Part shown: positions 1-64,000 of the stretch, in pieces
Position numbering within the stretch: position 1 is the stretch's first letter
Layout: each line of letters starts with the position of its first letter
Assembly: GCA_036346225.1 (NCBI GenBank)
Contig: JARFIW010001345.1
Span: 717,645 to 781,644, forward strand
DNA from: Platerodrilus igneus
Taxonomy: Eukaryota; Arthropoda; Insecta; Coleoptera; Lycidae
Direction of reading: 5' to 3'
Length of the DNA: 64,000 nucleotides
Made by a program: the position numbers and the translations under genes
Notes under the pieces: generated by a model
The model's input: the letters and a program-made list of their open reading frames with translations, nothing else
Told to the model about the DNA's origin: nothing
Database searches by the model: none

Positions 1-287
1 GCATTACTTGGAGAACGTTTATTAAACCTTTGTGTGAATTGATCAGACACGTATAGCAAACTTGCACCATTACATCGGCCGATTCCGTATGAACGAAAAT
101 AATGCTCTACCAGAAACACTTTCTCCTCTGTACTTAACACCATTTTTAACAATTAGGCCCTACTAATTACTTGTTTGAGGTTTACTTGACAGGTCTATAC
201 TAGCTAACTTGAATGTGACAGCGCACGCATAAAAACACCGCCAACTTAGTTTCAGTACTGTTTATTTCGGGCAATACTGTATTTGCA
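1..287. other. Unassigned sequence upstream of BEL fragment
   Basis: No coding similarity or repeat structure is recognised here. The BEL/Pao homology beginning near 288 is abrupt. The frame stays open upstream, but the residues do not resemble the RT region expected there, so this stretch is probably unrelated flanking DNA or a rearranged junction. Confidence 0.4.
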
Positions 288-1925
288 CTAGTGGTGGTTT
301 TCAATTAAGAAAATGGAGTAGTAATTGCCCGGAAGTAATGTCCAACTTGAGGGAGTCCCTGTCCAGTTCGGACGCAATTACATTTCAAGATAAAAATAGT
401 GGTTCAATAAAAATTTTGGGGCTTTCGTGGCGTGCTCTTACAGATGCATTTTTATACAACTTAGACGTTGAAGAGCGCACTTGCACTAAGCGTAATATTT
501 TGTCGGCTATCGCAAAAATTTTTATCCTCTCGGGTTGATAGCACCTGTAGTACTGTTCGCCAAACGTTTAGTTCAAGATCTTTGGTTTTTAGGTTTCGAG
601 TGGGACCAAGAGCCTCCATTGGAAGTCATACAAAAATGGAAACATTGTTTGGGTGAATTGCCAGCGGTTTCGAACATTGAGATTTCGCGTCGCATCGTAT
701 GTCATAATTTTAAAAGGGTGGAGTTGCATGGATTCTGTGATGCTTCTGAAGCCGGGTATGCAGCTGTCGTCTATTTCCGTTCGTTCGATCTAGAAGGTAA
801 TATTCCCATTTCATTAGTATGCGCAAAATCGAAGGTTGCTCCTACTAATCGCGTTTCATTGCCCCGTCTCGAATTGTGTGCTGCCGTACTCTTGGCAGAT
901 TTAGTAGATTTCGTCAAAAATACTTATACAGATATTTATTTAGTAATATTTTCGCGTGGTCAGATTCTACTGATGTTTTGTCTTGGATTCGGTCTTCCTC
1001 GCATAAGTGGAAGACATTCGTTAGCAATCGTATTTCGCATATTCAAGAACGTATTCCTCCATCTTCATGGTTTCATGTTAAGTCCCAGGATAACCCTGCG
1101 GATTGTGCCTCACGTGGACTTTTGGCTTCAGAGTTGGTTCATCATCCATTATGGTGGACAGGACCTTCCTGGTTAGTGCGTCGTAATGAAGAATGGCCAG
1201 TAACATCGCTGCCAAAACTTATCGACTCATCTCAGATGGACGTCGAATATCGTACTCTGTCGTTAACAGTCATTATGTCTGACAATTTCTTAGATATGTT
1301 GTTGGATAAATTTTCAAACCTGCAGAAAATTTGTAGGATTATTACATGTATTCGTCATTTCATTCGTAATGTTCAATGTCCAGATTTGCGTTCAAAATAT
1401 TCTGATGGTTTGTCTCTAGCTCAACAGCAAGAGGCTATACATTTATTGATTAAAAGAGTTCAAACAAATGTTTTTGCCCAAGACATTTCTAATATTAAAA
1501 CTGGAAAACTTGTTAGTAAACAACTTCGTAGCCTTAGTCCGTTTCTAGATAGTCGTGATTTGTTGAGGGTGGGCGGTCGCCTACGTAACTCAGAGTTGTC
1601 GCATGATGCAAAATTTCCAATTTTGCTTCCTCGGTCGCATCGGTTGACTGAACTTATTATATTAGATTGTCATGAAAGACATTTACATCCTGGAAATCGA
1701 ACAACACAATTTTTACTAACTCAAAATTATTGGATCTTGTCCGCAAAGAGGCTCTTCGGCAATGTTTGAAATCCTGCATTCGTTGTTTTCGTGTAAACCC
1801 TGTGGCTTTATGCCCCCCTTTATGCCCCCCTATGGGGGATTTACCAGCTTCTAGGTTAACTCCAGGTAAAGCGTTTTTACATACGGGAGTCGACTTTGGT
1901 GGACCTTTCTCTGTCACGATGAATC
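288..1925 (+). pseudogene. BEL/Pao retrotransposon pol, first part (RT end, RNase H, integrase N-terminus)
   Basis: This is a remnant of a BEL/Pao LTR retrotransposon polyprotein. Seen in order are the RT thumb-side motif LRKW (about 305-316), the TKR..LSAIAKIF segment ending near 522, the FCDASEAGYAA RNase H motif near 735, the LPRLELCAAVLLA motif near 860, the WSDSTDVLSWI segment near 955, NPADCASRG near 1090, and the integrase zinc-binding region with its H..H part near 1670 and C..C part near 1765. The element starts abruptly at about 288, so the 5' LTR, gag, protease and most of RT are missing. Frame is lost near 521 (one base missing), near 950 and near 1745. A roughly 12-bp tandem duplication (tatgcccccc, twice) lies at 1805-1835. 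The integrase is cut at 1925 by the nested LINE and resumes at 11855 in the same codon phase. It is not functional. Confidence 0.88.
1912..1925. repeat. Target site duplication, left copy
   Basis: The 14-mer tgtcacgatgaatc occurs here and again at 11841-11854. The BEL integrase reading frame runs into the left copy and out of the right copy in the same phase. This marks the exact insertion site of the LINE between them. Confidence 0.92.
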
Positions 1926-3018
1926 CAACTTTCTAGTTGCCGGTTGAAGCGAGCGGACGGGTTTTTGCCGAGCTCCCGCTTCAGTAATAACAGTAAGTTT
2001 TTATCTAGGGTTTTTATTATTTATTGTAGTATTATTTTATTTGAAGCTTTGCTTTTTATTGTGTTTTATTTTTATAATTGTGTGCCATCAAATTTTAAAT
2101 ACAGGGCAGTAAATAAAAAATTTTAAAACAGAATTTAAACTAAATAAAAGCTAAATAAATCGCGTCTCTTTGTAAATTAAACCAAATCCGCGTTTTAAAA
2201 TAAACTAAATAAATTTCGGGTTAATAAAACAAAATCTACTAAACTAATACTCAAAAATAATTTCGAAATAACTTAAAAGGCATTTTAATAATAAATTTGA
2301 AATAAAAACCGCGTAAATCGAGTAAAAACCGGGTAAAACAACCAAAAGTGTGTGGAATTTTTATAGTGCGCGTATAATCAAATAATAACCAAAAAACAAA
2401 AATCTAAGCCTTTTTAAATCAAATAAATATCTTAAAAACTGTAAATTTTAAAACAATTTTAATAGAAATTTTCCGTAATTTAAGTACACGCGTACTTAAA
2501 AGTTTCTTTAAGATCGATTTTGGTGTAATTATGCGGTGTAGCAGTTACAGTTACCAAGTGATTAAGTGAAAGGTCATTTCCGGTTACCACATTCCGATTG
2601 CGCTCGACCTTATTTTCTTAATTACACGTTTAAAAATAAAGTGTTGTTGTTTATAAATTAGATATTTTAATATTTTGAAGTAATTAGTTTATTTAAATTT
2701 GATTTGGCGGTTTTAAAATTTAAAATAAATAAATAGTGTTCTTCGCGGTACATTTTGAATCGAATTGCGTTAGGAATTTATTTGATTCTAGTTGTTATTT
2801 TGACGCTTAGTGCTTGTTGTATTTTGTTAAAAATTTAATATTTAATTGGGCGGTTCGAAGTTTAAATAAATACAAGGTTGCTTACGGTTCACCTTTAAAC
2901 AAAACATTTTATTGAACCAACGTTTTGCGTTCTTCTAGCGTCGTTCTTTTAGCGTCGTAACGGTCAAGTGGTTTTGAGCTGCGTTTTAGGTGTCATTTTT
3001 GTCGTTTGTTTTGTCAGC
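1926..3018 (+). other. 5' UTR of the R1-clade LINE
   Basis: About 1.1 kb of very AT-rich sequence precedes ORF1. It has no coding similarity. It starts directly after the 14-bp duplication, so the LINE appears to be 5'-complete or nearly so. An internal promoter would be expected here for this class, but I cannot point to one. Confidence 0.6.
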
Positions 3019-4385
3019 ATGGTGGTCCACCGCGACGAGGAACCATTGCCCAGGAAGAAGAGGGAGATAGGTCGGAGGCTGAGGGCGCTGTTGGGGGGAA
3101 ACAGCTGAAGGTAGTATTAGAGGATGTAATGTTAGGGATTCAGGAGGAGGTACAGGAGGTAGAGGAGCCTGTGTCTGCGGCGGTCGTGTCGGTGGAGTCG
3201 GGGCCCCCTGGGGTGGCTGCGGCGTCTGAATCGCCCTCAACTTCGGGAGCCCAGCGAAAGATGTCGACTAGCAGCGACGTTAGCTTTGCTGTTGGCGACC
3301 TCGATGAGCTGGACCTCCTGAGATTGAGGGTGAGGAAGGCGCACTCGGTCATCTCCGCGAGGGTGCCGACGACCTCCGCCACTATCGTCGTGGAAGACAG
3401 AAAGAGGATTCGCTACGCCGTGGATGATTTCCTCGACGCGGCGAATCAACTTATAGGTATGGTTAGTGCGCTGCGGCTTGTGGCTAGTGATTCTGGGAGG
3501 GCTGATGTTGTCGGGGGAAGTCCAGCGGTGGTTACTCCTGTTGTAGGGCAGCAGTGTTCCAGGAGCCAGGAGTTACCGATGCCGCGGAAGGCGTCGTATG
3601 CTGCAGCTGCTGCAGGTGCGACGCCCACCTTTGCAGTTAGGGTCGACGCCAGACCAGGGGAGAAGGATGACGTCATGTCGACCCTAAAGAAGAAGGTCGA
3701 TCCCGCTCGTGATGGTTTTGTTGTGGTCGGAGCTCGTAGAACTCGAAGGGGCGGTGTAGTTGTCGAGTGTGCAAACCGAGAAGATGCGAAGAAATTGCAG
3801 TCGAAGGTTGTCGGTGACTGTAAAGAGCTCGTGGCGAAGACCATCGAGAAGAAGCGCCCACGGGTCGTTCTTCCGGGGTCGAAGCGGGGATGAAGGCGGA
3901 AGAGCTGGTGCGGTTGATCGCGTGCCAGAATCCCCGCTTCGGCGATTTGAAAATTGAAGACCACCTAAGAGAGAAGTTTAAATTTTGCGGAAAGGGCCCT
4001 AGGGATCCCTTCGTCAACGTAATCTTCGAAGTGACCCCCACACTTCGGAGACGCATATTAGCTGACGCTATAAACCTTAGGTGGCGAAGAGTCTGGGCCC
4101 GGGACCACTTCTCGATGACGCAGTGCTACAGGTGCTACGAGTACGGCCATAGATCGATGGAGTGCAGGGAAAAGGTACAGTGGTGCGGTAACTGTGCCGA
4201 AGTCGGTCACGAGTTCAAGAATTGCCGGAGGGCAGTCCCCTGCTGTGTGGTTTTGCGCTAGGGCAAACGACAGAACTGGCAGTGGCGCGAAGGTCGATAC
4301 GCGCCACGACGCCAAGTCGAGTAGATGCCCCACGATGCTGAGATTGAAGAACGCAATCACACGCAACATCGATTATGGACCGTGA
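3019..4385 (+). pseudogene. LINE ORF1, Gag-like protein with CCHC zinc knuckles
   Basis: ORF1 of the R1-clade element encodes a nucleic-acid-binding Gag that would package the element RNA. The ATG at 3019 gives a natural start (MVVHRDEEPLPRKKRE), with the frame changing near 3100. The open frame read from 3006 to 3893 is acidic then Ala/Val-rich, followed by a second frame (3890-4261) after a one-base loss in a G run near 3877. Two clear CX2CX4HX4C knuckles lie at 4124-4165 and 4184-4225. A third, longer one follows after another frameshift near 4253 (its H and C lie in TRHDAKSSRC). The final stop at 4383-4385 overlaps the ORF2 ATG at 4375, a termination-reinitiation arrangement typical of R1-like elements. 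Base composition is GC-richer than the surroundings. Confidence 0.82.
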
Positions 4386-5696
4386 AGAAAAAGATAGATT
4401 TAAAAGAAGCAAGAAGATTAAATTCGCGCAACTAAATCTCGGGAAAGGAAAAGGGGCTACAAATAACTTCGTAAAGTTATTCAGCGAAAATAATATCGAC
4501 ATCGGACTTATACAGGAACCGCACCTGTATAGCCACAAAATAACAGGTTTTGGGAAGGGGGTTACCGTTTTAAACGCAAACAGCGAACGACCGCGTAGCG
4601 GGATAATAATAAATAACGGGACGTGCGCCGGAATAATCCTAAACAATCTGTCGAATGAGTTCATAACCACCGCAGAAATAAAAACGGGATTGCATACGTT
4701 TTACGTGATAAGCACTTACCTTCCGCCGATCGATTCCCGGCGGGAGAATCCTCAAACAGAGGACTTAATAAATCAAATTGAAGGAATCCTTCGTAAAATC
4801 GGTAGAAATAGAAATTTAATTATCGCGGGAGACATTAATGCTAAGTCGCCATTATGGGGCAGCCCTATCGAAGACGATAGAGGCTCGCAGGTTGCTGATC
4901 TTTTTACGGGATGGGACCTTAGTGTGATAAACACTAACGATTCACCTACGTTTGAGACGCATAGAGGCAGCAGTTTTATAGATATTACTGCAGTCTCGCA
5001 CGAAATGTTAGAAACGATTTGTAATTAGAAACTAAGGTCGGACGAGGAAACGCTCTCTGACCATAAATTAATAACATGGGACGTTGAAACCAAAACAAGC
5101 GCAAACGAGCAGCTAACTATATTTCCGCGGTTCTGTAATAAAAAAGCAAATTGGGAGCGGTTTAAAGAAAAATTTGGCGAAAGTATCCCTGCGCTCGAAA
5201 ATGAGCTATTTAACTGCCGAGAGGCAGACGAAGTAGAAACACTCGCTAAAAAATTGAACGACGTGGTGGTAGACGCGTCGTCGTATTCCATGCCGCAAAA
5301 GAAAACATTTAAAGACAGCGTACCCTGATGGACCCGGGAACTAACCACCAAGCGGACAGAAACGCGTAACCAAAGGCGCCGCTATCAACGCGCCTCGGGA
5401 GATATAAGAGAACAACGGAGGATAGAATATAATCAAAGTTACCGCGAATATAAAATATTAATAGAAGAAACGCGAACGAATAAATTTAAAGAATTCTGCA
5501 CGCAAAACTCAGAGAAAGAACACTGGGGAACCGCATACCGCGTAATTAGAGGAAAACAACAAAAAATCGCGCTCAGTAATATAAAGAAAACAAATGGCGA
5601 ATATACGGAAGGTTTTAAAACCACAGCGGAATATTCACTAGAGAAATTTTTCCCATCGGATAATCCCGAGGGGATGAAGGGTCGCACGATTTAATA
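4375..5696 (+). pseudogene. LINE ORF2 N-terminal part: APE-type endonuclease and linker
   Basis: Begins MDREEKDRFKRSKK. The endonuclease nicks the target to prime reverse transcription. Motifs visible are AQLNLGKGK near residue 20, QEPHLY near 45, the Tyr/Pro motif ISTYLPP near 110, IAGDINAKSPLWG (GDxNxxS/H motif) near 150, and the SFIDITAVS region near 205, where an SDH motif usually follows. An in-frame TAG at 5026 and an in-frame TGA at 5327 (probably a former Trp codon) interrupt the frame, and the frame is lost near 5690. After the first stop the frame reads on through LSDHKLITW, confirming it is a nonsense mutation and not the true end. Confidence 0.85.
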
Positions 5697-7176
5697 CGTC
5701 GGAAGCTGCAAAGGCGCAAGGAACAGGTGCCGATAAGGCAATCCTAGTTCACGAGGTCGTCAGGGCTCTTAGGAGGATGAACCCTAAGAAGGCACCGGGG
5801 CATGATGGAATCACTTCAGACGCAGCTCTGCAGGCGTGCCTGTTAGCCCCGTGTGTCTTTGTTGGGTTGTTTAATCTTTGTTTAGAAAGGGGCGTTTTCC
5901 GCGTTGCTGGAAAATCCAGAATGTGAAATTTATACCCAAACCTAAAAAGGCGGATGCGTCAGATCCGGGCAGCTATCGTCCAATTAGCTTGCTACCGGTG
6001 CTGGGGAAAGTTTTAGATCGCGTTATGACTACGCGTGTTGAACACCTAGTGCGAGACAGCGGCGGTTTTAATAACCGACAGTTTGGTTTCGTGGAGGGCA
6101 AGTCGACTATCGACGCGTTAGAGTTCGTTGTCGGGAAATTAAGCAGGCAAGAGATGCCAAAGAGTACTGTGTCGTTGTTGCTTTGGACATTTCAGGAGCA
6201 TTTGATACTGCCTGGTGGCCATTAATCGTTTGCGAGTTAGATCGTAGGGGTTGTCCGCGAAACTTGATGTCTTTGGTCAAGAGCTATTTCTCGGGGCGAT
6301 TAGCACAGGTTGAAATTCCGGGTGAAGTTCTGTCGCGTGAGGTGGAAAGGGGATGCCCGCAAGGGTCATGTTCTGGTCCCACATTTTGGAAGTTGTTGTA
6401 TGAGAGCATCTTTAGGGTCAAGTTGCCCGCAGGATGCTCAATCGTTGGGTTTGCAGATGACACACTTTCAATTGTAAGAGCGAGATTGTTAATGGATATG
6501 CGCACAAAACCGAACGAGGCGCTTAATAAATTACACGAATGGTCGCAGGCGGTAAAATTAAAATTTAACACGGCGAAGTCAGAGGCGCTTTATTTCGGCA
6601 CGAAACCAGGACAGCGACCTCCTAGGTTAGAGCTAGGAGGGGAGAAAATCCCGTTTAAAGATTGTATTACCTACCTCGGCGTCAAGATCGACAATAAATT
6701 AAATTTGAAAGCGCACGTACAATACGTAAAAAGTAAGGGCGGCGAAATATCAAATAAAATGATGGCGGCGGCTAAAATAAAGTGGGGTTTCAGGGGCGAA
6801 TCGCTGAAGACGGTTTATGCCGGAGCAATTGAGCCGGCAATACTGTACGCAGCTTCTGTATGGGCAGAAGGTTGTAAAGTCCGGGAGATGCGTCAATTGA
6901 CGAGCGTACAACGCATAACCGCGGTAAAAGCGGCGAGGGCGTACAGGACCACCTCCACGGAGGCTGTCCTGGTGATCAGTAGGACTCTCCCTATCGAATA
7001 TGTCGTTAGGGAGATTAGAGATAGACGATTAATAAATATAGGAAAAGGGCGCGAAATTATCGAAGATCTTAATCTTGGTAATAGGGAAATTGCAAGAAAG
7101 ATTGTTGTATCTGAGTTAGGGCACCCGGCTGATATTAGAGGGATCGGGTTTTGTCGAAGGTGATGAGGACGCGATG
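5697..7176 (+). pseudogene. LINE ORF2 reverse transcriptase domain
   Basis: Continues ORF2 with the RT fingers, palm and thumb. Landmarks are MNPKKAPGHDGI near 5780, FIPKPKKA and YRPISLLPVLGK near 5930-6010, QFGFVEGKSTIDAL near 6085, ISGAFDTAWW near 6190, ERGCPQGSCSGPTFW near 6345, the catalytic box FADDT at 6450-6464, and the thumb region ending in AARAYRTTSTEAVLVISRTLPIE near 6930-7000. Frameshifts occur near 5885, near 6180 and near 7150. The FADD box is intact. The AYRTTSTEAVLVI tail is characteristic of R1-type RTs. Confidence 0.85.
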
Positions 7177-7815
7177 GGTATCAGAATTTATACGGACGGT
7201 TCACGTATGGACGATGGGCAAGCAGGCGCGGCGTTTGTCGTGTATAAGCAGGAAAGGGAGGTGTTTCGGTTTCAAACCAAACTCGCGAACTGGTGCACTA
7301 TCTTCCAGTGCGAATTGGTAGTCATACGAAAGGCTATCGATTACGTAATAAACTATACGGGCAGAGACGAGTATTATATAATCAGTGATAGTAAATCGGC
7401 GCTAACGGCTTTAACAAACATGAACACCTCGACAGATCTCCAAGCGGACGTCTGGAGGATATTGCGTACGGCGCTAGAGTTTCGACGTTTAAAGTTCTGT
7501 TGGGTCAGGTCGCACAATGGTAACGTAGGAAACGATAGGGCTGACGAATTAGCTAAAGAGGCCGCGACGGGCGACTTTCGAATATCACATTCGTCGATAC
7601 CGAGGTCTTTAATCAAAAGAAAGCTGCGCGAAAAATCAATTCGACAATTGGAAGAGAGGTGGAACAACGCTGCCACGGGCAGGTTGACCCACAAATTCAT
7701 ACCGAGCATAGAAGCCAGAGGTAAGATCGAGGTTAAGCTCGATCACAAAATGGTGCAGTTGATAACAGGGCACGGCGCCCTGAAGGCGTATTTACAAAGG
7801 TTCGGTCTAACCAAC
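7177..7815 (+). repeat. 639-bp direct repeat, left copy
   Basis: Positions 7177-7815 match 9680-10318 with equal length and only about half a dozen substitutions noted by eye (for example near 7354, 7462, 7528, 7597 and 7650). Both breakpoints are sharp: left ggtatcag, right accaac. Confidence 0.92.
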
Positions 7816-7875
7816 TGTAACCTTCGGTTTTATTTTATAAATATGCATCAACTACCCTACATAATTTCATGCTAA
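7177..7875 (+). pseudogene. LINE ORF2 RNase H domain, first copy (truncated)
   Basis: Encodes a type I RNase H with the expected acidic residues: Asp in YTDGSRMD, Glu in FQCELVVIRKA, Asp in ISDSKSALTAL, and the His/Asp pair in SHNGNVGNDRADELAKEA. It ends in LITGHGALKAYLQRFGLTN and then, from 7816, runs into unrelated sequence, giving a short artefactual tail to a stop at 7875. The zinc-knuckle end of the protein is missing here but present in the second copy. Confidence 0.85.
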
Positions 7876-9679
7876 AATTCATATTCTTATAATAGTATTT
7901 TAACGTAACATTTTAAAACCTGTTAAGACTTGGAAAATAGTTGATTGTAAGGCAGGTGGTCGCTTGGGTTTCCAAGAAAACACGCAGCACCTGCATGTTA
8001 GTTTTCATATAGTTTAGCATTGGCGATCTTCCTTCAATATAATAGTGGTATACTTTCGTCTCACTTACCGATAATTTGCGAAGATAGGGAAAGAAGGTAT
8101 TCGTCGTCGTTTTAAGTTAGTTCACGTTGGGTACTCGAAGGGTTGCGAGATGTAATTGTAGAAAGCTCTTTTAGGCGCGAAGTGCAATAAACATTCACGT
8201 GCATAATTAATTGGTTTGGTCGTGTAAAAGTTAAATGGTTTCTTTTACGACATAGTTGCTCCGATTTCTTTTTAAGGAGGATTTTAAGCACGTTGAATAA
8301 ACGGGTTATAAAACCGCACGTTACTAGTTGTTAGTAAGTAACGGAATATTTAAATTTCACCGGAGGCGTTTTGCATTGAGATTGTTTTTGGGACGAAATA
8401 AAACCCGGACCCAACGGACTCGCGTAGTTAGTTTTTACGTTAATTTAGGAAACTGTTATCGTCATAAGATTAATAATAAGTTTATTGCTTATCAGAGAAG
8501 TTAATGTGTGTTGAGTGATAATTATTAACCCGATAATTCACGGAACTGGACCAGCGAACCATAACGTATTTCATTCTTTGTTGGCTGTCCTAAAGGTTCT
8601 CGAACCAGTTTAATCCGGTAAATTTCGATATTTGCAGCTCATTATATCAACGAACACCTCACTGGATTCTTGGTGCTGCTTCGAAATTCATCTTCTTTCT
8701 AAGCCGTTAGTTGATGTACCGTCCTGGAGTACACCAGTGCTCGCAATCGATTAAGGTAAACTGAAGCCTGAAAACTGAATTCCTGCGGTAGTTTCACCAT
8801 CTGTACTGTAAGTTATAATTGCCATATTATTTTATAAACTGAACTTGATTACAATTCTGTATTATGTTCAATTTCGTACGGATAAAACTATTTTAAAATG
8901 TTCATTTTACGTTGACTTATTTAGGAAATTTAATCATTGTTGATACAGCGATAGGAGGATCCATTAGGGTTGGTAGAAAGATTTAATGAAAACTAAATAT
9001 ACATGAATTGTTTGTTGCTCAACACATTAATATTGGTTATAATTAATAGAAACATGTTATGGAGGTTGTGTATAATTTAGAGGTGGGTATGTTGATTTGG
9101 TGTTCAGTTAAAGACTGCTATCTGGTTATATTAGAACAAATTCCGTCCTTCTAAAATTATAATTTTATGAGTTTAAGTAATACTGTGAACAGGGATTCAG
9201 ATCAAATATATTTAATTTAAAGACTCCATCCCCCCTAGTTCAGAATATCTTAAGTGATAACTATATTACAGGTACAAGTAGTGTTAAACTTGCATTATTG
9301 TTATTGATCATTTTTAAACAGCCAGGAGGTGTACAACAACTTGGCTAATAACTTGAGATAGTGTCATTCCCATATTTTGTCATACGGGTTTCTTGTCCGA
9401 GAAGAATAAGCTTTCCCTCATTTTGCCGTTCTTCTATAAAAGACAAGGAATCCATGCCACTTTAGGCAGAACTCTACTAAAATAAGGGTGGTGCCCAGAA
9501 TTCACCAGTTTAGTCAAGATAACTATTATTACTCTCCACTCCCCTCCCCATTTTACCCCGCCCGTCTCCACTGCAGCCAGCCGAGCCGCGGTTTAGTTCG
9601 TTCCTTTGAGCTTACCGTGTTTGTTCATGCCTCTTCCCCCCTAACATCATCGTAACGTCAATTTTGGCATCAGAATTTT
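7816..9679. other. 1.86-kb foreign segment inside the LINE
   Basis: This sequence separates the two copies of the 639-bp repeat and does not resemble the LINE. It contains no ORF of note. It begins tgtaacc and could be read as ending ttttggca, so an LTR with TG...CA ends was considered, but no short target duplication fits. The last 150 bp (about 9535-9660) are C-rich and look promoter- or exon-like. A small echo of the junction (cagaatttt then cagaattta, 9671-9692) sits at the right end and suggests a repair-type join. Identity unknown. Confidence 0.6.
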
Positions 9680-10318
9680 GGTATCAGAATTTATACGGAC
9701 GGTTCACGTATGGACGATGGGCAAGCAGGCGCGGCGTTTGTCGTGTATAAGCAGGAAAGGGAGGTGTTTCGGTTTCAAACCAAACTCGCGAACTGGTGCA
9801 CTATCTTCCAGTGCGAATTGGTAGTCATACGAAAGGCTATCGATTACGTAATAAACCATACGGGCAGAGACGAGTATTATATAATCAGTGATAGTAAATC
9901 GGCGCTAACGGCTTTAACAAACATGAACACCTCGACAGATCTCCAAGCGGACGTCTGGAGGATTTTGCGTACGGCGCTAGAGTTTCGACGTTTAAAGTTC
10001 TGTTGGGTCAGGTCGCACAATGGTAACGTAGTAAACGATAGGGCTGACGAATTAGCTAAAGAGGCCGCGACGGGCGACTTTCGAATATCACATTCATCGA
10101 TACCGAGGTCTTTAATCAAAAGAAAGCTGCGCGAAAAATCAATTCGACAATGGGAAGAGAGGTGGAACAACGCTGCCACGGGCAGGTTGACCCACAAATT
10201 CATACCGAGCATAGAAGCCAGAGGTAAGATCGAGGTTAAGCTCGATCACAAAATGGTGCAGTTGATAACAGGGCACGGCGCCCTGAAGGCGTATTTACAA
10301 AGGTTCGGTCTAACCAAC
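9680..10318 (+). repeat. 639-bp direct repeat, right copy
   Basis: Second copy of the 7177-7815 segment. The LINE sequence continues naturally from this copy to the 3' end, so this is the right-hand junction of the interruption. Confidence 0.92.
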
Positions 10319-10543
10319 AGCGACCGCTGCGAATGCGGTGAGGGCGCGGAATGCGCAGAGCACGTGCTCTCCGACTGCCCGCTTGAGGCGGGAAATCGAG
10401 GGTTGGCTGATAGCAAACTAGCTATCCTAGGTCTGGCATGGCCAAAGAGCCTAGAGGAAGTCGGGGAAGTGGTTAACCAGAAGGCGTTCTGGACAGCCTT
10501 AAAAGAATTCGCGGGAAAGGTCGCAAGATTAGACAATCAATGA
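9680..10543 (+). pseudogene. LINE ORF2 RNase H domain, second copy, with C-terminal zinc knuckle
   Basis: Repeats the RNase H domain from YTDGSRMDDG through FGLTN, then continues into the genuine ORF2 C-terminus: a CCHC-type motif in CECGEGAECAEHVLSDC at about 10328-10378, then a helical tail (LAILGLAWPKSLEEVGEVV) and a TGA at 10541. The catalytic residues are retained; one change (GN to VN in the HNGNVVNDRAD motif) differs from the first copy. The open frame is uninterrupted from 9680 to the stop. Confidence 0.87.
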
Positions 10544-11584
10544 CGACCGCGTGTAAAAATTCGGTGGGGTTGGTGGGAGGATTGAAAAATTTTAGATTGA
10601 CTTGGCGTGAGTAAGGATACGAGCATAACCAAAACCTGATATTAAATAAAAAAAAAAGATAATTATACCAAAATGTCCAATATGCACGAGAAACCCCCAC
10701 TCCATTAATACAATCACTGCCTATCTTCATAATTATGTGCGGAAAATCGGGAATAAATAATACCAAATAAACAATAACAAATAAATCATAAACCCTCATT
10801 AAATTAAATCAATAAAGTAAACAAAGATAATAAAATAGAGTGAAACCGCGCAAACTCCCCAGGACTTGAAAGTGAAGTGATAGTGATAGTGATTGTGATC
10901 CCCCCAAGAACATTTAGTGCATACCCACCAGGACTTTAGCAGTGCACCCCGTCCCACCTTTAGAAGTAAGTTACAGACGACCAGATCTTCGGATGCTGGA
11001 GAATTTTATTATCGAGGTAAGACTTAAATTGTGGCGGCTGTACTCGCACAAGCATTGATTTACATTAATTAGTAGTTTTTGAAATAATTTAAGAAGCACG
11101 TTTGGTGTGTAAAGGCGCTAGCCGACATAATGCTTGTGCGAGTGCATCTGATAAATAGGGTGATGCTTTCGCTATTATGTGCACTGCTATATGGTTAACG
11201 CTTATTAAACATTTATTTATATATTTACATAATTATATTTATTTATATTTTATATTTATTTATATATAGCATGTATTATGTGGCTTATTTGTTTTGTTTG
11301 ACGTTCTGTCGCCATTTTGGTTGCAGTATATATTTGGGAAGGACGAGCAGAATTGCGAAGATTGTAATCATAATGTAAATCAGTTAGGGAACGATAGGGA
11401 AAGCTAGGGATGGATTTAAATTAGTTAGCTAGATTTGGATAGTTTTAAGACGACCCTTCAGGTCGCACTGGTAAGCAGAACCGGCGTCTGCTATCCGGTA
11501 TTACGGATCCCTCCCCCTCTCATTTTTGCTTGTTGATCGGGTACACTCAAAAGTCAGCGCTACGGATACCATTATTTACAACCC

Positions 11585-11712
11585 TGTTTTTAGTTTTTGT
11601 TTTGTTTTTGTTCCAGTTTTTGTCAGATTTTTAGGTTTGTTAGATTGTTAGAGTTTGTTAGGTTTGTTAGATTTTTAGGTTTGTTAGATTTTTATTTAGT
11701 TTTTATTTAGGG
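11585..11712 (+). repeat. T-rich minisatellite-like block
   Basis: Imperfect tandem copies of gtttgttagatttttag and related words (tttgttagattgttagag, gtttgttagatttttattt) within the LINE 3' UTR. Confidence 0.6.
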
Positions 11713-11769
11713 TGAATCAACTATGAAGTAAGAATAAATTAGGAGCACGACTATTTTTCGCGTTTAAAC

Positions 11770-11824
11770 CCAATGTAGTACCTCCGGGTGGAGCATTGGG
11801 GACGTGGCCGCAAGTATAGCGGCC
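11770..11824 (+). promoter_or_regulatory. Paired hairpins at the LINE 3' end
   Basis: Hairpin 1 (11770-11799) has outer arms ccaatg/cattgg and an inner pair ctcc/ggag around gggt. Hairpin 2 (11806-11824) has arms ggccgc/gcggcc around aagtata. They end 16 nt before the element terminus. LINE RTs of several clades recognise 3'-terminal RNA structure, so these are candidate RT recognition elements. Hairpin 1 is shared with the SINE copies at 44050-44079 and 60113-60142. Confidence 0.7.
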
Positions 11825-11840
11825 CTAATTCAAATTTTAA

Positions 11841-11854
11841 TGTCACGATGAATC
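11841..11854. repeat. Target site duplication, right copy
   Basis: Second copy of tgtcacgatgaatc, identical to 1912-1925. The BEL integrase frame resumes here. Confidence 0.92.
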
Positions 11855-12681
11855 GATGTCGTGGGGCAAAATCATTGAAAGCGTACATTTGCTTATTTAT
11901 TTGTTTCAGCACTAAAGCCATCCATGTGGAACTAGTGTCTAACTTGTCGACAGACGCTTTCTTGGGTGCTTTACGTCGATTTATTGCTCGAAGAGGCAAA
12001 TCTATTCAAATCCATTGTGATAATGGTACTAATTTCGTTGGGGCCTCTCGTGAAATCTCTCAATTGATGCGCCATTCGGCAGGCGTTGAGGGAATCGAAT
12101 TTGTGTTTAATCCTCCTGCTGCTCCTCATTTTGGTGGGTTGTGGGAGGCCGGGATTAAATCGGTAAAATCCCATTTAAAGAGAATTATCGGTGAACAAAT
12201 TTTGTCGTTTGAAGAATTCTCGACGGTATTGATTCAAATCGAAGCGATTCTCAACTCACGTCCACTATGCGCACTGAGTTGCGAACCGCATGATTTCTCG
12301 TATTTGACCCCGGGTCATTTTCTTAATGTTGAACCAGTTTCGGTGTTACCAGATCCAGATTTGTTGTCCATAAACCCCTCTCGTTTGAATCGCTGGCAAT
12401 TGTTGCAGCAAATGCAACAAGGGTTTTGGAAGAAATGGAGTGCTGAATACCTGCACACGTTGCAGCAGAAAGGTAAGTGGTTGAAGAATTCCGTTACCCT
12501 ACCTATTGATTCGCTTGTCCTCTTAAAGGAAGAAAATAACCCTCCTCTACAGTGGCGTTTAGGAAGAGTAGTAGATGTTTACCCTGGCAGAGACGGTATC
12601 GTTCGGGTAGCTACAGTCAAGACATCCCAAGGGTTAGTTAAACGTCCCCTAGTGAAACTATGTTTACTGCCAGTTACTTGA
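11841..12681 (+). pseudogene. BEL/Pao integrase core and C-terminus (second part)
   Basis: Continues the BEL integrase that breaks off at 1925. The catalytic core shows the first region around FCFSTKAIHVELVS, the second Asp in HCDNGTNFVGA near 12020, and the Glu-bearing segment PHFGGLWEAGIKSVKSHL near 12125-12170. The C-terminal chromodomain-like/DUF5641 region follows (SLVLLKEENNPPLQWRLGRVV, then GIVRVATVKTSQG) to a TGA at 12679-12681. This half is uninterrupted and retains its catalytic residues, in contrast with the frame-broken upstream half. A longer apparent ORF from 11788 is an artefact because its first 18 codons are LINE 3' UTR. Confidence 0.9.
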
Positions 12682-12804
12682 TATTTAATGGTATGTGCAC
12701 ATATATTCATTTATATAAGTTTGTCGGTTAGGTTTCTTAGTTAATAGTTCTAATTATTTTTAAATATAAAATAAGTTAGTTCATACTTATTTTGGTGGGC
12801 GGGA

Positions 12805-13156
12805 TGTTCGGTCTCTTTGTCGCACGTTGCGTGGTTAATTTTAAGTTACTTCAAATTCGTAGTTGTAAATCTAATTGTAAAACTGTCACCCCTTGTTCCC
12901 GTATATCCTGCCATAAAAATTCCTTGTGCATGTGTGAATAAGTTAGACAGAGTAGTGAACAAACACTTTCTTATAGATATCGAAGCAGAACAGTCGTCGG
13001 TTTTTTCGTTCGGTACCGTAAGTTAGTCAAGTGCCGCAGACTTTATTTGTTAAACCCCTAAAAAACACAGTGCAAGTGCAACGTAACACAGACTCAATTT
13101 TGCATACAGTCCACTTGGTTGAAAGAATAGGAACTGCAGCTTAGAAAAACAAAACA
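12805..13156 (+). repeat. Probable BEL 3' LTR
   Basis: About 120 bp after the integrase stop, a purine-rich tract (ggtgggcggga, 12794-12804) precedes tgttcgg, the usual start of a BEL-type LTR. A plausible CA end is at 13156 (aacaaaaca), giving about 352 bp. The 5' LTR is outside the window or lost, so the boundaries cannot be confirmed by comparison. Confidence 0.45.
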
Positions 13157-13199
13157 TCGCGGAGGTAAGTCGATGTATAAATTTATAAGACCCCCCGCG

Positions 13200-13490
13200 C
13201 GTGAACACTGTGTACTTGGGAGATAATGTGGTGGTTTCCCGTTGCCTTCCACATCGCGGTAGTGTGTCTTAGAATGCCATACCGACCCCTATCGTCTCTG
13301 CCAATCTAAGTACCGAATGAGCGGCTGCCCTCTTTCGGGGACCCGTCTTAGTCTGGTTCCTCACTAACGACCCTACTACTTTGGTTGGACCTGTAGTTTG
13401 GCTCTTTAGCTCATAAGAACACGCAATCCATTTCACCTGTTCTAGTAATTTAAAACTTCGGCAAAGTGCAGGTCCATTCGAAATGGGATT
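13200..13490 (-). mobile_element. 5'-end fragment of the RTE family
   Basis: Closely resembles 47500-47783 and 63250-63531, the 5' ends of the two RTE insertions in this window; for example tagaatgccatacc is shared by all three. Homology stops at the same 5' boundary (about 13486) in each. Only the 5' end survives and the rest of the element is absent, which is unusual for a LINE and implies a later deletion or recombination at about 13200, close to the BEL LTR. Confidence 0.8.
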
Positions 13491-14164
13491 TGAATACATT
13501 AGGTGAAAATTTTAAAGCTTAGAAGAACGTCCTGAAGGCGGCTTTTTAAGGTAGCCAATACGCTTAACGTGAAATCAACTGAGTAATTTTTATATAGTTA
13601 AATTTCATATAAAGTCAATAACTTGAGAATTACAAAACAGCATAAACTGAAAACATTGTCTGACTAAACCAGTCTTTCAGTCATCATCAAACGTATTCAT
13701 ATCATATAATGATAATACTGAAACCATTATAAACACACAAATAATTACTTCTTTTCGTACGGACATGCTGCATGTAAGTCAGCTTACGTAACTGCTTACA
13801 CAAAAATATCAGACAAGTCGTTTTATTTAATCGCGGTTAAACGCTTGCAGCAGCAAATTTTTTCAAGATTGTATAAATTGTACATTCGCGGACTATAAAC
13901 AGCTCTGCTTCTTCACTCTCCAGGATAATCTGATCTTTCAACGCTACCAAACTAGGATTATTTTTCCTTCAGTATTTTTCGTACGAAAGAATATTTTTGA
14001 AATATTAATTTTGATAGTCTTTTTAGCTAGAATTAACTCTGTAGTCGGCAGTACTGGTATTAGAGCAATTTTGTTACAAAATATCAATAACTTGTGATTA
14101 TTATATTTATTGTAAAGCATTTTTGTTCCTTTTTTAGAACAACCGTTAAGTGCTCTCATCACAA
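13491..14164. other. Unassigned AT-rich sequence
   Basis: No gene, repeat array or element end recognised. Confidence 0.4.
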
Positions 14165-14407
14165 GCGTCTCATGGCAATAATTCCGTGGCTGCAATGACA
14201 GGTTAGGTTACTGTTAGAAATAGATATTATTATTAAAAAGCACAAAACACAAGTCACTTAACACGTATATCAGAACAGTCTGCAACAGTTTTAGCAACAA
14301 CTGTTCTGATATGCGTTTTAAGTGATTTGTGTTTTTTAATAATAATATCTATTTCTAACAGTAACCTAATCCATCATTGCAGCCACGGCATTACTGCCGC
14401 GAGACGC
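14165..14407. repeat. Long fold-back inverted repeat
   Basis: Arms 14165-14279 and 14299-14407 are inverted copies at roughly 85-90 percent identity by eye, separated by about 19 nt. Arm features include gcgtctc against gagacgc, the ggttactgttagaaatagat block and its complement, and ttattattaaaaa. A transcript in either direction would fold into a hairpin of roughly 110 bp. It is most simply a fold-back MITE; no target duplication was identified. Confidence 0.85.
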
Positions 14408-16849
14408 TCGTCTCTCATCGGGGATAGGCACTTATACAAAAGTCGCAAGTTTATAAAGCGACAGCAGTTAAAATCTTTTGACCTGCGGCACAAGCGCAAC
14501 TGCCTACCATCAATAGTTTTTTAAGTTTATGTGTGTGTATGTCATCAACAACCTGACGATACTTTGTTTTTTCAAGGTTAAAGTAAGATTCGTGGTGCAG
14601 AAGTAGTTCAGAAACATCAGCCCTATGTGATTTCGCATTTAAGCAAATCTTTTAAGTTTTAAGATTTGAGTGAATGTGGGTAATGGTCATACACTATCTA
14701 AAAATTAGGACCCCTAACTTATTTGAAGTATGTTTCTACAACTTGATGAATATGTGTCTGAGTTGGGGGTAAGTAATAAATATAATGGTATGTGGCATTT
14801 CTACATATTAGTTATTTTTCACATACTGGGTAAATGGATAAATAAGTTTGATTTTCTAAAGGTAGAGATAGAATAATTATGTGAATTTATTATTTCAGTA
14901 ACCAGTCTCGCCTTAAGATGTAATTCGCAGCAGAAATTCGAATGGTCTGTTGATACTAAATATTCTACTGATCCGATATGTATATTGGTTTCTATTTTGT
15001 TTTTAGTTTCGGTGCAAGAAGTATACACTATAAGCGTAATAATTGTGATGCATTTGCAATTTTGTAACATTCCATTGAAATGTTTATAATCATGTTTGTT
15101 TTAATAGTTTCTATATTGGTAACTCCTATTAATAAGGATAGGATGATTTCCTTAAAAAAATTTAGTTTACATCCATTCTTGACAAAAAAAAGAATTATTT
15201 GTGTAATCTCACATTGTTCATGTTCAAAGGTTGTTAAATACATTATGGTGGTATTAAGGTTAAAAATGATATCATCGTTACTGTGTATTCTAAATTAGTG
15301 AAATTTTATTATTTATTTGTTTTGATTAATAATGTATATGGTGGCGACCATGACATCATCATCATCTTGGAACAAAGAACGTTAGTATGCTAAATTATAC
15401 CGATTCAAGAAATGGTAAAACCCTTCTTTTGGTGTAAGTTAAAGTTTCAGTAAGGTATTTTTACATATGTTAGATAAAGAAACGCAATGAAAGTAATTCC
15501 AACTTGCAGTCCTATTTATTTTTTTGAATTCTGCCTAAAATGATCTCCTCGTGTTATTGAGTAAAGGTATTTTTTGTTGAGCACTTCGTGAAGGCCATTG
15601 AAAGTTTGACTAGGCACAGTCAAACTCTGAATAACTAGGTATCGAACTAATTACTGATTGCATAATATACTTCAGTATTATTAGTCTACTGGGTTGGTGA
15701 ATTTTGCTTTTAGGAAAAATGGTTTTCCTTAGGCGGATCGATTCATGTTGGAACAGGCATGTTAATTAGGAACATCTAACGTTTTAACCAAATTCCCGAA
15801 GTTCCAGTAGGATCTGTTTACAACGAATCGAATCCATGAGGTAAGTGGTTTTAGCTGTTTCCAAAGGTATCTACAGCCAAATTACTCATCAGATATGTAT
15901 AATAGAACTACAGATACTATCGCCTACGATAACAGTAAATTAAGGAAATTTATTTTAACTGTATATACTTTTAAATGTACCCACAGTAGGTTCTTGTTAT
16001 TAGTTTTAATAAAGTAAAAAGTAGTTATGTTGGGTGAAAACGTTTTCCACTGAGATGGGTATCTTTTGATAATTTGATATATTTGTATGTACCTGTGCTT
16101 AAAGCGTAATTGTGCAATAGAGTTAAGAATTTTATACACAGGTGTTTTCCCAACTAATGTAAAATTAGTTGTTCCCGCAAAGATATAATAAAACATATTC
16201 CAATTAAGATGCGTAATTAATACTTCAGGTAATTTAGAGTTTGATTTTAGGAACCCTTTTCTTTTAGTTAGCGGTTTTATACAGTTATACTAGTGTACTC
16301 ATCGCTATGTTTGTTTCTTGTTTGTTTTAAATTTAGTGTACTCAACTATTCTTCGTTAAAATTCTAGGCCAGATTCACTTTCCTGGTATCGTACTTTGGT
16401 GTTCTCGTATTATTCCTTCTAAGGTTTTTTTCCTTAGGAACTCTCGTATTTCGAGATTAGGTGAAGTCCAATACAACTCCCGATTGAGACTGGTATTTCC
16501 CACACGATAGTATTCTGAAAACTTCTTTGAACACTCACATAACCCTTCCCACTAAGTAAACCGGCAACCATTTTTGTGGGTACGATCGAGGAATTCGGTA
16601 CTTTATCAAAATGCAGAAATTAGCGAGTAGCTTCATTGAGTTTAGGGCGGCCGGAACAAAATGGGGAAATGGACAAAGTCAGTCAAGTAGTAATTTTTCT
16701 GGGTGTTCTCTGTCGGTTTTGCAATGTTACGAGAACATAAATTTATGCGATTTTAATAATTGTTATTCACGCTTGCACCGTGAGTAGTTTAGATAGTAAA
16801 AGCGTGTATCATTGGTCTCAGAGGTATTGAACGAAATTGTGCGAGTATT
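14408..16849. other. Unassigned AT-rich sequence
   Basis: No convincing coding region. Short open frames around 14819-15298 have no recognisable similarity and overlap on both strands. A short catcatcatcat run is near 15354. The lower end (about 16400-16849) may hold a degraded continuation of the pogo-type transposase at 16850-17519, but I cannot align it residue by residue. Confidence 0.4.
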
Positions 16850-17519
16850 TCAAGGGTTTACGGTAGCTTCGGTAACTTCATTATAATTAATATAGTGTAG
16901 GTTACTAGTTGATAAAATTAAATGTATCGCCTTAGCGATAATTATGAAATTAGGAATGTCACTTTTAGTTTTATTTGTATTATAAATCCGATCACCTTTA
17001 ATCTTTCTTTCATCGCGTACTCTCCCCAGCAGTTCAAAAAATTTTTCAACCACCACTTTATTAAAACCTGCAGCTCTTGTAGCCGAGGTGTTTTCTGGTT
17101 TTCTAACAAAAAGCTCAAAATGTCGTTTCAAAAACCCTAAGCACTAGTCTTTTCCGGCTTGTATATTAAATAAATGGATTTTTTATGTTAAACTGCTAAT
17201 TGATATGCTAAGGAGAATAAATCGGTAGTTGTTAGTTCAAAAATCCCACACTCCATATTAATAATGTAATCTAGAATTTCAGTCTCCTTCTCCTTTGAAA
17301 ACACTGTCGACTTTGGGCGTATAGGTACTTTCATGACCATCACGTTATCAAGTTCGTGGGCTGACCTCACCTTCATTTCTAAGGTAGTTTATGAAATTCC
17401 AAAAATTTTGCAGCTAAGGAGTAGCCTACTTCTTGTTTTAAGACAGATGTAACTGCTTTTTCCACGTCTCCTTCAGCTCACTTCCTTGTATCAGTTTCGC
17501 GGTTATAATTTCGCACCAT
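16850..17519 (-). pseudogene. pogo/jerky-type DNA transposase remnant (N-terminal half)
   Basis: Read from the start codon at 17519 on the minus strand, the protein begins MVRNYNRETDT, followed by a helix-turn-helix region (DVEKAVTSVLKQEVGYSLAAKFLEF), then TVFSKEKETEILDYIINMECGIFELTTTDLFSLAYQLAV, then RKPENTSATRAAGFNKVVVEKFFELLGRV near 17100-17010, then a degraded RIYN segment where the first catalytic Asp region of the DDE domain would begin. This order matches the pogo/Tigger/jerky family of insect genomes. Stops and frameshifts separate the blocks and the catalytic domain is essentially lost. A second, independently decayed relative is at 48350-49500. Confidence 0.75.
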
Positions 17520-19559
17520 TCTGAAAAGAAATGCCTATTTTAATTGAATATATTTCATCCACATTTTATGTCGTTGAATAAGACTGCACTTTTTGCTTAC
17601 AGATACTTAAAAGCAGATTTGTTGCTTCTTGTTCACAGATTTTATAACCTGTTCTTGGTCATTTTCGGATATTGAAAAATGTGTTTATTTTCATAACAGT
17701 TTTCATATACTTGGCGCTCATATTAAATTAACAATATGTATCAAAACTAACAGAAATGTACGTTTCAGCTTTGACGTCGCCTCAGTAAAAATCAACAAAA
17801 TGTATATAAGCTCACAGTTTATATCTATCTTTCTTTCTATATCTTTTCTATTCTGCATGCCTAGAAAAATCTATTTCTTAAATTCTGCTGTTTAATTTCC
17901 CATAGAATGATTTGCAAGAAACATGTTTAACTTCCTCTCCAATTTTTTGCTTTGTAGATACTACATTTCTGGCTAAAGACTGTTTTTTATGGTCTATATT
18001 AAATATTTGTGAAATCTACTATTATTTTATTAAATTTATCCATCGATGTGTATGTTTTCTGGAGTAGCTAAAATGTATCTCGGAGGTTTCTGGATAAAAG
18101 TGATGAATCTTGGTATAATATCTGTATGTATTTAGTACTCCATCCATATTTGCTGTATATATTACCGAAAAGTGACTCCTCCTTTTTACAAATAACCTAC
18201 CGAGATCTGTATTTTAATAACGAAAATGCACAAAATCACCATTTCTTAAGTTACCATAAATATTTTTTCTTTTCTTACAGATTCTAAGCTACATGTTCCT
18301 TGTGTTTTTTTCCTAAGCAATAACGGATAGATATAGTGTACATACAGTGTGTATTAAACATACAAAATGAAACAGTATCGATTTTTATTTATTTGAAGCT
18401 TCCCAAAGGTATGAAAAAGGAAATTGCTATGCATCTGGCTATTATGTTTCTTATAACTTTCAATATAGCTTTTCTATGTTCTCTTCCTTTTGCGTTTCAT
18501 TGAAAGAGTTTTAGTGACTACAGAATTAAAAATAATATCAACTATTTAATTTCACCACTTTGGCGTAAAAGCCAATGTCAGATAGTCCTAAGGGTTATAG
18601 TCTATTCTGTATAGTTTAGAAAATCTTGTCGGTTACTAGAAGATTCTTCTCATTTTCTCGTATGAGATCAAACCTGATTTAACTTGAATTTTAACTGCAA
18701 CATATATACCAACTTTCTGTCGAAATTTATAAATCTTTCATGATTATGTTTGGACTACTGCGACGTAGACATAATTTGAATGGGTTTTCAACAAAATTCT
18801 TTTGCTGGAATACCCAGAATGGTAAAGAAATATAAGACTCTAGCCAAACTTTAAAGTAAAGTGAAATAGTATTTCGCTAAATATACAAAAATCAAAAGAA
18901 GCAGTTTAGATCCACCAAAGGTATGGGCGAATTAGAAAGTTCAAAGTATGTGCCTGGCGCCATTTACTCCGTAATCTTAATACAACTTACTGAATTACTT
19001 TAGTTGGGTTTTCTAAAATGAACTTCGTATTCTGAGGGTATCTGTTTTCAGTATTTCCCGAAGATGATACTAAGCGTACTATATAGCATTGCAAGGAGAG
19101 TGCTAACTAAATACCATTCCTTGTAAGCAATGTACTGAAGGGGTTCTCCTTACCCCTAGCCTAACGGCACTATTTGATTCTTTGTTTCAATATCTTTTTA
19201 CTAATTGCTTTCTCCAGTTATCAGACGAGTTTGCATTTATTCTGCTAATCAAAATTGTACCTTACAATAATAACCGAATAACTGTACAAAGAATAGATTT
19301 TCTTGGAGTTAAAAGCCGTCGACCTCTAAAGTAATTTGCATTAGGGGTTTTTACAACTCAAGTAGCTAACGTTGTTAAAACGTCTAAGCAATACCAATTT
19401 CATGTGTCAGGGAAACGTCTAGTATAAACTACCTGAATAGATTACTGCCTGTGAACACTGGAGGAATTATTACGTCAATGAGATTGTCCACCAAAAGTAA
19501 TTCAATAAAAGCAAACAAATGTGAATTAAATGTACAAGTTTAAAAAATGTAAAATTGTA
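17520..19559. other. Unassigned AT-rich sequence
   Basis: No supported gene. A frame at 17629-17895 is hydrophobic and low in complexity and matches nothing I recognise. Confidence 0.4.
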
Positions 19560-20660
19560 AACATAGTTGACATGAAATATTGTGGTCGAGGAGCTGCTGA
19601 AGATCTTGGAAGTCACGGAAGAGGTATTGTTTTAGCCGATACAGACGACTTCTTGATTGTGGTGGAAGGGGACTTAAGAAAGACTCTCGAAGTCAAATAG
19701 ACTTACGCACAATTCAAACTACACAAATGGACTGCTAACAATAAACTGACAATCGCAGACAAAACCACATACACAGTAATCAAGGGAACCTTTAAACTCA
19801 ATCCACGAAATTTAATAGACAACAAACCAATCGCACCACCACTAACATGCAAATACTTGAGGGTGACGCTGGACGAAAAACTCAATCACAATCACCACAA
19901 CACATAACACTGCGAAACATGCAATGCATACTATTGTCCGCTAAGCACAACGAGACTGCAAAATACCACAACACAGCGTGCGCCTGTACCTTAGCAGTGT
20001 ACTGACAACTACGGTGTCGTACACTGCGAGTGTGTGGTCACACCGAATGACAATACTGAAACCAAGACAAGCAGTTAACAGAACGCAAAGACGCACACTA
20101 ATACGACTGAATGGCGCCTACAGGACGACTGCCACTTATGCCCTATCCGTGGTTACCGGAATAATGCTACTCGACTTGATAATAAGGGAGAGAGCGGTAA
20201 TGTTTCATTTTCGTGCTAGGGAAAGTAGAAGGAATACTGCGATCTCCAGCGAACACGAAGACAGGGGATAACGTATGCAGTGCTGTCCGAATGGCAAAGT
20301 AGATGGGACAATAACACAACTGGGCGACGAACACCCGCATGGATACCGGACGTAAAACACAAACTCAAGACCAAACACATACAAAAAATCCAGGGCCTTA
20401 TTCGTTTTCTAACGGGCCACGGGCCATACGCGACACACACATACCGGATGCAGTTGACAAATGATGACTTGTGTGGATGTGGGGAGGTTGGATTACTAGA
20501 GCACAAGATCTTCGACTGTAATGGCTTCCCAAACATACACATCGAAAAAAAAGCACAATACTAAAGTTACCAATACAAGTACTATTTAATGAACACACAT
20601 TTAAGCACCTGAAAACACTTGCCGACAAAATGACAAAGACTACTCACAAACGTTACCTCG
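19560..20660 (+). pseudogene. Second R1-like LINE remnant: RT palm to C-terminus
   Basis: A different, older R1-type element. Visible pieces are a degraded catalytic box (VLADTDDFLIVVEGDLRKTLEV, with an inserted residue in the YADD region) near 19635, the thumb TTYTVIKGTF and CKYLRVTLDEKLNHN near 19770-19890, SYTASVWSHRM near 20015, QRRTLIRLNGAYRTTATYALSVVTGIMLLDLIIRERA at 20090-20195, then EWQSRWDNNTTGRRTPAWIPDV at about 20285 and LTGHGPYATHTYRMQLTNDDLCGCGEVGLLEH near 20405-20505, which is the C-terminal zinc-knuckle region. The lack of RNase H between RT and the C-terminal region separates it from the LINE at 1926-11840. Stops and frame changes are frequent. Confidence 0.78.
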
Positions 20661-21025
20661 AAAGACAAACACTATAGCGACGTCGACACAGACGAACACA
20701 TCATATTCACAAACATTGACTGGATACACCAGGAGCACTCTACTCCTGATGACCGTCAAACCGAATAGTATTTAGAAGAGTTATAAATTAGTTTTAATAT
20801 TGTAGCAGAATAGGATATTATACACTAACATAGAATTAACATAAAATAGGACAAGGGGCAGTGTTCAAAACATAAAACTTGAGTCCTAATTTTTTTTGAC
20901 AATCTTTGCACTCTTTATGCGTAGCTTGAAAAGAGCTGTATAAAATAGTATAGTAAAAAATATTTGTTTTTCGATGATTTACTAAATGGCCTATATATTT
21001 AACTCAAAAAGAGCAACATAAAATC
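20661..21025. other. Unassigned sequence between LINE remnant and Ginger element
   Basis: Probably the LINE remnant's 3' UTR followed by flanking DNA. No tail or duplication could be identified. Confidence 0.4.
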
Positions 21026-21029
21026 TATA
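21026..21029. repeat. Target duplication TATA, left
   Basis: tata directly before the element terminus tgtta; repeated after the right terminus at 23017-23020. Short and AT-rich, so meaningful only because it abuts matching inverted termini. Confidence 0.6.
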
Positions 21030-21196
21030 TGTTAGCGTTAAAGCGCGTTGTGCCGATAAACTTAAGTTTGTGCAGGCAAACCACCCATTGTCTTTCAGGC
21101 AAAGTCTGAAATTATTTTGTTTTGCGGACTTTGCCAGATACGTAACCCGGCAATCTTAGGTTTGTCAGATGTGTGTTAGGCAAAGTTCGAAATATG
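21030..21196 (+). repeat. Ginger left terminal inverted repeat
   Basis: About 167 bp, matching the inverted right end at roughly 75-80 percent by eye. Confidence 0.82.
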
Positions 21197-21389
21197 TTTA
21201 TATAGGCGTTTAAAATTAGCGAAAAAGCCATTGATACTGGTTACAACTAGTTTCCACCCCTTCTACCTATCAGGAATAAACTGATGCAACGCATTCCTTG
21301 ATTCCTTCGCTTCGCTATCAGTTCGTATTTTATAATCTGGCTGTGTTAGAGTAGCCGTTTATTTGCGTTAGTGCGTTGATGCATTAAAA

Positions 21390-22522
21390 ATGAGTGAGAA
21401 TGACGACACTGGTCTAGATAACGAAAGAACTAGTTATGATGAGATGAGAACTAAATTTATGAAGAAATTGGAAAGCGTTAAGAAGACAATAAATTCGTTT
21501 TATATTGAATCACGTAAACGGTATATGAAGAAATAATTAAAGAGGTAGAAGATGCCGAAAAAGCTGCTAAAAAATCGACGCTGCAATAGCGGCTTAAACG
21601 CTTAGATGTTTTGTGTGTCGGGGATATCAAGAAGTTAATAGTTCCACTTTCTGAACAAATGGCTGAAATAAAATACCTTGTTTCGAATGAAGAATTATTT
21701 GAGGAAATTCATAACATACACAAAGACTGTGGTCATTCTGGGAGAGATATTATGATCAAAGCATTAGAAGCCAAATATTCCAAAGTGACTCGTGCGAGTA
21801 TAACATTTTACTTGGAACTTTGTGAATCCTCCCATAAGAAAAAGTAACAAAAAAGGGAATAACCGTGAAACTTTTATTATTCAAAGAAGTAAATCCTCGG
21901 GGACAAGTCGATCTTATTTATATGCAGACGTCCTGATCAAGACTTCAAAGATATCCTGAATTATCAGGATCATCTCTTCACGTATCTCATTCTGCGGCCG
22001 TTAAAACAAAAACGGCGGAAGAGGTGGCATACAACTTAATAGATATTTTTTGCATTCTGGAGTCTTCGTCGGTTTTGCAGTTTGATAATGGACGCTAATT
22101 TGCAAATCGAATTGTTGAAGAGTTAAAAGTGACGTGGCAAAGGTTATGCATAATCTATGGAAAGCCGAGACATTCCCAAAACCAGGGTAGCATCAAGCGG
22201 GCAAATCAGGACGTTGAAAACATGTTATTTTCATGGATGAAGGACAACAAAACCAAGCGGTGAAGTGAAGGTCTACGTTTTTGCCGGTTACACAAAAACA
22301 ACGCTTATCAAAAAGGAATACGACAAACTCCGTTTGAAGCAATGTTTAGTAACGCTTCATGTACGTTTTATACAAATTAATTTGTTTATTTTTTTCTTTA
22401 GGAAAAAATGTCATATCGGACTTCAGTCTTTGCCAGATGAAATAAAAAAGGCATTTAAAACAGAAGAGCAGCTTGAAGAAGTATTTTTGGCAATGTGTTC
22501 TGACGAACTGGATTTGGCTTAG
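21390..22522 (+). pseudogene. Ginger integrase-like transposase
   Basis: Similar to proteins often annotated in insects as KRAB-A domain-containing protein 2-like or SCAND3-like. Start MSENDDTGLDNERTSYDEM at 21390; frame change near 21515; a TAG in the KSTLQ*RLKRLDVLCVGDIKKLI stretch near 21587; then the zinc-binding region with IHNIHKDCGHSGRD and LCESSHKKK, where a Ser replaces the usual second Cys. The core holds VDLI (first acidic residue) near 21908, FDNGR then a TAA near 22097, and GSIKRANQDVENM near 22190, where the third acidic residue of the D,D-35-E triad appears changed to Lys. An AT-rich stretch near 22361-22401 ending in ag interrupts the C-terminal part and may be a small intron. 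The frame ends at 22522. Confidence 0.8.
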
Positions 22523-22849
22523 GAGTGGAAGATACCGAAATAGAAAATGATAGTCACTCAGTAGCTGAAACAACTTGTAGGAAGTTTTTGCCACTGTACA
22601 TGTTGTCACTATGTACTGTTTCTTCAGTGTATACGAATGTTTTCAACTGTTGGCTATTATCTTTGCCGGGTGTTTCTGTTGCCAAATGTTACTATACAAT
22701 ATTCGAATATTTTGTACGTGCTTTCTATTTCAATAAAAATGTAAAGTGTTTTATTCTAAAAGCTTCTTTTTGCAAACCGATTTTATTCAGGTGCGTAGCA
22801 GTCCTATAAAGTTGATATTGCTGATTTTATACGCCTACATAACGGCATT

Positions 22850-23016
22850 TCGAAATTTGCCTAACACATATCTGCCAAACCCAAGAATGCCGGAATACGT
22901 ATCAGGCAAAGTTCGTAATACGAAATAATTTCGTACTTTGCCTGAAGGACTCCCGCAAGGCGCTGTTTGCCTAGGCAAATTTAAGCTTACCGACACAACG
23001 GGCTTTACCGTTAACA
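22850..23016 (-). repeat. Ginger right terminal inverted repeat
   Basis: Inverted match of 21030-21196, ending cgttaaca; followed by tata (23017-23020). Confidence 0.82.
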
Positions 23017-23020
23017 TATA

Positions 23021-23621
23021 CATTAGTCGTGTTTGTTGGCAAGTTCTATGGAGACACCCACCAATGGAGCAATAACCGCATTCGCTGTTTTTGCAGCTGC
23101 TCGAATTATTTTATACTCTCCTCGCCAACCATTAACAAAACCGTGAAATGATAAACGTAAACCAAATTTAAAGGCAAAATGAAATATGGACACAGTGTCT
23201 CCTCCAAACTTTCCAATTTAAGTCGTGTTTATGTTTTCGCAACTTTGATGGAGTTTTGTGAAGAAAAAATAGAACAATCTGAGGAGCCACAGCAACAGCG
23301 AAGCTGGTCATTGGTTGTTCTTTCTTTACAATTGCTAACAAACAACAGTTATATAATTCATCTAAGTCTAAAAATGAACTACATGGATCCTCAATAATGT
23401 CAATAGCAGCATTGGTTGTTGAATTTAGCAAAGATTTCCAAAACTATATTTGATATTGTTTTATCACTAACGTCGATTCTAACAGCCATTGTGTATAATA
23501 AAATAGTATCCTCCTTCAATGACCATTGCAAGCAATTTCAAATTTCTCCAGAGGGTAATATGGTCGATGCGTATTTGAAAATTCTACTGAACAGGAGTAA
23601 AAACGATAAATCAATAAGGGT
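23021..23621. other. Unassigned sequence with a possible coding fragment
   Basis: A minus-strand frame of 87 codons (23168-23431), containing DLDELYNCCLLAIVKKEQ, has protein-like composition, but I do not recognise a family. Codon context and length do not establish it as a gene. Confidence 0.3.
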
Positions 23622-23815
23622 GTATATATATATATATATTGCTGTGATAAGAGGGTTGTTTAGGGGTATATTGTATCATAATGGTCACACAACACATGTA
23701 AATAGTACTAGATGTTAGAAAACTACATTTATTAATCATGAAAATTACGCAATTCGCATATTATGCAAAGAGCAAACATTTAACACCCTGTATAAGGATC
23801 ATAAATAAGTTTAGT
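23622..23815 (+). repeat. Unnamed repeat, left copy of an inverted pair
   Basis: Begins with a short (TA)n run, then ttgctgtgataag, ggttgttta and, about 150 bp on, aacaccctgta and ataagtttag. The same landmarks in the same order and spacing occur in inverted orientation at 34302-34493 (about 60-65 percent identity by eye). Confidence 0.75.
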
Positions 23816-24640
23816 TAATGCCTGAAAGCATGTCCTTTAACAATAAAAACACATTCAGCAAGAGAAATAACTATACACGCAAAAAGCAATCTTAAATTGT
23901 AAACAGATACGCATGAAAAATACGGTAAAAGCTAGAAAATCATAACGCAATTTCTATTAAAATTAAACATGCGATAATGAAAGAAGATAGTAAAGTGTTC
24001 TGATAATAAATGCACCTTTCGAAGGAAATAAGTTTTGCAAACGTAGGAGGTAAACAGAAATATGTTAATTTACGTCATTTCTTCTACGCGATTTTCTGCA
24101 TGAATTTTATACAATACCCAAAGAATTTTCTAGACAAACAAAAGCCATACGTTAAAATTGCGTGCCAAGGCGAATTAAAATTTCCTGTAATAACATCAAA
24201 ACAAACGGTCAAGGATCAATACATAATAGAAATCCTAGCAGACTACGTCACCAAAAAATTATTCCCGGCGAGTTACTATCAGAAATATACATGTAAAAGC
24301 ACAAAAAATTTCAAAACATCCTATAGTTCGTTGTAAACTTTGAACAAACAATACCGATAACCAATGAATTTTAGATAGGGAAGTGCTTATATAACAGGCG
24401 ATTTTGATAAGCAGGCAGTACTCATTCAAACTTAAAACAGTTTACGTCGCTTACAGTACAAATGAGTAAAATTGAATAATTAAATATTTGTGAACGCGAT
24501 GTTAAAAATTTGAAAGTTAAAATTAGTAAAAAATACATAATACAAGTTTGCCGTTTGCTGGAAAACGTGAGTAGAAGTTTATTAACTAATTAATATTAAA
24601 TATTTGTAATGTAGAGCTCTAAGTGACTCAAAGGGACAAA
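23816..24640. other. Unassigned sequence
   Basis: A plus-strand frame at 24010-24336 (108 codons, containing KQKYVNLRHFFYAIF) is not recognised. Nothing else is supported. Confidence 0.35.
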
Positions 24641-24745
24641 TCTAAGTAAATCTCAGCAAATCTAAGAAACTCTAAGAAACTCTATGCAAATCTAAGCAAC
24701 TCTAAGAAATAAAGGGGTAAATCTAAGAAAATCTAAAAACACATT
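24641..24745 (+). repeat. Approximately 10-bp tandem repeat (aaatctaag type)
   Basis: About ten degenerate units alternating aaatctaag and aactctaag words. Confidence 0.75.
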
Positions 24746-25459
24746 GGGTATATTGAAACTACTGAATAAACGGGATAAAATTTGGAAACGATATAAGTTG
24801 ATAATATTGGAAAGAAGTCTGAATAAAATTATTGGTTTAAATCCACATGAAGGAGCACAAAACAGAGTATTGTTTTAAGAATTGAATGAAGCAACTCAAT
24901 TAAAAGTAATCAAGGGATGCTGATCCACTGCACGCAGTAGCAGATCCAGGGAGAACAAAAAAAGACGCACCAGGAAAACTACAGGTCAAAGCTATCTAGC
25001 ATAAGGCATTATTTTCTTTTTATTTTAAACATTGACTATATTTTATTATACCTGAATATTTTGTAAAGAGTCGACAAAAATCTTTTTATACGTAAAAATT
25101 TACTTAAAAATGGCAAGGTCTTGAACGTTCAGAGATTTTCCAGTAAGATATAGTGTCATTTTTGCTGGCTTTAACTTAAGGAAAGGGAGCCATAATTTTA
25201 GGGTATAAACAATTTAAATATTATGATTATTTGATTCATGTGCTGATTTTGTCATATAATACAACATATTAAGCTGTGAAGTGTATATAATATTTTCTTT
25301 CTCATTATACAAACGTTAGTTGATTTAGTTTTTCTCATTTAAAGTAGGAAAAGTATTAGAAAAAGAGGAGTAAATTATTTGTTTGTTATCGTAGCGTTGT
25401 GCACTCTGTGTGAATTAGACTGAGCTAGCCGTGGCATAATTAAAATTAGGTTATTAAAA

Positions 25460-25496
<37 letters not shown>

Positions 25497-28400
25497 ACAT
25501 ATTGATTGCTTATTTCAATGACACAGAAGAACAAGACTGCAACTAGTTAGGTATACGTGCCACAACGTCACGTACTTTCGCATTAATCTTCTGTGAGTTC
25601 CGTAAGGATCTTGATATATTACACAAATATTCCTATAAAAGCGACAAAAGCTTGCAAGAGTAATTACACGATTCATTAACCTTAAAGGGTTCTGAAACTA
25701 ATGTCTCTTCTGAGTATGTACTTTCAGTATACGATGAAACAACACGAAAAGCAGGACACATAAATACTACAATAGCTGTCACTGTGTTTGATGATTACCA
25801 TTATGGAAATCCCTGTATCTGAACATCCACCACACTATGAAATAATTATACTGCAGTTTTCTATCGAGCTCTAGTACGTGGAGTATATTTTTCAAAGAAA
25901 GACGGATATGTAACGTCAGAGCTTTGTTTCTGCATACCAACAATATGTCTCTTTGCAGAAAGCGACGCTAATAGACAGTGAGGAGTGTCATTTGTCAGCA
26001 AAATACCCTACAGTTGCCATTAGTGAGAAAGAGTTTTTCGTCGAATTACTAATTCAATAACGCTAGTTGTTAATGTTTTTCTTAAGTTACAAATAGAAAT
26101 CCTGTGTCGGCTATAGGGTTCAACACAGTACTGAAATAACAATAGGTGCTGTCTTTTTATTTTGAACAAATCGGAAGTCAACTCCCTTTGAAAATTTCTA
26201 AATTTTATTCATAACGTTCATTACAAAAAAGCTTGGTTGGTATTACTTGAAAACAGGCCAACATTTGCATAACTTAATTAGATCCCAAAGCACAAAATTA
26301 TTTTGCATTGTCATAGAACTCCGAAATAGATATGCGAATCTACGAGCTTTAGGATCCTTTGAAGTTATCTAGAATTAAATATTAGATTTATTCGCATCCA
26401 GATCCAAGCCGTGAAGTTTCTTAAACTTCAAACCAACTACCTAGTTTTTAGCAAAAATATATCAATAATATTGTAGCTTAAGTATGGGATGTATCTAAGA
26501 TACTAAAAAAATTTTTAGCGTTATATAAAATGCGTAAAATATATACTTCTCAATGTTAAATAATTTAAATTCTTTGTTGGGTTAGTGAAGTTGAACCACG
26601 AAAATGTAGACTTCCCACAATTGTGTAATAAGAACATACGTATAATTAGTGAGATTAATTACAAATTGATAAAGGCTTAACTAACCTCTTCTTTAGCACC
26701 TGCTTGTGGATGATATAATTTTATCCATCGCTTTAAATTAATTAAGCTTTCAAAGTTGCAACTATTTCATGTATTTAAACCTTTTTTAGTACTTTCAATT
26801 TTTTCACGTCCCTCAACATTAATTCGTATGTAAAGGGTGACTGAGCAAACAACTTTTAACACGTGGATTTTTAAATAGTCTGTGAAAGAAGACGTTATTG
26901 TAAAGAATATGGTTTAGTTTTCTTCAATGGCCATAGAGTTCTATACTATTTAGTTACTATTCTTTTAAACTATGCATTTGTGTAGGATCAATAGCTGAAT
27001 TTTGTCGTTGCCATTGCCTCCTGTGTCACACTTAGGGGTCCAAATATTTGTGACCAGTGATCTATTGTAGTACCTGCTTAAGCATCACACCATAAAACAC
27101 CATTAATTTCCATATACTTTCCACTAGTATGTACTACTTCAATGATAGGAAACAATATCGGATAGTTTCGAGTCAATCCACAACGATTTCGCATGTATAA
27201 CTTCTTAGAAGTTTCTAGGATAACATTTTGCTTGGTAAACGGTAATGGTCCTATCGATTTCGGTTTTAGTATCAATATGGGAATGAGCTGAGCATGCACC
27301 TTTAAATTTAACATCATCTGTATGGCAAGTTATATAGCGTCATTTATTGTGTAAACAAAATAAAGTATAAGTCTTAATATAAATTTAGTTAACCTTTGTA
27401 AACATTTGGAGCTGTGTGAAAGTTCACTTTTTATACCCACAAGTTATTTAAAAATTCAAATTCTATCCGCTATAATAAATATTATATTACTGTTGTTGTA
27501 ATACAAACGCAATGTATTTGCAAAGTTGAATAATTTAAGGGACCCTATACGCACTCTGGAGGTTCAATGTTGACTGCTATTATGGGAAATAAGCTCTCTT
27601 TAACAATTGCCGGTTTAAAAAATGCTGAGATAGGCAAGTGCATGCTTGAAGATTAACGAGAAGGGAGGGATCGAGATGGCACGTGCCAAGCAACCAGATG
27701 TCCGTTTGTAAACCTTGTATTTTTCGTAAAAATTGCAGACATAAAGGAAGCTATCTAACTATTTGTACACTCATGTATCAATTACCTACGACGATAATAG
27801 TTTATACTATTATTTTTCGTCTCTGTTCAAGAATATCTGTACTACAACTGCAGATGGATAACCAGTGTTCAAGGAAGTTGCAACTTTGATCTTTGTGTAT
27901 CTAAAGTTTGTTAAATATATTGCTGTGAATTTGTAGTTATATGCACCCAGTACGTTCGGCGCCAATAAAACGTGCTTTATAAAAAAATGATCACGTGTGA
28001 ATTATTACCTAAAGATGCCCGTATTATATTGCTAGCTTGGATCTAAAAAATCAACAAAATTTCAACATCAAAATTATAATTACACAAATATATATTAACA
28101 AACAAAATAATAATAATAATAGCGCCATCCACAAACATCTTTTTGCAACACTCATTATACAAAAAATTACTTACACACAAGCATTAAAATCTGCGTATGC
28201 AATTTAAATTACAACTCTTAGTTGATCTTTAAACACATTCTCGGCTGGATCCTTTATAAACAGTGCATTAATGAGAGCATGACAAACCATTCGAGAATGA
28301 CCTCGATGCAATTATATCCCCACCCCCACCCCCTAAACAGTGAAGAGATTGTTAGGTCATTAGCTACTCTACTTAATTATGGTTACTAAAAATGAATGTA

Positions 28401-28879
28401 AAGTCTTGCTTGTTATCACGGTTATCTTATCTAATTTATGATCTTTACAAGTTTAATCGCATTCTACGGCATGTTTTTATTCATACTGCTTTATAATAGA
28501 GATATCTCTCTGGCATCTGTGATTTATGGGTTTTATCATTACTACCGAATGAAACTATTAGATTTTACGTTTCTCATTAAAATAGTAAGAAATCTCCATA
28601 AAATAAATGCATCTTGCAGAAGTGAAGTTGTAAAATGACGTTTTTAGTAGAAGTTCTTTACTAGGCAACGCGTTATTAAATGGTATTTACTACTTTTGAA
28701 GACGGCAAATATTTACATATTAGAAGCGGATTTATTATCAGTGGATGATTTGTATTTTCGCCGAATTCTTACCTTACGTATTACATTATTTAAAGATTCC
28801 ATTATGCTAAGTTTATCGTACTACAAAATAGTACACAGTGTATTTCTTCACAGAAATTAAGTATTCTATTTCATTTATA
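24746..28879. other. Unassigned AT-rich tract
   Basis: About 4 kb without a supported gene. It includes the (TA)n run at 25463-25492 and a short (ATA)n near 28105. Small frames at 27078-27317 (minus) and 28438-28638 (plus) match nothing I recognise. Confidence 0.4.
25463..25492. repeat. (TA)n microsatellite
   Basis: About 15 uninterrupted TA units. Confidence 0.95.
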
Positions 28880-29399
28880 ACTTTACTTGGACATTTAACA
28901 ACAATTCTTTCTTTTTCTACATTTTCCTCTAATTCTCTTTTAAAATAATTCTTTTTTATACTCTTAACCCCTCATCCTCTTTCATTACACTAATTTCTTT
29001 CTTTTTCTTCCAATTGTTCCTTACATTCGCATATTTAAATGAATGTTTCAACAAACCAAAAGCCACTCCATATTTATGCATACGTCATTTCACATAATGA
29101 TTTGATTGTCTAATCGCAATTATCCCAAACGAATTATTAAATTCTACTTTTTAAATTATTTCATCATTATTTAATATCTTACTACGTTTATTTATTTTAT
29201 TGTTAAAAGCTGCATTCACAGAAAGTTTCTTGATTTCCTTTCAACATCTACAATTATACTATTTTCATCAGTTTCATATATTATCTTCATCTCTTCAACA
29301 TCATTTTCTGTTTCCAATAATTCTGTCTTTTTCTCTAAAAACGATACAACTTATCTTCTAACTTCACCAGGACACTTAATACTTAAACTTATATCTCCT
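28880..29399 (-). pseudogene. Degraded continuation of Ty3/gypsy-type polyprotein
   Basis: The plus strand is pyrimidine-rich. Read on the minus strand below the protease, the frame continues as EKKTELLETENDVEEMKIIYE with stops and then decays. The RT, RNase H and integrase that should follow are not recognisable before the repeat-poor tract at 28.8 kb. Confidence 0.4.
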
Positions 29400-29840
29400 T
29401 AATCTTCCATCTCCTGCTCAAATTAATTCACATTCTTACAATCTTTTTGTACTTCTATATGGACATCTGCGTTCCATTTAATCCTCTTATCTCCCATAAT
29501 TATCACTGTATTCTCGGTATCTATTATATCTTTCATCTTACTTATACAATCCATTCCCAGAATGGCATCAACTTCTAACCCTGGCACTATCAGAAACTCT
29601 TGCTCGACCTCCATCTTTCCCAACGTAACTTTCAGAATTATGATACTCTTGATAACTGCGAACTTCTTATTATTCGGCGATACTAAATTATTTCTTTTAT
29701 TAGGGATAACTTTCTGCATTAGCTCCTCTGAATGATCTTTCATAAAACCTTCACTTACTAATGCTGCTTAGGTTCCTGTATCTACCAGTAATTTTATCTC
29801 TTTGCTCTTTACTTGCAATTTTATTATAGATAGTATATCA
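29400..29840 (-). pseudogene. Ty3/gypsy-type retrotransposon aspartic protease
   Basis: On the minus strand the active-site region reads LLVDTGT at about 29790-29810 and is followed at once by an in-frame TAA, then AALVSEGFMKDHSEEL. The downstream part keeps the second protease signature in VPGLEVDAILGMDCISKMKDIID (ILG.D pattern), near 29570-29510. The domain cuts the Gag-Pol precursor in intact elements. This copy is inactivated by the stop next to the catalytic loop. Confidence 0.78.
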
Positions 29841-30500
29841 TTTTTTCATTAACTTTTTCTTCATTTTCCAACTTGAGTGTTATAAATTCACGCGCATATT
29901 CATATTTATTACTTTTTAAATTTTCGTCGTTTCATTTGTCTGCCTACTTGACATTCCAGGCTGATTAACTATTTCTGCATATGTCCTTCTATTATTGTTG
30001 CTACTAACTATGTAATTTCTGTGTACGTATGCGTTATTTTCTCTTCCTTGGGTAAATGTTCTATTCTCAATGGTTCGGAATTAATTATTCTCCCTTCCCC
30101 CGTCCCTCCTAATGGCATTTCCTCTATTCCAATAATTTCCTTAGCATATTTCCTCTTACAAATGGCCTGCCTTGATATCTCTCCTATCCATTATTCCTCT
30201 GGAATCTACATGTATTCATGGGCTGGTTTCTTAGCCTGGTCTCCATTGTCTTTGGTTGACCCATATTATCGTATCGTTGAAGATATTCTAAAAACACACC
30301 TCTATCAACAATATTTTGTAAGACTATGCATTGCCTTACTTTTGTTTCGCAGTGAGATGCTAAATATTTTATAATTTGCTTGTCCTCTAAAGGAGGGTTG
30401 TTGTTTGGCAACGCTAAATTTCTTAATCGCATACAACTCTCTTGTCATGTCTGAATCGCTACTACCTTTGCGCATTAATAAATTTTCTTTCACTTTCAAT
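29841..30500 (-). pseudogene. Ty3/gypsy-type gag remnant
   Basis: Upstream of the protease on the same strand, overlapping frames carry Gag-like pieces: a Lys/Arg-rich region with KVKENLLMRKGSSDSDMTRE near 30499, KQIIKYLASHCETKVRQCI near 30370, and an Arg/Gln/Asn-rich nucleocapsid-like stretch (RLRNQPMNTCRFQRNNG) ending near 30184. No zinc knuckle is intact. The assignment rests on position next to the protease and on composition. Confidence 0.55.
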
Positions 30501-32289
30501 TGCTGGTTGTTTTGAGCACTGTGAAAATAAAATAAGTCCCCGTTACTTTGTACAACATAACCTGGTTATCTTTAAATTAATTATCCTTTTCTACCTGAAT
30601 AAATTTCAACTACATCTGAAGTCCCATAAAAATTTTCAGTTCACAAAATTTATAAAAATGTAAACACTCCAAGCACAAAAAGTTAAAAGAAACACCGCCA
30701 ATAATAACCACAAAAATGTTTTTATAAAATTTGTTACCTGGTAACTATTCTCCAGCAGGCATCCGCAACCAGCCCTTGAAGATGATGTCGTCTGGAACAG
30801 CTCTATTCCATGAAACAGCTCTCCAGTTGAATCACCATCACTCTCTGCTGTTACCTCAACTTCTCTCTTAATTTGCAATAAACCAGAAGCATCCAGTTTC
30901 CAAAATTTCCATACCATACTCCCATTTATAACAAACTATTCAATAATTGCCGCCTTCACCATTAACTTCCAAGTTTTAACAGTTTCTATACATTCCAAAA
31001 CCGAAATAGAATTCGCTTGTACTTACATACTTCATATATGCTTCGTTTAGAATTCTCGATTCATTCTCAAATTTTATCTAAGTTGACTTATCACTTCACA
31101 CCAACTTGTGTGTAATTACTATTAATTATATATAAATCACTTAATACTTTCACTAGAAGTAACTGCGTAGGCAAGTGAAGAACGTAAGAATAAGAGAGCT
31201 TTACCCTCCGCCGAGGTGGTAATATATGGTCCATGTACCCCCCTGTTTTCCAGGTTTTAGAACGTAGAACTATAACGAACTACAATATTTCTCCGTAAAA
31301 CACCAACCGTCCACTCGTTTCCCTTTATAACCGGCCAAACCATCGTTCATTCGCCAGAAAACTTCCAACGGCTCGCAGCTTTTCTTGAAATACACTGTAC
31401 AAACATCTAGAATTACTTGGAACACCTTCGCAAATAGTCAACTGTCGAGGATTTTCATCGAAAACTAGTCTTAACGAACTCCAATTCTAATAACATTCAC
31501 GCCCTCCAAACTAACAAAATACATTCCATCTTTCTTTCTCATATATATTGCCTGTTCTTACTTATGTTCCCTTCTTATAAAATCCCGACTTGTCCATCAC
31601 TCTACCTAACTTTGAAACTGTTGCGTGTATATCTATAACGTCCAATCACAAAGCGTCATTTCTCTCAAAGTTTCCGATCAATACCAACATTGTTCGTGTT
31701 GCCCTAACTACAGGCTATAGAACTGTCTTTGTTCACGTGTTTATTATGCAGTCTAACTGATACTTACACTTGCATCTTCGTCTTACATATACTTTATTAA
31801 CATCCTACTTTGTCTGCAATATTGATCCGTGTCTGCTTGTAACGTACATTTACATTCTGACAAGCTATTGATTTTCTTACCCCAACCAAACAAGCTCCTA
31901 TTTAACATGCTATATTTAAAAACGTTTCAAGTTTGCCCTTCAAAATGTTGATCCAATACAAAGCTTTTACTATTTGTCTTACACTATCTGAAATTAAAAT
32001 AAAAGCGGTATATACATCGTGTTATTTTCAACCTTAGTTTTGTACTCTATAAATACATGATGCTATCCCTAACTAAATAAAATGTAAAGCTGCTTACTAA
32101 ATTAAAATTAACCAAAACTAAGTTACCTTACATTGCTACCTTAAGTTGAATATGTGCAATCTTAATTGCCTAAAATACCTGAATACCTTCACGTAGATTG
32201 TGACTATACACCTTAGCTTGACCTATAAGCTTATGTATTTACAATTGATCTACAAATTACACGATATTATACATTATATATATGTATTT

Positions 32290-32290
<1 letters not shown>
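30501..32290. other. Unassigned; possible leader or LTR of the gypsy-type element
   Basis: A minus-strand frame (30917-30636) ends in a hydrophobic segment (FLWLLLAVFLLTFCAW) and contains a splice-donor-like ccag|gtaaca; its identity is unknown. Near 31328 the minus strand has a TATA-like ggttataaaggg, consistent with an LTR promoter, but no matching second LTR was found. Confidence 0.3.

Positions 32291-32330
<40 letters not shown>
32291..32330. repeat. (TA)n microsatellite
   Basis: About 19 uninterrupted TA units. Confidence 0.95.
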
Positions 32331-32332
<2 letters not shown>

Positions 32333-33370
32333 GGTAGTTAATTACACAAAGTAGGTTGATAAATACTGTCGTATTACAGTGAATAAGATGAAATAATAAT
32401 TTAGACTTTTATGCAAAGCCCAAATGATCATATATATTGCTATGATACTCTCTAAATTATCGTGCCCCTACGTTGTGCGCCTTATTAATTTTGCTATGAA
32501 CTGCCGGATTTATCGAACCCCTATGTTGGGCTGTTATATTATTTGCTATGTACTCTAAATTATTCGCGCTCCATCATTTGGACGACCATTTTAATATTTA
32601 CTATGAATAAACAAGATTGTAATTATCTCCTCCGACGTTGGTCCGTCTTATTAATGTTGCTATAAATTCCCTCCAGAAACTTAACTGAATTTTATCTTGA
32701 ACCAACCTTGTCAACCAATAACAAAACTCGGTACGTTACCGCCTTACCTGTTATCAATTTCCTATTCAACTCGTAGCTCCTCCATGAACTATTTAAATCT
32801 TATGACCTCGGCTAGCATTTATTTGGAATTATGAAATTCAGTTAATTTCGATTTTATATAATGAAACCAATATATTATGTGCAGCTTTTGTAAATTATTT
32901 GAAATACACTTTTCAATTAGTTAATATTGTAAATTTCATTTATTAAACATCATATCCTATTTACTCAAAACCCAAAGTCACCAAAAAAAAAACCTATTAT
33001 CCTTATCAACGAAGCGTAGAACGTTCTAAACCTGTTATCATCTTACTCACTTTATACTTATGCAACTTCTTTTGTTGACTTTTTCACATTCATATTATAT
33101 TAAGCAAATTCAATATTCAAAATAAAAAATATCTAGAAAAATAAAATGTGTTATAACTAAAAATCTGACCTGGTCTATTTTCTTCAGATCGACGCTTCCA
33201 TTTGAATAAAAATCATCTACCCCCAATTCAAGATTACATTTAAATTATTGCCATTACCCTATGTACTACCATTATTAATTTATGCACCCCAATTTATTGC
33301 CGTTTTATTTCAAACTTATTACTTCTTATCAATCAATTTCTTCAAACTTAGAATAGAATTCTTATTATCA
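32331..33370. other. Unassigned AT-rich sequence
   Basis: Three loosely similar blocks with the word tattaattttgctatgaa or relatives (near 32485, 32585 and 32650) hint at an old tandem array. Nothing coding is supported. Confidence 0.35.
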
Positions 33371-33562
33371 TTGTCCTCTGACTTGAAATCGTGGTTTATT
33401 TTCTTCTCTTACTCAAATTGTATTATTCTTCCCCCAGACTTAGAAATTGTGGTTTGTTTACCCCGGACATAGAAATCGTAGTCTATTTCCCCCAGACTTC
33501 GAAATTGTATTACTGTTCCCCCAGACTTCAAAATTGTATTACTGGTCCCCCAGACTTCAAAA
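33371..33562 (+). repeat. About 27-33-bp minisatellite, cccccagactt type
   Basis: Five to six degenerate units, each with a form of cccccagacttcaaaattgt followed by a T-rich spacer. The last three units are nearly identical and older units lie to the left. The small ORF across it (33391-33594) is a by-product of the repeat. Confidence 0.85.
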
Positions 33563-34207
33563 CCCTATTATTTTTATGTTTTAGTTTAAAATAAATTCAT
33601 TAAAATGTACTTACGTTTAATCGGCAATTATAGTTTTCATCTTGGCACTTATTTTATCTTTCACTTTTAAAATTATTACGTATTACTTTATTTCATAGCG
33701 GCGCACTTCGGCCTTTGTTGAGTTCAAAACTGACCTCGTTATCATGTGCCTGCTAATATATTATTCCGTTCCCACTCCGTCAGTGGGTATGGTCTAGAGC
33801 TCGTCGCTTATTTATGACCAATCAAATAATTACATTCAAAGTAGTTTCTGATGTAATTCTCCACGATTCCTAATAATTGTAACCTGCTTCCAGCTGTCTT
33901 CGTTATCAACATGCTGTGCTTTGATACATCTAATCGCTTTTCCATAAACAACTGATGCAATTCGACTTTTAATTTTCATATTTACATGTTATTCACGCAA
34001 TTTTTAATCTCCTTTCTTATCAAAAATGGTTAGCTATTTGCACGCATTTACCTATGCTACCTGAAGCTCTATTTCTATCTCCGTATTAATCTAATTGTTT
34101 AGTACTTTTTTGGATGCGTGTCTAATTACACTTTATCGTTTACTTATAAATATACGCGTGCTTCCACTGAAAAATATCATTACTTGCTTTACCTAAATTA
34201 ACTTAAC
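33563..34207. other. Unassigned sequence
   Basis: Nothing recognised. Confidence 0.4.
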
Positions 34208-34340
34208 TTTATCTACAGGGTATTAAATATTTACTATCTACTTATTGCATGTATTTCTCATTCCTACCCCAACTATGCGTCTTCCTATGTTTATTTGCGT
34301 CGCCTAAAACTATTTATACTTTATATACAGGGTGTTGACT
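34208..34340 (-). repeat. Roughly 111-bp direct repeat inside the right inverted copy
   Basis: ctttatctacagggtatt at 34208 and ctttatatacagggtgtt at 34319 begin two related blocks that continue with tactat and later tttctcat/tttctcaa. Confidence 0.6.
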
Positions 34341-34493
34341 GCTTACTATTTACAAACTATCTCCATTTCTCAATTCTTCACTAAATAAATGCAGTTTTCT
34401 GCTGCCTATGGTAATTTCTCATTTCTAAATGACCTTTACTATAAAGTACACCCTTAAACAACCCCTTATCACAGCAATAAATATATATATATA
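34302..34493 (-). repeat. Unnamed repeat, right copy of an inverted pair
   Basis: Inverted counterpart of 23622-23815, sharing cttatcacagcaa, the taaacaacccc region, cagggtgtt and the outer (TA)n run. It ends against the Penelope-like element's 3' end. Confidence 0.75.
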
Positions 34494-34581
34494 AAGCGAC
34501 GTTGATGGTAGTAATTTGTGGCATTGTCGTTCGTAACCATAGAACAACTATTGTGAAATAATTATTTATTGTAACATCTAT

Positions 34582-34609
34582 GTTTCGACTTATATAAAGT
34601 CTTTATCAA
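34582..34609 (-). ncRNA. Degenerate hammerhead-ribozyme-like motif
   Basis: On the minus strand the order is ttgataaa, then a gac/gtc stem around tttatataa, then gaaac. This follows the hammerhead core order (CUGANGA, stem II, GAAA) with substitutions at the first C and at the conserved G. Hammerhead ribozymes are known in Penelope-like elements, and the position in the 3' region fits. The substitutions make activity unlikely. Confidence 0.5.
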
Positions 34610-34889
34610 AATCTAAAATTTTAAAAATTAAGAGTGAAAACAAAGTCATTAACATAATTAAAATACAGAGACGTACACACAATTTGATGTTAATACATGG
34701 ACTGTTTGACAAATACACCGGGTGATAGATAGCAAACGGAAAACTTAATATACAACTATTACAAAGACATGAATGTGTTATGTGGATGTATTACAAATCC
34801 CTAAAACATGGTAAAATAAATTTAAAGACCCATTTAATTATAAAACCTAAGATACATGTTGGATCACATATATCTATTGAAACTATATA

Positions 34890-36585
34890 ATAAAGCATAA
34901 GTAGTAAATAAATTATTAATGTCATGTTTGTTATTAATACAGTTGACTTGACGTTCAATATGGTAAGACTCTAGATAAAGTCTCCGTTTGTAACAATCTT
35001 CTTGTTCTAAAACTTCAACGTCATTGTATTTAAGAAAGTGGTAGGTTAGGTGGACGTGTGAGGTTAAAGCGCATCGCTACATTGTTGGGTTTGGCCAACA
35101 TACGAGTTGTTACAACTACAAGTAATCCTGCAGACTACGTTACTGACTAAAGATTTTGGAGTTTTGTCTTTAAGAAAAGTAAACAATTTGTTAATAGATT
35201 TTTGATGCTGACAGACAATGGAAGTACCAGATATTTTTAAAATTTTTTTAAGTTGAGGAGTAAGGTGTTGAATATACGGAAGCGTTTTAAATATGACAGC
35301 ATTCTGTCTGTCTTGGTTTGGACGATAAAAAGTACCATTAATGCACCTCAAAATTAATTGTTTTGGCTAGCCATTATTAAGTAACGTGGTAATTAGATCC
35401 ATATAGTTCTTATTTTTAAATTCAGGTTCACATAACAAATCAATCTGTGTTTTAGTGTCAGAATGGTATTAACCTTTTGTTTAAAAGAATGGTCAGAAAA
35501 ATAATTGATGTTCCTACCAGAGTAAGTGGGTTTCTTATAACAGTCGAATATTAACCGGTTATCATTATTTCTAATAACAATGGTATCAACAAACGGAATC
35601 TTTTTATTAATTTCTAACTCGACAGTGAATTGTAAACGAGGGTTGAAGTTATTGAAAACCATCAATACCTCATCAACTTTTCCCTCTGGAATAGAACAAA
35701 TAATGTCGTCAACAAACTTGACCAAAAAAGAAAGTTGAAAAGACAAATTGGGGGTAATTACATCTAACAAATGATCCATGACCAACTGGGCGATAACAGG
35801 AGATAAAGGCGACCCCATCGGAGTACCAAAAAGTTAAAGGTAGTATTTTTCCCGAAAAATAAAGTAAGTACTTTTAAAAACAAGATTTAACATAGCCAAA
35901 AACATTTTTTTACTGATTTTGCAATTCTGAGAAATAATATTCGTTCCATTTCAATTCAGCGATATGAGTAACCAACTCTAAAGGAATGTTCGTGAAAAGT
36001 AAAGTCACATATAAAGAAATAAGTATGTGGTTCGGCGGTAACTGAAAGTTTCTATATGAATGAACAAACTGAAAACTATCAATGGTATTGCAACCTACCA
36101 AAGGGAAAGACCGTTGTAAAATTTTAGGTAGAAAGGACGCTATATTGTAGGTTGGTGTGTTTATTGACGATATGATAGGACGAAGCGGAACATTAGGTTT
36201 ATGAATCTTAAGTAACCCATAATACTTGCCCGGGATTGAGTTGTCGCGAATTAGATACTTTTTTCTTCAGTTGTGATCATGTCACGGGTATGTAACACTT
36301 TGATATGATCGTTGATTTTCTTTTGGATGGTAAAAGTAAGATCCCTATTTAGAGTACTATAGGTGAGTTTATCTGATAACAAGTCAAAGAATTTATTTAA
36401 ATAGTCTTGATGGTCCAGTAACACAGTTACGGAACGCTTGTCAGCTTTTGTCACTTAAACGTTTGGGTGATCTTTAAAAAACTTATTGACCTTGCAAAAC
36501 ATCATGTGTTCCTTGCTAGCAGTATTATAGTTGGAGGGAGTTTGAACGAAATTAGTGATAGCCTTCGTTACTCTAGCACGAAGTA
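34890..36585 (-). pseudogene. Penelope-like RT and GIY-YIG endonuclease
   Basis: In N-to-C order: VTKADKRSVTVLLDHQDYL and LLSDKLTYSTLNRDLTF (36454-36340), SLYVTLLFTNIP near 35990, the RT core GSPLSPVIAQLVMDHLLD near 35815-35765, the catalytic FVDDI near 35715, then IPFVDTIVIRNNDNRLIFDCYKKPTYSGRNINYFSDHS (KPT.SGR..NY..HS is typical of the family), and the endonuclease start VVCRITCSCNNSYVGQTQQ near 35105. The C-terminal part continues below 35063 as YHFLKYNDVEVLEQED. A TAA precedes VTKADK, and frame breaks occur near 36240, 35900, 35400 and 35070. The endonuclease GIY position is changed (VVC), so this copy is dead. Confidence 0.85.
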
Positions 36586-37087
36586 AAAGTCAAGTTCAAA
36601 CTTTATTGATGTTTATCGTGGATCACTAGTAGTGATTCCATTGTACATGCTAATTACAGCTGTCGTTGTCAGGTACAGTCCCTTCTAGCGGGAATCCCCA
36701 TCGTGCGTCCTCAGTGTGTTTGTTTTAAAGACTTCGGCATAAGGGTTTTTACCTCTCTTCTTGTTCGCTGTTATATCTTTTTGTAGAGGTGTTAGAGGTG
36801 GTGGAGTCTTCCCTTCCCCACTCACATGCTTTCTATGAAAATAGAGGACAAACCAACGATAACTTTCGTGCCCACTGCACGGGACATGCGAGAGTTATCC
36901 GGTGGAAACGGTTATACTTTCTATCTAAAGCCGTTTTCCGTCTGTTACCTAGGTTTTTGTTGTGGTAAGTAATACGCCTTGACTTACCATGCAGGAGGTA
37001 GATAAAAGGAGTTTCAATTCCATCAATAATGTCCGCAATATTTAGGATTGTTACAGCTACACAAGAAAAAAATGAAAGTCTGCACAA
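36586..37087 (-). other. Unidentified transcript-like 3' end
   Basis: On the minus strand an 84-codon frame (37087-36833; contains RITLACPVQWARKLSLVC) is followed by GC-richer sequence, a near-perfect palindrome (ggatcacta/tagtgattcc, about 36616-36635), and an aataaa signal at about 36606-36601 just before the Penelope junction. This looks like the 3' end of a retrotransposon or mRNA copy. I do not recognise it. Confidence 0.35.
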
Positions 37088-39399
37088 TAATTAAAGCACA
37101 AAAACTTCAATTAGATGGGCACCAGAAACAATTAAATAATAAGAGGGTTAAGGAGTACAAGAAATGGAATGTGATAATTAGATCAACTTTCCAGAAGTGA
37201 TACACCTGAGCACACATAATCGAAATTGTAAATTTTGATAACTTTATTCTGTGTGACTATTACATATAAATGTAATCTTACAGCCCTAAAAACAAGAGGT
37301 AAAGACGTTGCAATAGTTTCCTCTTATACGAATAAATTCTTTGTAATACGACGTACCTGAATAGTTTTGACTACCAGAAAGTTGGTTTATAATTTGTATT
37401 GTGAGACTGCAACAGCATAAACTTTGTTGTATGTAGAGAGTAGGGATGATTCTTTAAAAGCGCAGAATAGTTTACCTCAACCCTTCGACTACAGTCTTTG
37501 AAATGAATGTTTCAGGTATTTGAAAATTGCCGTTTCTGTATTCAAACTAGTTAATGCAAACTGTTAATTTATTCAAAACTTGTGCAAAAATATGCTTGAA
37601 ATGTCTTTTAACTGCAGTCCAACCTTGGATATCTATAAAATAAAATTGTTCTGCACCAAGCATTTCAAATTAAATTTTGCTAAAGTACACAAGCCACTGA
37701 AGTTTTAGTTAAAGTTTCATCTAGGTCTGTGATTATAGCAATTGTAGCATCTAAAATTCATTGTAGAATCTTCAAGCGAATATCTTGCGGCTACGGATCT
37801 TAATTTACTTTTGATGCTGACTAAAATCTAGTACGAAACGATTCGAGATGTTGTCGAGTAGCGGTAAGCAATTAAGCATAGATTGCTTCATCATCGATTT
37901 CAAAAGGATGAGGGTGTACGTAGTTGTCGTTCTCTTTTCTTTCCGGCCGGATCTAATATACGCTTGGAGTGTCAATGAAAACGGAAATCTATATCCTTCC
38001 ATCCTTGTTTAGTCTTATTTGGTACTTAGACGCGCAGATTCACAACAAAATAGCTATAAATTTCGCGAACTCCTCTGCTATTAAATTTGCGATTCATACT
38101 TACAGACAATTTATAAAACACCAGACGCTACGCTCCATTGTCCTCCAGTTTATTTCTTACCCTTGCAATCACACTAGAAAGAAACATTATTGCATTTTCT
38201 TTACTTCCTTACTGTCCCAAAGCTACTGCAAATTCCAGAATTCACGCCGGAGCAAATTTTATGTTTAAGAGCACAAAGTATCGCATTTTTTGCGTATTTA
38301 CTACTACTTTTGGCTGATTGTTAAGTATAAGTTAACCAAAGTAAAATTAATATTCAAAACGGATGCAAAAGAAATTTATTTACCAGCAAGGCAGTGTAGG
38401 GTACTCTTGCTTACTGAAAATTACGCGTACCTGATTTGCAATTCTGAATGGTTTTTTTATATCTTTAAATTTATTGCTACTAGGTATAAATCATAAATAT
38501 TTTGCAGTTAACAAAAACGGGTTTGCATAAAAATTTTTTAGCTTCTTTAGTTTACACCTGAAGTACGGCCTCGTACTGGAATATACAATAATTCATTTTA
38601 AAGATACCGAAATCGTATAAACTTATACTGAATTGTAATATTTGGCCGTTGCAGAACTATAAATCTTAATAACGATTTGGAAGTAAGCTTTGTACTTTCG
38701 TGTACAATATTAAGTATTTAGTGATTTTTAGTGCACGATTCTATTGTATATGGCAATATATTCTGCGCATTTTGATATGATTTACCAAATATTTTATGTA
38801 TTTCGCTATATGCACGTTGCGTTTCATACATTCTATTATTCGAATCATTCTTGTAAAATAATCCGCTGTACCCGCGATTCTCTAAAATTAGGCCCGGCGT
38901 TGCATTTTGTAAGGCCATGTGCGAAATAGAGGAAGGGCGCCAATATCACTTACAAAATATATAATTATTTTTAAAAATGGACATTTGTTTTTATTTTAGT
39001 ATAAACATCTTACAAAAACAGAAACAGAAGATCAACATTTAAATTCAAAGTATGTCTTATAATTTAAGTTTCTTATTAAGGAAGTTGTTGCTAATATTAT
39101 TTTGTATTCAATTACAGTAATTGTTAACCACGTCAAAGGTTCTTTGGTCATGGAGCACCGTAACTAGTTTTTAGCTATTTCTATTTTAGAGACTGATCTC
39201 TCCGCTGAAACATCCGTAACCGGATATGTCGATCAAACTTTTACGTAATAGTTACAACCGGGTAAGTAAAAAGTGTCCCATAATGGATTTCAGTCTTTAA
39301 TATTCAGATACTGAGATGTAGAACCTGTTGGATGTACTGTATTAACAAATTTATGATTGTAAGATATGTGTATTTTAATGTTTAAACAAAATGTCCAAA
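37088..39399. other. Unassigned AT-rich sequence
   Basis: No gene supported. Several 60-100 codon frames (for example 37969-38268) have no recognisable content. Confidence 0.4.
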
Positions 39400-39640
39400 T
39401 TTTTACCGTTTCGTTTGTAGCACTCTTGCAATCTGAACCTTAAACTGACTAAGGCTAGTCGACACATATCCACAGGTAGGTTACGAACAGCGTTTCAAAT
39501 TCGTGCTTTTAATATTGGCTAGAGAATAAGTGTATACAATACGTCCTAGGTATCCCCATAAAAAAAATTCAGGAGCGTATGATCAAGGGATTGTGGCAGA
39601 AAAAGAAACGCCTCTTGTTGCAATGGGAGTGTTTGGAATT
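39400..39640 (-). pseudogene. Tc1/mariner-superfamily transposase C-terminal remnant
   Basis: Minus-strand reading gives SLDHTLLNFF then, after a one-base shift, LWGYLGRIVYTYSLANIKS and later SLSQFKVQIARV. This follows the mariner pattern SPDLxPxDFFLWGYLK..VY....I..L, where the D of PxD is the third catalytic residue; here that position reads Asn. Only the last 70 or so residues are visible. Confidence 0.55.
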
Positions 39641-40664
39641 AATTCTGTAACTGCGTCAACCGATATCGAAGCTGTATATGGAATTCGCTGAACTCCAGCA
39701 GAGATTCTACCCTACCTATAAGGGGGGCATCGTTAGCCTGAGAAGGTTAAACGAAACATATTAATAGGAGGATATTTCTCTGGCATTTGTAGGATTATAC
39801 ATAACTCATTGTAAAAATTTGTGTTGCGTTAACCCCTTTATTTAATTTGAAATATATTGATTTGTAATAATTGTTTATTACTTCTTCTGACATTTCGCAT
39901 AGAATTTTAATGTTCTAAAGAAACAATTTTTCTAGATCTTCATATAGTTCAAAATGTTTTTTTATTGAAAGGACGGTCACACCAATTGTAAAAAAAATGT
40001 ATTTTAAAATTTTCTCCGTTATCACTTACTTTTGATACGTCAGGAAAATCGTAATTAAAAAAGGTCTTCAGCAACGCACGCCAGTCCTTTTACTTTATTT
40101 CTATTTCTATTGTTTCCGGCAACTCTGTTGTGTTTGAAAGCACATTTCAAATTCAGAAATTCTAAATTTTTCAAAAATTGTAAATGATTCATAAGCTTTA
40201 CGCTCCCACTAACGTGCTCTCATTATTTGGAATTCTTCACTATACCGCTGCGATGCTGAGTGTTCTTCAGTAACTATCAAGATCGATTGAGTTGGATTCG
40301 ATGATGTTTTGCTTGTAAATTTTAAAAAGGAAATTCGGTGTCTTTCGTTGATTCTTCCTTCTCCTGTTTCATACAAATGGCAAGTACTATGCGCAACTAC
40401 TTTTACAAATCGAAATGGTGTAGTTTGAGGTTGTAAATTTTAAATTATTTACCTGTCAAAGTAAGTAGTGACAAGATGTCGTAGTTTTGGGACTTCTAGT
40501 CCATAATAATTAATATAAATTCATATTTTTATAAACCTAATTGTAAACACAAATAATTGAATGGTAAGTTGAACACAAATTAACTAGTCAGGTTTATGTA
40601 AAAAAAAATACAAAACATAAACACCCCCTGATAAAATGTATAAAAATGTTTCGTTTTCAAATGG
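39641..40664. other. Unassigned sequence
   Basis: No recognised features. It may include the 5' flank of the HARBI1-like gene, but no inverted terminus was identified. Confidence 0.4.
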
Positions 40665-41807
40665 ATGAAATTGGAGCCCATAAACGCCGTTGAAATGGCA
40701 GAGATTAGAAATAACGCTCCCTCAAGAATATTTCACTTAAGGGATGATCCATTCGAAACCTTGTCGGATAAGCAATTTTGACGCACCTATCGTTTGACCA
40801 AAAACTTAGTAAAGGAGTTGATTACAACAGTGGAGTCCTATCTGCCCGAGCATTCAAGAAAATCTGCTCTTGTTGTACAAACAAAGGTGGGCCTATTTAA
40901 TTACCAAAAGTCACTATATATAGTACACAAATAAGTTAATAGTGTGGTGTTGTAGGTTCTGGCGACCCTTAATTTACTAGGACATGGAAGCTACCAATTT
41001 AATATAGCGCAGAACATTAACGTTGCTGTAAGTCAACCATCAATCAGTAAAGCAGTAGCCGAAGTGACTGACACCTTGGCCATCCCTCAAATTATGAATA
41101 GTGACGTTTATTTTCCCAGAAACTTACAAGAAACTCGCACAAGGCAAGTTAGTCAACTTACGGAAATAAATTACAACTGAAGGTGACACTTTTCAGTTTT
41201 ACAATCGTCGACAATTTCCTGGAGGTGCTGGCTGCATTGGTTGCACCCATGTTGCTATTTACCCGCCACTAAAAAATGATCCAACATTCCCGAAACATAT
41301 TTCTGTAAATAGAAAAGGGTATCATTCAATAAATACACAACTAGTAAGTATTGATTACTTTTTGCAAGAAATAATCAATAATTTTCAGATTTTTATTCCG
41401 ATTTAGCAATTTTAAATGTGAATGCAAGATTTCCTGGTAATACGTATGACAGCTACATCTGGAGAAATAGCAGTGTATTACAGTTTATGGAACACTTACA
41501 TCCACATGGCCATAGATCGTTTTATTTATTAGGTAAGGTTTCGTATGTTTTCATCCAAATAGCATGAAACCAATTTGCAGGTGATTCTGAATATCCGCTA
41601 TGGCCGTACTTAATGACACCTATTCAAAATGCCGAAAGTAATACTCCTGGTGCCCTATACAATGATCGACACCATAGTACAAGATCATATATAGATCAGT
41701 GTAATGGTGTTTTGAAGTTGAGATTTCGGTGTTTGTTGAAGCATAGAGTACTTCATTATTTCAAAGTGGTGTCTACGTCTCAGAAACCACACCTATATAT
41801 TTTATAA
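40665..41807 (+). pseudogene. PIF/Harbinger (HARBI1-like) transposase, five exons, inactive
   Basis: Exons are inferred from similarity and splice signals: 40665-40886, 40956-41143, 41197-41343, 41389-41532 and 41581-41807. Introns are 45-69 bp. Exon 1 has FHLRDDPFETLSDKQF then an in-frame TGA, then TYRLTKNLVKELI. Exon 2 has the helix-turn-helix (NVAVSQPSISKAVAEVTDTL). Exon 3 begins the nuclease with FPGGAGCIGCTHVAIYPP, where the usual CIDGT reads CIGCT, losing the first catalytic Asp. Exon 4 has the ARFPGNTYDSYIWRNS region with the second Asp. Exon 5 has SEYPLWPYLMTP and SYIDQCNGVLKLRFRCLL, where the usual Glu of the IER motif reads Asp. The second intron has a GC donor (caag|gcaagt). No inverted termini were found. 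Confidence 0.83.
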
Positions 41808-43246
41808 ACATCCTTTAAAAATAACTCATATTTGTGGTATTTTCGAGCTTTCCAAAAAATTAGTCAGATACTCCAGGAATAATTAAATTTTAATTTGCAG
41901 ATATCGGAATGCTAAATTCCTTCCGGATCTAAAATCACAAATATCTAGCTCTAAAGATTACTCTTTTAAAAATTATTTGAGTTGGCAGAGAAGTAAAAGT
42001 TCTACTTTTTTATCCATATGTGTATTTATCTTAGGCACTAAATTGTGTTAATAAAAGATAAATAACCTAAAAATTGCTTGAAACAAAAAACGTTTAAAGG
42101 TGATGATAGTTGGGCAATTTGACTTTTCCGGTGTAATATGTTATGTAGATGCATGTTCAAGCAATACTGAGATACTTTTTCGAACTGCTGTTAAATCTAA
42201 GTTAATTGAAACCTGTTTCTTATTCTTATTGCTAAAATGTAGCTCAATATTAATGTAAAGATTACAGTATCTATGATCCACCCAATAGCGCCATCTGCTA
42301 CATAAATTGTAACAACAGTTCGCTATCTAAGTAAACAGTACGTAGTAAAAGGGAATTTATTAATTTCAATTAATTGAATGAGTCTTAGGACAAAAATACC
42401 CGAAACAATTATAGAAGCTTTGGCAGTTTACTTTAATACGTGACTATTGCAGTATAATTTTAAAATAAGACAAGGGAATAAACATAGAAACACCTAATAT
42501 GTATTAAATACAAGCAGTAGTAGAGACCTTATTTTATATTAGATACCAATATATTTCGGTAAATCACAAGCCTACAAATCGATCATAAACCACCACGTCG
42601 CTTCTAAAATGGTGATAACCAGATGGTTGTGGACTTAAACAGAAGGACCTTGAACTCGACAACAGTACAGCTTTAGAAGCACTATCCGCGTGTTCGAAAA
42701 AAATTAGGTAATCCACAGGAATATTATAACTTATAAATACCGACAGACCGGAGGGGGGCGTTTAAGCTTCTTATCTTTAGTTATTCGATTGACAGGCAAC
42801 CATCGCCGAGCGGGTTAAAGATTGAGTAATTCAAGTGACAGTAGTTAAAACTCTGGATTGTTAATGAAACATGTTCCCAAACGCATACTTTAACCCGGAC
42901 TAAAAAATTTTCGTTACAAGTGAAAGTGTTCCTGCAGTGGATGCTTCCCGGCAACACGAAGCTGGATTATTGGATTACCTAGAACTCTGTTATACTGAAC
43001 AACAAGGTCGCTCGAACTTTGTGCAATAATAACAAATCTGTAAGTCATTGCATACTTGTTTCCACCTGATACATATTTCATAATGATGTATATTTAATAA
43101 TTGGTTGTGTAGAATTTATTTCTATAAAAAGGACTTTTATGGGGTGCACGCTTAGGCAGAAACGTAAAGTAACAGGAAAGAAGTTCTAATATAAACAGGC
43201 TACTCTACTGTATTCGCATACATTTATATGTATCAGTCAAATTGGC
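41808..43246. other. Unassigned sequence
   Basis: A possible further HARBI1 splice acceptor (atttgcag, 41894-41901) leads into no recognisable exon. Nothing else is supported. Confidence 0.4.
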
Positions 43247-43255
43247 CGGATAACT
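43247..43255. repeat. Target duplication of RTE copy 1, left
   Basis: cggataact, repeated exactly at 47784-47792. Confidence 0.85.
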
Positions 43256-43499
43256 CATCATCATTAGGTCTTCAGTGCTGGAACTGGTTAGACACGTACC
43301 CTCATTGTTTCCTATTCTGAACTAACCTTAACATTTCCCTGAAATTTACGCAGTCTGAATCTATCACTATCTGCATGCGAAAGTCTGATCTCGGTCTACC
43401 TCTACCTCTTTTTCCTATCTATGCTTGTAATATATTCCGTACTATTCCTTAAGAATGCCTTAGAACGTATCCTACCCTACTATATCTTCTAATTTTTTT

Positions 43500-43819
43500 T
43501 GTTGTACACAGAAATTTTTATTCCTCTACTATTTGTATAACCTATTTGTTACGATATTAACTTCGTCTGTCCATGCTGCCATCCTCATATATCTGAAGCA
43601 CAACACTCCAGAAGACTTCTATCCTTTTCTTTCTGCTTTTTTTTCCGTCTCTATTTCATAGACGTACTGTGCTGTGCTCGACAAATATGCTTTGAACAAT
43701 TTTCTTCTAGTTTCTATGTTTGTTGTCTTTGAATATCGCTGCTGTACTTTTTTGTTTGATGAGTTCGGTCACCTTCTATTGTTTTACAGCTATATACCCT
43801 ATTTACCCGATATTCAGTG
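43500..43819 (-). pseudogene. Duplicated RT C-terminal segment in RTE copy 1
   Basis: Minus-strand reading gives NIETRRKLFKAYLSSTAQYVYEIET then MRMAAWTDEV, the C-terminal RT region that also occurs in the main body (about 45000-44700). It is a second, diverged copy of the same segment within one element. Confidence 0.65.
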
Positions 43820-43827
43820 GTATGTGA

Positions 43828-44094
43828 TGTGGTACGCCCAAGGTCCTGGGTTTGAATCCCGACACGGTCCGCTTGAAAAATGTTAGGCGAGCATTTTTCA
43901 CAAAAATACACCCTCGTTCGGACAAGAGGTAAAATGGAGGTCCCGTGTGTGAGTGTTGTCGCGCACGTTAAAGATCCCTACCTTGGTTGGAACAGCAAGG
44001 GTTTGGCAAAATTCTAAATTTTCCATGTAAAAAAGAACTCGTTTCTTGGCCAATGTAGTACCTTCGGATGGAGCATTGGTAAATCACATGTAAA
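43828..44094 (+). mobile_element. tRNA-derived SINE, copy 1 (head partly deleted)
   Basis: Contains a polymerase III B box (ggtttgaatcc, 43849-43859) and the body cgcttgaaaaatgttaggcg, gtcgcgcacgttaaagatcc; near the 3' end is a 30-nt hairpin (44050-44079). Flanked by gtatgtga at 43820-43827 and 44095-44102. The tRNA-like head up to the A box is deleted relative to the copy at 59855. It is inserted antisense to the RTE. An unfilled version of the same site lies at 44416 in the same element. Confidence 0.8.
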
Positions 44095-44699
44095 GTATGT
44101 GAAAGGGGGTAAACAGCCTTTGGCTACCAAGTTTACCAATCTAATTAATAGTTCTTCCAATATATCCTTTCGCACAATCAACATTAGTTGAAAATATTTC
44201 ACAACCATCACCTGTAATAATCATCAGATTTAAGTGCACTTATTTTTTTGTCATTAGGTTGTCCGTCTTGAAACTGGTTAGACACATACCTTAACTTATT
44301 TTATGTTTTGAGCTAGCCTGCACAGTTCCCTGACATTTACACAACAGCCTATAAACAGCTTGGTCCCTTTCTCTTGTTTTCTAATTATATGCCCTATATT
44401 ACCGAGATTCAGTGGTATGTGGATGGGGTTAAGCAGCCTGTGGCTGCCAAGGATCCCCCAATACCTAGACATTTGCCGAATTAATAGTTTTCCAGTAATT
44501 CCTTTCGCGCAATTAACATTAGTTGAGAATATTGCAAGACCAATACCTGTAGTTGTTTATAATAATGATCATATTTAAGTACAGTTCTTTTTTTCGTCAT
44601 TAATTTTTCCGTTTTTTTACTGGTTGAATTGATTTCTATTCTAAGCTAGCCTACACTTTTTTCTTAAATTCTCACATACTACAACTTTCTCTGCTTTTA

Positions 44700-46560
44700 A
44701 TATATTTTGCACTATTGTCTCGTGTCTTAGTAGGTGACTTATCATCATATCTCTCCTATTTTTTACCGCTTTTCACATATTTCCTTCTTCCCTTACCATT
44801 TCTAGTACCTCTTTGTTCTTAACTTTTGTCTGAGCTTGATATCTTCATCATACGTCTGCAGCACCACATTTCAAAGACATCAACCTTTTTTTTTGGACGC
44901 TTCCCCTACTGTCCAGGATTCACAGCCCTACAGTGCAGTTCTCCACACATATGTTTTAAGCAATCTTTTCCTTGTTTATTTGATTGTTGTCTTTGAACAC
45001 AGTAGTTGCTTTTTCTTGTTAAATGTAGCACGATCTTGTGCTAATATTTGTTTTGTACCTTTTGTGCTTTTGCAGCTTGCGCTATTTGGCTTTATAGGTA
45101 GCAGAAATCCTTAACCTCTTGTAAGTTCTCGATATCTATTTGTATTCTTATTTTTGAATTATTTTCCCCTCTTTTGCAGACTAGAACTTTAGTTTTATTT
45201 TTATTAATTTTCATACCGTATCTCACTGTTAGGACTGTTTCCATTTCATTAACAGCAGCTTCTAACTTTTCTTTGCTAGATGCTAATATCGCTATATCAT
45301 CTGCAAATCTCAGCATATCAATCTTTTGTCCCTGCATAGTAATTCCAAATGTCTTCCTGCATTTGACAGTATTCATAGCCTCTTCAATGTACAAGTTAAA
45401 AATTAATGGGGATAAGGTACATCTCTGTCTCACACCTTTCCTAGTATTTACTTCTCTACTTTCCTGATCTAATTCCGTCACCGCTGTTTGCTCTTTGTAT
45501 AAGTTATGTACTATCCGTCTATTCCTAGAACTCATTCCAATCTTTTTGAGTATTTTGAAGAGTTGTTTTCCATTTTACATTGTCAAATGCTTTTTCCAGA
45601 TCTACAAACCCCAGATACACGCTTTCTCCCTTTTCTATTGTTTTTCCATTATCCCCCTAAGAGCTAAAGTAGCCTCTCGTGTTTCCCTGTTTTCGCCTAA
45701 ACCTAAATTAATCGTCTCCTATTATTTCTTCAGCTCGTTCTTCCATTCGACTTTGTACAATTCTAGTCAATATTTTTGACACGTGTGCTGTCAAACTTAT
45801 TGTTCGAAAATTTTCACATCTATCCGCGCCTCATTTTTTGGTATAGTTACTATGGTGTCATGCTTGAATTTTTGGGTATGTTGTCTGTCTCATGCATATA
45901 GCTTACAAGTTGAAAGAAATGTCCTGTTACTGCTTGTCCAGCGGCTTTTGGAGTTTCTGCTTGCACCTTATCTGTACCAAGCGTCATACCATTTTTCAGA
46001 CCCTTAAATGCTAATTCAAACTCATCTCTTAGTATAGGATATCCCAAGTCATCATTTTCAATATACAAGTTCTGTTCCAATGCTGTTAGTTCCTCTCCTG
46101 CATATGAATTACCTATATAGCCTTGCTATCTAATCACTTTCTGTACATTTTCTATAATGACGTTTCCTCCTGCGCCCATTATATCTTTGGTATATGGTTT
46201 TATCCCTTAAATTAATTCTAATTAGTTTGTATGCTTCGTCTGCCTTTCCTATTTCCATCTTAGTTTGTACCTCTTTGCACTTTTCATCAATCCATTGTTC
46301 TTTAGTTTTCCTGGATTCGCAAATAGTTTCCCATTTTACGGCTTTATATCCTTGTTTCCCGCTTCGTCTGATCTATTTTTGTATTTTCGTGTGTCTTCTA
46401 ATAAACTCAGGATATCATTTGTTATCCATGGTTTCTTATTTCCTTTTTGTGTATACCCCAGAAAATCTCTGGCCGCCATGTAAAAGCTGGATTTAATGTT
46501 ATTCCATTCAGTTTCTACTTCCTTAGTATCAGAAATGTTCCCGATATCTTTCAGCAATTC
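44700..46560 (-). pseudogene. RTE copy 1 reverse transcriptase
   Basis: N-to-C: ETEWNNIKSSFYMAARDFLGYTQKGNKKPWITNDI (linker, 46557-46336), DEFELAFKGLKNGMTLGTDKVQAE (RT entry, 46080-45950), GVRQRCTLSPLIFNLYIEEAM near 45440-45380, catalytic LRFADDIAILASS near 45310, YGMKINKNKTKVLVC near 45210, and KDFCYL near 45095, then the C-terminal region to about 44700. The FADD box is intact, but stops and shifts separate the blocks, for example near 46330, 45840, 45540 and 45090. Confidence 0.83.
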
Positions 46561-46599
46561 ATTTGACTTTTTTTCAAATCTTTCGTGTATATCTTTATC

Positions 46600-47300
46600 T
46601 TTTAGCTTCTCAAAGTCAGAGTGCTTTTTTCCGTTTTTTTTTCAAATTTTAAAATTTAATACGATGTTGTAGTCAGTGTCTAAATCTGCTTCTGTATAGC
46701 TTCTACGGTCTTTTACTTGATTCCTAAACCATTGTCTAACAAGAATGTAATCTATTTGAAATCTTCCTATACCTCCTGGCATCTTCCACGTGTATCGTCT
46801 TCTAGCATGATATTGAAATAATGTGTTTGTGATGGTTTAATTGTTCTTGTTGCAAAATTCTACCAGCCTATTTCCCCTGACATTTCTCGTGCCTTAACAA
46901 AACAAACCTACTACAGCCCCTGCCTAACCCTCACCTACTACTGCATTAAAATCTCCCGTAATATTAAATTTTCATGACCTTTTACGTATCTTAGTATGTC
47001 TTCGATATCTTTGTAGATCGCATCTACTTCTTTCTCACTGTAGCTAGAGGTGGGCATGTATACGTATATTATTACTGTATTTACCAGTTTAGATTCTAAT
47101 CTAACCATGAGTACTCTTTCGTTCTTTTGTAAGTAGTTTTCTACACGTTGTCCTATCTTTTTTCGCATAACTATTCCCACACTCGAATTTCGTTCTTCTG
47201 ATCCTGTATGAATTACCCTGAAGTCTCCACTCCAAAAATCCTCCGTCTCTGGCCAACGAACTTTGCTGATCTCTACTATGTTTAGTGCTAACCTATCCAT
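46600..47300 (-). pseudogene. RTE copy 1 APE endonuclease
   Basis: Starts near MDRLALNIVEISKVRWPETEDFWSGDF (47300), continues VGIVMRKKIGQRVENYL and VIIYVYMPTSSYSEKEVDAIYKDI to about 46940, then after frame loss RYTWKMPGG and FQIDYILVRQWFRNQVKDR near 46800-46720 and a DTDYN segment (the SDH-region equivalent) near 46680. The amino end (NVRS..GK motif seen in copy 2) is poorly preserved. Confidence 0.8.
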
Positions 47301-47499
47301 TTTTCTGGTTCTCTAACTTACCTACTTGCTCCATATTTTTGACATTCTACCCTCCGATTCGCTAAATGTTCACGAATCTTTTTTATACTTATTATCACTT
47401 CCCCAAAGTAGTCCTCTCCCGGAGATTCGGATTGGGGCTATTTTACCTCCGAAATTTTTTATATCTGGGGATGCCATCATTATTAATAACAATTTCTGT

Positions 47500-47783
47500 A
47501 CGCAGTGTACGTAGGAGGTAATGTGGTGGTTATACGTTGACTTCCACATTGCAATAGTGTGTCTTAGAATGCCATACCAACCCGAATGGTCTCTGCCACT
47601 CTAAGTACCAAAAAAGCGGCTGTCCTCTTTCAGGAACCTGTCTTAGTCTGGCTCCTCACTAAAGACCTCACTAATTTGGTTAAACTTATAGTTAGGCTCT
47701 TTAGCTCACTGAAACACGCAAGCCATTCTACCCGCTATTGTATTTTAGAACTTCTTCAAGGTGCAGGTCCGTTCAGAATGGGT
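47500..47783 (-). other. RTE copy 1 5' UTR
   Basis: Conserved with 13200-13490 and 63250-63531. All three stop matching at the same outer boundary, defining the element's 5' end. Confidence 0.75.
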
Positions 47784-47792
47784 CGGATAACT
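47784..47792. repeat. Target duplication of RTE copy 1, right
   Basis: cggataact, identical to 43247-43255. Confidence 0.85.
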
Positions 47793-48349
47793 ATACTTGA
47801 ATACATTTATGATGTGTTTTTTCTTTTAGATACAAGCATACTTGGCCAATTAGCGATAAAAATTCGTTTATTTGTTGCTTGTACTTCTTAAATTCTGTGA
47901 TGCTCATGTTTTGATAGTATAGGTTAGGTAAATGTTTTGCAGTATTGTTATTGTTTGTGCTTAGTTCAAACTAGTAGGTGAGAAAGAATGTGTACACAAA
48001 GCTCCATCTACCCATCAACTTGTGTGACAGAAAGAAATTACCATTTAGTCGCCGATTCGACCATTCATTGTCTATTGAGACCGGATGCAAATGGGTAGGG
48101 ACTCAACTACTTTTGTTGGGCAGAAGGTTCAAATATCTTTTCTGGTGGGTGTAAGTGAAAGTGTTAAAGTTTTAATACCCCTAAAGGATTTGCATTTGCT
48201 TTTATGGAACTTATCTCTAGACTCTTTAAACTAGCTGGTGCAGTATTTACCGTTACATCTCTTTTGTAGAGTAAGATTTAATTTAGGTAACTTGCATCAA
48301 TTTAGCACGTAACAACTGCCGCCTACTCAAGCCCACTAGTAGATCAAGG
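47793..48349. other. Unassigned sequence
   Basis: Nothing recognised. Confidence 0.4.
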
Positions 48350-49500
48350 AAACCTTGGTCGAAAAGCCAGTTCAGGAGTCCTTTGTTTCAATTGAGCCGT
48401 GGCCATTATATTTTCTGTATTATTTATCGTTTCAGGCATTGCAAAATCCGCATCTGTGAAGAAGTTTGGTATAACGGCCCAAATTCCTGAAGCGCTAAAG
48501 GAATTTACAGCAATTGTTTTACTACTGCAGCAATAAACGTCTGTACAACCAATCTAACAGTCTGAAATTGGGTAGCCATTCGTCCTGGGTGCGCTTGCAG
48601 CCATTTCTTCACTTGATTACTGTAGTAGGTGATGGAGGGCTTCATAAAACTAACATCCAGGGACCGAAGACGGTGTGTGCAGTATGATCAAATCAATAAA
48701 TTCAACACTTTTAACATGAGTAGCGGGTCAATCAAGCAACAACATTACCGAGTTTCTTTTTTTTTCGCGAGACCATTCTATAAACCTTTTTAACAATTAG
48801 ACGAAAAAAGACTTGGATTCCATACAGGTTCACGACATTCTTTCCAAGAACCTTCTATCGGTTTTACAGCTAGTAATTCAGGCTTTATTCGCTTTTGCGG
48901 AAATATGAACAGCAGCACTGAAGAAAACAATCGTCGTAATCAATTTGCCTCTTTCTGCAAATATTAGAGTTCCAACCTAGCGTTTAACAGTTAGGCTAAA
49001 ATTTTGGAATGACTTTTGGGAATTGTCGTTACGCCAGCTTCGTCAACGTTGTAAGTGCGCTGCAGAGTAATCTTATATTTAGCAATGGATTCTTCAAGTA
49101 GATTAAAAATGTTACCAACTGCAATTTTGTTAAAACTCCCATGGCACTAGTCGCTGACTTTGTTTTCGGTTTTCTAAAAATAATATGCGGATCTTTTTTT
49201 TAGAAAAAAACCAGCTCCTGCCATTTTATCTATGTGCTCGAAGTTCAGTAGCCATTAGACCGTAAATTCGAGCCTCCAATGATTTTATATATTTTACTAA
49301 TTCAGTCTCATGCTGATCGAATACGGTCATGTAATGGTTTAATTTCTTTGTTATGGTCGTTTTATCGGGATTGCCTTTGTACTTTAAGGCGTACTGTGCA
49401 AGCGTGGTTTGTGCAGCATTGTATTCCTGCTTTGTTTTTTGCATCCCATTTCCACGGATTCAGATATAAGAAGGCGGTCTTCTTCATTGAATGCTTTTCT
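48350..49500 (-). pseudogene. pogo/jerky-type transposase remnant, second locus
   Basis: On the minus strand the N-terminal HTH region reads MQKTKQEYNAAQTTLAQYALKYKGNPDKTT and is followed by ETELVKYIKSLEARIYGLMATEL (49444-49226). After an internal deletion come KYKITLQRTYNVDEAGVTTIPKSHSKIL (about 49100-49010; NVDE bears the first catalytic Asp), then LRRLFSSVLLFIFPQKRIKPELL and CREPVWNPSLF (about 48950-48800). The later Asp blocks are not recognisable. Frames are broken throughout. It preserves different parts of the transposase from the remnant at 16850-17519. Confidence 0.72.
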
Positions 49501-52500
49501 GTTTAATGTTTATACGTCCAAACTAAAGAAAGTGCGCTTATGAACAAAAAACTATATAATGAATATGGGACATTGAGAGGCACCTATTAAATGTTGCCCA
49601 ATTTGCCCCTGTCGACTAGCCTGCTTTGCCACACATTAGGTAACTAAACAAACATTACCGTGACTCTTACCTTTTATTCGGTCGAGCTAACTAAAACACA
49701 CTCCATATCCGCTGTGACTCTGCGGTAGTGATGTTAGGCGTCAAGTTATTGTGGGGCGTCAAGTTATGACATTCCGTAACAATAATAATACTACTGCTTT
49801 TATTTTACATTCGACATACAGTGAGTAGTTACATTTCAAGTGTCCACAAGCTAATCAAGAGCCGTTGGGCGTGGGTCTCTCGGAGTTAGAGTGTTAATGG
49901 AAACAATATATTACTGGGCGCCAGGGTGATTACCCCCTTGAAACGCAACTAAACCGTTGGCTTTCAAGCACCCAATTAAACCAACTAATGTCTTGTTATG
50001 TTTACTCGTGTAAAACTTCTTTCGATTTATTTATAACTCGCATACGAATAAATTATAGGAACACATCAGTCCTGCACCAGAATTTTATATATTATCAATA
50101 ATTAAATAGTTCAATGCATCTATGTGCAAGTTCAGAATCCCAAAATGTGGTCATACAACCCGCTCATATTTCAAGCAAAATATATTATAAGAACACAATA
50201 CTTTAGGAATTACCTGTTCACTAAAGACTGAAGACAGAACGGTCTGACTTTCCGTTTCTGGAGTTTGCCTGAGAAGCAAAAAAAAATTACAACAAAATAA
50301 TATATCGTAAGTTTCCAGTACGTGCACAATGGATAACTAATATTTGCAACGTTCGTATATCCTCGACTCAGCAATTAATTAATATTTGACTTCAGTCACA
50401 AGGCTTACAAATATTTTAATAATTAATTTGATTTTAATTTAATGCACCAGGAAAATATAATTATGCAAGTTCGACTATTGTCGTTTAATGGTTTATGTTT
50501 CACCCTTGTATATCTTAATGACAGTACCATAGGTTTAATACTGCCTTCTAAACCGCCTCCAGAACCGTACTCTATATCTCCTCGGTGTTGATCCTCCACC
50601 TGATATAATTAAACCACACCTATGATCAAGAATGTAAGATAGAAAAATCCTTCGTATAACAACCCTATTGAGGAACCCTAAAATAAACTTTGAACACACT
50701 TTAAATCTCCCAGTTTAACTCACCGTGCTGCCACGGGTTAAAAAAGAAATTTATAAATAATTCTGAATCAGTACGTAACCAGTTTTCTTCAATTTTCTTA
50801 CTACTCAACTATCTCGAAACAATCTCCCACAGACAATGAATCTGTAACTACTTCTTCGACACCTGTCGACCAGAGTTACTATAAGTGCAACACTGCTTAC
50901 AACCACCTCCAGAAATAATTTATTCTAGTTACCAAAATCCCGAGTACTTCGGATAAAGTATACACTTCTATAAATGTATTTTAGGCACCAGCCAACTTTT
51001 TGCGTAAACTAGAATTTGCGTAGTCTTTTGCAGACCCAATTGCTGTTTTCCTCAGCTCACCACAAAATAAAAATTTTATATTAAGAAGATATCACATCTG
51101 TGTGTAAGGTTAACACATTTATTCTTATCACCACATGAACAACTTTTACGATATCCTATTCCACTATTAATTACAAAATGGACCAAGTACGAAAATGCAA
51201 TACTTGATACGGCTTTGTACAACCAAAGATAGTAGAAAACAATGTTCTAAAAAATTCTACAGACCTGTCGAATATAACAATAACAAAATAGTGGCTCAAG
51301 CCACGCTAACGGACATTAAGTATGTACAAATTTTGTAACGTCACGAAGTGGCCGTTACACCGCAGGAAAGTTGTTGAAATTGAGATACAAATACTTTACA
51401 CGTAGCGTTAGTGCGAATTTTTACTCAATAAGTTTTCAGCTACATTTTGAAACAACAAATCCCGGCGATCTAGCGCGTTTACCTCTCACGCAGGTCAATT
51501 GGCAACTAGAAACCGAAGAGCACCGAAAAATAAAATAGAAGATCATTTTATCGTTGTATATAAGTTATGACACAATTAGGAAAACATGCCTACAGGATTA
51601 CAACATGTCTTAAACAGATCTTCAATATTGAAGTTTACCAAAAGATAACGATAAAAAATGTAGCTGACACCAATTATTGCAAGTAGATCATAGCAACATG
51701 TTCTCTGTGATAAAAGCAAAGACAAACGCTTCGTTTAAGATTTTATCAAAGCAAGTCACGTCGAGGGCTAAATTAGCTTCGATAACTAAGAAGCTACACA
51801 TCATTGTATAAATCAACAATATATATGCAAATTATATGCACAATATGATCTAAAAGACTGTTCAGAAAGCGGGCACTGACTACCTCACATTTATCTAGAT
51901 ACAGTATCTAATATTTCCTCAGCTGCAGTGGAAAGTACAAACACTCACTAGCGAAATTGTACGTTTATGAAATCCGTAACTGAAACATTTAAAAACACGC
52001 CTCAAAACAAGATTTAGAATAATAGTTGCTATAGGAGCATAAATCGTATCTTCCTTTTGTAGCTATGTTTAAAGTTATATAAGCTATCTTTGTGCTAAAC
52101 TTTTCAACCCGATTCTACGGGCTCGAATTTCACATCTGAAAGTTTTCCGTTTACAAGTACATAGGTTTGATGTTTAATAATTGAGTTAGTAATATACGTT
52201 ATTTTACTATAACTTTACAACCACAAGCTCGCGAAGTTTGTAAGCATTACCGTTAGAGTCATGTAGTCTTGAATTTGATTTCCTAAAGTTTAATGAATGC
52301 GAATTAGAAAATTGATGTACTTCACTCACAATGATTTTGCTGAAACAATTGCGTGTCGACCTAAACTAGTCTTGTTCTGTGAAATTGACAGCATGAGTTG
52401 TGTTTTCAAAAGCGAAAACTCCAATAAAAAGATATTGAAAAATGAACAAGTTTTAAAAATCAAATACAACTGTAATACAACTAAATGCAGTAGAGAAAAT

Positions 52501-54141
52501 TATAATATTCAGCAATGATTGGTGAATCTTTTACTGTCAACTGTCGTTTTTATACATTTATTATCGATGTTAAAGTAAAGTACGGAAGGCGATAGGACGG
52601 CTACTTTTGAATTTGGCCTAAGTGACTTAAGGGAAACATAATAGTTATATAAAAACATGATGCGGAAAATTTCAACCTACCATAAATATGCACTGTTCTT
52701 GTTTGATTAACTAGGATTTTAATAATATTAACTCCTCCTTAGTTAAGCTGCAAAATACGGGTACTGCTACTTTCGAAGTTAAAGTTGTACTTTTCTTAAG
52801 TCTTGGTTTAACAATTTTAACATAAATTACTTTGGAAATCAATGCTTAAAAATAAAATTATCAAGAATGATTGCTTGATCCAGAAAACTGAAATTTTTAC
52901 AGAATCTTCAAGATTTATATTTTGGAAATTTGCTGCCATTAATTTTACATTTACTATCTTCTCACTAACGATTTCTTGTAACTGAAGTGGGCGGTGATTT
53001 ACTTGCATTTCTTTAAACGTTGTATTGAATTTAGGTATTGATAGATAAATTCTAGGTGTATGGTGTTTTCAGGGAAGAAAGTGTTTGCATTCAGTTTCAT
53101 AGGACATTTTCCTGTTGATACAACACTAGGTGTTTTGATTTTTAAGAGTCCTTTATCACACTGTGATTGTATAATGATGGGTTTTGCTGGGTTCACTGGA
53201 ATGCCTTCAGCGTTTATTTGTGTTATTGTGTAATGTACTTTTTACCTAGCATACATTTACTCGAATTTCTATATAAACTCTTTGTTAATATGATATTACT
53301 TTATATTTCATTTAGTCTTTTTAAAATTGTCTTTAAATTTCAAAGTCCTTATTTGAATTTGCACTGTTTCGCAGTGTAAATCTGCCTATAATTAAGTTTA
53401 CAAGTGTTCTTGTTATTAAAATGAATTGTTGGAAGGGCATGCGTGATTTCTAATGCACGAGCGAGGAATTTCCCAATTGGTGGTTCGTGATAATTTATAA
53501 TGTTAGTATGTAGTCAGGTATGCTTTTTCTGATTTGCGAATTAAAAGCTGTAGGCTATTTAGAACATATTAGAATGTCTCTAATGCCATCAGCTTGTCAA
53601 TTTCGTGTTGATATTGAATCCAGTTAGGATTGGTGGCATATTGTTACGTTATAAATTTTCGCAACGACATTCCTATTAATTTCGATTTCATTACCTACCT
53701 TTTACGACGCCTCTGATTTGTTAGTTGCGTTATTAATAGCCTTTTATTTAAAATTAATTCGTAAAATTCATATGGTTAACGAAAATCCGTGATTGTAGTA
53801 TCCTTCTACAACGCTAATCGAGTGGAATTCTGATTCTGTTATCTTCAGTGTAATAATTGAATGTTGGTTTCAAGTAAAGCGACCTGATTTTAATACTTTG
53901 CGTTTAAAAAGATCCAGTTAACTTGTATAGACGTATTGTTGTCTGCTCTAAATTTTTAGTATTTGGGCTAACTTGGGTTTCGTTTGGGAAGAATGTTTGG
54001 TGAATATGGATTTAAGAAATTATTCTTCTCATATTCCGTGCAAGGGTTTTGTAATTGAAGCGAAGTTGTTGTCTTATCGTTCGGCGATCTTAAGAGCATA
54101 GATTGTTTTGTTCTGAATTAATAACCCGATTTATATCGGGT
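49501..54141. other. Long tract without recognised features
   Basis: About 4.6 kb. A short direct repeat, ggcgtcaagttat, occurs at about 49738 and 49755. Small frames around 52297-53379 match nothing. No gene supported. Confidence 0.4.
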
Positions 54142-54238
54142 TGTTTGGTCCCGATTGATTGGTCCTGATTGTTTGGTCCTGATTGTTTGATCCTGATTGT
54201 TTGGTCCTGATTGTTTGATCCCGATTGTTTGTACCGAA
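54142..54238 (+). repeat. 14-bp minisatellite gtttggtcctgatt
   Basis: Six to seven units differing by single substitutions (gtttgatcctgatt, gtttgatcccgatt), fading into the flank at both ends. Confidence 0.9.
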
Positions 54239-54950
54239 TGTTTGTTTCGGCGTTGTTACTGGTTATTCCTTTGTGCCTTCATCTTGTTCATATGGTTGTA
54301 TTGTTATTGGTACAGTGTCCAGTGACGACTTATTGAGGACACGCATCCAGGCGAGATTCCTGTGTACGGACCCACCTGTCAGTTTAGGAGCCGTATATCG
54401 TAAAGAATCGGACATCTGGTAAGAAACTCATTTTTTTTTTGTTTGGCATTGCTATTAGTGTTTGGACAATTGCTATGAGCGACTAATTCCAACCTTGGTT
54501 TAATCGGGTTAATAAATTTAAAGTATATACAAGAGAAAGTTGTGAACTTGAGCCAACTGGTTTGAATTTCTCTTATCAAAATATAACTGCAAGTTGTGTG
54601 AAACGTTATTATATAAACATTGAGGTTAAAGGTATACCAAGCTCATGATATTTTTATATTTAATTAGTAGGTTGATTTGACCGTTAATGTTTATGTTGGT
54701 AAAACTACTGGAATTATTTAACCCTTATGATAGCGAATTCAGATAAAAATAGAATCAATATTATTCTTGATTTAATAGTAATGTGGATTAAATTTATGTT
54801 TTGCATTGTTTATTTTTCCTAGTGCTATTATGTATAAATGTTAAGATATGTAGATTGGAGTATCTTCTCGCAATTGAAGGACTTTCTAAGTTTGTTCCGA
54901 AGGAGCCTAGCTGCGTATTAGTTTAAACTTAGGTGGCGCCATATTTAAGG
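54239..54950. other. GC-richer island then AT-rich sequence
   Basis: 54239-54420 is less AT-rich and ends in a donor-like ctg|gtaagaaac. A similar island starts after an acceptor-like attgcag at 55757, on the far side of the MITE. No continuous frame joins them, so a non-coding or untranslated exon pair is possible but unproven. Confidence 0.3.
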
Positions 54951-54958
54951 GTTATTAT
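54951..54958. repeat. 8-bp target duplication, left
   Basis: gttattat, repeated at 55733-55740. Low complexity but exactly adjacent to both inverted termini. Confidence 0.6.
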
Positions 54959-54974
54959 TAGGGCTGGGTCGGCG

Positions 54975-55200
54975 TATCGATATATCGATACGTATCGATA
55001 CGACCCCCGTATCGACCCCCCCGATACAGCAAAAAATAAATATCGATATATCGATACTCGATATGTATCGATACGTATCGATATGTATCGATACGTATCG
55101 ATATGTCTCGATACGCATCGATACGTATCGATACGCATCGATACGTATCGAAACGTATCGATACGTATCGATATAGAATATGTATCGATATTCGATACGC
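54975..55200. repeat. 10-bp satellite array 1
   Basis: Tandem cgatacgtat/cgatatgtat/cgatacgcat units. Confidence 0.93.
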
Positions 55201-55374
55201 AAAATCCCGTATCGCCCACCCCTATATACATACTTATGTCACAAATATTAAACTTGAAACTTTAATTATTTTGATAACACACAATCTTAAGTGAAAGATC
55301 GAATTGTCAGTAAATACATTATTTTAAAACGATCTTGTGATTTTATTCCCAAAGAAAAAAGTAGAAAAATTTAT

Positions 55375-55705
55375 AGATGCGTATCGATTCGTACCGATAG
55401 GTATCTCTACGTCTCGATATTTATACTTAATCTACACATCTAAACGTTCCGTTACGAATCACTATATATATCTATACGTACCGCTACGTATCTATACGTA
55501 TAGATATGCATCGATACGAGTCGATACGTATCGATACACACCGATACGCATCGATACATATCGATACGCATCGATACGTATCGATACGCATCGATACGTA
55601 TCGATACGTATCGATACGTATCGATACGTATCGATACGTATCGATATATATCGATATTCGATATATCGATACATATCGATATAGAATATGTATCGATATT
55701 CGATA
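55375..55705. repeat. 10-bp satellite array 2
   Basis: Same unit; most homogeneous in the middle (about 55580-55645), degrading leftwards. Confidence 0.93.
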
Positions 55706-55732
55706 CGCAAAATCCCGTATCGCCCACCCCTA

Positions 55733-55740
55733 GTTATTAT
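55733..55740. repeat. 8-bp target duplication, right
   Basis: gttattat, identical to 54951-54958. Confidence 0.6.
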
Positions 55741-58700
55741 TATTATCGAATTGCAGGTTACCATCTCGGCAGGGGAGCGAATTGGAGTGAACCCACCCCA
55801 TCGTCGTGACTGCGTTAGCTGTGGATTATGCTGCCTGGCTCCTGCTGCTTCATCGGCATATTTGTCTTGTCCTGTGTTGTACCGTTTTAAAGCAGCTTAT
55901 GTTGCTACAAATTCCTGTGGTAACAATGTTTATAGCATTTCGGTAGAAGGAGTTTTCTTACCTTTGAGTTTAACATGGCTACAATGTGCATTTTCAAATT
56001 GACGATCCATATGATTGCTTGATTTCTGTAAGTATATTTTATACCAATGCTTATGTGTATTAATTTTAAGCGCAAACAAGTCTTAACTTTAATCGATGGA
56101 ACAAAATAATTGTTCGAATGTTAATTTAGAAAAGCTTATCGTATTGATTGTAATTTTTCGTAAGTTGTTGGATGATTAAATGGCCTGGTTATTTTAAATC
56201 AACACCTGGACGTGGTGCCGACGTGATCATATGTTTTGTGAAGAACGTTTCGCTGTACAGTTATTCTTGGTCTCTGACCAACTATTGTATGTTTAAACAA
56301 AATGATTATACAAGAATATATTAATTTTTCATTACATTATTAAGGTGCATTACGTTCCTTTCTTGTTGTCCCTAGACAAAACTTAAAGCAATTAGTATAT
56401 ATTGGTGAGGTGTCTCAGGTTTTATGAAACCAAAGTTATGGTTAAGGCTAAAAAGGCGAAGCAGTATTTGTTTTCTGGTCTCGTAGAAAATTCAATTTAT
56501 GATATTTAATTATTTTGATTTATAGAACACAAACGGTATTCTTAACATTCAGCTTAATTATATGTATCTTTATTTCAGAATTAATTCGATAGCACTTTTG
56601 TTTATCCACATTGTATTTCCATCCATGAGACATCCTGGTCGTTTGTTCTCTCTAGTGCTTTGAGGTTATGCGTTTCCGTATGGTTTCTATTGTAGCTTGC
56701 CTATCGCTAAATACAGTAGCGCTTGTTTCCTTAATTAAAAGTAACAAAACAAACCCATGTCCGTTTCCATGCTCACCGCTTGAAGTAATTTCCAAGTTAG
56801 TCGCACGTTGAACTCTGGGACATTATTTTTGAAGATCCCACGTCCACCGCAATTTTACCATCTAAGAATTTAATCGGAGTACTTTGGCATGTATTTCTTT
56901 AAGTTCTTATTAAATATGCGATGCATGGTTGATGTTTGTGCAGATTATATTGCTGACAATAGTAAAAGGTTTCTATCTCTGGACATTCCTCAGTAGTGGT
57001 CACGTAATATTCGTTGTCAATTAACTAGTAAGGCTGTTCAGGATTTATCATTGGATTGGAAGAAAGTATTGGATATACTTGAATGTATTTAAATTGTGGG
57101 GATATCATTAAAGTATAAATTTTAACTAATATCAAGTTATCACGAATTAATACTTGTGTAAAAAATAAAAACTTAAATACGCTAAAATTGTGTACGAACG
57201 GTAATTGATCACTATTGTATATTTTATTTAATTTAGAAATAACTCCATTTAGTTGATTCGGTTCGATTTGAAACGTTTTCAAAAAAAAAAACTCATTATT
57301 ATTATACAGTTGTTTATTGAATAAACACATGTAGGGTTTGATAATTTGCACTGTATCACGCTTCAACATTATCAGCCATAGTTCTTGCAACCATACCTCT
57401 CTTGTGGTTGGTTCGCCGAGGCAATTATCTAACTAATTTAGTGGTTTTCAGTTACCGTAGCAAGCAGAATGGCATTTTCATTCCTGAAGCACGACATTCG
57501 TGTTGCCTTGAATTAGTGGAAGATGGGAATGTATATCCTATATAAAATTTAATTTTCTATTCTAACCAATTGTTCGTATAAAATAAGTACAAAACAATGA
57601 ATAAGATAATTAAGAATAACGTAATCATGAATTTACATTATTAAAGTTTTATATAAATAAATAATTAACTAAACAATGGGTTTATTTACGTGAGCTTCAT
57701 GCAATTCGTGGCAATTACGGTTGTTATTTTGTATAGCAGCAACCATCTGTTTTCAATTTGGAAATTATAGAGAAGCGTAAGATTATTTTGTTCTGTTACT
57801 TTGTATTGTTGTAAAGCAGGCCATCAATTACAAGACTTAAGATCTTAAGTCTTTTTCTAACGAGGTTCACCTTAAATCCCTTATGTTGATGGCACAGGCA
57901 CATCGCAACTTTGTTTCCGGTTTGATAGAAAGTTTGTAAGTCAAATTTGTTACCTGTTATTTATTTGTCGGATTGGAAACATCTGCTTGATGTTTAGTAA
58001 TCACAAGAAGTTATTGATTGGACACGTGTGCTCAAGGATCTTATAAATATTGTTATTACACATTTGTTTAGAATCTTCTAGAACCCAAACACTCCTAGAA
58101 ACTATGTTAAATGAACGAACTTTTACTAAATGTTTCTGAAGAGTAACTATATCACACCTAGTAACTTTTGATTTCTTATGTTGCTAATTTGGTTCTGAAT
58201 TGTAAACATTAGAATATATTCCTATGGATGTTGTAGGCAATTTTTATATTAGTTAGGTATACTTTTACACAAGAACGTATCTCCGTAAATTAAATTCGAA
58301 GTAATTGTTCCAAAAATTCACATGTGAACTTGTAAAGAAAGCAAATCTAAGTTTTATATTTGAATTGCTGTGAATTCGATTAATAACTTAAAAACCTAAG
58401 ATTTGATCATGGTTTAAAGATGATTACTAAGTATTTTGTCCTTAACCAAGAAATGTTGTAAAAGATAACTTTTGTTTATTACACTAAACTTTCAACATAT
58501 CAGGTTTATAGAATTTAGTCTTCGTAATTGTTGGTTTAACATAGAGCGAAACTAGAATTAAAATAGTTTAGTAATATTAAAAAGTAATTATTTAAAACAT
58601 TAAACAATAAGATTTCCTTATGTACATATAATTAGACATGTTTACTATTTTGGCCTTTTTATTGTTCACTGGTGAAAATTTTTTATCAGTTAATATATGT

Positions 58701-59291
58701 TTCTTATGGGAGTACACATCTTTTATTGTGGTGATGTGGATGAGTGGTTGTGGTATAAACAATCGCCGGATTTTCAAGATCCAGATGAAAGGAGCGTATT
58801 TCAGTATTTATAGAGTATTGTCAAAATCCTGAATTCAAGAACAAACAGTAAAATCTTGAAACCCTCAGAGGTTTAAGTAAATGTTCCTAGTTATTTAATT
58901 ATTACTTTAAGGCCGAAACTGGGGTCTCCTGTTGTATTTCACTAAATTACTTCTATTTCGAGCATACACAGTTCGTAGTCAATCTTTCTGTTAATAGGCA
59001 TACTTATGTTAAGGTTCCCACATCATCTTTAGGATCATAACATCTAGTGTTTATACAGGTGTCAGGTGTAGAGGAACCTAACTCTTATTTTTTTACATCT
59101 TAGTTTTACAGTGAATCGCCCTGCTCATCGCTGTAAAGCTGAAGTGAAATCCAGAGCTACTAGTTGCACTTTTCAAATTTGCCTAGGGCATTTGTAGTGG
59201 GACATTTTGTTTCATTGGCGCTTCACAATCTTAGCCGCGGGTAAAAATGTTTGAAATTATTGAAATGTAAAAAATATTAAGACGTATAAAT
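55741..59291. other. Tract without recognised features
   Basis: The first 260 bp (to about 56002) are GC-richer, with an open frame containing a Cys-rich stretch (DCVSCGLCCLAP) that I do not recognise. The rest is AT-rich with no supported gene. Confidence 0.35.
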
Positions 59292-59300
59292 GACACTCCT
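59292..59300. repeat. Target duplication of RTE copy 2, left
   Basis: gacactcct against gacagtcct at 63532-63540 (8 of 9 match). Confidence 0.7.
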
Positions 59301-59599
59301 ATCATCATCATTAGGTCTTCAGTCCTGGAACTGGTTTGACGCGTACCCCCATTGTTTCTTATTCTGTGCTAACCTACACATTTCCCTGAAGTTTCTACAG
59401 TTAGCATCTTACACTATCTGTGTGCAACAGTCCGATTTAGGTCCACCTCTTTTTCCCTATCTCTGCTTGTAATATATCCCGTACTATACAACAAAAATGC
59501 TTTAGAACGTATCTCACCCTCTATTTCTCTTATTTTTGGTTTTCCTCAGATATATTTATTCCCCTACTATTTCTATAACCTCTTCGTTATTAACTTTGT

Positions 59600-59846
59600 C
59601 TGTCCATGCAATCATCCTCATACATCTGAATCACAACATTTCAAAAGGCTTCAAATGTATTTCTGTTTGCTTTTCCTACTATCTCTATTTCGTAAAAGTA
59701 CTGTGCTGTGCTCCACACATATGCATTCAATAATCGTCTCCTTGTTTCTATGTTAGTTACATAGCCGCTGCTCTTACTTGTTAGATGCAGTTTGGTTCCC
59801 CTTCTATTGTTTAGAAATACATACTCTATTTCCCCGATATTCAGTG
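59600..59846 (-). pseudogene. Duplicated RT C-terminal segment in RTE copy 2
   Basis: Reads NIETRRRLLNAYVWSTAQYFYEIEIVGKANRNTFEAF on the minus strand (about 59757-59641; one run of this segment), corresponding to the main-body segment LLKTYVWNLALYICETWTVEE at 60760-60690. Confidence 0.7.
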
Positions 59847-59854
59847 GTATATGA

Positions 59855-60157
59855 GGGGGGGAGGCAGCTCCGTGACGTAGTAGTATGTGTGTGACTACTA
59901 CGACCAAGGTCTCGGGTTCGAATTCCGAGACGGTCCGCTTGAAAAATGTTAGGCGAGCATTTTTCACAAAAATACGTCCTCGTTTGGATGAGAGATAAAA
60001 TGGAGGTCCCGTGTGTGAGTGTTGTCACGCACGTTAAAGATCCCTACCTTGCTTGGAACAGCAAGGGTTCGGAAAATTCAACATTTTTCAGGTAAAAAAA
60101 CTCGCTTCCTGGCCAATGTAATATTTTCGGGTGGAGTATTGGAAAATCACATGAAGG
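59855..60157 (+). mobile_element. tRNA-derived SINE, copy 2 (complete head)
   Basis: About 303 bp. The head has an A-box-like gacgtagtagta (about 59873), and the B box ggttcgaattc (59915-59925) sits in a ctcgg/ccgag T-arm. The body shares gcttgaaaaatgttaggcga and cacgcacgttaaagatccct with copy 1. The 30-nt hairpin is at 60113-60142. Near-duplications gtatatga (59847-59854) and gtatataa (60158-60165) flank it. Antisense to the RTE. Confidence 0.83.
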
Positions 60158-60535
60158 GTATATAAAGGGGGTTAGCAGTCTGCGACTATCAAGATCCCCC
60201 AATACTTGAACAATTACCGAATTAATAGTTTGCCAATATATCCCTTCGCACATTCAACATTGGTTGACAATATTCGAAACCAACACCTGTAGTTGCTTAT
60301 AATAATCATAAGCTTTAAGTGCAGTTAATTTTTTCGTTATTAAATTTTCCGTATTGGAATTGGTTGGACACGTAACTCAATTAATTTGTATTCTGAGCTA
60401 GCCGACACATTCCTCTGAAATTCCCACAGCCTACATCTTTCACTATCTGTGTGTAATAGTCTAAAATAGGTCTACCTCTACCTCTCTTTTTTCCTAGCCC
60501 TACTTCTAATATATTCTGCACTATTTGCTCATGCC

Positions 60536-61220
60536 TTAGTATATGGCCTGTCTCCTAGTTTTTACTGTTTTCCACATACTTCTTTCTTCCCCTAACATTT
60601 CGAGTACTTCTTTGTTCCTAACTTTGTCTGTCCATGATATCCTCATCATATGTCTGTAGCACCACATTTCAAAGGCTTCTATCTCTTTTCTTTCCGCTTC
60701 TTCTACTGTCCAGGTTTCACAGATGTACAGTGCTAGGTTCCACACATATGTTTTAAGCAATATTTTCTTTACTTCTACGTTTATTGTCTTTGAACACAGT
60801 AATTGCTTTATCCTGTTAAATGTAGCACGACCTTGTGCTAATCTTCGTTTTATTTGTTTTGTGATCTTCCAATGTTGCGTTATTTGTCTTCCTAGGTAGC
60901 AGAAATTCTTAACCTCTCGTAGGTTCTCATTACCTATTTATATTCTGGTTTTTAGTTTATTTTGCCCTTCTTTGCATACTAGTACTTTAGTTTTATTTTT
61001 GTTAATTTTCATACCGTATCTTTCCGTTAGAACTGTTTCCATTTCATTAACAGCAGCTTCCAACTCTTCCTTGCTAGATGCTAATGCCGCTATAACATCT
61101 GCAAATCTAAGCATATCAATCTGTCGTACCTGCATAATAATTACAAACGTATTCTTGTATTTAACAGTAGTCATTGACTCTTCGATGTACAAGTTAAAAA
61201 GTAATGGGGAATAAAGCACA
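60536..61220 (-). pseudogene. RTE copy 2 reverse transcriptase, palm to C-terminus
   Basis: SPLLFNLYIEESMTTV at about 61215, then LRFADVIAALASS near 61095 (the second catalytic Asp is Val), ERYGMKINKNKTKVLVC near 61010, and the C-terminal FEMWCYRHMMRISWTDKVRNKEVLEMLGEE near 60670-60590. Frame breaks near 60940 and 60765. The upstream RT portion lies in the broken stretch to 61900. Confidence 0.83.
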
Positions 61221-62338
61221 TTCCTGGCTCACCCTTTCCTAATATTTACTTTTCTACGTTCCTGCTATAATTCCATTACCGCTGTTTACTCTTTGTATAA
61301 GCTATGCACTATCCGTCTATCTCTAAAACTCATTCCACTTTTTTGGGTATTTCAAACATTTTTTTTTTAATTTTATATTGCTGAATGCTTTTTTCAGTAC
61401 TACAAACCCTGTCAACACGCTCTCCCATTTTTCTATTGTTTTCTCTATTATCACTCTCAGAGTTAAAATAGCCTTCCGTGTTCCCCTGTTTAGCCTAAAC
61501 CTAAACTCCTAGTACTTCTTCAGCTCATATTTTCATTCGTCTTTGTACAATTCTAGTTAATATTTTTGACACATGTGCTGTCAAACTTATTGTTCGAAGA
61601 TTTTCACATCTATCCGATCCTCCCTTTTTTGATATAGTGACTATGATGTTACGTTTGAAATTTTTCGGCATCTCGCCTGTCTCATATTTATAGCCTACAA
61701 GTAGGAAAAGACGTTCTGTTACTGTTTGTCAAGCGGCTTTTAGAGTTTCTGCTTGCACCTTGTCTGTACCCGGTGCCTTACCATTTTCCAGGCCCTTTAA
61801 TGCTAATTCAAACTCTTCTCTACGTATAGGATACCGCAAGTTATCCTTTTCAATATCCAATTCTTGTTCTAATGCTGTAAGTCCTCTCCTGCATATAAAT
61901 TCCCTATATATTCTTGCTCTCTACATTTTCTATATTGACGTTTCCTCCCGCGTCCTTTATTTTTTTGCTATATGGTTTTATATCCCTAAAATTCATTCTA
62001 ATTAGTGTATATGCTTCCTCTGTCTTTCCTATTTGCATCTTAGTTTCTACCTCTTTGCATTTTTCATCAATCTTGTGTTCGTTAGCGTTCCTGCATTTGC
62101 GAATAATTTTCCATTTTATGGCTTTGCATCTCTGTTTTTCTGTTTCATCTGATCTATTTTTGTATTTTCGTGTTTCTTCTGTTAGATTCAAAATATCCTG
62201 TGTTAACCAAGGTTTCTTATTTTTGTTTTGTGTATATTCCAGAATATCTCTGGCTGCCATGTCTAAGCTGGATTTAATGTTATTCCATTCTGTTTCTACT
62301 TCCTTAGTATTAGAAATTTTTCTGATATATTTCAGCAA
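61221..62338 (-). pseudogene. RTE copy 2 linker and RT entry
   Basis: A 144-codon frame (62338-61904) carries ETEWNNIKSSLDMAARDILEYTQ, KKPWLTQDILNLTEETRKYKNRS and a basic helical region (CKAIKWKIIRKCRNANEHKIDEKCKEV), matching the linker of copy 1. Below 61900 the RT entry is recognisable only in pieces (for example KVQAETLKA near 61765). Confidence 0.75.
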
Positions 62339-62383
62339 TTTATTTGACTATTTTTTTAAATCTTTTGTGGATATCTTTATCTT

Positions 62384-63125
62384 TTAGTTTCGCAAAGGCA
62401 AAGTGCCTTTGTGGTCAGTGTCTATATCAGCTTCTGGGTAGTTTATACAGTCTTTTACTTGATTCCTAAACCGTTGTCTAACGAGACTGTAACTTATTTC
62501 AAATCTTCCGATATCTCCTGGCATCTTCCACGTGTATCGTTTTCTAGCATGATGTTGAAATAATGTGTTTGTGATAGTTAAATTGTACTTGTCGCAAAAT
62601 TCTATCAGCCTATTTATCCTGTCTTTTCTCGTACTTAAACCAAATAAATCTACTACCGTTCCTTCTCTATCCTCACCTACCACTGCATTAAAATCCCCCG
62701 TAATTATTAAATTTTCATGTCCTTTTACGTGTCTTAGTATGTATTTGATATCTTTGTAGATCGCCTCTGCCTCCTTCTCACTTTAGCTAGAGGTAGGAAT
62801 GTATACTTGTATTTTTACTGTATTTACCTGTTTAGATTCTAATGTAAGATTGAGTACACTTTCGTTCTTGTGTAAGTAGTTTTCTACACGTTGTCCCATC
62901 TTTTTTATCATAATTGACCCACGCCCAAGTTTCCTTCCTCTGATCGTGTTTGAATTATTTTAAAGTCTCCACTCCAAAAATTACCCGCTTCTGGTAAGCG
63001 AACTTCGCTGATTCCTACTATGTTTAGTGCTACTCTATACATTTGAATTTGCAAGTGCTCTAGCTTACCTACTTGCTTCGCACTTCTGACATTCCACGCT
63101 CCGCTTCGCAGAATGTTCACGACTC
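62384..63125 (-). pseudogene. RTE copy 2 APE endonuclease
   Basis: N-terminal SGAWNVRSAKQVGKLEHL (63105-63050; the NVRS..GK endonuclease start) and LNIVGISEVRLPEAGNFWSGDFKII. After a frame break at about 62910 the middle is partly lost, then MVGEDREGTVVDLFGL near 62680, NTLFQHHARKRYTWKMPGDIGRFEISY near 62570-62490, and a DTDHKG segment near 62405 (SDH region). It is better preserved at the N-terminus than copy 1. Confidence 0.82.
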
Positions 63126-63249
63126 TTTTTTATACTTTCCTATCACATCCCCCAAAGTAGTTCCCTCTCGGAGATCCGAATGGGGTACTGTTTTAACTTC
63201 GGAATTTTTTACCCCAGAGGATGCCATCATCTTTAATAACAATTTAAGT

Positions 63250-63531
63250 ACGCTGTGTACTTAGGAGACAATGTGGGGGGTTTCCGTTGCTTTCCACATC
63301 GCAGTAATGTGTCTTAGAATGCCATACCGACCCTTATGGTCTCTGCCACTCTAAGTACGAAAAAAACTGCTGCCCTCTTTCGGGGACCTGTCTTAGTCTG
63401 ATTTCTCATTATAGGGACTAGTACTTTGGTTGAACCTGTAGTTTGACTCTTTAGATCACTGGAACGCGGAAGTCATTCCACCCGTTCTAGTAATATAGAA
63501 CTTCTTCAAGGTGCAGTTCCATTCGGAACGG
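63250..63531 (-). other. RTE copy 2 5' UTR
   Basis: Matches 13200-13490 and 47500-47783. Confidence 0.75.
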
Positions 63532-63540
63532 GACAGTCCT
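63532..63540. repeat. Target duplication of RTE copy 2, right
   Basis: gacagtcct; see 59292-59300. Confidence 0.7.
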
Positions 63541-64000
63541 AGCTGTAAATTATTTACCACATTTTGTATTAATTGTAATGGTCGCTATCCAATCAATAAT
63601 ACTTGAAAGAGTAAATACTTTTTCCAAAACAATGACTTCAGTAAACCCTCATATTAGATTATGGAATTGATTTCGCAGTAGAACCTAATTTTTATGCAAG
63701 GTATTAAAATTGAGTTCATAGGTATTTGCAATCTCTTGTAGTAATGTTTCCTGTGAATTTAATTCGTTGTGTACTTTTTTGCATTACTTATTAGTAAATC
63801 AAAATAAAAATTCATGTGTTGTTTAACTTTGCAATCTAACATATCAAACAGCCATTTTAATAGCTTTCCCATACCCTTTATTGGTCCTCTTTATAAGGAA
63901 TTGCCCTGATAAAGTGTATTGAATAATTCTGAATCTAGTTAGGATAGTTTGAATTTGCTATTTTCTACGAAAATTAATGATTTTATTTAGGTTGTTACAG
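63541..64000. other. Unassigned AT-rich sequence
   Basis: Nothing recognised. Confidence 0.4.

Follow-up and report, generated by a model that had tools for sequence, protein, structure and literature searches.

Does the LINE of this locus mobilize the SINE found twice further downstream? The question arises from a 30-nt hairpin that the two elements have in common within the window, the 64,000-nucleotide stretch of Platerodrilus igneus DNA analysed here. As originally predicted, the hairpin occupies positions 11770..11799 in the LINE, 44050..44079 in SINE copy 1 and 60113..60142 in SINE copy 2, always on the plus strand and always 30 nt long. The LINE hairpin has a TCCG loop, that of SINE copy 1 contains a single broken stem pair, and that of SINE copy 2 is decayed. 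In the window comparison, identity to the LINE 30-mer was 28/30 for SINE copy 1, again matching the prediction, and 25/30 for SINE copy 2. When the LINE 3' region was aligned locally to either SINE region, with or without gaps, the top-scoring match comprised precisely these 30 nt, and a degenerate form of the 30-mer, searched with up to three mismatches, gave three matches in the window and none in 100 shuffles. Our reading, to which we assign a probability of roughly 85% from sequence evidence, is that the R1-like LINE copies the SINE in trans through the common hairpin.

A perfect 14-bp target duplication, TGTCACGATGAATC, flanks the LINE, with the 5' copy at 1912..1925 and the 3' copy at 11841..11854 (both plus strand); the element therefore spans 1926..11840 on the plus strand. 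Its three enzymatic domains lie in separate plus-strand frames: an endonuclease frame at 4348..5028 (Pfam Exo_endo_phos_2, E 3.9e-20; PDB TRAS1, 1.2e-15, and R1Bm, 2.8e-11), part of a reverse transcriptase (RT) frame at 6075..7163 (Pfam RVT_1, E 3.6e-19), and an RNase H and C-terminal frame at 9656..10543 (Pfam RNase_H, E 1.9e-15). An insert at about 7816-9679 interrupts the element, and the 639 bp preceding it (7177-7815) recur beyond it at 9680-10318 with 99.2% identity. The LINE itself interrupts another element, in which DUF5641 and, below threshold, an integrase core were matched and which we take to be of BEL/Pao type. With the LINE ending at 11840, as the 14-bp duplication shows, the hairpin falls short of the LINE terminus, and the expectation that it forms the extreme 3' end did not hold for either element. 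The LINE goes on for 41 nt past the hairpin, including a second stem-loop at 11804..11825 on the plus strand (from the fold of 11770-11840) that is absent from the SINE, and the SINE goes on for 14 nt.

Assignment of the LINE to the R1 clade is probable, and is based on the endonuclease, target duplications of about 14 bp and the arrays described below rather than on a tree. TRAS1 and R1 chains, R1 fusion chains included, were the sole PDB matches to the endonuclease up to E 10, in a database that has few other LINE endonucleases. PDB matches to the RT were weak and uninformative, with a group II intron RT on top, and one of 21 RT protein relatives bore an R1-type name. Protein searches with the RNase H (six matches) and the endonuclease (one match) were of no help with the clade. 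The original description of an R1-clade LINE thus stands as far as an R1-type endonuclease, duplication length and arrays are concerned, and its clade label is probable rather than proven. The flanks of 49 LINE copies vary widely, so this LINE is not confined to one site; insertion into 28S rRNA genes does not define the wider R1 clade.

The family was surveyed across 2.71 Gb of genome. A first look with the last 341 nt of the LINE gave 168 candidates, and all 40 that were scored matched end-to-end at 97-100%. The hairpin, which had been expected in other LINE copies, was present in 30/30 fetched LINE loci, identical in 29 and with a single change in one. The exact LINE-type 30-mer occurs 3,247 times in the genome and the exact SINE-type 30-mer, which differs from it by one loop base, 19,708 times; the reversed control of each gave 0. 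Among 19 exact LINE-type sites, picked from 100 listed places of the 3,247, 18 were the 3' end of the window LINE and one was a SINE. In one of the 18 (L091), an RT/RNase H match lies 1,258 nt upstream of the site on the same strand, the corresponding distance from the frame end in the window being 1,227 nt. The 30-nt hairpin is a genome-wide feature of both families.

LINE copies end in ..TTCAAATTATAA at dispersed sites. Several have unusual structures. At L104, and at L049 after a LINE end, LINE copies start exactly at hairpin base 1, downstream of the target spacer, and a duplication of 12-13 bp surrounds the copy at L049; from these two starts, the hairpin may be a point where reverse transcription tends to stop. 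At L047 the LINE 5' end (window positions 1927-2072) is fused directly to the LINE 3' end (11468-11840), giving an internally deleted, SIDE-like element with a further LINE 5' part downstream; a duplication was looked for at this locus and none was found.

The SINE is about 298 bp long, as measured on two array copies, and has a pol III-type promoter near its 5' end. An A box was seen in 25/30 copies and a B box in 28/30; where both occur (24 copies), they lie 42 nt apart in all but one. ARAGORN (bacterial code) found no tRNA fold in the SINE head in the window or in 12 loci, and Rfam gave no match to SINE copy 2 up to E 5. Of the proposed tRNA-SINE, the pol III promoter boxes were thus recovered, and a recognisable tRNA fold was not, by either program. 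Beyond the hairpin, the SINE ends in 14 nt that mostly read AAAATCACATGTAA; in a second subfamily the tail is AAATGTAAATG(A/C)A(A/C) and the hairpin is conserved. Comparison of the terminal tails of LINE (41 nt) and SINE (14 nt) gave no significant similarity (P 0.16, 0.03 and 0.45 for three SINE tails). An apparent likeness of the two termini (11/15, obtained with a SINE tail that overran by one base) was rejected, family tails not being significantly alike. The SINE body contains an internal run of five T (e.g. window 43890-43900), some pattern of which occurs in at least 27 of 30 copies and could end pol III transcription early.

At -14.4 kcal/mol and z -3.85, the LINE hairpin folds into 7 bp, a 2x2 internal loop, 4 bp and a 4-nt loop. 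In the commonest SINE form the loop is TTCG and z is -3.67; we take TCCG and TTCG both to be loops of the UNCG type. The window SINE hairpins had z values of -1.51 (copy 1) and -0.40 (copy 2), with many shuffles folding equally well. Covarying arms, part of the original prediction, were not supported. Among the three window copies, none of 11 pairs changed on both sides, three changed on one side and one cell was broken (pair 12-19, SINE copy 1), and 500/500 shuffles attained every observed measure. A wider set of 31 LINE and 83 SINE hairpins, a few loci of which were counted twice, contained one two-sided compatible change, 11 one-sided changes and 22 broken cells. Since C-to-T opposite G leaves a wobble pair by default, such changes are a weak sign of selection. 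Hairpin copies hardly vary, and divergence is too low to judge covariation. Rfam at the gathering score matched nothing in the whole window, including any ribozyme at the LINE 5' end, and at low stringency around the LINE ends it returned weak, non-credible matches alone. Searches of viral contigs with the hairpin and SINE core, and of prokaryote contigs with the hairpin, gave no match, and the viral contigs contained no relative of the RT either.

Insertion sites of the two elements were then compared. Ten 5'-truncated LINE copies had target duplications of 14 bp (five copies) or 13 bp (two copies), with none found in three. Among 73 distinct SINE 3' flanks, in 40 of which the 14-nt tail was found, 61 gave a duplication and 12 did not; 14 bp was the commonest length (18), followed by 13 (10) and 15 (9), and the five of 61 duplications at the finder's 20-bp maximum are at least partly array artefacts. 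Target position 2 was G in 45/49 LINE and 37/40 SINE sites, versus 9/49 and 6/40 at a downstream control position, and N-G-T/C was found at 39/49 LINE and 36/40 SINE targets, the 40 SINE sites excluding 28 at the block site described below. Position 1 differed, with T in 88% of LINE sites and A in 52% and T in 40% of SINE sites; the SINE query ran one base, an A, past the element into the target, and this may explain some of the difference. At one repeat, a LINE (L058) and a SINE (L065) occupy the same place. Four LINE ends among the 18 sampled (L092, L100, L104 and L108) have the 14-mer TGCCTTACAACTTG next to them and differing sequence beyond it, which suggests arrays or a preferred target.

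Both window SINEs lie in copies of a repeated block. By self-comparison, the block with SINE copy 1 covers 43255..47782 (plus strand) and a second copy, 59302-63532, contains SINE copy 2, with 76-79% identity between them; the block has tandem units and an RT fragment at 45092-45574 on the minus strand. SINE copy 1 (43833..44093, plus strand) is 5'-truncated or 5'-deleted, its 3' end being set by the family and its start known to within a base or two. Both of its flanks align, with a 15-bp overlap, to an empty target site within one of the block's tandem units (44415..44429, plus strand). SINE copy 2 (59862..60156, plus strand, start likewise within a base or two) retains its head and has, by eye, a GGTATAT..GGGGG duplication on both sides. 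The two SINEs are 90.4% alike versus 78.9% and 81.8% for their flanks, and in 551 of 553 pairs among 35 SINE entries the likeness of the SINE exceeded that of the 3' flank; window copy 1 appears under two names among the 35 (L001 and W1), and one entry (L029) comes from outside the block. SINE copies at the block site also vary in 5' start and subfamily. A single insertion duplicated with its surroundings is less likely given these identities, starts and subfamilies. In our reading, each window SINE arrived by its own insertion at one preferred site; gene conversion between them could still have taken place.

LINE and SINE also occur side by side. A SINE head was found 14-16 nt past the LINE 3' end in 4/49 LINE 3' flanks. 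Across the genome, 172 places have a SINE head starting 0-30 nt past a LINE end, and in 164 of these the gap is 12-17 nt; reversed controls gave 0. The spacing is 14 or 15 nt at 66 of the 100 places listed. SINE-SINE neighbours numbered 911 (14-15 nt in 62 of 100 listed), and LINE-LINE neighbours with a full 5' start numbered 17, of which 14 were at 13-17 nt by coordinates; all of these counts include any duplicated arrays. The 12-17 nt LINE-SINE spacing is one target duplication. At L041 the order is LINE, TGTCAATATACATG, SINE, TGTCAATATACATG and LINE 5' start, with 14-bp spacers, and at L060 the two array spacers differ by one base. On one contig (C20:2639443-2642859), nine SINE-SINE junctions, spaced for the most part by about 0.3 or 0.6 kb, form a long SINE array within about 3.4 kb. 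Mixed arrays of this kind provide genomic evidence for one cutting and copying machine used by both elements.

Two alternatives would account for the match or for the adjacency in other ways. The short length of the match, taken by itself, might allow it to be accidental or a one-off insertion into the window LINE copy; this has a negligible probability and is refuted by the presence of the hairpin at 30/30 LINE loci, by thousands of exact genome copies against none for the reversed control, and by an expectation of only about 1e-4 chance hairpin pairs in the window. An unrelated insertion into one LINE copy, raised at the outset as a possible objection, also fails on position, for the hairpin lies within the LINE's own target duplication and is therefore no later insertion. 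The adjacency of LINE and SINE might instead result from a SINE motif preference near LINE ends or from duplication of whole arrays, with no common endonuclease. Some arrays are indeed local and repeated, as at three places about 1.1 kb apart on contig C581, and any whole-array duplications are among those counted. We nevertheless find this explanation very unlikely in the face of arrays on many separate contigs, a spacing peak at 14-15 nt (66/100 listed), spacers that differ among the rows with letters, and the same motif at SINE sites outside arrays.

Two further alternatives accept R1-like machinery as the mover of the SINE and alter its source or the history of the hairpin. Given the abundance of related LINE copies, the SINE may be driven by a sister family with the same hairpin and target habits, of which the window family is just a relative. 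Room for such a family is provided by 37,849 first-look candidates for the R1-like protein, 78 of which were scored and fell into at least two groups by match pattern, and the LINE and SINE are unlike in the base before the target G. Set against this, 18 of the 19 sampled exact LINE-type hairpins were the window LINE's 3' end, and it is this 3' end that participates in arrays with the SINE. A sister driver is rather unlikely. The LINE could also have taken the hairpin from the SINE, or both from a third element, with LINE machinery still moving the SINE. This is quite unlikely: SINE-type copies outnumber LINE-type copies by about 6x, as it would have it, but the LINE retains the longer structured 3' end, and in known pairs, according to PMC3747384, the SINE tail derives from the LINE. 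We infer that borrowing went from LINE to SINE.

Mobilization of the SINE by the R1-like LINE, as first proposed, remains the preferred reading. This putative partnership is supported by the hairpin families and target sites, because duplication lengths are similar, the target motif is common to both elements and LINE-SINE arrays are spaced by one duplication; the hairpin, moreover, proved neither missing from other LINE copies nor a later insertion. Against it count the lack, in the SINE, of the LINE's second stem-loop and last 41 nt, the unlike terminal tails and target position 1, the copies of either element that gave no duplication, the absence of covariation and the internal T run. Mechanistically, a SINE with pol III-type promoter boxes would be copied in trans by an R1-like LINE whose protein presumably recognises the 30-nt hairpin near the RNA end, and a SINE RNA with the same hairpin would therefore be taken as template. 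Target-primed reverse transcription would begin at the RNA 3' end, with N-G-T/C following at the site, and insertion would leave a target duplication of about 14 bp. Since this duplication would restore the target, the same site could be reused, building LINE-SINE, SINE-SINE and LINE-LINE arrays one duplication apart. Evenly balanced, in our estimate, is the bolder proposition that one 30-nt UNCG-capped hairpin is the entire portable ticket for R1-type retrotransposition, by which the SINE would inherit 14-bp duplications and a target preference, move thousands of times, build mixed arrays by site reuse and repeatedly hit preferred sites in other repeats.

LINE/SINE pairs reveal which RNA a LINE protein accepts, and the present pair probably extends such pairing to the R1 clade, known above all for inserting at specific sites. 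In the part of PMC3747384 examined, the table of LINE/SINE pairs has no R1 among the identifiable clades, the clade of LfR1 aside. Searches of the open PMC literature yielded no pair of an R1-clade LINE and a pol III SINE. A text search with the SINE core word returned no SINE paper by title or abstract start, and a search of the beetle SINE literature produced nothing useful among the matches listed.

Close parallels exist on both sides of the pair. In Drosophila, according to PMC3414825, R1 makes 14-bp duplications and arrays spaced by these, with R2/R1 SIDEs among the arrays. The elements described here resemble that system in their 14-bp duplications, duplication-spaced tandem arrays and interspersed non-autonomous elements; in contrast, R2/R1 SIDEs are not pol III SINEs and reside in 28S rRNA genes, whereas here the elements occupy dispersed sites and A and B boxes are present in the SINE. 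The window LINE endonuclease is related to that of TRAS1, which with SART1 represents the R1 clade at silkworm telomeres; unlike the window LINE, with its TTCAAATTATAA ends at dispersed sites, those elements are telomere-specific and poly(A)-tailed. For SART1, PMC7265360 reports that the 3' UTR is required and that the protein recognises it and moves reporter RNA in trans. Lastly, in the stringent pairs UnaL2/UnaSINE, RSg-1/HpaI and HaRTE1/HaSE1, a LINE with a common 3' stem-loop is thought to mobilize the SINE (PMC3747384 and PMC4176376, and PMC3272025 for HaSE1). The present SINE and LINE likewise have a 3' stem-loop region in common. In the stringent pairs, however, the common part extends to the 3' terminus itself (43 bp in HaSE1), whereas here it is the 30-nt hairpin alone and the termini differ, and with the common part thus narrowed to 30 nt, the R1-type recognition element becomes directly testable.
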